Origin: Alphaproteobacteria bacterium
GTDB lineage: Bacteria; Pseudomonadota; Alphaproteobacteria; DSM-16000; Inquilinaceae
Length of the DNA stretch: 39,531 bases
NCBI GenBank assembly: GCA_028281985.1
Contig: JANQIU010000310.1
Location: forward strand, 1-39,531
Direction: 5' to 3'
Shown: one piece after another, positions 1 through 39,531 of the stretch
Position numbering within the stretch: position 1 is the first letter of the stretch
Layout: each line of letters begins with the position of its first letter
The notes under the pieces: model-generated
The model's database searches: none
Seen by the model: the letters and a program-made list of their open reading frames with translations, nothing else
What the model was told of the DNA's origin: nothing
Translations under genes and position numbers: made by a program

Positions 1-63
1 TGCGCAACACTATTATGGGAAATACCCGCATGGATAGCGCGGGCAGTGACCGAATTGCCACAA

Positions 64-645
64 TCAGCGGCGGTACCAGAACCGTGCGGGCCCGGTGTCG
101 AGATGGACGAAGCGGCCGCGCCAGTAGATCCCCCAGCCGCCTTGGCCGATGCCGCGGGACAGATTGGCCAGCATGTGAATGCCGTAGCCCTGAACCGACA
201 GATCGACGGCCTGCCCGCGCAGGTGATAGCTGTTCAGGGCGGCGCCTTCGGATCGCAGGGCGCGATTGGTCTCCGGGGTCCGGTAGCCGGAATGGACGGC
301 CAGGGTCGGGGTGTGGCCGCGCGCCCGGCGGTACCGTTCCGAAAGCCGCCAAAGAATGTCGAACAAGCCAGGATCCATCGGCACGGCCGCGCCGACATGG
401 TGATCGCGCATCAGCCAGTCCAGCTCGCCCAGGGCCGACCAGACATAGCCTTCGCCGTTGAAATAGGTGCCGTCGAACGACTCGCCCGTGTTGACGTTGG
501 CCAGCCGCAGCGACCGGGTCGCCAGCGGCGCCGCCCGGACGCTGCCGGCTGTAGCCAGTGCCAGAGGCAGGGCGGCGCCGGCCGTCAGCATCGCCCGGCG
601 GGTGGGTAATCGCCGCGGGTCGCGTCGTGGTGTTGATGTCGCCAT
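64..645 (-). CDS. Tat-exported DUF882 / M15-like peptidase protein
   Basis: 193 aa. The N-terminus has a twin-arginine signal (TRRAMLTAG followed by a hydrophobic stretch and an Ala-rich cleavage zone near residues 30-40), so export in folded form is expected. The rest matches the DUF882 / peptidase M15_2 (YcbK-like) family: SGYRTPETN near residue 120, SYHLRGQAVDLSV carrying the H-x6-D zinc-site pattern, and GRFVHLDTG near the C-terminus with the last metal-binding His. Family members are predicted periplasmic murein endopeptidases or carboxypeptidases, and many occur in alphaproteobacteria. The ATG at 645 is preceded by a short AGGA ribosome site. It is divergent from the pentapeptide gene. 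The family call is firm; enzymatic activity is inferred. Confidence 0.88.
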   Translation of the reverse strand: MATSTPRRDPRRLPTRRAMLTAGAALPLALATAGSVRAAPLATRSLRLANVNTGESFDGTYFNGEGYVWSALGELDWLMRDHHVGAAVPMDPGLFDILWRLSERYRRARGHTPTLAVHSGYRTPETNRALRSEGAALNSYHLRGQAVDLSVQGYGIHMLANLSRGIGQGGWGIYWRGRFVHLDTGPARFWYRR

Positions 646-689
646 AATGTCCTGAAATGGTTGAACAGCGCGCGCCGGCCAAGGGGCGA

Positions 690-716
690 TTGGAACGGCG
701 GGCGTCAGGCTAGCGC
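690..716 (+). promoter_or_regulatory. possible promoter for the pentapeptide-repeat gene
   Basis: GCTAGCGC (709-716) resembles the alphaproteobacterial -10 element GCTANAWC. A weak TTGGAA (690-695) lies 13 nt before it. The position, about 40 nt before the ATG at 754, is sensible, but the -35 match is poor. Confidence 0.25.
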
Positions 717-753
717 TTTACCAACCCGCACGCCCCGCACTACATGATGGACC

Positions 754-1257
754 ATGAAACGCAAACTACTGACTGCATTGGTGCTGTGCGCCCCGATGGT
801 CGCGGCACCCACCCCGGCCTGGGCCGGTTGCACGGATCCGGCTGAAGAGGGTGTCAACTGGCGCCGATGCTCGTTCTATGGCCGCGATTTGAGCGGCGCC
901 ATGCTGAGCGACTCGCAGCTGCGCGACACCATCTTCCAGCGGGCGACCCTGGACGGGGCGAATCTCGCGGGCGCCGATGCGTTCCGGGCCAAGTTCAACA
1001 CCGCAAGCATGGTGGGCGCCACATTGGAAGGCGCCCGGCTCTTCGAGGCGGACCTGACCAAGGCGGATCTGACCGAGGCCAACCTTCAGGGGGCCGACAT
1101 GCGGCGCGCCCGCTTGGTCCAGGCGATTCTGATCGGCGCCGACATGACCGGCGCCGACCTGAGCGGTGCCGATCTGGGAGAGGCCGACCTGTCGGGGGCG
1201 ACTTGGACCGACGGTGAGCGCATCTGTGCGCCCCTATCCATAGGCCAATGCAACTGA
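754..1257 (+). CDS. secreted pentapeptide-repeat protein
   Basis: 167 aa. A classical signal peptide covers about residues 1-24 (MKRKLL, hydrophobic core, cleavage after AWA). The mature part is almost entirely A(D/N)LxX pentapeptides, for example LSGAML, LDGANLAGAD, LTKADLTEANLQGADM and LSGADLGEADLSGAT, which would fold as a right-handed four-sided beta helix. Two Cys pairs flank the repeat block (near residues 26/39 and the C-terminal CAPLSIGQC), which fits periplasmic disulfides. Such proteins have no enzymatic function that can be read from sequence; roles range from gyrase mimicry to structural scaffolding. No partner is visible in the neighbourhood. Confidence 0.88.
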   Translation: MKRKLLTALVLCAPMVAAPTPAWAGCTDPAEEGVNWRRCSFYGRDLSGAMLSDSQLRDTIFQRATLDGANLAGADAFRAKFNTASMVGATLEGARLFEADLTKADLTEANLQGADMRRARLVQAILIGADMTGADLSGADLGEADLSGATWTDGERICAPLSIGQCN

Positions 1258-1352
1258 GAACAGATCTTTCGCATTTGGCAAAAAATCTGGTTGCATTAGA
1301 AGAGGGTTGTGGGCAGCTTTATTGAATCCTAAATCGATTTCAGGGCTGCGCT

Positions 1353-2405
1353 GTGCCGTATCCAGAGACGCCGGAACAGGCTGCTGAACTGGCGCGCCGG
1401 GTGCTCGACCGGATCTTCGCGGAAGACCTGCCGGCTGACCCCGAGATGTTCGCGCTCTGGTACAACTATTTCGCACGTAGCAGTTTAGATTTGTGTCGGG
1501 AGATAGAAACGGCGGTGGCGGACGGGCTGTCGTTGACCCATGACTACTGCGTCGACCTGTTCGACCGGCATGTGGGTATCCGTCGCGAGAGCGCCGCCGT
1601 GGGCGAGACCTCCGACAAGATCCGGTCGGCGCTTGTCGGTCTGATTGCCTTTCTGGATCGTGCCCAGCGCGAGGCGGGCGACTACGGCCGTACGCTCACG
1701 GATTTCGCCGGCTTGATGACGTCGGCCGGCGGCCTGGACGAGTTGCGGTCGATGATCACCTCGCTGGTGGCCGGGACACGCCGGATGGTGGAGCAGAACC
1801 GGTTGATGAGCGCCGAGCTCAAGGCGACGTCCCACGAGATCGACGCCATGCGGCGTAACCTGGAGATGGTGCGCAAGGAGTCGTTGACCGATGCCCTGAC
1901 GGGACTGCTCAATCGAAAGGGCCTGGACCTGCAGTTGCGGGCGGCGCTCGACGGTGAGAACGAGACCGGTGAACCCGTCAGCTTGCTGATGGCCGACATC
2001 GATCATTTCAAGAAATTCAACGACACCTACGGGCATCTGACCGGTGATGAAGTGTTGCGCCTTGTCGCACGGGTTCTGCGGGATTGCGTGAAGGGGCGCG
2101 ATGTTGTTGCCCGCTATGGTGGCGAGGAGTTCGCCGTGGTGCTGCCCGAAACCGGAACCGGGAATGCGGCGACCGTGGCCGAGCAGATCCGCGCCGCCCT
2201 GTCCAAACGGCGCCTGGTGCGTCGCAATGCCGGGGTCACCCTGGGGTCCGTCACCGTCTCGATCGGTGTGGCCAGCCATCTCCAAGGCGAAGGCCCCGCC
2301 GACCTGATCAGCCGGGCGGACGACGCGTTGTATCGGGCCAAGCATGCCGGACGGAACCGCGTGATGACCGACCAGGAATTCCTGACGATAGTCAACGAAG
2401 CCTAA
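1353..2405 (+). CDS. GGDEF-domain diguanylate cyclase
   Basis: 350 aa with a GTG start at 1353 behind an AGGG ribosome site. Residues 1-165 form an unassigned, probably helical N-terminal region that ends in a coiled-coil-like linker (LKATSHEIDAMRRNLEMVRKE). Residues 175-340 are a GGDEF domain: LTDALTGLLNRKG, the metal-binding ADIDHFKKFND and an active-site signature RYGGEEF at about 254-260, so synthesis of cyclic di-GMP from two GTP is expected. The usual inhibitory RxxD site is KGRD here (247-250), with Lys in the Arg position. There are no membrane segments, so it should be cytoplasmic. No EAL domain is present. Confidence 0.93.
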   Translation: MPYPETPEQAAELARRVLDRIFAEDLPADPEMFALWYNYFARSSLDLCREIETAVADGLSLTHDYCVDLFDRHVGIRRESAAVGETSDKIRSALVGLIAFLDRAQREAGDYGRTLTDFAGLMTSAGGLDELRSMITSLVAGTRRMVEQNRLMSAELKATSHEIDAMRRNLEMVRKESLTDALTGLLNRKGLDLQLRAALDGENETGEPVSLLMADIDHFKKFNDTYGHLTGDEVLRLVARVLRDCVKGRDVVARYGGEEFAVVLPETGTGNAATVAEQIRAALSKRRLVRRNAGVTLGSVTVSIGVASHLQGEGPADLISRADDALYRAKHAGRNRVMTDQEFLTIVNEA

Positions 2406-2462
2406 AAGGCCGCCCGCCCGGGGCTTCGCGGAACGGGCAGCCAGCCGTCGCGGATCGCGGTT

Positions 2463-4340
2463 ATGCCGGGCAGGTTCCGTGCCGCCGGCAAATGCGCTAC
2501 ACCGCCGACAATGCGTAATCGCAACATTCTGAATCGCCCGATCCTTCGCCTTCTCGTTTTTGCCCGTCGGCTGTTCCGCAACGATCAGGCGGTTCTGGCG
2601 GCGCTGGCCCTCATCGTCGGCACGGCCGCCGCCGGGGGCGCGATTGCGTTCCGCGAGGCGATCGCCCTGGCGCAAAGCGTCGCCTACGGCTTCGGCCACG
2701 AACAGGTCGTCACCGGCATCGCCGACCTTGGCGCTTGGCGGATCGTCCTGGCGCCGGCGCTCGGTGGGCTGATCATCGGCCTGCTGGTCCGTTACGCCAT
2801 GCCCGGACAGGAGGCGCAGGGGGTCGCGCATGTCATGGAAGCGGCCGCATTGCGGGGCGGGCGAATGCCACTGCGAACCGGCCTGATGACGGCGGTCATC
2901 AGCGCGATGTCTCTGGGGGTCGGCGCGTCGACGGGGCGCGAGGGGCCGGCGGTGCATCTCGGGGCGACGCTGGGCTCGGCAGTGGCCCGGCCGCTGCGCC
3001 TGTCGCGGGCGCTTTCGCGGACGCTGCTGGGATGCGGCATCGCCGCTGCCGTTGCCGCCAGCTTCAATGCGCCCATTGCCGGCGTGTTCTTCGCCCTGGA
3101 GGTGGTGGTCGGTCATTATGCGCTCAGCGCCTTCGCGCCGATCGTGTTGGCCTCGGTCGTGGGTACTGTCGTCAGCCGGCAGGTGTATGGCGACTTTCCC
3201 GCCTTCGTGCTGCCCGATGTGCTTGGCCCCATCTCCGTCTGGGAGTTCCCGGCCTTCGCCCTGTTGGGCCTGGTGTCGGCCGGGGTCGCCTTCGTCTTCA
3301 TGTGGTCGGTGATGACGGCGGGCCGCATCATGCGCCAGATCGCGCTGCCCCTGGCGCTACGGCCGGCCCTGGCCGGTCTCTTGATCGGCATCGCTGCCTT
3401 GTGGCTGCCGCATATCCTGGGCGTCGGCTATGAAGCCACCGACCTGGCGTTGAAGGAACAGCTTGCCCTCTGGCTGATGGTTGCCCTGATCGCCGCCAAG
3501 ATCGCCGCGACCGCCATTTGTCTGGGAAGCGGTTTCGGCGGCGGCGTGTTCAGCCCCTCGCTGTTCATTGGCGCGATGACCGGGGGCGCCTTCGGGACCA
3601 TCGCGGCGGCCGCTTTTCCGGCCATGGCTTCGGCGACCGGCGCCTACACGCTCGTCGGCATGGGGGCGGTTGCCGGCGCCGTTCTCGGGGCGCCGATTTC
3701 GACCATTCTCATCATCTTCGAGATGACCGGCGACTACACCCTGACCATCGCGGTGATGGTGGCGGTGGTCATTTCCGTGACGTTGCTGGAGCAGACCCTG
3801 GGGCGGAGCCTGTTCATCTGGCAACTGGCGAACCGCGGCGTGAACCTGCGCCAGGGGCGGGAAGTCGGTCTGTTGTCCCGTATTCTGGTGTCGGACGTGA
3901 TGAAGCGGGACTATGTGACGGTGCCGCCTGAAGCGAGTCTGACCGACGTGATCAATGCCCTGCGCACGGCCAGCTATGGCGAAGTCTTCGTGGTCGACGA
4001 CAGCGGTCGGCTGGCCGGGATCCTGACCCTGGCGGACATCGCGCATCTTCCCCATCGCGATGACGACGCGACGCTGACGGCCGGCCAGGCGGCCCGGCGC
4101 GATCCGCCCGTCCTGGAGGCGGGCGAAGATGTGCGCGCGGCCATGCGACTGATGGACAGCGCCGCAGAGAGCCATATTCCCGTGGTCGAGACTCGAAAAG
4201 GGCGCCAGGTGGTCGGGTTCGTGCACGAACACGATGTCCTGCATGCCTATCACCGCGCCATTCTGGAAGCCCGTGCCGAGGAGACCGGCGCCGAGGCTTC
4301 GGACGGCAAGACCTCCGGGCGGCGCAAGCCGCGCATCTGA
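2463..4340 (+). CDS. CLC-family chloride channel/antiporter with C-terminal CBS pair
   Basis: 625 aa integral membrane protein. About ten or more hydrophobic helices are followed from about residue 478 by two CBS domains (SDVMKRDYVTVPPEASLTDV onward; then PVLEAGEDVRAAMRLMDSA onward), which usually bind adenine nucleotides. CLC hallmarks are GREGP (near 157, carrying the gating glutamate) and GGGVFSPSLF (near 360). The GSGIP selectivity motif is replaced by QGVAHV, and the Tyr of the pore also seems absent (FIWQLANRG). The ORF start at 2463 has no good ribosome site; ATG 2511 (MRNRNIL) is an equally likely start. Ion specificity, and channel versus H+ exchanger activity, cannot be decided from sequence. 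Confidence 0.93.
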   Translation: MPGRFRAAGKCATPPTMRNRNILNRPILRLLVFARRLFRNDQAVLAALALIVGTAAAGGAIAFREAIALAQSVAYGFGHEQVVTGIADLGAWRIVLAPALGGLIIGLLVRYAMPGQEAQGVAHVMEAAALRGGRMPLRTGLMTAVISAMSLGVGASTGREGPAVHLGATLGSAVARPLRLSRALSRTLLGCGIAAAVAASFNAPIAGVFFALEVVVGHYALSAFAPIVLASVVGTVVSRQVYGDFPAFVLPDVLGPISVWEFPAFALLGLVSAGVAFVFMWSVMTAGRIMRQIALPLALRPALAGLLIGIAALWLPHILGVGYEATDLALKEQLALWLMVALIAAKIAATAICLGSGFGGGVFSPSLFIGAMTGGAFGTIAAAAFPAMASATGAYTLVGMGAVAGAVLGAPISTILIIFEMTGDYTLTIAVMVAVVISVTLLEQTLGRSLFIWQLANRGVNLRQGREVGLLSRILVSDVMKRDYVTVPPEASLTDVINALRTASYGEVFVVDDSGRLAGILTLADIAHLPHRDDDATLTAGQAARRDPPVLEAGEDVRAAMRLMDSAAESHIPVVETRKGRQVVGFVHEHDVLHAYHRAILEARAEETGAEASDGKTSGRRKPRI

Positions 4341-4361
4341 CCGCACGCCTGATCCGCTCGC

Positions 4362-5474
4362 ATGTTTGGCCGGCGACGCCATACCGAAGACATGACGCCG
4401 TTGGGCATCGCCCTGCGACCGATCCGCTCGGGCGACGGGCCGGCCTTGAAGGAACTCATCGACGACGTCGACGCGGAAGCCGACTTCATGCTGCGCGAGG
4501 CCGGTGAACCGCCGGACTGGCTGGCGGACCCTGAGGCTGGCCTGGCCCGGCTGATCGCCGACGGGAGCATATTCTTCCTGGCCGTCGCCGACGGGATCCC
4601 GATCGGGTCGATCGGCGTCATGCGCGGTCGTAACCGGCGCAATCGCGGTGTCGGGACCATCGGCCTTGGCCTCCGGCGCGCCTGGTGGGGGCGTGGGGTC
4701 GGCAACGCACTGCTGCTACGCGCCGAAGCCTGGTCCCGGCGCCGCGGGTTGCACCGGCTGGAACTGACGGTCCAGACCGGCAACGCCCGGGCCATCGCCC
4801 TCTATCGCCGGCGGGGCTTCGTCGAAGAGGGCGTGCGGCGCGCGGTATTCCGGCATCAGGACCAGTGGCGCGACGAAATGGTGATGGCGCTCTTGCTACG
4901 CCGGTCGCCAAAACCGCATCCGCCCCTGGTCCTGCCGAAGGGCGATCCACCGGCCGGTGATGGTGCCGTGCAGGTTCGCCGGATCGTGCCGGACGACGCG
5001 GCCGCCTTTGCCCAGTTCAATCTGCGTCTGCTCAGGGAAACCCCGTTCCTGATGCGAAGCCCGGGCGAAGGGTTGCGCACCGCACCCGAAGCCCGCGAGA
5101 TGATCGCCGACCGCGCGTTGCGCGACGAACCAACCTTCGTTGCCGTGACCAACGGTATCCCGGAACGGCGCGTTGTCGGCGTGTTGGGGCTGCACGGGTC
5201 CGACAAGCCGAATACGGGCGGGGAGGTCCATCTGGGCATGGGCGTCCTGCGCGACTACTGGGGCGCCGGCGTCGCCGGGCAGCTTATGGCGACGGCGGAG
5301 AACTGGGTGCGAGACCGGGGCGGGCACCGGATCGCCCTTTCGGTATTCAGCCACAATGTTCGCGGCCTTCAATTCTACCACCGGTGCGGGTTCGTCCACG
5401 AAGCCACCAACAGGTTCTATTCCTTTCGCCGCGGGCGCGCCGTCGACCTGATCCAGATGGCCAAGCTGCTATAG
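4362..5474 (+). CDS. tandem GNAT-family N-acetyltransferase
   Basis: 370 aa built from two GNAT domains. Domain 1 (about 12-180) starts IALRPIRSGD, has the acetyl-CoA loop WWGRGVGNALL and ends NARAIALYRRRGFVEEG. Domain 2 (about 200-370) starts VQVRRIVPDD, has YWGAGVAGQLM and ends NVRGLQFYHRCGFVHEA. Both keep the pyrophosphate-binding loop and the helix before the final strand, so both could bind acetyl-CoA. The substrate is unknown; RimI/RimJ-like protein or small-amine acetylation is possible. The true start may be ATG 4392 (MTPLGIALRP). It lies 21 bp after the CLC gene and may be co-transcribed with it. Confidence 0.9.
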   Translation: MFGRRRHTEDMTPLGIALRPIRSGDGPALKELIDDVDAEADFMLREAGEPPDWLADPEAGLARLIADGSIFFLAVADGIPIGSIGVMRGRNRRNRGVGTIGLGLRRAWWGRGVGNALLLRAEAWSRRRGLHRLELTVQTGNARAIALYRRRGFVEEGVRRAVFRHQDQWRDEMVMALLLRRSPKPHPPLVLPKGDPPAGDGAVQVRRIVPDDAAAFAQFNLRLLRETPFLMRSPGEGLRTAPEAREMIADRALRDEPTFVAVTNGIPERRVVGVLGLHGSDKPNTGGEVHLGMGVLRDYWGAGVAGQLMATAENWVRDRGGHRIALSVFSHNVRGLQFYHRCGFVHEATNRFYSFRRGRAVDLIQMAKLL

Positions 5475-5513
5475 TACTGGCCCCGGCTGCGGCAAAGATG
5501 GAGGGCCCTGGCA

Positions 5514-5741
5514 ATGATGGCCTCAGTGATAATGGCCGTGCTCATGCTGTGCACCGGCGACGTTTGCCGGATGGCGGACGGCTATCCCATGGTTTTCGAG
5601 ACCGAATCGGCGTGTATTCGGCACCTGGTGGCGGTGAGCGCGTCGATGGTTGAGGCGACCGACCCGGACGCCACGGTGGCGATGGCCTGCGCATTCGATT
5701 TCCGGGCGCTTCCGGGAACCCTGCCCGGAACGCCCCAGTAG
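5514..5741 (+). CDS. small exported hypothetical protein
   Basis: 75 aa. The ATG at 5514 has a strong ribosome site (GGAGGG at 5500-5505, 8 nt spacing). A short hydrophobic N-terminus (MMASVIMAVLMLC) looks like a signal peptide. The mature part has spaced cysteines (CTGDVC, SACIRH, MACAF), which suggests disulfides in the periplasm. The gene stops 14 bp before the UvrD-like gene and follows the GNAT gene by 39 bp, so it fits inside a plus-strand operon. I do not recognise the family. Confidence 0.6.
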   Translation: MMASVIMAVLMLCTGDVCRMADGYPMVFETESACIRHLVAVSASMVEATDPDATVAMACAFDFRALPGTLPGTPQ

Positions 5742-5755
5742 GAAAGGAACACAAG

Positions 5756-8026
5756 ATGCAAAGCCCGGCCCGGCAGATGGCAGGTGCTGCCGGCAGTTCG
5801 TATGTGGATGCGCTGAATGCCCCGCAACGGGCGGCGGTGGAGGCCCTGGACGGGCCGGTCCTGGTGCTGGCAGGCGCCGGTACGGGTAAGACCCGCGTCC
5901 TGACGACGCGGCTGGCGCATCTTCTGATGACGCGGCGGGCCTGGCCCAGCCAGATCCTGGCGGTCACCTTCACCAACAAGGCTGCCCGGGAGATGCGCGA
6001 CCGGGTCAGTCAGTTGACGGGTGCGCCGACCGAAGGCTGGTGGATGGGGACATTCCACGCCCTGGCCGCCCGCATCCTGCGCCGGCATGCCGACCTTGTC
6101 GGGCTGAACAGCAACTTCACCATCCTGGACACCGACGACCAGCTTCGTCTGTTGAAGCAGTTGCTGGAGGCCGAGTCGGTCGACGCCAAGCGCTGGCCGG
6201 CCCGCCTGATCCTTGGCGTGATCGAGCGTTGGAAGGACCGGGGTCTGACCCCGGACCGGCTGAAACCCGAGGACGCCGGCGACGTTGCCGGCGGTCGCAT
6301 GCTGGCCTTGTACCGCGGATACCAGGAACGCCTTCGAACCCTGAACGCCTGCGACTTCGGCGACCTGCTGCTGCACAACCTGACGCTACTTCAGGGGCAT
6401 GCGGACGTGCTGGCGGAGTACCATCGGCGTTTTCGCTATCTGCTGGTCGACGAGTACCAGGACACCAACGTCGCCCAGTACCTGTGGCTGCGGCTCCTGG
6501 CCCAGGGGCACCGGAACATCTGCTGCGTCGGCGACGACGACCAGTCCATCTACGGCTGGCGCGGGGCCGAAGTGGGCAACATCCTGCGGTTCGAAAGCGA
6601 TTTTCCCGGCGCCCAGGTGATCCGGCTGGAGCGCAACTACCGGTCCACCGGCCACATCCTCGGTGCCGCCTCGGGCCTGATCGCCCACAACCGGGGCAGG
6701 CTGGGCAAGACCCTGTACACCGATGATCCGGCGGGCGAGCCGGTGCTCGTCCGCTCGGTGTGGGACGGCGAGGAGGAGGCGCGCTGGGTCGGCGGGGAGA
6801 TCGAGGCCCTGCACGCCAAGGGGGTTTCGCTGAATGAGATCGCCATCCTGGTCCGGGCCGGCTTCCAGATGCGGGAATTCGAAGAGCGTCTGCTGACCTT
6901 GGGCGTGCCCTATCGGGTGGTCGGTGGGCCGCGGTTCTACGAGCGGATGGAGATCCGCGACGCCATGGCCTATCTGCGGGTCATCGCCCAACCGGCGGAC
7001 GACCTGGCATTCGAGCGGATCGTCAACGTCCCGAAGCGCGGCCTGGGTGCCAAGGCGGTCCAGACGCTGCATCTGACGGCCCGGGGCGGGCAGGCCGGGG
7101 CGGCCCCGCGCCAACCGCTCTATGAGGCGGCGCTGGATCTGGCCCAGACCGATGAACTGGCCGGTCGCGCGCGAACCGGACTGCGGGCCCTGATGACCGA
7201 TTTCGAGCGATGGCGGGGCGCCGTGGCGACCACGCCCCATGCCGATCTGGCCAGACGGGTGCTCGACGAAAGCGGCTATACCGCCATGTGGCAGGCCGAC
7301 AAGTCGCCGGAGGCGCAGGGGCGGCTGGAGAACCTCAAGGAACTCGTCGCCGCCATGGAGGAGTTCGAGACGCTGGCCGGGTTCCTGGAACATGTCAGCC
7401 TGGTCATGGATGCCTCCGACGGCTCGGCTGGAAACGCCGAGATGGCTACGCTGATGACGTTGCACGCCGCCAAGGGCCTGGAGTTCGCCCATGTGTTCCT
7501 GCCCGGGTGGGAGGAAGGCGTGTTTCCCAACCAGCGGGCGCTGGACGAAACCGGCGTCGCCGGGTTGGAGGAGGAGCGGCGGCTGGCCTATGTCGGGCTG
7601 ACCCGGTCCAAGCACCGGGCCTATGTCATCAGCGCCGCCAACCGGCGCATCCATGGACAATGGCAATCGTCCCTGCCGTCCCGGTTCGTTGAGGAACTGC
7701 CCGAGACCCATGTTGACGTTCAGGCGGATCCGGGGCTGGGGACCGGCGGCGGGGCGATGGAGACGCCGTCGGCGTTCGCGTGGCAGCCCCCGCGACAGAC
7801 CGGGTTCATGCGGCGCGGCCCGGTGCTGGAGGGCGTGGCCTATGCGGTCGCCGACCGACCCAAGCCGGCCGTGCCGTTTGCCCCGGGCGATCGTGTCTTC
7901 CATCAGAAATTCGGGTACGGCCGCGTGGTCACGGTGGATGCCGACAAGCTGACGGTGGATTTCGATCATACCGGCGAGAAGAAGGTCATCGACAGCTTCG
8001 TCAAACCCGCCGACAAGGCCGGCTAG
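5756..8026 (+). CDS. uvrD: UvrD/PcrA-type ATP-dependent DNA helicase
   Basis: 756 aa superfamily 1A 3'-5' DNA helicase. Visible motifs in order: Q motif LNAPQRAAV (20-28), Walker A AGAGTGKT (39-46), Ia TFTNKAAREM, II DEYQDTN, III GDDDQSIYGWRGA, IV LERNYRST, V TLHAAKGLEFAHVF and VI RLAYVGLTRSKH. The C-terminus (GDRVFHQKFGYGRVV onward) is the Tudor-like fold that contacts RNA polymerase in PcrA/UvrD. Known family roles are nucleotide excision repair, mismatch repair and clearing RNAP or RecA. Length is normal. The ATG at 5756 sits behind GGAAAGGAAC. The symbol uvrD versus pcrA is a naming choice. Confidence 0.95.
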   Translation: MQSPARQMAGAAGSSYVDALNAPQRAAVEALDGPVLVLAGAGTGKTRVLTTRLAHLLMTRRAWPSQILAVTFTNKAAREMRDRVSQLTGAPTEGWWMGTFHALAARILRRHADLVGLNSNFTILDTDDQLRLLKQLLEAESVDAKRWPARLILGVIERWKDRGLTPDRLKPEDAGDVAGGRMLALYRGYQERLRTLNACDFGDLLLHNLTLLQGHADVLAEYHRRFRYLLVDEYQDTNVAQYLWLRLLAQGHRNICCVGDDDQSIYGWRGAEVGNILRFESDFPGAQVIRLERNYRSTGHILGAASGLIAHNRGRLGKTLYTDDPAGEPVLVRSVWDGEEEARWVGGEIEALHAKGVSLNEIAILVRAGFQMREFEERLLTLGVPYRVVGGPRFYERMEIRDAMAYLRVIAQPADDLAFERIVNVPKRGLGAKAVQTLHLTARGGQAGAAPRQPLYEAALDLAQTDELAGRARTGLRALMTDFERWRGAVATTPHADLARRVLDESGYTAMWQADKSPEAQGRLENLKELVAAMEEFETLAGFLEHVSLVMDASDGSAGNAEMATLMTLHAAKGLEFAHVFLPGWEEGVFPNQRALDETGVAGLEEERRLAYVGLTRSKHRAYVISAANRRIHGQWQSSLPSRFVEELPETHVDVQADPGLGTGGGAMETPSAFAWQPPRQTGFMRRGPVLEGVAYAVADRPKPAVPFAPGDRVFHQKFGYGRVVTVDADKLTVDFDHTGEKKVIDSFVKPADKAG

Positions 8027-8090
8027 GGACTATCATCGGTAGATCCGGAAACCTGTCCGCCCCTCCCGGCGTCTGAAGTCGTTCGAACCG

Positions 8091-8112
8091 CCCGCGGCCG
8101 GCTTGCCGCGGG
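8091..8112 (+). terminator. GC-only stem-loop behind the helicase gene
   Basis: CCCGCGG (8091-8097) and CCGCGGG (8106-8112) are perfect 7-bp arms with an 8-nt loop, 65 nt after the helicase stop. There is no T tract, so it may be a weak or Rho-assisted terminator or simply a local fold. It contains the TTG that the ORF track uses as the start of the next gene, which makes that start unlikely. Confidence 0.35.
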
Positions 8113-8141
8113 GACGACCGGCAACGGGAAGGGCATCGCGG

Positions 8142-8525
8142 GTGACATCATCGGGGACATCTCGGCAGGATGGCCGGCGTCCCGACACCGCCGGACCGTG
8201 GATGGGCGGCGAGGTGCCGGCGTCGCCGGTGCCCGATGCGGTGCATTTCGCCCGCCATCCGGATCGTTCCTGGCGGGCGCGCGGCCATATCCGGGACGAG
8301 CGTACGCACCTGCCAGCCCTGACCGCCGTTCACGGTGAACTGCCGAACGGGCTGGTCCTGCGTCTGGTGCGCCGGGACGGGTTATGGATCGACCTCTGGA
8401 CCCCGGATCGTTCGGCCGCTTCCGCGGCCGTCACCGGACGGGATGTGCAGGTCCTGCACCTGCTGTCCGATCCGCGGTCTCGGGTTCTGCAATCCGGCGA
8501 CGGCCTGGCGACGGAGGTGCCGTGA
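8142..8525 (+). CDS. hypothetical protein, no recognised family
   Basis: 127 aa from the GTG at 8142, which has GGAAGGG seven nt upstream. The ORF track starts at TTG 8103, inside a GC stem-loop, and ATG 8202 is also possible. Codon third positions are strongly G/C in this frame, supporting real coding. The C-terminal two thirds looks like a compact soluble domain (HGELPNGLVLRLVRRDGLWIDLWT), with no signal peptide or membrane segment. It lies between the helicase gene and the convergent AraC gene, 30 bp from the latter. I do not recognise it. Confidence 0.5.
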   Translation: MTSSGTSRQDGRRPDTAGPWMGGEVPASPVPDAVHFARHPDRSWRARGHIRDERTHLPALTAVHGELPNGLVLRLVRRDGLWIDLWTPDRSAASAAVTGRDVQVLHLLSDPRSRVLQSGDGLATEVP

Positions 8526-8555
8526 CAGGTGCCGCGCCGTTTTGCGGTGACCTTG

Positions 8556-9458
8556 TCAGTCCTGGTCGCGCCAGCGCTTGGGCGTGGTGCCGGTGGCAAT
8601 GCGGAAGGCGTATGTCAGGTGGCTCTGGCTGGAGAAACCGCATTCCAGGGCGATGGCGGCGATCGGCCAATCGGTCGTCCGTAGAAGCGACTTGGCCTGG
8701 TCGATGCGACGTTCCTGGACGAACCGGTAGGGGCTGAGTCCGGTCGACGCCTTGAAGGCGCGCGCGAAATGATAAGGGCTGAGGCCGGCCACCTGGGCCA
8801 GGTCGGCCAGGGTGATGGTGTCGGCCAGTCCTTCGTCGACGCGCGACCGGACGGCGTCAAGTTGGCGGGGCGTCAGCTTGCCTGGCGACCGCCGGTTGTT
8901 GGCCGAGCCGGTGCCGTAGGCAACGATCAGATGGGCAGCCAGCATATGTGCCGCCTGGTCGCGCAACAGGGGCGAGGTGACGAATGCGCTCACCGGGTCG
9001 CTGATCGCCATATGCGCGAAACCGGCGATGACCGGATCGACGATCGCAAAGGGGGCCTGCAGGGACAAGCGATCGGGCCGCTCGATGGTCGTCCGGGCGC
9101 AATCCTCGACGACCGATGGCGCCAGATAGAGGTGCAGCACATCGACCGTGCCGTCGATGTCGAAGGTGGCTTCGGTGCCGGCCGGCATCAACGTCGCCGT
9201 GCCGGGGCCGGCGCCGTGTTGCCGCTCGCTGCCGAGTTGCCGGCCGATGGATCGCGAACCGCCGATCTGGAAGGTGACGACGTGGTGCGGCACCGGCTTC
9301 GCCGTCGATCGTGGGGTATCATGCACCCAGCGGCTGCCGGAGAGGCCGTGTCGTCCGAGAGACGGCAACGTGTCGACGGGATCGACGCCAAGGATCCGGC
9401 GGAACGTGCCGATTGTGCCGGTGGGAAGCGGTGCGGCCTGTGACGTGGCGATCTCCAT
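8556..9458 (-). CDS. AraC-family transcriptional regulator
   Basis: 300 aa. Residues 1-195 are an effector-binding or dimerisation region without a clear family signature. Residues about 195-298 form the double helix-turn-helix of AraC/XylS: ITLADLAQVAGLSPYHFARAFKASTGLSPYRFVQ, then PIAAIALECGFSSQSHLTYAFR and the family end GTTPKRWR. It likely binds DNA directly and regulates itself and/or a neighbour. Upstream lies an inverted repeat (9529-9551) and a divergent small ORF (9753-9875), the nearest candidate target. The inducer cannot be inferred. Confidence 0.93.
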   Translation of the reverse strand: MEIATSQAAPLPTGTIGTFRRILGVDPVDTLPSLGRHGLSGSRWVHDTPRSTAKPVPHHVVTFQIGGSRSIGRQLGSERQHGAGPGTATLMPAGTEATFDIDGTVDVLHLYLAPSVVEDCARTTIERPDRLSLQAPFAIVDPVIAGFAHMAISDPVSAFVTSPLLRDQAAHMLAAHLIVAYGTGSANNRRSPGKLTPRQLDAVRSRVDEGLADTITLADLAQVAGLSPYHFARAFKASTGLSPYRFVQERRIDQAKSLLRTTDWPIAAIALECGFSSQSHLTYAFRIATGTTPKRWRDQD

Positions 9459-9528
9459 TCAACACACCCACGATCGAAATGATGTAACACCTGGACATTG
9501 GCGCCGTAAATCGATCCAAACTCCAGTT

Positions 9529-9551
9529 CTCCTGTAAATCTGCGACAGGAG
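9529..9551. promoter_or_regulatory. inverted repeat upstream of the AraC gene
   Basis: CTCCTGT (9529-9535) and ACAGGAG (9545-9551) are perfect 7-bp arms separated by 9 nt, giving centres about 16 bp apart. The site lies 71-93 bp upstream of the AraC start codon. It could be an operator for the regulator or an RNA hairpin in its leader. Confidence 0.4.
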
Positions 9552-9752
9552 GACGCATAAGGCAAGATACTGACAGCGAATGTGCAAGTGTATGAAAGAA
9601 CCCGGTAAGCAATCGGGACTATAGCTGGCCGGTAGTGGATTGGGGATCATTCCGGGTCGAAAGGGTTTGCATCGGTGCTGGGCGCATCGGGGCTGCCGCG
9701 CAGAAGGTAACGGCTGTGCATCGGATGGTGTGCGGCCGCCAACGGAACAGGA

Positions 9753-9875
9753 ATGGCATCCGAAATGAACAGCACGACCTCCCGCCCCTTCCTACGCCAA
9801 CTCTTGGTCGAACTGGCTGTTGTCACGGCCGTCGTTACCGCGAGCGTCGCTGCGTCGATCGCGATCATCTTGTAG
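9753..9875 (+). CDS. possible small membrane peptide
   Basis: 40 codons, too short for the ORF track. ATG 9753 (or in-frame ATG 9765 for 36 aa) follows GGAACAGGA. The product starts MASEMNSTTSRPFLRQLL and continues as a single hydrophobic helix rich in Val, Ala and Ile (ELAVVTAVVTASVAASIAIIL), then stops at TAG. A positively charged residue ahead of one transmembrane segment is typical of bacterial small membrane proteins. It is divergent from the AraC gene, about 300 bp from its start. Chance occurrence in GC-rich DNA cannot be excluded. Confidence 0.35.
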   Translation: MASEMNSTTSRPFLRQLLVELAVVTAVVTASVAASIAIIL

Positions 9876-9988
9876 CCCTGTCCGGCTGGGGCAATCGGAC
9901 CTCGGTTCTGACTGTCCGGTTCCCGACCCGGCAAGTCTCCTTCGCATAGATCCCGCTACCGACCATCGCCGCGCCGGCCTGGCGTCGC

Positions 9989-10000
9989 GTCCCGCGGGAC
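9989..10000. repeat. 12-bp perfect palindrome upstream of prmA
   Basis: GTCCCGCGGGAC is self-complementary over 12 bp and directly adjoins TTGACC (10001-10006), which could be a -35 element for prmA. No matching -10 element is evident. It could be an operator or chance in GC-rich DNA. Confidence 0.25.
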
Positions 10001-10081
10001 TTGACCCCTGGCACGGTCTGGCGGTAGCCGCTGACGGCTCTCGGTGCGGCCGGGCGACGATCCGCAAGTGACGGAGTTGGG

Positions 10082-10981
10082 ATGGGGGACAGCGAGCGCG
10101 CGCCGGGAAGCTGGCGCGTGTCGATGCAGGTGGCGGCAGCGCAGTCCGATGCCTTCGCCGATGCCGTCGGCGACGGGGCCGACGCGATATCGCTGCACGG
10201 CGACGCCGATGCCGGCGTTTACGAGTTGGCGCTGCATTTCCGCCAGCGGCCCGATCCGGCTGCACTCACCGCCCGCGTCGCGCTGTTGAGTGCGGCCTTC
10301 GGCCTTCCGGTACCGGAAGCAACCATCGAAGCCGTGCCGGCAACCGACTGGCTGGCGGCGACCCAGGCGGCGTTTCCGCCCCTAAGGCTTGGCCAGTTCT
10401 GGATTCACGGATCGCATGTGACCGAACCGCGTCCGGTCGGTCGCCTGCCCTTGCAGATCGACGCGACCACCGCATTCGGTACCGGCGAACATCCGACGAC
10501 CGAAGGGTGCCTGCGCGCCCTGGCCGGGATCGCCAAGCAGGGCGCCCCGCGACGCATTCTCGATATGGGGTGCGGAACTGGCATCCTGGCCCTGGCGGCA
10601 GCGCGGCTGTTCCGCAAACCGGTCCTGGCAGTCGACCTCGATCACGAAGCGGTGCGGGTCGCCCGGATCAATGCCCGGGTCAACGGCCTTTCGCAGGCCA
10701 TCCGGATCCGCCAGGGCGATGGGTTCAAGGCCCTGCCGAAAACCGCTCGGTACGACCTGATACTGGCCAACATCCTGGCCCGGCCGCTTGCCGATATGGC
10801 ACCGGCCCTCGCCCGCCATCTGGCCCCGGGTGGCCGGGCCATCCTCTCCGGGCTTCTGAACCGCCAGGCATCCCAGGTCATCGCCGCATACCGACGGCAG
10901 GGGCTCGTCCTGCGCTACCGGCATGTTGTTGGCGACTGGCCTACGCTGGTGGTGCGCCGGCTGTCGTCGCTGCCGACGTAG
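10082..10981 (+). CDS. prmA: ribosomal protein L11 methyltransferase PrmA
   Basis: 299 aa. It transfers methyl groups from S-adenosylmethionine to amino groups of ribosomal protein L11. The PrmA signature FGTGEHPTT is at about 138-146, the SAM-binding motif I LDMGCGTGILALAAAR follows near 160, then AVDLDHEAVRVARINA and the catalytic-region motif ANILARPLADMAP. The N-terminal substrate-recognition domain is present though poorly conserved. The ATG at 10082 has GGAG about 7 nt upstream. It is a single gene, convergent with the DUF1127 gene. In many alphaproteobacteria prmA sits next to an aminopeptidase P gene, as here (the M24 gene at 11738). Confidence 0.94.
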   Translation: MGDSERAPGSWRVSMQVAAAQSDAFADAVGDGADAISLHGDADAGVYELALHFRQRPDPAALTARVALLSAAFGLPVPEATIEAVPATDWLAATQAAFPPLRLGQFWIHGSHVTEPRPVGRLPLQIDATTAFGTGEHPTTEGCLRALAGIAKQGAPRRILDMGCGTGILALAAARLFRKPVLAVDLDHEAVRVARINARVNGLSQAIRIRQGDGFKALPKTARYDLILANILARPLADMAPALARHLAPGGRAILSGLLNRQASQVIAAYRRQGLVLRYRHVVGDWPTLVVRRLSSLPT

Positions 10982-11045
10982 GATAAGCGCAGGATTTGCG
11001 CGATGCCCGGGATCGCCGAACGATCAAGGGCACCACGATCCTGCT

Positions 11046-11288
11046 TCAGGCGACCTGTCGCGGGCGATCGGAGTTCGCCGACTGGATCGCGCCTTCGGGG
11101 TAGATGTCGGCGACCCGCTGGGGGCCGATCAGCACTACGTCGGCAATCGCCGCCCGGGTCAGACCGATATCCTCAAGCTGACGGTCGTTCAGATCCATCA
11201 GCGCCTCATAAGTCATCCGCTTGCCGCGAGACCAGCCGAACAGGCCGAGCGCGCGTCCAACCGCATTTCGAAGAGCCGTCTTCGCCAT
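11046..11288 (-). CDS. DUF1127 small protein (YjiS-like)
   Basis: 80 aa from ATG 11288, chosen because GGAG sits about 7 nt upstream and the conserved region begins soon after; the ORF track start at 11405 adds 39 residues that do not look coding. The core YEALMDLNDRQLEDIGLTRAAIADV is the DUF1127 signature (L..L.D.QL.DIGLTR..I). In alphaproteobacteria such short basic proteins have been linked to RNA turnover and to stress or phosphate responses. This one has a longer C-terminal tail than the minimal 45-50 aa forms. Single-gene unit. Confidence 0.85.
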   Translation of the reverse strand: MAKTALRNAVGRALGLFGWSRGKRMTYEALMDLNDRQLEDIGLTRAAIADVVLIGPQRVADIYPEGAIQSANSDRPRQVA

Positions 11289-11420
11289 TTTCGTCTCCAA
11301 GTGTCCAGGGGGGCCGTTGTCGGCCCGGCCGATTGGTTCGGCCCGTGTTGCGCTGCACCATCCCCGCGCCGGTCGAGAGATGGGCTTAAACCACAGAAAA
11401 TGCATCCACCGTTTTTTTCA

Positions 11421-11443
11421 ATGCAGCCCCAAAAAAGCTGCAT
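11421..11443. repeat. 7-bp inverted repeat with A-rich loop
   Basis: ATGCAGC (11421-11427) and GCTGCAT (11437-11443) flank a 9-nt loop CCCAAAAAA. It lies about 130-155 bp upstream of the DUF1127 start. There is no T tract directly after either arm, so a classic terminator is unlikely; an operator or leader hairpin is possible. Confidence 0.4.
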
Positions 11444-11670
11444 ACGATTGACGAACGTGAATCTAGACTAGGGAAATGAAGAGAAGATGACTGAAAGAGG
11501 GCAGTTTGACCAATAATTCTATTCGCGATTGGAATGGCAGCCTTCGCTGATACGCATGGCGGTTGGCCGGGCACCACCGTCGTTGCAGGATGGTGCATCC
11601 GTGCCGGCTGCCACACCGCAAACCACTAGACTGTTGAATCCGATCAGCTTATCCCCGCTGCGGTGTTTCC

Positions 11671-11685
11671 AACCTACCGTAGGTT
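11671..11685. promoter_or_regulatory. 15-nt palindrome before the M24 peptidase gene
   Basis: AACCTAC-C-GTAGGTT is perfectly symmetric with 7-bp arms around one base. It ends 52 bp before the ATG at 11738. Symmetry and position suggest an operator for a dimeric repressor; the regulator is unknown. Confidence 0.4.
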
Positions 11686-11737
11686 GATCTAGCTTTGCGC
11701 CCCTGTGGCCGGCACCGATGTGGCGAAGAGGACAGCG

Positions 11738-13771
11738 ATGACTGCGGACGCGTTTGGCGACGACGGCGGCGACGCGCTTAGGCAGAAGGTCGGCTTTGCC
11801 GGTACACCGGCGGCCTTCCGGTCGCTGCTGGCCGGTATTGCCGCTGCGCCCGAACAGCCTGGCGGATCTGCGGACTGGTCGGTGTTGGTCGGGCAGGGCC
11901 TTGAGAGTGAAGCCCTGGCCGCTCTGGAAAGGGAAGCCTCGCGGCTGCGTCGGGGCGCTATACCAGCGGGCGACGCGCCAACCGGCCGGCTGGCGGCGCT
12001 GCGGCAGGCGATCACCGATCTGGACCTGGCCGGGTTCGTGGTTCCAAGGTCGGGCCAGCATCCGGGAGAATACCTGCCGGCCCAGGACGAACGCTTGGCC
12101 TGGTTGACGGGGTTCACCGGATCTGCCGGTACCGCCGTCGTATTGGCCGAAACCGCGGCGCTGTTCGTTGACGGTCGCTACACCGTACAGGCGCCCAAGC
12201 AGATCGACCCGAGTTTGTGGACGCTGTGTCCGCTGACCGATCTGCCCCTGGAGGCGTGGTTGGCGCGCACGGTGCCGGCGGATGCGAGGATCGGATACGA
12301 TCCGTGGCTGCACACCGCCGCCTGGGTCGACAAGATGCGCAAGGCGCTCGAGCGGCGCGGCGCCCAGCTTGTGCCAGTCGAACCCAACCCGATCGACGCC
12401 TTGTGGACCGACCGGCCACCATCGCCGATCGCACCCGTGCTGCCGCACGCGGAGGCATTCGCCGGCCGGGCGGCATCGGACAAGCGGTCCCTCGTCGCCG
12501 AGGCGGTTGCCAGCCATGATGCCGATGCGGCGGTGATCACCGCACCGGAATCGATCGCCTGGATGCTCAATGTGCGGGGCGGGGACGTGCCGTTCACCCC
12601 GTTGGCCCTGTCGCGGCTGATCCTGCATGCGGACGGCACGGCACAATGGTTCGTCGATGACCGCAAACTGGTGCCCGGGCTGCATGCGCATCTGGGCAAC
12701 CAGGTGTCGGTGTTGCCCGAAACCGCCTTCGGTTCCGCCCTCGACGCCCTTGGCCAGGCCGGCAAGACGGTGCTTGCCGAACCGGCGAATACGGCGGCCT
12801 GGACGATCGATCGGCTCCATCGCTCCGGCGCCAAGCTGCGCCACGAAGCCGACCCCAGCGCCCGCTTCCGCTGCTGCAAGACGGAGCCGGAGCTGCACGG
12901 GGCCCGTGTCGCCCATCTGCGCGACGGCGTGGCCGTGTCCCGGTTCCTGGCATGGCTGTCGCGCCAGGACGATCCTGCCCTGCACAGCGAAAACGCCGTC
13001 GCCGACCGGCTGATGGCCGAGCGGAAGCGGGTGCAACGGTATCGCGGGGACAGCTTCGGCACCATCGCCGCCACGGGCGCGAACGCTGCCTTGCCGCATT
13101 ATCAGGCCGCGCCGGACGGGGATGTCAGGCTGGAGCCCGGCAGTTTCTTTCTGTTCGATTCCGGCGCCCAGTACCTGGACGGGACCACCGACATCACCCG
13201 GACCGTGGCGATCGGTACAGTGAGCCCGGAGATGCGCGAGCGCTACACCCTCGTCCTCAAGGGGCACATCGCGCTGGCGACCGCGCGGTTCCCCGTCGGT
13301 ACGACCGGTATCCAACTGGACGCGCTGGCCCGGCAATTCCTCTGGCAAGCCGGGCTCGACTACGACCATGGCACCGGACACGGGGTCGGCAGCTATCTGG
13401 GCGTGCACGAAGGGTCTGCCCGCATCTCCAAACAGCCGGGCGCCGTGGCGCTTGAGCCGGGGATGATCCTGTCGATTGAGCCCGGCTACTACAAACCGGG
13501 CGCCTACGGCATCCGCATCGAGAACCTGGTAGCGGTGCGCACGGTGCCCGCGCTGCCCGGATCCGATCGGCAGATGCTCGATTTCGAGACCCTGACCCTG
13601 GCGCCGATCGATCTGACGCCGGTGGAGCCGATGTTGCTGTCGCCGTCGGAAACCGCCTGGATCGACGGCTACCACCGCCAGGTTCGCGATGCGCTGGGAC
13701 CGGAGCTGTCGCCGGAAGACCAGGCGTGGCTCAACCGCGCGACGGCCCCTCTGGAAACCGTTGGCGGCTGA
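11738..13771 (+). CDS. pepP: M24-family Xaa-Pro aminopeptidase (aminopeptidase P type)
   Basis: 677 aa from ATG 11738, chosen for GAGGA five to six nt upstream; the ORF track uses GTG 11705. It removes N-terminal residues that precede proline. After the start come about 80 residues I cannot match to the family, then the first creatinase-type domain (LAGFVVPR, GEYLPAQDERLAWLTGFTGSAG, FVDGRYTVQ), the second one, and the catalytic pita-bread domain. Metal ligands visible are FDSGAQ, GTTDITRT, GTGHGVGSYL, SIEPGYY and RIENLV, the full M24 set for two Mn/Zn ions. The three-domain layout matches the eukaryotic-like long aminopeptidase P. It converges with ligA, 3 bp apart. Confidence 0.92.
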   Translation: MTADAFGDDGGDALRQKVGFAGTPAAFRSLLAGIAAAPEQPGGSADWSVLVGQGLESEALAALEREASRLRRGAIPAGDAPTGRLAALRQAITDLDLAGFVVPRSGQHPGEYLPAQDERLAWLTGFTGSAGTAVVLAETAALFVDGRYTVQAPKQIDPSLWTLCPLTDLPLEAWLARTVPADARIGYDPWLHTAAWVDKMRKALERRGAQLVPVEPNPIDALWTDRPPSPIAPVLPHAEAFAGRAASDKRSLVAEAVASHDADAAVITAPESIAWMLNVRGGDVPFTPLALSRLILHADGTAQWFVDDRKLVPGLHAHLGNQVSVLPETAFGSALDALGQAGKTVLAEPANTAAWTIDRLHRSGAKLRHEADPSARFRCCKTEPELHGARVAHLRDGVAVSRFLAWLSRQDDPALHSENAVADRLMAERKRVQRYRGDSFGTIAATGANAALPHYQAAPDGDVRLEPGSFFLFDSGAQYLDGTTDITRTVAIGTVSPEMRERYTLVLKGHIALATARFPVGTTGIQLDALARQFLWQAGLDYDHGTGHGVGSYLGVHEGSARISKQPGAVALEPGMILSIEPGYYKPGAYGIRIENLVAVRTVPALPGSDRQMLDFETLTLAPIDLTPVEPMLLSPSETAWIDGYHRQVRDALGPELSPEDQAWLNRATAPLETVGG

Positions 13772-13774
13772 CGC

Positions 13775-15895
<2,121 letters not shown>

Positions 15896-15903
15896 TCAGC
15901 TTT

Positions 15904-15932
15904 CTGGGTCGAAGGTACACCTAACGACCCAG
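15904..15932 (-). terminator. inverted repeat across the recN stop codon
   Basis: On the minus strand CTGGGTCG (15932-15925) pairs perfectly with CGACCCAG (15911-15904) across a 13-nt loop that contains the recN TAG. No T run follows, so it may attenuate read-through into ligA or stabilise the recN mRNA rather than stop transcription fully. Confidence 0.35.
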
Positions 15933-17651
15933 GTTAAGAACGCCATCCCCGAAATCGCCGTTCCCAAGATCGCCGCCGGCCGCCGGCTGCGTCGCCATCA
16001 GGCTGGCGGCGGCGGCGCGGGCCTGATCGGTAATGCTGGCCCCCGACAGCATTCGCGCAACCTCCTCCAGACGGTCGCCATCGACCAGCCGGTCGACCTT
16101 GGTCAGCGCGTGGTCGCCGTGGTCCTCCTTGCGCACCCGCCAGTGGGAGGCGGCGCGGGCGGCCACCTGCGGGCTGTGCGTGACCACCAGAACCTGGGCC
16201 TGGGCGCCCAGGCGGGCCAGGCGGTCACCGACGGCCGCGGCCACCGCACCGCTGATACCGCTGTCCACCTCGTCGAAGACCAGGGTCGGGACGCTGCCTG
16301 AACGGGCCAGCACCACCTTCAAGGCCAAAAGGAACCGTGCCAGTTCGCCGCCCGAGGCGATGCGGCCGATGGGGCCCGGCGGTGCGCCGGGATTGGTCGA
16401 GACCTGAAACGCGACCCGGTCCTGGCCGGACGGTCCCCATTCATGCTCGGCCATCGCGTCGACGGCGGTCATAAAGCGGGCTCGATCCAGCTTGAGCGGC
16501 GGCAGTTCCGTGGCCACGGCGCGGTCCAGTGACGTGGCAGTCCGGCGCCGGGCGTCGCTGAGGTGGCCGGCAGCGGCCAGGTAATCGTGCCGTGCTGCAT
16601 CCGCCTGCCGCGCCAGTTCGCCGAGGCGGGACGAGCGATCCTCAATCAGGTCCAGCCGTTCGACCATGGCGTCGCGCAGAGCGGGCAGGTCATCGACCGC
16701 GACGCTGTGCTTGCGGGCGGCGGCGCGGAGCGCGAAAAGCCGTTCGTCGATGGTTTCCAGGCCGCCCGGCTCCAGGTCCATGTCGCCCATCAGCCCCTGC
16801 AGCGCCGCCGTCGTTTCGGCCAGTTCGGCGGCGGCCCGATCCAGTGCTTCCAGGATCGGGTCGAAACGCCCGCCGGCCTGATCCTGAAGCCGCTCCAACG
16901 GGCGTGCGGCCTGGGCAATACTGCGGTCGGCCCCACGGTCGCCGGCCACGGCGTCCAGGGCGGCCGACAGGGCGTCGATCAGCTTCTCCCGGTTCATCAG
17001 GATCGCGCGGCGCTCGGCCAGCGACGCTTCTTCGCCCGGCTGCGGATCCAGCTCCTCCAACTCCGTCGCCGCGTGGCGCAGGTAGTCTTCCTCGGCGCGG
17101 GCCTTGGCGATCTCCTCCTCCAGCGCCCGCAGGGTATCGACCGCCGTTCGCCAGGCCCGCCAGGCCGCGGCCACCGTCGCCAGCATCTCGCCGTGGTCGC
17201 CCGCGGCGTCGAGAATGTCCCGATGGTTGCGGGGATCGAGCAGACCCTGGGTGTCGAACTGGCCGTGCACTTCGACCAGCAGGCCCCCCAATTGGCGCAG
17301 CAGGGACACGCTGACCGGCTGGTCGTTGAGCAGCGCCCGGCTGCGCCCGTCGGCCCCGACAACCCGGCGCACGATGAGGCCACCGTCGCCGTCCTCCAGG
17401 CCCTGTTCGCGGATGAGGGTGCGCACCGGATGGTCCGCAGGGATGGCAAATTCGGCCGTCACCGCCGCCCGCTCGGCACCGCGCCGGACTAGGCCGCTGT
17501 CGGCGCGGCTGCCGAGGGCCAGCCCCAGGGCGTCCAGGAGGATCGACTTGCCGGCCCCGGTCTCGCCCGTCAGGGCGCAAAGGCCATTGTCCAAAGGCAG
17601 CGAAAGCTGATCGATCAGGACAAGATCACGGATCGTCAGACCGACCAGCAT
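15921..17651 (-). CDS. recN: DNA repair protein RecN
   Basis: 576 aa SMC-like ATPase acting in double-strand break repair by recombination. Walker A GETGAGKS near residue 30 lies in ALTGETGAGKSILLDALGLALG. A long helical coiled-coil middle (about 150-380, many Ala, Glu and Arg heptads) follows. The signature motif ASGGELARFLLALK and Walker B TLVFDEVDSGISG come near 430-470, then the switch THSPQVAARA. Start ATG 17651 is 7 bp after the bamD stop, implying one transcript. No odd features. Confidence 0.96.
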   Translation of the reverse strand: MLVGLTIRDLVLIDQLSLPLDNGLCALTGETGAGKSILLDALGLALGSRADSGLVRRGAERAAVTAEFAIPADHPVRTLIREQGLEDGDGGLIVRRVVGADGRSRALLNDQPVSVSLLRQLGGLLVEVHGQFDTQGLLDPRNHRDILDAAGDHGEMLATVAAAWRAWRTAVDTLRALEEEIAKARAEEDYLRHAATELEELDPQPGEEASLAERRAILMNREKLIDALSAALDAVAGDRGADRSIAQAARPLERLQDQAGGRFDPILEALDRAAAELAETTAALQGLMGDMDLEPGGLETIDERLFALRAAARKHSVAVDDLPALRDAMVERLDLIEDRSSRLGELARQADAARHDYLAAAGHLSDARRRTATSLDRAVATELPPLKLDRARFMTAVDAMAEHEWGPSGQDRVAFQVSTNPGAPPGPIGRIASGGELARFLLALKVVLARSGSVPTLVFDEVDSGISGAVAAAVGDRLARLGAQAQVLVVTHSPQVAARAASHWRVRKEDHGDHALTKVDRLVDGDRLEEVARMLSGASITDQARAAAASLMATQPAAGGDLGNGDFGDGVLNLGR

Positions 17652-17658
17652 GGTTTGG

Positions 17659-18501
17659 TCAGGATGCCGTCTCCGCGGATGCGACCGGCGGCGTATCGAG
17701 GCCCCGGTCGACCAGCAGATCGTAGCTGTCTTCGTACCAGTCGCTGCCCGGGAAGTTATGGCCCAGAACTGCGGCGGTCATCTGCGCTTCGCCCAGCAGC
17801 CCGAGCCCCAGATAGGCTTCGGTCAACCGGTGGAGCGCTTCGGGTACGTGGCTGGTGGTCTGGAAGTTGTCGACGACCCGGCGAAAGCGGTTGATCGCGG
17901 CGTTGTAGTGGGCGCGGTCGAGGTAGTACCGGCCGATCGACATCTCCTTGCCGGCCAGCTGGTCCCGGGTCAGATCCAGCTTCAGCCCTGCATCCCGCGC
18001 ATATTCGGTGTCCGGGAACCGGCGAACGACTTCTTCCAGCGACTGCATCGCAAGCTCGGTCATGCGCTGGTCCCGGGCGACGTCGGAAATCCGCTCGTAG
18101 TAGCAAAGCGCCTTCAGGTAGTAGGCATAGTCGATCTGCTCGTTGCCGGGGTGCAGACGGATGAACCGGTCGAGCGCGATCACCGCCTCGTCGTAGTTCA
18201 GCTCCTGGTAATGGGCGAAGGCCGCCATCAACTGCGACCGGGTGGCCCACTGAGAGTAGGGATGCTGGCGTTCGACTTCGTCGAACTGTGCTGCTGCGTC
18301 GCCGAAGTCCCCGGCTTCCAGCGAGTCCAGCGCGGTGCTGTAGATTTCCTCCGCCGGCCGCTCGACATATTCGATGCCATCGTCCCCGGAAGCGCATCCG
18401 GCAGCGATCAATGCTGCTGCCACCACTAAGGAAAAGCGCCGCAGAACCCGATGGTTCCGCCCGGTGTCACGCATATCGTACATCGTTTCCGCCCGCTTCA
18501 C
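17659..18501 (-). CDS. bamD: outer membrane assembly lipoprotein BamD
   Basis: 280 aa. It is part of the BAM complex that folds beta-barrel proteins into the outer membrane. The N-terminus has a lipoprotein signal with lipobox LIAAGC; the Cys is near residue 36, later than usual, so the real start may be ATG 18483 or 18474. The mature protein is a TPR array: EEIYSTALDSLEAGDFGDAAAQF, ERQHPYSQWATRSQLMAAFAHY, FIRLHPGNEQIDYAYYLKALCYYE, and AHYNAAINRFRRVVDNF. These match BamD/ComL. A good promoter is seen upstream (18561-18587). Confidence 0.95.
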   Translation of the reverse strand: MKRAETMYDMRDTGRNHRVLRRFSLVVAAALIAAGCASGDDGIEYVERPAEEIYSTALDSLEAGDFGDAAAQFDEVERQHPYSQWATRSQLMAAFAHYQELNYDEAVIALDRFIRLHPGNEQIDYAYYLKALCYYERISDVARDQRMTELAMQSLEEVVRRFPDTEYARDAGLKLDLTRDQLAGKEMSIGRYYLDRAHYNAAINRFRRVVDNFQTTSHVPEALHRLTEAYLGLGLLGEAQMTAAVLGHNFPGSDWYEDSYDLLVDRGLDTPPVASAETAS

Positions 18502-18560
18502 GCTGCTTCCCGCCGGATCGCGACAGCCTGATAAAGGCCCGCGCCACTCCCATGGTGCCG

Positions 18561-18587
18561 GTTATAGCACGAACGTCCCGTCGGCAA
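18561..18587 (-). promoter_or_regulatory. promoter of bamD-recN-ligA
   Basis: On the minus strand TTGCCG (18587-18582) is followed after 13 nt by GCTATAAC (18568-18561), a full match to the alphaproteobacterial -10 consensus GCTANAWC. Transcription would start near 18554, about 50 nt before the bamD ORF start. Confidence 0.6.
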
Positions 18588-18758
18588 GAGGCGCGGATAA
18601 ACCCGGGCGCACCGTATGCGCGACAACGTGATCAGCAAGTCGACGGCTGATCGTCGCAGCCTCAGCCCCGTCGCGTCACCCCGCACTGGGAAAGGCGCGC
18701 GGGCGCTGGTGTGCCTTTGGTTCTGAAACCCGCCGGTGCGAAGCTCAGAGTGGGGACA

Positions 18759-19733
18759 TCAGGCCGATGCGCGGAAGTCCCCAACAGTGCTCCAGGTCGT
18801 GGACAGCGTCGCCGGGGCATCGGACAGCCGCTCAAGCCGCCATGCCTCAGGCTGGGCGAACAGGGCGTGCAGCAACCGGTTGGTCACCGCGTGACCGGCG
18901 CGACACCCCTCATACCGACCGACAATCGCATGGCCCGCCAGGTGCAGGTCACCCACGGCGTCGAGCATCTTGTGCCGGACGAACTCGTCCGGATACCGCA
19001 GCCCCTCGGGGTTCAGAACCGTGTCGCCGTCGACGACGATCGCGTTGTCCAGGGACGCGCCGCGCGCGAGCCCGGCTGCACGCAGGCGTTCGACATCCTG
19101 GACGAAACCGAAGGTCCGGGCGCGGGCCAGTTCCTCTGCGAAGCTGTCTTCCGTCAGCCGCAACACCCTGCTTTGCCGTCCGATGGCGGCACTCTCAAAA
19201 TCGATCTCGAACGCCAGATTGGTGGTGGCATCCGGCGACAGCATCGCCCAGGCCGGCCCGTCCTCGACCCGAACGGTATCCAGGACGCGAATCACGGATC
19301 GGCGTGCCGGCTGCCGTTCGATCCCGACGCAGTCGATCAGGAACACGAACGGCGCGCTGCTGCCGTCCATGACCGGCACCTCCGGCCCGTCGAGTTCAAT
19401 AACCGCATTGTCGACGCCGCATCCGCGCAGGGCCGCCATGAGGTGTTCGATGGTCCCGATGGTGACGCCGTGATCGTTGCCGATCACCGTGCACATGCGG
19501 GTGTCGACGACCCTGTCCCAGCGGGCCGGCACCAGTCCGGTCCCGGGAGCGACGTCGGTTCTCAAGAAGGTGATGCCCGTGTCGACCGCGGCGGGCCGCA
19601 GCGTCATCGAGACCTTGCGACCGCTATGCAGCCCGACCCCCTTGCAGGGGATCTGGGTCCGGAGGGTCCGCTGCGTAACTCCGCAGTCGGCGATCCCCTG
19701 GATAGAGAACGACGTCGAGTGATCCGGCGCCAA
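18759..19733 (-). CDS. lpxC: UDP-3-O-acyl-N-acetylglucosamine deacetylase LpxC
   Basis: 324 aa. Zinc enzyme for the committed step of lipid A synthesis. Visible: QRTLRTQIPCKGVGLHSG at the N-terminus, zinc ligand His in GTIEHLMAAL, EVPVMDGSSAPF, then HKMLDAVGD with the His and Asp zinc ligands, and the catalytic His in RAGHAVTNRLLHAL. The start is TTG at 19733: an in-frame stop lies 30 bp upstream and no ATG or GTG occurs before the conserved region. A G-rich run about 11 nt upstream may serve as ribosome site. The gene is downstream of ftsZ, the usual alphaproteobacterial position, with its own leader. Confidence 0.96.
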   Translation of the reverse strand: MAPDHSTSFSIQGIADCGVTQRTLRTQIPCKGVGLHSGRKVSMTLRPAAVDTGITFLRTDVAPGTGLVPARWDRVVDTRMCTVIGNDHGVTIGTIEHLMAALRGCGVDNAVIELDGPEVPVMDGSSAPFVFLIDCVGIERQPARRSVIRVLDTVRVEDGPAWAMLSPDATTNLAFEIDFESAAIGRQSRVLRLTEDSFAEELARARTFGFVQDVERLRAAGLARGASLDNAIVVDGDTVLNPEGLRYPDEFVRHKMLDAVGDLHLAGHAIVGRYEGCRAGHAVTNRLLHALFAQPEAWRLERLSDAPATLSTTWSTVGDFRASA

Positions 19734-19841
19734 TGCTTTCGAGCCCCCAACCCACGAATTCTATTCGATACCAGTCAAGTCATCGAAGCGCGTTGTGGGG
19801 CTTTTGTTTGCCCTAAGCCCATCTTTCACACGCTCTTAACA

Positions 19842-19868
19842 AAACTAGCTTTCTGCATCCCTGGTTAA
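19842..19868 (-). promoter_or_regulatory. possible lpxC promoter
   Basis: On the minus strand TTAACC (19868-19863) is followed after 13 nt by GCTAGTTT (19849-19842), a partial match to the TTGACG / GCTANAWC pair. It would give a leader of about 100 nt. Confidence 0.3.
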
Positions 19869-19982
19869 CAGCGGCCGTGCCAGCCCTCAAATCACTCTTT
19901 GTAAAAGTTTGTTACGCGGGTTTCAGGCCGCCAATCAACCGCCAAGCCCTGGCCGCCGGCACGCGCAAGGCCGGAGGAGGGC

Positions 19983-20021
19983 GGCGGTACGGACGTGAGA
20001 GGGACCGTCGTCCGTACCGCC
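19983..20021 (-). terminator. 13-bp perfect inverted repeat behind ftsZ
   Basis: GGCGGTACGGACG (19983-19995) and CGTCCGTACCGCC (20009-20021) form a 13-bp stem with a 13-nt loop, 67 bp after the ftsZ stop. There is no T tract on the minus side, so a classic intrinsic terminator is not seen. It most likely ends or processes the dcw transcript before lpxC. Confidence 0.5.
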
Positions 20022-20088
20022 GAGAGCAAGTATTGAGAACTAGAACACAGTACCGATAACAGACAACTCGTCCTTCTGCTCGTACCGG

Positions 20089-21801
20089 CTAGTTCGCCTG
20101 GCGACGCAGGAAAGCCGGGATCTCCAGCGCATCGTCCTCGTGCCGGGGCAGGGGCGTGCGGTGGCGGATGTCCAGCCGCGGCTGGGCCGGCTGGTGCTGT
20201 GGCCGGGCTTCCGCCGGCGCCTCCTCGACGGGCGGTTCCGTCACCGTCGGTTCCGGGGCGGCCTGCGGCTGGGCGGCGGCCGGCGCTTCGGCCGCCGGTG
20301 CCGGCGTCGGCTGCTGGCTGGCCGCCTCTTCGCCACCGACCAGACCCACCATCCGCTGGAACAGGCTGCTGGAGCGCCGCCGGCCGGCGTTGCTCAGATC
20401 CGCTTCGGCATACGGGTCGGCCTGGCGCGGCTGCGCAGGGCCGAGTCGGCTCGACTGCCGCGGCGGTTCGACCGGCTTGGGCGAAATGAACATGCCTTCA
20501 CGGAACTGGGCGCGCGGCGGTCCGGCCGATTCGGGCGCCGGTTCCGGTGCCGGCTGAGGTTCGGCTGCCGCCTCCACCGCGGGAACCGGCGCCGGTTCGG
20601 CAACCGGCGCCTTCACCGGCTCGGCCATGCGGGTCACCGGGGCTTCCCGCATCTCGACATCGCGGCGGACGGCGAAGGCGGTGTTCCCGGACGCGTAGGC
20701 CATCGGGCGGGCCGGCGCGGCGGTGGCTGTCGCCGGGATCGGTGCTGCCGGCATCGCCGGGGCTTCCTCGACCCGGCTGACGCCCGACTGAGACGACACC
20801 AGGCTCAGGCCCGACGACCGGGGCAGCTGGTCTTCCTCGACGTCGATACCGGTCGCGACCACAGATACCCGGACGGTTCCCTCCATCGCCTCGTCGAAGA
20901 TGGCGCCGAAGATGATGTTGGCGTTGGCATCCACCTGATCGCGGATGTGGTTCGCCGCTTCGTCGACTTCGTACAAGGTCAGGTCCAGGCCGCCGGTGAT
21001 GTTGATCAGCACGCCGCGCGCGCCCTTCATCGACACCTCGTCCAGGAGCGGGTTCGAAACGGCTGCTTCGGCCGCATGCACGGCGCGCTTGTCGCCGGCT
21101 GCTTCGCCGGTGCCCATCATCGCCTTGCCCATCTCGGCCATGACCGTGCGGATATCGGCGAAGTCCAGGTTGATCAGGCCCGGCATCACCATCAGGTCGG
21201 TGACCCCGCGGACACCGGAATGCAGCACGTCGTCGGCCATCTTGAAGGCGTCCGCGAAGGTCGTCTTCTCGTTGGCGATGCGGAACAGGTTCTGGTTGGG
21301 GATGACAATCAGCGTGTCGACATACTGCTGCAGTTCCAAGAGCCCCTTCTCGGCGATCTGCATGCGATGCGCGCCTTCGAAGTGGAACGGCTTGGTGACC
21401 ACGCCGACCGTCAGGATACCCTGGTCGCGGGCCGCCCGGGCGATGACCGGGGCCGCACCCGTCCCTGTGCCACCGCCCATGCCGGCGGTGATGAACACCA
21501 TGTGGCTGCCTTCCAGGTAATGGACGATCTCCTCCATCGCCTCTTCGGCGGCCGCCCGGCCGACATCCGGACGCGACCCGGCGCCCAGGCCCTGGGTGAT
21601 GCCGACGCCGAGCTGCAGCCGCCGGTCGCACAGGCAACCGCTCAGCGACTGGGCGTCGGTGTTGGCCACCAGGAATTCCACGCCTTCCAGGCTGGCCTTG
21701 ATCATGTTGTTGACGGCATTGCCGCCGGCGCCGCCCACACCGACCACAGTGATCCGTGGCTTCAGCTGCAGGTCTTCACTTGGAATGCTTACGTTAATCA
21801 T
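20089..21801 (-). CDS. ftsZ: cell division GTPase FtsZ
   Basis: 570 aa. Tubulin-like GTPase that forms the Z ring. The globular domain (about 1-320) has [14 protein letters not shown] (21-34), the tubulin signature GGGTGTG (109-115), NTDAQSL and the T7 region [11 protein letters not shown]. Next comes a long linker of about 230 residues rich in Pro, Ala and Glu, and the C-terminal peptide [12 protein letters not shown] that binds FtsA and other partners. The linker is long, as in many alphaproteobacteria. Two cysteines (56 and 58, SGCLCDRR) lie where most FtsZ have none. It follows ftsA by 121 bp. Confidence 0.98.
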
Positions 21802-21922
21802 CTTGCTCTCGCTCCCTCTCGCTCGCTCGCCGTAATGGCTGCCCGACCCCGCCGCTGTGCGGTCCCAGGGGCCCCCTCGTGCCGCCGCGATCCTCCGCGG
21901 CAGCGGATCTCGTCCGTGTTGG

Positions 21923-23194
21923 TCATGTGCCCAGGCTCTCCTTCAGCCAGCCGCCGACACGGCTCCACCAACCGCCGGCCGCGTCGTCGCCCGATCCCAG
22001 CTGGGTCAGGTCGGTGCGGTGCCGGATGGCGTAGGTCAGCAGGCCGGCGACCCCGGAAAAGGCTGGGCCACAGGTCGCTTCGGCCATGCCCTGCAGCGGC
22101 ATCGGCCGGCCCATGCGCACCTGCTTGTCGAGGATCTGCTGGGCCATCTCGCGGATGCCCTGGATCTGGCTGGCGCCACCGGTCAGGACGACGCGGCGGC
22201 CGGCGATGCCGGACACGCCGGCATCGTGCAGCCGGCCGCGCACCATCTCGAAGATCTCCTCCAGGCGCGGCTGGATGATCCCGGTCAGCAGGCTTTTGGG
22301 CACATGATTGGCCCGTGCCGGCTCGTCCTCGCCGATCTGCGGAACGTCGATGATTTCCCGCTCGTCGGCGATGTTGGCGACGGCCGCGCCAAACAGAGTC
22401 TTGATCCGTTCGGCATGGCTGATCGGCGTCGTCAGCCCGCGGGCGATGTCGCTGGTCACGTGCGAGCCGCCGACCGGCAGGCAGTCGGAAAACACCATGT
22501 TGCCGTCGAAGAAGACGGAGATCCCCGTGGTGCCGCCGCCCATGTCCAGGACGGTGCAGCCCAGCTCCCGCTCGTCGTCAACGAGGCAGGCCAGCCCGGA
22601 GGCGTAGGGGCCGAGCACGAAGGCGTCGACCTCCAGATGGCACCGGCCGATGCAGCTTGCGAGATTGCGGATCGCACCCGACGCCGCCGTCACCACATGC
22701 AGCTCGACCCCCAACCGTTCGCCGACCATGCCGCGCGGATCGCGCACGCCGCGGTGGCCGTCCAGGCTGTAGGACACGGGGATGGCGTGCAGGACCTCGC
22801 AGTCCGGCGGGATCTCGGCCTGATGATGGGCGCGCAGGGCGCGTCGCAGATCCGCGTCGCCGACCTCGTGTCCGGCGATCGACAGCTCAACGCCGATGGT
22901 CTGGGATGCCGGATAGCCGCCGGAGATGCAGGCGATCACCGATCGCACCCGCGCATCGGCCATCTGCTCGGCGGAGTTGACCGCATGGGCGACGGCGCGG
23001 GACGCCGACTCCATGTCGACCACGCCGCCCGAGCGGATGCCGTGCGAGGCCTGGTGCCCGATACCAACGATTTCCGGGCGCCCGTCGTCGGACAGCCGGG
23101 CAATGAAGCAGACGACCTTGGTGGAGCCGACATCAAGCGCCGCCACCACCTCGCCGCGGTTCCATCCCCGGTATCTGCGACCGTTGAATCCCAT
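21923..23194 (-). CDS. ftsA: cell division protein FtsA
   Basis: 423 aa actin-like ATPase that tethers FtsZ to the membrane. Phosphate 1 motif [16 protein letters not shown] near residue 20, the FtsA-specific 1C subdomain (about 90-170), phosphate 2 motif [16 protein letters not shown] near 215, and the adenosine motif [16 protein letters not shown] near 345. The C-terminus [14 protein letters not shown] is an amphipathic membrane-targeting helix. It lies between ftsQ (43 bp upstream) and ftsZ. Confidence 0.97.
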
Positions 23195-23237
23195 TACCGC
23201 GCGTCCCTTCGGGATACTTCTTGTTGCATCAGGCCGA

Positions 23238-24053
23238 TCACGTGCTTTCCTCCGGCAACTGCCAGCGTTCGTGCGCCAGCGGCGACACGCGGATGAAGGC
23301 CCGGTCGGGCAAGCGCATGTCGATCACCACCACATCGCGGTCCAGGACGGCTGCCTCGTCGTGCAACCGCTCCAGCTTGGTCAGGGCTGACGCGACGCCG
23401 TCTTCGGGAAGCTGAACCGTGACGCCGTTGGCCAGGCGCAGATCCCAGCGCCGTTCGCCGACCCGGACGGCGGCATGGACCCGGCCCGCCAGGGCTTGGG
23501 TTTCCGCGACCTGGGCCAGGAAACTGGTCGCATGGCTGGGCGCATCGGCGCCAACCACCAGCGGCAGATGGTCGAAGGCCTCCAGCCCGTCCTCGGCCAG
23601 CACGACGCCGTCCGCATCGATCAGGCGCAGGCGGTGGTCCAACTGCCAGATCGCCATCGGCCGCCGTTCGCCCACCTCCACCAGGAGCGTGTCGGGCAGG
23701 CGTCGGGCGATCTGCGCCCGGGACACCCAGGGCAGTTCCTCCAGCGCCAGCCGGGCCTCCTCCAGGTCGACCGACAGGATCGGATCGCCCCGGCTGACCG
23801 CAATCGCGGCCAGAAGGTCGTCCGGCGCGGTTCGGTTGCGCCCGTCGACGAGGACCTCCTCGACACGCAGGCCCAGCCTGACGGTCAGGGCAACGGCCCC
23901 GTCGCCGACAGCCTGTGCGGCCGACTGGATACGGCCGCTGCTCCAGGCCCAGGTGCCCGTACCCAGCACGGCAAGGGCGAGCAGGGCGATGCCGGCGATC
24001 CGAGCCCGCCGGGTGATCAGCCGGGGGCGGCGCAGTTCCTGGGCGCGCTTCAT
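23238..24053 (-). CDS. ftsQ: cell division protein FtsQ
   Basis: 271 aa from ATG 24053 (MKRAQELRR), which overlaps the ddl stop as ATGA; ATG 24062 would add three residues, and the ORF track start at 24275 is an artefact that reads through ddl. Basic cytoplasmic tail, one transmembrane helix (about 17-38, IAGIALLALAVLGTGTWAW), then the POTRA domain (VEEVLVDGRNRTAPDDLLAAI ... LPWVSRAQIARRLPDTL) and the FtsQ beta domain. It links the cytoplasmic ring to the periplasmic septal machinery. Length is normal. Confidence 0.95.
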   Translation of the reverse strand: MKRAQELRRPRLITRRARIAGIALLALAVLGTGTWAWSSGRIQSAAQAVGDGAVALTVRLGLRVEEVLVDGRNRTAPDDLLAAIAVSRGDPILSVDLEEARLALEELPWVSRAQIARRLPDTLLVEVGERRPMAIWQLDHRLRLIDADGVVLAEDGLEAFDHLPLVVGADAPSHATSFLAQVAETQALAGRVHAAVRVGERRWDLRLANGVTVQLPEDGVASALTKLERLHDEAAVLDRDVVVIDMRLPDRAFIRVSPLAHERWQLPEEST

Positions 24054-24967
24054 GCGTGGCATTGCGCCGTCTCCACAAGCCAGGTGCACATGTCTTCGAA
24101 GCCGATCCCAAGCGTCTGCGCCTGTTCGGGGATCAGCGAGATCGGGGTGAAGCCGGGCTGGGTGTTGATCTCCAGGAAGTACAGGCCGTCGACCCCCGGT
24201 TGGCTGTCGTCCCAGCGGAAGTCGCTGCGGCTGATGCCGGTGCAGCCCAGCGCCCGGTGCGCCGCCAATGCCCACTCCATGGCCGTCTGAAACAGCGGGT
24301 CGGGTACCCTGGCCGGCAACACATGCTCGGCATGCCCGGCGGTGTACTTCGCCTCGTAGTCGAAGAAGCCGTGGGAATGCAGGATCTCCGTCACCGACAG
24401 GGCACGATCGCCCATCACGCCCACGGTCAATTCCCGTCCCGGGATAAAGGGTTCGACCAACACCGGGCCATAGGCCCAGTCGGCCAGATTGAGCGCGGGC
24501 GCGTTGGCCCCCTGATGGACAATGTGGACCCCGACCGACGAACCTTCGCAGGCCGGCTTGACCACATAGGGCGGGTCCAGCAGGTGCCCGGCGACGACTT
24601 CCTGCGCGTCGGCGACGCGACCGTCGACGACCTGCACGCCGGCTGCCGCCACCAGGCGCTTGGCCAACGGCTTATCCATGGCGACCGCGGAGGCAGTCGG
24701 CCCCGAATGGGTGTAGGGGAGGCCGAGCACCTCCAGCACCGACTGGATCACGCCGTCCTCGCCACCGCGCCCGTGCAGGGCGTTGAAGGCGACGTGCGGC
24801 AGCGGCTCGAGGGCCGCCAGCAGGGCCGGAAGGTCGCGGTGGACATCGATTTCGATGACGTCGTAGCCACGCCGGGACAGGGCTTCGGCGGCAGCCCGGC
24901 CGGAGACCAGGCTGACCTCGCGTTCGGCGGACCAGCCGCCCATCAGGATGGCGACCCGCTTAGCCAT
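24050..24967 (-). CDS. ddl: D-alanine--D-alanine ligase
   Basis: 305 aa ATP-grasp enzyme joining two D-Ala for the pentapeptide stem. N-terminal VAILMGGWSAEREVSLVSG, FNALHGRGGEDG, the ATP-grasp entry MDKPLAKRLVAAAGV, PACEGSSVGVHIV, and the Mg-binding end FLEINTQPGFTPISLIPEQA. ATG 24967 overlaps the murB TAA by 8 bp. DdlB type, as expected inside a dcw cluster. Its stop overlaps the ftsQ start (ATGA), so the two are probably translationally coupled. Confidence 0.97.
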   Translation of the reverse strand: MAKRVAILMGGWSAEREVSLVSGRAAAEALSRRGYDVIEIDVHRDLPALLAALEPLPHVAFNALHGRGGEDGVIQSVLEVLGLPYTHSGPTASAVAMDKPLAKRLVAAAGVQVVDGRVADAQEVVAGHLLDPPYVVKPACEGSSVGVHIVHQGANAPALNLADWAYGPVLVEPFIPGRELTVGVMGDRALSVTEILHSHGFFDYEAKYTAGHAEHVLPARVPDPLFQTAMEWALAAHRALGCTGISRSDFRWDDSQPGVDGLYFLEINTQPGFTPISLIPEQAQTLGIGFEDMCTWLVETAQCHA

Positions 24968-25913
24968 GGGCCGGCACCCCTTCGGCAGGGACGCCGATGC
25001 GGCGGATTTCCCAGCGCAGCTCGACGCCGAACCGGTCTTTCACCCGGCGGCGCACCTCCTCGCCCAGCGCCTCCAGATCGGCCGCGGTGGCGCTGCCGGT
25101 GTTCAGCAGGAAGTTGCAGTGCATCGGCGACACCTGCGCGCCGCCCAGGACCAGGCCGCGGCAGCCGGCCCCGTCGATCAGCTGCCACGCCTTGCCGCCT
25201 TCGGGGTTGGCGAAGGTCGACCCGCCGGTGCGGCTGCGGATCGGCTGCGTTTCGCTGCGCTGAGTCGAAATCTCGGCCATGCGCATCGCGATCCGTTCCG
25301 GGTCGCCGGGCTCGCCCACCAGTACCGCGCCGGTGAGTATCCAGTCCTGGGGCAAGCCGGAGTGCCGATAGCCGAAGCCGCAGGCATCGCCGGTCAGGGT
25401 GCGAACCTGGCCCTGGCGGTCGACGGTATCGACGGTCCACACCACGTCCTTGAACTCCCGGCCGTAGGCGCCGGCATTCATACGCAGGCCGCCGCCGATG
25501 GATCCCGGAATGCCGACCAGGAACTCCAGACCGGCGATCCCGGCTTCGCCCGCCACCCGGGCGACATGCACGTCCAGCGCCGCACTGCCGGTCGTCACCG
25601 TCGGCTCGTCTCCGGCCCGATCGACCTCGATCCCGGCAAAGCCGCGCCCAAGGCGGATCACGACACCGGGGACACCACCGTCGCGAACCAGCAGGTTCGA
25701 GGCGACGCCGATGACGGTGACCGGCACGTCGGACGGACAGTCGGCCAGGAACCCGGCCAGGTCGTCCCGGTCGACGGGCCGGAACAGGACCTCCGCCGGA
25801 CCGCCCACACGGAACCAAGTGACCGGCGCCAGCGGCGCGTTGGCCGTGATCCTGCCGCGCACCGGTGGCAGGCGGTCCAGCAGCCCGGCGGCGAATGCTT
25901 GCCGTTCGGTCAT
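24960..25913 (-). CDS. murB: UDP-N-acetylenolpyruvoylglucosamine reductase MurB
   Basis: 317 aa from ATG 25913 ([12 protein letters not shown]), which overlaps the murC TGA as ATGA; the ORF track start at 25982 lies inside murC. FAD enzyme reducing enolpyruvyl-UDP-GlcNAc to UDP-MurNAc with NADPH. FAD-binding parts: [29 protein letters not shown] and [18 protein letters not shown]. The catalytic Ser is in GGSTFANP and the catalytic Glu in the final EIRRIG; the Arg is in GYRHSGL. This YR pattern and the length fit the short type II enzymes. Confidence 0.96.
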
Positions 25914-27352
25914 GGGGACACCGCCTTCCCGGCACTGCCGGTGAACAGCGCCTTCAGCTCTCCGGGAAGGGCATTGGCCCATTGGGTGATGTTGCCGGCT
26001 CCCAGACAGACGATGTAGTCGCCAGGGCTGACCAGATCGCCGACGACTTCGGCCAGTTGGTCGGGTGCCGGCAGCGGGATCGCCATGCGATGTCCGCGGG
26101 TGCGCAGGCCGTCGACCAGGGCATCCCGGTCGATGCCTGGGATCGGGGCCTCACCGGCCGTGTAGACATCCGCGACCACGACGGCGTCGGCATCGTTGAA
26201 GCAGCCGCAGAAGTCTTCGAACAGGCTGGCCAGCCGGCTGTAGCGGTGCGGCTGCACGACGGCGACGACCCGGTGGTTGCCGCCGGTCGCGGTCCGCGCG
26301 GCGCGCAGGACGGCCGCGATCTCCACCGGATGGTGGCCGTAGTCGTCGATGACGGTGATGCCGTTGACGGTGCCCGTCTTGGTGAAGCGCCGCTTGACGC
26401 CCCCGAACCCGGCCAGCGTCCCGGCAATGTCATCGGCCGGCAGCCCCATCTCCAAGGCGACGGCGATGCCGGCCAGGGCGTTCTCCACATTGTGTTCGCC
26501 CAGCATCGGCAGATGCAGGCCGGTCAGCATCCGCTCGGCGCCGCCGTGCCGCTCGATAATCCGGACGTCGAAGCGCGCGCCATCATGGGCGATCGCCACG
26601 TTCTGGGCGCGCACGTCGGCCTGGGGGCTGAACCCGTAGGTGACGATGCGCCGGTCGAGGACCCTGGGGATCAGGGCCTGGACTTCGGGGTGATCGATGC
26701 ACATCACCGCGAAGCCGTAGAACGGCACATTGGTGACGAACTGCTCGAATGCCGCCCGGACCCCGTCGAAATCGCCGTAGAAGTCCAGGTGCTCGGGATC
26801 GATGTTGGTGACGACGGCAATGGTCGCCGGCAGCCGGGTGAAGGTGCCGTCGCTCTCGTCGGCCTCCACCACCATCCAGTCGCTGCCGCCCAATCGCGCA
26901 TTGGTGCCGTAGGCGTTGATGATCCCGCCGTTGATCACCGTCGGGTCCAGTCCGGCGCCCTCCAGCAGGCTGGCGACCAGCGAGGTCGTGGTGGTCTTGC
27001 CGTGGGTTCCGCCCACCGCGATCGACCATTTCAGCCGCATCAGTTCGCCCAGCATCTCAGCCCGGCGGACGACGGGAATGAACTGCGCCCGGGCGGCGGC
27101 GACTTCGGGGTTGTCGGACTTCACCGCGGAGGAGACGACGACGGCGGCGGCGCCGTCGACATTCTCCGGCGCATGGCCGATGACGATCTCGATCCCACGG
27201 GCACGCAACCGGCGGACATTGGCGCTTTCCGACAAATCGCTGCCGCGGACCGTGTAGCCCAGATTGTGCAGGATCTCCGCGATCCCGCTCATGCCGATCC
27301 CGCCGATGCCGACGAAGTGGATGGTGCCGATGTCCTGGGGCATCTCGCGCAT
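25910..27352 (-). CDS. murC: UDP-N-acetylmuramate--L-alanine ligase MurC
   Basis: 480 aa from ATG 27352 ([20 protein letters not shown]), which shares one base with the murG stop (TGATG) and has AGGAGG seven to eight nt upstream; the ORF track start at 27739 is inside murG. It adds L-Ala to UDP-MurNAc using ATP. The N-terminal Rossmann domain has [12 protein letters not shown], the ATPase loop is [16 protein letters not shown], then [13 protein letters not shown] and [16 protein letters not shown] in the C-terminal domain. Standard length. It is the first ligase of the pentapeptide series. Confidence 0.97.
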
Positions 27353-28473
27353 CACGCGGCCTCCTGCGCCGGCGCCAAGCGGCTGCTCGCCAGATCGAGG
27401 ACCATCCGGGCCAGCCGGTCTGCCGCGTCCGGATGGGCCATCCCATGAGCGGCGGCGGCGGCCCGGGCCAGGCCGGCGGGGTCGGCTAGCAGGTCGGTCA
27501 GGTCCGCCGCCAGCCGGTTCGGCGTGAAGGCCGGCTGTGGGATCGCCCGGGCGCCGCCGGCCGACACCAGCGCCTGGGCGTTGGCGGTCTGGTGGTCGTC
27601 GGTGGCGAACGGGTAGGGCACCAGGATCGCCGGTCTGCCGATGACGGTCAGTTCCGACATCGTCGATGCCCCGGCGCGACAGATCGCCAGATGCGCGCTG
27701 GCAAGCCGTTGCGGGATGTCGTCGAAGAAGCTCGCGCACTCGGCATCGATGCCCAGTTCAGCGTAGCGGGTCCTGACACCGTCCAGGTCCTCCGGCCGGC
27801 ACTGCTGGGTCACCGACAGTCGGCGGCGCAGGTCTTCGGACAGCGCCTCCAGGGCCGCCGGTACGACCTCCGACAGGATGCGGGCGCCCTGGCTGCCGCC
27901 AACGACGACCAGCCGCAGTCGATCACCGGCGGACGGAACTGGATAGGGCGTGCTGGCGGCGGCCAGAACTGCGGGGCGAACCGGGTTGCCGGTCTGGACG
28001 GCCCGGTCCGTCCGGTCCGCCGGTAACCGCGCCACCTGCGGAAACGAGGTGGCGATCCGGTCCACCCGGCCGGCAAGCCGCCGGTTGACCCGGCCCAGCA
28101 CCGCGTTCTGCTCGTGCACCGCCGTCGGCAATCTGTAGGCGCACGCCGCCATCATCGTCGACGCCGTGGCATAGCCGCCGAAGCCGACCACCGCACCCGG
28201 CGCGATCCGCCGCAGCAGTCGCTTCGCCTGCCGGTAGCCGCGGGCCAGCGCGGCCAGGGTGCGCAGCTTGCCGATGGGGCCGCGGCCGATCTGCGCCGCC
28301 GCAATTCGGTCCACGGCGACCTCCGGCAGCGCGCTGCCGAAGGCGCCGCCGCGGTCGTCGGTAATCAGCCGGACCTGGCAGCCTTCCGCCAGCAGCGCCC
28401 GGGCCAGCGCTTCGGCCGGGAACATGTGGCCGCCGGTGCCGCCGGCCGACAGGACGATGGTGGGCGCGGTCAT
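27352..28473 (-). CDS. murG: MurG glycosyltransferase (lipid II synthesis)
   Basis: 373 aa from ATG 28473 ([16 protein letters not shown]), which overlaps the ftsW stop as ATGA; the ORF track start at 29550 reads through ftsW. It moves GlcNAc from UDP-GlcNAc onto lipid I at the inner face of the membrane. GT-B fold with the G-loop [32 protein letters not shown], the second G-loop [16 protein letters not shown], and the donor-binding [11 protein letters not shown] and [14 protein letters not shown]. All key segments are present. Confidence 0.97.
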
Positions 28474-29597
28474 GGGTTGGCCCCCGCACCGGCCCGGCGC
28501 CGGGTCAGGGCCAGGACCATGCCGACCGTCAGGCCGGTGGCCAGCAGGGATGAGCCGCCATAGCTGACGAAGGGAAGGGTCATGCCCTTGGTCGGGATCA
28601 GGTGCAGCGTGGATCCCATATTGACCAATGCCTGAAGGCCGAACTGGGTCAGCAGGCCGGCGGTTGCCAGGAGCACGAAAAGGCTGCCGCCGTTGTGGAT
28701 GCGGGCGAAGCCGCGCAGGACGACGAAGCCGAACAGGCCGACCAGCAACAGGCACCACAGCAACCCGAACTCCTCGCCCGCCACCGCGAAGACGAAATCG
28801 GCGTGGGCGTCGGGCAACACGTGCTTGACGATGCCCTCGCCGGGCCCGGTGCCCCAGAGGCCGCCGTGCTGAAAGGCTTCGAGCGACCGCTCGATCTGGT
28901 AGTTGTCGCCGCTGCTGGGATCCAGGAACCGGTCGATCCGGCTGGCGACATGGTCGAACAGGAAGTACGACCCGAAGAGACCGCCGACGGCGACCATGGC
29001 CAACAGAACCACGAAGGCCATCGGCAATCCCGCCAGGAAGAACTGAATGCCCCACATGGCGGTGATCACGACCGCCATGCCCAGATCCGGCTGCATCAGA
29101 AGCAGGGCGACGGCAGCAAGCCATAGTCCGGTTGCGGCGACATAGCCGGGATAGCCGTCCCGCTGGTGATGCTGGGCGAACAGCCAAGCGGCGACGACGG
29201 CGATGCCCGGCTTCAGAAACTCCGACGGCTGCACCGACATGCCGGGAAGCTGCAGCCAGCGGGTGGCGCCCTTGATCTCCGCGCCTACGGCAAGGGTCAG
29301 CAGCACGCCCACGAACGCGCCGCCGCACAGGACGAAGCCCAGCCGGCGGATACCGCAGGGACCCAGCAGCGAGACGGCGAACATCGCTGCGATCGCCGGG
29401 ATCATCATGATCAGGTGGCGATGCACGAAATGGAATTCCGTCAGGCCGATGCGCTCGGCCACCGGCGGGCTGGCGGCCACGATCAGGATGGCGCCGAAGC
29501 CCACCAGGACCGCCACGGCCAGCAGCGTCCAGCGATCCACGGTCCACCACCAGCGGCCGATGACCGAGCTGTCGGTGCGAGGCAGGTTGGTCAGCAT
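28470..29597 (-). CDS. ftsW: septal peptidoglycan glycosyltransferase FtsW
   Basis: 375 aa from ATG 29597 (MLTNLPRTDSSVIGRWW), overlapping the murD stop by 7 bp; the ORF track start at 29774 adds junk from murD. SEDS-family membrane protein with about ten transmembrane helices that polymerises lipid II together with FtsI. Family landmarks: LPGMSVQPSEFLKPG near residue 115, LMQPDLGMAVVI, the extracellular loop GLWGTGPGEGIVKHVLPDAHADFVFAV, and FVSYGGSSLLATGLTVGMVLAL at the C-terminus. It pairs functionally with ftsI of the same cluster. Confidence 0.97.
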   Translation of the reverse strand: MLTNLPRTDSSVIGRWWWTVDRWTLLAVAVLVGFGAILIVAASPPVAERIGLTEFHFVHRHLIMMIPAIAAMFAVSLLGPCGIRRLGFVLCGGAFVGVLLTLAVGAEIKGATRWLQLPGMSVQPSEFLKPGIAVVAAWLFAQHHQRDGYPGYVAATGLWLAAVALLLMQPDLGMAVVITAMWGIQFFLAGLPMAFVVLLAMVAVGGLFGSYFLFDHVASRIDRFLDPSSGDNYQIERSLEAFQHGGLWGTGPGEGIVKHVLPDAHADFVFAVAGEEFGLLWCLLLVGLFGFVVLRGFARIHNGGSLFVLLATAGLLTQFGLQALVNMGSTLHLIPTKGMTLPFVSYGGSSLLATGLTVGMVLALTRRRAGAGANP

Positions 29598-30979
29598 GCC
29601 GCCACCTCTGCCCGGTTCAGCACAAGGCCGGCGAACTGCTCGCCGCGGTGCTCGAAGCTGTCGAACTGGTCGAACGAGGCGCAGGCCGGCGACAACAGCA
29701 CCACCGCGTCGGCCCGACCCGACCGGCGGGCGTCTTCGCCAGCGGCGGCCACCGCGGCGGCGAGATCGCCGCACATCTGAACCGGGACCTGGCCGGCCAG
29801 GAAGGTCTCGAACTTGGCGGCCGCCTCGCCGATCAGATAGGCACGGCGCACATTGCCCAGCATCGGCGCCAGCGCTTCCAGGCCACCCTCCTTAGGCCGG
29901 CCGCCGGCGATCCAGTAGATCGTGTCGTAGGAGGACAGGGCCCGGGCGGCAGCGTCGGGGTTGGTGGCCTTGCTGTCGTTGACGAAGCGAACGCCGCCGA
30001 TCTCCGCCACCAGTTGCTGCCGATGCGGCAGACCCGGGAAGGTCCGCAGCGCATCCGCCGCCGCCTCGGCACGGATGCCGACCGTACTGGCGACCGCGAA
30101 GGCCGCGGCCACGTTCTGCCAGTTGTGCGCGCCCGGCAGGGCAGGGATTTCAGACAGGTCCAGGACCGGCTCCGGCTCGGTGCCGGTCGCGTCGACCAGG
30201 AGACCGCCGGCGCCGGAAATCCCGACCGGCACGGGGCAGGCGCTGCCGATGGCGATCGGCCGGTGCCGTTCCCCGCCGATCACCGCCTGCAGGACCCGCC
30301 GGCTGTGCAGGTCGTCGACGCCGACGATGGCGACGGCATCCTCCGTGGCTCGCCGGAACAGGCGCGCCTTGGCGGCGGCGTAGTCGGGCATGCCGTCATA
30401 CCGGTCCAGATGATCCGGCGAGATGTTCAAGAGAACGCCGATCGACCAGTCGACCTGGGTGATGGACTCGAGCTGGAAGGAACTGACCTCCAGCACGTAC
30501 CAGCCGTCGGCCCCGATCGGCTCCAGGTCCAGCACCGGCGTGCCCAGATTGCCGCCGACGGCGCAGGAAACGCCGGCGGACTGCAGCAGGTGGCCGATCA
30601 GCGCGGTGGTGGTCGACTTCCCGTTGGTGCCGGTGATGCCGATGAAGCGGGCCTGAGGCTGTGCCAGGGCCAGCAGGTCGATGTCCGACACGATCGGAAT
30701 CTGCCACTGGGCCGCGACGGCGACGGCCGGGTGCGGCTTCGGCAAGCGTCGCGGGATCCCCGGCGACAGGACCATCATGTCCGCGCCATCCAGCGCCGAC
30801 TCCGCCGGATCGGCCAGCGTCAGACCCGCCAGGCGTGCCTTCTCGCGCGCGGCCGGCGCGTCGTCCCAAACGGTCACCTCCACGCCGGCCGAGGCCAGGG
30901 CGCGGCCGGAGGCCAGGCCGGTTCGGCCCAGCCCCAGCACGGCGATGCGCCGGCCCCTCAGGAAGCGGAGGTCGATCAT
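29591..30979 (-). CDS. murD: UDP-N-acetylmuramoylalanine--D-glutamate ligase MurD
   Basis: 462 aa. It adds D-Glu to UDP-MurNAc-L-Ala. N-terminal Rossmann part IAVLGLGRTGLASGRAL, ATP loop GITGTNGKSTTTALIGHLL, VLEVSSFQLESI, NISPDHLDRYDGM with the Mur ligase metal/His region, and FVNDSKATNPDAAARAL in the C-terminal domain. It starts 7 bp after mraY and overlaps ftsW by 7 bp. Length is normal. Confidence 0.97.
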   Translation of the reverse strand: MIDLRFLRGRRIAVLGLGRTGLASGRALASAGVEVTVWDDAPAAREKARLAGLTLADPAESALDGADMMVLSPGIPRRLPKPHPAVAVAAQWQIPIVSDIDLLALAQPQARFIGITGTNGKSTTTALIGHLLQSAGVSCAVGGNLGTPVLDLEPIGADGWYVLEVSSFQLESITQVDWSIGVLLNISPDHLDRYDGMPDYAAAKARLFRRATEDAVAIVGVDDLHSRRVLQAVIGGERHRPIAIGSACPVPVGISGAGGLLVDATGTEPEPVLDLSEIPALPGAHNWQNVAAAFAVASTVGIRAEAAADALRTFPGLPHRQQLVAEIGGVRFVNDSKATNPDAAARALSSYDTIYWIAGGRPKEGGLEALAPMLGNVRRAYLIGEAAAKFETFLAGQVPVQMCGDLAAAVAAAGEDARRSGRADAVVLLSPACASFDQFDSFEHRGEQFAGLVLNRAEVAAC

Positions 30980-30986
30980 CGCCCGC

Positions 30987-32069
30987 CTACCGCAGCTTCA
31001 GGGTCGACAGGCCGATCAGCGCCAGCACCACGGCGATGATCCAGAACCGGATGACGACGGTCGGTTCGGCCCAGCCCTTCTTCTCGTAGTGGTGGTGCAG
31101 CGGTGCCATCCGGAAGACGCGCTTGCCGGTCATCTTGAACGAGGCGACCTGGACGACGACCGACACCGTTTCCAGCACGAACAGCCCGCCGATGATGGCC
31201 AGAACGAACTCGTGCTTGGTGACGACAGCGATCGACCCCAGCGCGCCACCGATGGACAGCGAACCGGTATCGCCCATGAAGACCATGGCGGGCGGCGCGT
31301 TGAACCACAGAAAGCCCAACCCGCCGCCGATCATCGCACCGCAGAAGACCGCCAGTTCCCCGGCGCCGACCACGTGGTTGATCTGCAGGTAGTTGGCGAA
31401 AATCACATTGCCGGCCAGATAGGCGATCAGGCCGAAGCAGGCGGCAGCGATCATCACCGGCACGATGGCCAGACCGTCCAGCCCGTCCGTCAGGTTCACC
31501 GCGTTGGACGCGCCGACGATGACGAAGATGGCGAAGGGCAGGAAGACCCAGCCCAGGATGAACAGGTAGTCCTTGACGAAGGGGAAGGCGAGGCCGCTGG
31601 ACAGCGGCTCCGGCGACGACATCATGAACCAGATGACCGCGGCGCAGGAGATGCCGACCTGGGTCAGCAGCTTCATCCGGCCGGGCAGGCCGCGGCTGTT
31701 GCGCTTGGTCAGCTTCAGATAGTCGTCCATGGCGCCGACCAGGCCGAACCCGACCGTCACCATCAGGACGATCCACAGATAGGTGTTGGTCCACTGCGCC
31801 CAGAGCAGGGTGGACACCACGACCGAGATCAGGATCAGCAGCCCGCCCATGGTCGGCGTGCCGCGCTTGCCGAAATGGTCCGGTCCGTCGTCGCGGATCG
31901 GCTGGCCTTCCCGCTGCTTGCGCTTCAGCCACGAGATGGTCCGCGGGCCGATCACGAAGGCGATCAGCAACGCCGTCATCAGCGCGCCGCCGGTGCGGAA
32001 CGTCAGGTACTGGAACAGGTTGAAGGCGAAGAAGTCGTCCGCCAGCGGGAACAGCAGGTGATAAAGCAT
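30987..32069 (-). CDS. mraY: phospho-MurNAc-pentapeptide transferase MraY
   Basis: 360 aa, ten-helix membrane enzyme making lipid I from UDP-MurNAc-pentapeptide and undecaprenyl phosphate. Motifs: [12 protein letters not shown], the Asp pair in [42 protein letters not shown] and the histidine loop [13 protein letters not shown]. Size and topology are typical. It lies 5 bp after murF. Confidence 0.98.
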
Positions 32070-32074
32070 GCCGC

Positions 32075-33529
32075 TCAGTCCCCGTTGACGACACGGCGGG
32101 GCGGTTCCGCCGGAACGCCGCTGCTACTATCCAGATTGGCCAGGGTATCGACGACCAGCCCCATGCGGCTGCCGAGGGATCCCTTGACCATGACGGCATC
32201 GCCGGCCTGGACCGACCCGGCCACCATCGGGGCCAGTTCGCTGCTGGTCTCGGCCCAGCCGCCGCGCATCTGCTCCGGCAGGGTGTCGTAGAGTGCGCGC
32301 ATGTTCGGGCCGCAGGCGAAGACCAGGTCGATCGCCGCCCCCATCAGAGGCAGTTTCAGGCCGAGATGCAGCGGTTCGGCATGCTCGCCCAGCTCCAGCA
32401 TGTCACCCAGAACGGCGATGTGCCGGCCGGCGTCGCCCACATCGGCCTGGGCCAGGACGGTCAGCGACGCCGCCACGGAAACCGGGCTGGCATTGTAGCT
32501 TTCGTCGATCAGCAGGAAGGCGCCGCCGCCGGCACGGTCGAGCCGGATCCGGGTGCGGGCGCCGCGCCCCTTCAGCGGGCTGATCCGCGACAGGGTTCGG
32601 GCGGCCGTGGTCACATCGGCACCGGTGGCCTTGACCGCCAGTAGCACGGCCAGGCTGTTCATCACCCAGTGCTTGCCCGGGGCGGCGAGCGAGTACTGGA
32701 TCGGCTCGCCCCGGATCACCGCGTTGACGGCGCTGGCGGTCGGGTGAAGCGAGCAATCCAGCAGGCGCGCATCGGCGGAACTGTGTTCGCCGAAGCTCCA
32801 GATTCGGCTGATGCCCTGTGTCTGGGCATGGGCCTGCAGCCGGGGGAAATGCGGGTTGTCGCGGTTGAGCACCGCGGCCGAGGGCGGCGCCATGCCGGCG
32901 AAGATTTCGGCCTTGGCGTCGGCAATGCCCTCGACGCCGTCGAAATTCTCGATATGGACGGCGGCGATGGTCGTGATGATGGCGACGTCCGGCTTCACTA
33001 GGCGCGACAGCGGTTCGATTTCGCCGGCATGGTTCATGCCCAGCTCGAACACGCCGAAATCCGCGTCCGCCGGCATCCGCGCCAGGCTTAGCGGGACGCC
33101 CCAGTGATTGTTGTGGCTGCTGGCGCTGGCGTGGGTTCGACCCTGGGGATCAAGGCCGAGTTTCAGTGCCTCCTTGGTGCCGGTCTTGCCGACCGATCCG
33201 GTGATCCCGATGACCCGGGCCCGGCTGCGCAACCGGGCGTAGGAGGCCAGCTGGTTCAGGCCGGCGAAGGTGTCGTCGACCACCAGAAGCGGTGCGGTTT
33301 CCAGCCCCACCGGGACCTGGCTGACCATCGCGGCCGCGGCGCCGCGCTTCAGGGCGTCATTGACGAAGTCGTGCCCGTCGAACCGCGGGCCTTCCAGCGC
33401 CACGAACAGGTCGCCGGGCTGGAGTGTTCGGGTGTCGATCGAGACGCCGGTCGCCGACCAGTGACCGATCGGGGTACCGTCGGTGGCCGCACCGGCATCG
33501 ACTGCCGTCCAGAGCGGCAAAGGCGTCAT
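32075..33529 (-). CDS. murF: UDP-MurNAc-tripeptide--D-Ala-D-Ala ligase MurF
   Basis: 484 aa. It attaches D-Ala-D-Ala (product of Ddl) to UDP-MurNAc-tripeptide. N-terminal substrate domain has [20 protein letters not shown] loop [44 protein letters not shown]; and the C-terminal [18 protein letters not shown] 33529 overlaps the murE stop as ATGA, indicating coupled translation. Confidence 0.97.
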
Positions 33530-35037
33530 GGAATGCCTCCCCTATCGGGTTGTGGCCGGGCACCACCCAGGGCGGCGACGGCTGCGCGGACTTCCGCTGC
33601 GTCATCAAACGGCCGGCGGCGGTCGCCGACGATCTGCCCGCTTTCGTGACCCTTGCCGGCGACGACCAGAAGGTCGCCTGCCCGCAGATCGGCAACGGCG
33701 GCCAGGATCGCGGCCCGACGATCGCCGATCTCTTCCGCACCCGGCGCGGCTGCCAGGGCGGCCGCGCGGATCGACGCGGGGTCCTCGTTACGGGGATTGT
33801 CGTCGGTGACGATGACGCGGTCGGCCAGCTCGCAGGCAGCCCGGCCCATCTCCGGCCGCTTGCCGGGGTCGCGGTCGCCGCCACAACCGAACACCACGAC
33901 CAGGCGCCCGCGGGCGTGCTGGCGGATGGCGGCCAGAACAGTGCGCAGCGCATCGGGCGTATGGGCGTAGTCCACATAGACCGGCGCGCCGCTTGGGTGC
34001 ACGGCCACCTGCTCCATCCGCCCGCGGGCGCCGTGCAGATGGCCCAGCGCGTCGACCGCCGTGTCGATGTCCATGCTGTCATCGGCCAGGATCAGGCCCA
34101 GCGCGCACAGGGCGTTGGCAACCTGGAACTCGCCGGCCAGGGGCAGATGCACCTGCTTCTCCCGGCCGAAAACGGCCAGTCGCAGATCAATGCCCGCGGG
34201 GTCCGGCGTTGCCGCAAGCAACTGCAGGTCCGACCCGCTGCGCCGTCCGTAGCGCATGATCCGGGCCCGCCGGTTCGCCGCGGCCGTCTCGATGGCGGGG
34301 GCCTGGGGGATGTCGGCATTGATCACCGCCGTGCCGCCATCGACCAGCACGGTATCGAACAGCCTGATCTTGGCGGCCAGATAGGCATCCTCGCTGCCAT
34401 GGTAGTCCAGATGGTCGCGGCTCAGATTGGTGAACCCGGCTGCGCTGACGCGCACGCCGTCGAGCCGCCGCTGATCGAGGCCGTGCGACGAGGCTTCCAT
34501 CGCCAGATGGCCGACGCCGTCATGGTGCAGGTCGGCCAGAAGCTGGTGCAGTTCCGCGGCGTCCGGCGTCGTCAACGTGCCGGAGCGGTGGCCGTCGGGT
34601 GCATCGAGCCCAAGCGTGCCGAGGCTTGCGGCCCGGAAACCGAGCCGGTGCCAGATCTGCCGGGCAAAGGTGGCGACGGACGTCTTACCGTTCGTGCCGG
34701 TCACGGCAACGACCACTTCCGGCTGCATCTGGAAGTGGTCCGCCGCCAGCCGGGCGTAGCACCGGCGGGGATCGGCGTCGGTCAAGAACCGGTCATCGGG
34801 GATTTCGACAGGCCTCGGCGTGCCGGCCGGGGCCAGGATCACCGTCGCCCCCCGGGCGATGGCGTCACCGATGAAGGCGCGCCCGTCATGCGTCGACCCC
34901 GGCAGCGCGGCGAACAGGAAGCCCGGCTGCACCTTGCGGGAATCCGCGGTGACCCCGGTTACGCCCGGCGGCAGCGCCAGGGATCCTTCCCCGTCCCGGT
35001 GGCCCGCCTGTGTCGCTTCAAGCGCCATCGCGATCAT
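33526..35037 (-). CDS. murE: UDP-MurNAc-L-Ala-D-Glu--meso-diaminopimelate ligase MurE
   Basis: 503 aa. It adds the third stem residue. VTADSRKVQPGFLFAALPG at the N-terminus, ATP loop VTGTNGKTSVATFARQIW, TTPDAAELHQLLADL, NLSRDHLDYHGSEDAYLAAK, and DNPRNEDPASI near residue 420; the DNPR motif marks enzymes that use meso-diaminopimelate, as in Gram-negatives. Starts ATG 35037 (ATGA with the ftsI stop) or ATG 35028. Confidence 0.97.
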   Translation of the reverse strand: MIAMALEATQAGHRDGEGSLALPPGVTGVTADSRKVQPGFLFAALPGSTHDGRAFIGDAIARGATVILAPAGTPRPVEIPDDRFLTDADPRRCYARLAADHFQMQPEVVVAVTGTNGKTSVATFARQIWHRLGFRAASLGTLGLDAPDGHRSGTLTTPDAAELHQLLADLHHDGVGHLAMEASSHGLDQRRLDGVRVSAAGFTNLSRDHLDYHGSEDAYLAAKIRLFDTVLVDGGTAVINADIPQAPAIETAAANRRARIMRYGRRSGSDLQLLAATPDPAGIDLRLAVFGREKQVHLPLAGEFQVANALCALGLILADDSMDIDTAVDALGHLHGARGRMEQVAVHPSGAPVYVDYAHTPDALRTVLAAIRQHARGRLVVVFGCGGDRDPGKRPEMGRAACELADRVIVTDDNPRNEDPASIRAAALAAAPGAEEIGDRRAAILAAVADLRAGDLLVVAGKGHESGQIVGDRRRPFDDAAEVRAAVAALGGARPQPDRGGIP

Positions 35038-36773
35038 CGGCTCGCAGCCGGCATCACCCGGCTTTCTTCAGGAGTGACAGCAACGTAGAGCGCATCGCGG
35101 ATGTCCGGCGCCTCCGCGTCGATCGGCATCAGGCCGACCATGGGTCCGATCCGCTCCACCACCTGCCGGACCACCGGGGCGGCGACCCAGCCGCCGGTCG
35201 CATAGCCGAAGGTGCGCTCGTTGCCCCTGGGCTCATCCAACATGACAAAGATGACGTAACGCGGGTCGTTCATGGGAAATGCCGCGACGAAGGAAGAGAC
35301 CAGGGCCGACCGGGCGTACCCGCCGGCAGCCACCTTCTCGGCCGTTCCCGTCTTGCCGCCGACCAGATAGCCCTCGGCATCGGCGTTGCGGCCGGTGCCG
35401 TTCTCCACCACCAGGCGCAGCAGGCGGCGCACGGTGTCCGAGGTCGCTTCCGAGATCACCCGCTCGCCTTCCGGCAGGTCGCCCGTGGGGCGGTGCAGCA
35501 GCGTGGTCGGACGCATGATCCCGCCGTTGACCGTGGCAGCCACGGCGCCGGCCAGCTGAACCGGGCTGACCGCCATGCCGTGGCCGAAGGCGATGGTCAT
35601 GGTGTTGACTTCGCGCCAGGGGTCCGGGAGCAGCGGCCGCCCGACTTCGGGCATCTCGACCGGCGACGGATCGAGCAGTCCGAGACGGCGCAGATAGTCC
35701 TGCTGGCCGGCGGTGCCCAGATCCATGGCCATGTGCACCGAACCGATGTTCGACGAGTACATGAAGATTTCCGGGACCGTCAGCCAGCGGGCCTCGGGAT
35801 GGAAATCGTTGATGGTGAACCGGCCGACACGGATCGGGTTGGTGGCGTCATAGCCGCCACTGACGCTGGTGACGCCGGCATCCAGGGCCATGGCCGTGGT
35901 GAAGATCTTGAACGTGGACCCCATCTCATAGAGGCCCAGCGTGCTCCGGTTGAAGCGCTCTTCCTCCGGCGCGTCGGCGCGGTCATAGGGATTGAAATCC
36001 GGCAGCGACACCATCGCCAGCAACTCGCCGCTGTCGACATCCAGGATGACGCCGGCGCCGCCGATCGCCTGGAACTCGTCCATGGCGACGGCAATCTCCT
36101 CGCGCAGCACTTCCTGCAGCCTGACATCCAAGGCCAGGGCCACCGGCTCCGACGCGCCGCGAAGCTGGTCGTCCAGGGTCAGTTCCATGCCGGTCAGGCC
36201 GACGCCGTCGACATCCGTGTAGCCGACGATATGCGAGCTCAACGCGCCGGTGGGGTAGACCCGTCGCTCTTCCGACTGGAAGGCCAGGCCGGGAATGCCC
36301 AGGCGGTTGATCTCGTACTGCTCGGTCGGGGTCAGCCCGCGCTTGATCCAAACGAACCGGCGATCGGTACTGAGCTGCTCGCGGACCCAGTCGGCATCCA
36401 GCTCGGGCAGGATGCCGGTCAGGCGCAGGGCGGCCTCGTCGGCATCGATCACCAGCGCCGGATCGGCGAACAGGGATGCCGTCGGCACGCTGGTTGCCAG
36501 CAGCACGCCGTTTCGGTCGGTGATGTCGGCCCGGGCGACCGGGTGGTAGGCCGCCGGTGCTGCCATCGGGCGTCCGAGATCGTCTACGGCCATGACCGAC
36601 AGGTCGAACAGGCGGGCGCCGACTGCCACAAAGGCCAGGGCGAAGACGACACCGGTGATGGCCAGGCGCACGCGCCCCATATCCAACGCTTCCGCCGCCT
36701 GTCCGGACATCCGAACCCGGCGCGTCGGCGTCGCGCGCAGATCCTGTCGCGCCCTTTCCGCGCCAACGGTCAT
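35034..36773 (-). CDS. ftsI: septal transpeptidase FtsI (PBP3)
   Basis: 579 aa from ATG 36773, overlapping the ftsL stop as ATGA; the ORF track start at 37331 reads through ftsL. Class B penicillin-binding protein cross-linking septal peptidoglycan. Short basic cytoplasmic tail, one membrane helix (about 36-58), pedestal domain with RADITDRNGVLLATS, then the transpeptidase domain: STFK (286-289, catalytic Ser), SSN (340-342) and KTG (474-476). It partners with FtsW; FtsL and FtsQ are its recruitment partners. Confidence 0.97.
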   Translation of the reverse strand: MTVGAERARQDLRATPTRRVRMSGQAAEALDMGRVRLAITGVVFALAFVAVGARLFDLSVMAVDDLGRPMAAPAAYHPVARADITDRNGVLLATSVPTASLFADPALVIDADEAALRLTGILPELDADWVREQLSTDRRFVWIKRGLTPTEQYEINRLGIPGLAFQSEERRVYPTGALSSHIVGYTDVDGVGLTGMELTLDDQLRGASEPVALALDVRLQEVLREEIAVAMDEFQAIGGAGVILDVDSGELLAMVSLPDFNPYDRADAPEEERFNRSTLGLYEMGSTFKIFTTAMALDAGVTSVSGGYDATNPIRVGRFTINDFHPEARWLTVPEIFMYSSNIGSVHMAMDLGTAGQQDYLRRLGLLDPSPVEMPEVGRPLLPDPWREVNTMTIAFGHGMAVSPVQLAGAVAATVNGGIMRPTTLLHRPTGDLPEGERVISEATSDTVRRLLRLVVENGTGRNADAEGYLVGGKTGTAEKVAAGGYARSALVSSFVAAFPMNDPRYVIFVMLDEPRGNERTFGYATGGWVAAPVVRQVVERIGPMVGLMPIDAEAPDIRDALYVAVTPEESRVMPAASR

Positions 36774-37354
36774 TGCACGGCTCCTTCGGCCGGCTGGTCG
36801 ATCCCCAGATCCGTCAGCAGCGAGGCAAGGCCACCGCGATCCAGGGACTCCGGCGTCGCTTCGGCCGTCTCCCCTGGAACGTTGGCTTCGTCGGTGGCGG
36901 CAACCGGCTCTGCTGCCCCAGCGGGCGCCACCGAAACAGGCGCGGGCAGTGGGCGCCGCTCGGGGGTTCTGGGAGGCAGGACCATGGCCTGCAGGATGGG
37001 ATCCTCGGTACCCACGACCCGCGCCAGGAGCATCTCCAGGTCGGTCGGTTCCGCTGCAACACTCTCGGGTTGGGGCAGCGGCATCGGCAGCACCGCGGCG
37101 GATTCGATCACCTGCCCAGGCGTGATCGGCACCAGCGAGGTCAACTCCCGGGCCAGGTTGCGCAGGCGTTCGGGCTGGTTGAGATACGACCATTCCGCCC
37201 GCAGGACGCGAATGGCCTCCTGCTCCCGGACGATGTCGCGATTGAGGGCGGAAAGATCCTCCTCCAGGGCGGTCACATCGTAGCTGACATGGAACAGGAC
37301 GCCGGCCGCGCCTGCGATCAGCCATACCCACATGAGGACGCCGAGCCGGATCAT
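36770..37354 (-). CDS. ftsL: cell division protein FtsL, with long C-terminal tail
   Basis: 194 aa. One transmembrane helix at about residues 4-22 ([18 protein letters not shown]), then the periplasmic coiled coil [42 protein letters not shown], the recognisable alphaproteobacterial FtsL signature. After about residue 88 comes a roughly 105-residue tail rich in Pro, Ala and Glu with no fold I recognise. The position between rsmH and ftsI supports the call. It would form the FtsQ-FtsL-FtsB-type complex that activates FtsWI. It is longer than most FtsL proteins (about 90-140 aa). Confidence 0.92.
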
Positions 37355-38322
37355 GCTACGCCCTCCAATGGCGTTGCCGGCCAGGCCGGCGCCTCGGTGC
37401 GGATTGCCGCGCGAAGGCGTGCGGATCGGGCGCGCGGATTGGCGGCCGCTTCGCGCTCCCCGGGGCGGACCGGACGCCTGGAGACCAGCCGGAAGGTGGG
37501 GGCGGGGCGCTGCACCGGTTGGACCGGCATGTGCCGGGACACCGCCTTGGCGCCGGCGCCCGTGCGTTCGTTCAGGAACCGCTTGACCCGACGGTCCTCC
37601 AGGCTGTGGAAGGCCACGACCGCCAGACGTCCCCCCGGGCCCAGGGCGCGTTCCGCCGCCTGCAGGCCGCGGTCCAGTTCGCCCAGCTCGTCGTTCACGC
37701 GGATCCGAAGGGCCTGAAAGGTTCGGGTGGCCGGATCGATGCCGTCGCGCGCCCGCGGCACGACCTGCCGAACGATCTCCGCCAGCTGGCTCGTCCGGTC
37801 GATCGGGGACCGCTGGCGGGCGCCGATGATGGCTCGGGCAATCCGGCGGGCCAGCCGCTCCTCGCCTAGGTCGCGCAGGGTGGTGGCCAGATCCTCTTCC
37901 GGCAGGGCGTTGACCAGATCTGCGGCGGTCGGCCCGTCGCGCCCCATGCGCATGTCCAGCGGTCCGTCGCTGCGGAAGGAAAAGCCGCGCTCCGGCGTAT
38001 CGATCTGGGGTGACGAGACGCCCAGATCGAAGGTGACGCCGTCGACCGCCGCCATGCCCAAGCGCCCGGCAATCCGGTCAAGCGTGCCGAAACGCCCTTC
38101 GACAAGGGTCAGCCGCCCCCCATAGCGCGTTTCCAGAGGTGCGCCGGCGGCCAGGGCGGCGGGGTCCCGATCGATGCCGATCACCCGGCAATCCGCCGCA
38201 TCGAGCATCCCCTGCGCGTATCCGCCGCGCCCGAAGGTCGCATCGATCAGGGTGTCGCCGTCCCGCGGGGTCAGGGCCGCAAGGGTTTCAGCCAGCAGGA
38301 CCGGTTGATGCAGGCCGGTCAT
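37351..38322 (-). CDS. rsmH: 16S rRNA (cytosine1402-N4)-methyltransferase RsmH
   Basis: 323 aa (MraW family). It methylates N4 of C1402 in the P site of 16S rRNA with S-adenosylmethionine. [13 protein letters not shown] at the N-terminus, SAM motif [46 protein letters not shown] and [15 protein letters not shown]. The inserted helical domain (about 105-215) is present. ATG 38322 overlaps the mraZ stop as ATGA. Confidence 0.97.
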
Positions 38323-38774
38323 TGCGCGCTCCGCGGGGCTGCCGGCAGCGTCTTGCCCTTCAGGCGGTCGACGTTGTTCTTGCGATGCTCCGCCAGCCGG
38401 TCCGGATGCCAGATCTGGAAGCGTGTGTTCAGGCCGACGAAGCTGGCCTGCTCGGTGATTTCGGCGAAGTCGATCAGCTCGCGGGGCAGGATGATGCGGC
38501 CTTCGGGATCGACGGTCAGCCGGTGGCTGGCACCGAAATAGGCCTGCTCGAACCCCTCGCGTTCTTCGGAGTTGATGGCCAGGACGTCGATGCGACGCTC
38601 AATATCGCTCATGAATGCTTCGGTGAGGCCTTCAAGGCACCCGGTTCCTGTATCGGGGCGCAAGTAAACGACGTTCCCACCCATCTGATCGAGCGCGGCC
38701 CGAAAGGTCGCGGGAACACTAACGCGTCCCTTCTTGTCGACCTTGTTCACCACAGTGGACGTGAAACGGGCCAT
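38319..38774 (-). CDS. mraZ: transcriptional regulator MraZ
   Basis: 151 aa. Two SpoVT/AbrB-like half domains: [16 protein letters not shown] (about 10-25) and [16 protein letters not shown] (about 90-105), the paired (D/N)xKGR(I/V)xxP motifs of MraZ. It is known to bind TGGG direct repeats in its own promoter and repress the dcw operon. It heads the cluster here, and such repeats are found upstream (38886-38920). Length is normal. Confidence 0.96.
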
Positions 38775-38885
38775 CCGTCCCCCAAAAGCACCTGAATTGG
38801 CGCTTCAGCTCATGCGCCGGCTCCCCGTTGCGTTGTCTGCGACCGCCACGGCGACGACGGACCGATCCCTTGTTCCGGGTTCGTA

Positions 38886-38920
38886 TGGGCTAGCATGGGT
38901 AAACGTGGGTCGTCAATGGG
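38886..38920 (-). promoter_or_regulatory. MraZ-binding TGGG repeats
   Basis: Read on the plus strand, TGGG occurs at 38886, 38896, 38906 and 38917, so the first three are exactly 10 bp apart and the fourth 11 bp. E. coli MraZ binds TGGGN repeats with 5-nt spacers, the same pitch. The boxes overlap and flank the -35 and -10 elements, a layout suited to repression of the whole dcw operon. Confidence 0.7.
38889..38916 (-). promoter_or_regulatory. dcw operon promoter upstream of mraZ
   Basis: On the minus strand TTGACG (38916-38911) and GCTAGC (38894-38889) are separated by 16 nt. TTGACG matches the alphaproteobacterial -35 exactly and GCTAGCCC matches six of eight in GCTANAWC. Expected start of transcription is near 38882, giving a leader of about 108 nt before the mraZ ATG. 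Confidence 0.6.
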
Positions 38921-39174
38921 ATCGCGAGTATTCTTGTGGATGAACTGATGGAAATTGTCCCGTTTCTGAGCGGCTTCAGAGATGCCGTTATGGTAAAAAT
39001 TGCGTTTATAAGTAAAGAGTTGACATACCAATCTTTAACACCCATTGAGGTTTGTTCGTTTTATGTTCTGATTTTTGGGCGATTTCATGGCCTGATCCCG
39101 CGCTGCGGGCCGGCAAAACAGCGCGCCGGGGGCAGGTCGGGATGGCTTTCGGGGTCGGTGGTGGGTTGTCCCAT

Positions 39175-39202
39175 AAAATCCCGTGGCCGCCCGACGGCGG
39201 CC
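39175..39202 (-). terminator. likely intrinsic terminator of rnpB
   Basis: On the minus strand GGCCGCC (39202-39196), loop GTCG, GGCGGCC (39191-39185) form a 7-bp GC stem, followed six nt later by TTTT (39178-39175). It lies about 40 nt beyond the RNase P RNA 3' end. Confidence 0.5.
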
Positions 39203-39240
39203 GGGGCCGCGACGGAACCGCATGGGCGGGTCACTGTTTG

Positions 39241-39531
<291 letters not shown>

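Follow-up and report, generated by a model that had tools for sequence, protein, structure and literature searches.

A predicted MraZ operator interleaved with the mraZ promoter, inverted and conserved across Alphaproteobacteria

Few bacterial transcription factors are as conserved as MraZ; to our knowledge, studies of its operator cover few lineages. The E. coli mraZ operator, treated by Eraso et al. in 2014, reportedly consists of three TGGG repeats bound by MraZ. The PmraBc promoter of Burkholderia cenocepacia carries four repeats at a 10-bp period (7 nt plus a 3-nt spacer), for which a gel shift with MraZ has been published (PMC7761207). As cited in two papers, the Mollicute operator has the form (AAAGTGK-N3)3, three direct repeats recognized by MraZ, which acts as an oligomer and regulates its own operon (PMC5282649, PMC8475190). 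Binding of MraZ to 10-bp-period repeats is on record for Burkholderia and Mollicutes (PMC7761207, PMC5282649, PMC8475190), and repression by MraZ for E. coli and Mycoplasma genitalium (PMC7761207, PMC8475190). Two alphaproteobacterial mraZ promoters have been described: mapped RNA data give S. meliloti mraZ a 5' UTR of 170 nt, and the sole mraZ/UpsM promoter of R. sphaeroides lies 268 nt upstream, with a terminator and an sRNA in its leader and no repeats mentioned in the text of the paper (PMC5089854). MraZ autorepression is a known system; a class-specific promoter-operator arrangement is without description in the literature that we searched (subscription papers and regulon databases lay outside its scope), and no report of an inverted MraZ array in Alphaproteobacteria was found there, nor any binding or expression result for a MraZ of this class.

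The window, that is, the whole stretch of 39,531 nucleotides analysed here, comes from an Inquilinaceae contig (JANQIU010000310.1) and holds the following genes around the mraZ promoter:

20089..38322, minus strand: the fifteen dcw genes that come after mraZ, rsmH to ftsZ, presumably downstream of the mraZ promoter
38319..38774, minus strand: mraZ, 151 aa, with the DxxGR motifs DKKGR and DPEGR
39247 to the contig end, same strand as mraZ: rnpB, which precedes mraZ

After mraZ, the genes run in the order rsmH, ftsL, ftsI, murE, murF, mraY, murD, ftsW, murG, murC, murB, ddl, ftsQ, ftsA and ftsZ, so that the dcw run comprises sixteen one-strand genes, most of which overlap or are separated by a few bases; ftsZ follows a gap of 121 nt. 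The first-pass annotation had predicted that MraZ shuts off all sixteen directly. The sixteen genes from mraZ to ftsZ are indeed present, but the array lies at the mraZ promoter only and the 121-nt gap precedes ftsZ; direct silencing of the entire run does not follow, because it depends on internal promoters. Described dcw clusters vary in this respect: MraZ repression in E. coli reaches the first eleven genes only, from mraZ to murC (PMC7761207), B. cenocepacia makes a single dcw message from mraZ to ftsZ (PMC7761207), and the R. sphaeroides cluster has been described with seven conserved promoters (PMC9275681).

Upstream of mraZ, the array consists of the following boxes:

38876..38879, plus strand: box D, a degenerate CGGG on the downstream side, in exact 10-bp register; CCCA in many relatives
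38886..38889, plus strand: box C, TGGG (CCCA on the mraZ strand), forming the end of the -10 element
38896..38899, plus strand: box B, TGGG, immediately ahead of the TG of the extended -10; served as the anchor when the class was aligned
38906..38909, plus strand: box A, TGGG, in the promoter spacer just downstream of the -35 element; conserved
38917..38920, plus strand: upstream box, TGGG, abutting the -35 element, 11 bp from box A; (C/T)CCA is kept next to TTGA in relatives

The four TGGG boxes begin exactly at the positions first reported, 38886, 38896, 38906 and 38917, while the in-register degenerate box at 38876 had been missed. Read in the direction of mraZ, this stretch is CCCATTGACGACCCACGTTTACCCATGCTAGCCCATACGAACCCGG. 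Spacings of 10, 10 and 11 bp place the four boxes on one face of the helix, as had been proposed (31 bp is about three turns). The array thus has the build of an MraZ operator, with at least three TGG(G) direct repeats at a 10-bp period (three exact, one at 11 bp, one degenerate in register), and it stands directly upstream of mraZ at its promoter, as it does in relatives. A loose three-box pattern occurs at a single place in the window (two overlapping matches, 0.33 expected), and 7 of 100 shuffles also reach two matches; exact-period three-box arrays number three in the 4.3-Mb assembly, one of them the array upstream of mraZ, with 1 match for the reversed control. Because of these counts, the window by itself gives weak to modest evidence, and it is conservation across relatives that we take as decisive for the array being real.

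The promoter elements are these:

38911..38916, minus strand: -35 element TTGACG, with TTGA here or at the adjacent position in 101 of 115 anchored alphaproteobacteria
38887..38895, minus strand: probable extended -10 element TGcTAGCCC (consensus TGnTATCCC), from the class alignment and the S. meliloti start-site match
38880, minus strand: predicted mraZ transcription start A38880, from the S. meliloti register, with a leader of 106 nt

The promoter had initially been read as TTGACG-16-GCTAGC. TTGACG is right (38911-38916, minus strand), but GCTAGC and the 16-bp spacer are probably 2 bp off: the conserved -10 is probably the extended element TGcTAGCCC (38895-38887, minus strand), at a spacing of 18, to judge from the alignment of relatives. 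The anchor of that alignment required CATG.TA, which leaves the unspecified base and the flanking positions as its informative parts; that base, between TG and TA, varies freely, consistent with the extended -10 form TGnTAnnnn. CCCA at the box C register is conserved at 87-99% per position. No consensus promoter was reported upstream of mraZ by a promoter scanner, as is to be expected of a conserved -10 that lacks a T at its last position. The start site was placed by means of S. meliloti (L202), in which 176 nt separate the end of the array from the mraZ ATG. With -7 placed at the last C of TATCCC, the predicted leader is 171 nt, against the published 170 nt; the same register therefore puts the predicted start in the window at A38880, and the array extends from about -39 to about +5 relative to that start. 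A degenerate CCCA array is also found about 260-270 nt upstream of mraZ in two genomes with long leaders (L444 and L447, Rhodobacteraceae-like, family inferred), at the distance of the established promoter of R. sphaeroides. A weakly conserved TTTAC(T) is seen 12-17 nt (about 1.5 turns) upstream of the -35 TTGA in many alphaproteobacteria and at about 38927-38932 in the window.

Compared with the E. coli operator, the array shares a TGGG core, a 10-bp period and a position upstream of an mraZ that heads the dcw cluster. In E. coli, the boxes (GTGGGAAATTGTGGGGCAAAGTGGG, with the TGGG core repeated at exactly 10 bp) are found on the coding strand, in the stretch that separates the promoter from mraZ, whereas those of the window lie on the template strand over the core promoter. 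Neither feature of the E. coli arrangement is thus seen here: the boxes stand on the strand opposite to mraZ, as the first-pass annotation had it and as they do class-wide, and the array spans the promoter instead of the interval between the -10 and the start codon. The base before TGGG is A in the alphaproteobacterial consensus and G in E. coli. PmraBc resembles the window in having four repeats of 10-bp period ahead of a dcw run from mraZ to ftsZ; it has a GTG core, however, and lies downstream of the -10 overlapping the start site, whereas the array of the window is inverted and lies over the promoter core. The Mollicute operator shares the 10-bp period and differs in the letters around the core.

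Conservation was assessed in the mraZ upstream regions of 147 alphaproteobacterial genomes. Of these 147 regions, 101 have three or more CCCA boxes, repeated at exactly 10 bp along the coding strand of mraZ, so the search of relatives suggested by the first-pass annotation found both the array and its orientation conserved. None of these regions has a CCCA array at a period of 6-9 or 11-15 bp, dinucleotide shuffles yielded no exact 10-bp CCCA array in ten replicates, and coding-strand TGGG arrays of the same length occur in 1 of 147. Chance repetition in G+C-rich DNA, for which the two further exact three-box arrays in the 4.3-Mb genome might be cited, is already refuted by a single period, register and orientation kept class-wide and never seen in shuffles, and we regard it as extremely improbable. 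One alphaproteobacterium (L448) has an mraZ upstream region without a CCCA array, in which two coding-strand TGGG boxes stand 10 bp apart instead.

Anchored on the second box, 115 genomes give the consensus TTGACn(n)CCCATnnnnTCCCATGnTATCCCATnnnnnCCCA, in which the distance of TTGA from the boxes comes in two forms, a short one in 68 genomes and one longer by a single base in 33. The promoter of the window is of the longer form, and a 1-bp expansion between the -35 and the array is seen in 28 of 96 alignable genomes. In the short form, (C/T)CCA stands upstream of TTGA in the 10-bp register (CCCA in 30 of 68); where the long form has such a box, it shifts to 11 bp together with the -35. It is because (C/T)CCA travels with the -35 that the fourth box of the window appears shifted. 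The one-base shift noted at first is therefore real, as an 11-bp step, but is explained as a recurrent variant in which box and -35 move together. As to the suggestion that the reversed orientation might alter affinity, that orientation is the norm of the class, and so a local weakening by it is unlikely.

The array is also tied to the presence of mraZ. In 61 genomes (the window's own and relatives), 41 of 43 matches to CCCAT-N5-CCCAT-N5-CCCA lie at mraZ by coordinates, and the reversed control gives 1 match in the same set. When GTDB species genomes were scanned for four boxes, alphaproteobacterial matches with a detectable mraZ had it immediately downstream, and matches in other phyla were mostly simple tandem repeats; at the named alphaproteobacterial loci with both an array and a detected mraZ, the two are adjacent and in the expected order. 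A relaxed array was found in 102 of 147 MraZ-positive and 2 of 28 MraZ-negative alphaproteobacteria, some of the latter being small or incomplete genomes (Fisher p about 5e-10), so that array and mraZ co-occur; the comparison is conservative, because upstream regions were set against whole genomes. Of the two exceptions, one has its array at a contig end, so that the assembly may simply not include its mraZ; the second, which lacks TTGA, is probably a chance match. These data bear on the alternative that the array is the site of another cell-division regulator, or an intrinsic promoter feature, linked to MraZ by position only. NtrX, CenR and CtrA have all been placed at alphaproteobacterial mraZ promoters (PMC7240162, PMC9275681, PMC3616915), a CtrA motif upstream of mraZ being reported for S. 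meliloti (PMC3616915). Yet the TGGG boxes repeat at 10 bp as known MraZ sites do, the array is essentially absent from alphaproteobacteria without mraZ, and neither the motif published for NtrX, GCA-N9-TGC, nor that of CtrA resembles it; a role for such a regulator in place of MraZ is quite unlikely.

In the samples from outside the class, the orientation is the reverse. Among 39 gamma/beta-type genomes, a sample dominated by one family, which leaves the edges of the pattern uncertain, 17 have at least three coding-strand GTGG boxes at period 10, and none has a CCCA array at that period. Coding-strand GTG arrays were found in 29 of 30 genomes sampled from the phylum of Butyricicoccus (Bacillota), 18 of 30 from that of Frankia (Actinomycetota) and 16 of 27 in a sample centred on a Deltaproteobacteria-named genome, and these three samples contain no CAC or CCCA arrays. 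Since GTG(G) is on the coding strand elsewhere, it is the Alphaproteobacteria that, within these samples, are marked by an inverted array interleaved with the promoter.

The MraZ protein of the window scores above the Pfam MraZ cut-off and belongs to the family by its two AbrB-like halves, each with a DxxGR whose D, G and R columns are invariant. Solved structures of MraZ include 1n0e, 9qlg, 9qlr and 9sx6. Residue 91, in the second DxxGR loop (DPEGR in the window), is E or D in 98% of 95 alphaproteobacterial sequences; among 88 sequences of other phyla, 85% have Q there, and gamma/beta sequences have Q, A, S, H or N. Residue 10 is mostly N in alphaproteobacteria versus mostly H elsewhere. The acidic residue 91 suggests that DNA contacts of the alphaproteobacterial protein may differ from those of other MraZ. 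A strict rule by which E or D at residue 91 sets operator orientation was considered and rejected, as Sphingomonadaceae- and Rhodobacteraceae-like genomes without E/D mostly keep CCCA arrays. There is an even chance, in our judgment, that at or near the root of the Alphaproteobacteria an inverted ATGGG array, interleaved with the core promoter, took the place of an ancestral operator with coding-strand GTGG boxes downstream of the -10, along with MraZ loop changes (H10 to N; Q to E/D at 91) and with a shift from a downstream block to polymerase exclusion. If so, the polarity of the array relative to the promoter would be unnecessary for repression.

An array of this period, orientation and conservation, held in register with the promoter and found together with mraZ, is very probably the MraZ operator of the mraZ promoter, at which bound MraZ would exclude RNA polymerase and so bring about autorepression. 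An orientation and a position unlike those of the E. coli and Burkholderia operators count against this reading, as does the acidic residue 91. Successive subunits of an MraZ ring would read boxes one helical turn apart from a single face of the DNA. The -35 has a box against it, the spacer contains another, a third comes before the extended -10 and a fourth makes up its end; with boxes and promoter so interleaved, binding of MraZ and of polymerase should be mutually exclusive. MraZ would then repress the mraZ transcript, along with as much of the dcw cluster as is read from this promoter, a negative feedback. Steric exclusion is the simplest mechanism, preferable to a fixed contact between MraZ and polymerase, because the alphaproteobacterial array is inverted and shifted upstream compared with that of other bacteria. 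Alternatively, MraZ might use the same operator to activate or mainly modulate the promoter, with no exclusion of polymerase. The box polarity opposite to that of E. coli would suit such a role, and the weak -10 (TAGCCC, without the last T, which the scanner did not recognize) might in principle be remodelled by the bound ring; but boxes cover both core promoter elements, and the MraZ of E. coli and that of Mycoplasma genitalium are repressors (PMC7761207, PMC8475190), which makes such a role unlikely. The opposite polarity and the different position of the array, kept across the class to which Caulobacter, Sinorhizobium and Rhodobacter belong, make the way an MraZ ring represses directly testable. 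The alphaproteobacterial models of the cell cycle would gain a precise predicted MraZ target, and the sequence of their mraZ promoter an explanation as an interleaved promoter-operator.

Other elements lie upstream of mraZ as well. Between rnpB and the mraZ promoter there is a GAAC-N7-GAAC direct repeat (39054-39068, minus strand, GAACATAAAACGAAC), which we take to be the form of alphaproteobacterial LexA boxes. It occurs within 600 nt of mraZ in 60 of 147 alphaproteobacterial upstream regions, compared with 3 on average in shuffles and with 1 of 39 non-alphaproteobacteria. This suggests that something transcribed into the dcw operon, or close to it, is under SOS control. A conserved small ORF that could be an SOS-induced gene was not found between the LexA-like box and mraZ; recurrent ORFs there were set aside as candidates since they are on the reverse strand, run into the rnpB side and were judged antisense to rnpB. 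In eight Sphingomonadaceae-like genomes (L453, L454, L455, L457, L460, L461, L462 and L464), a DnaA-box-like TTATCCACAG lies some 200-300 nt upstream of mraZ; the counterpart in the window is looser, TTCATCCACA, at about 38935-38944.
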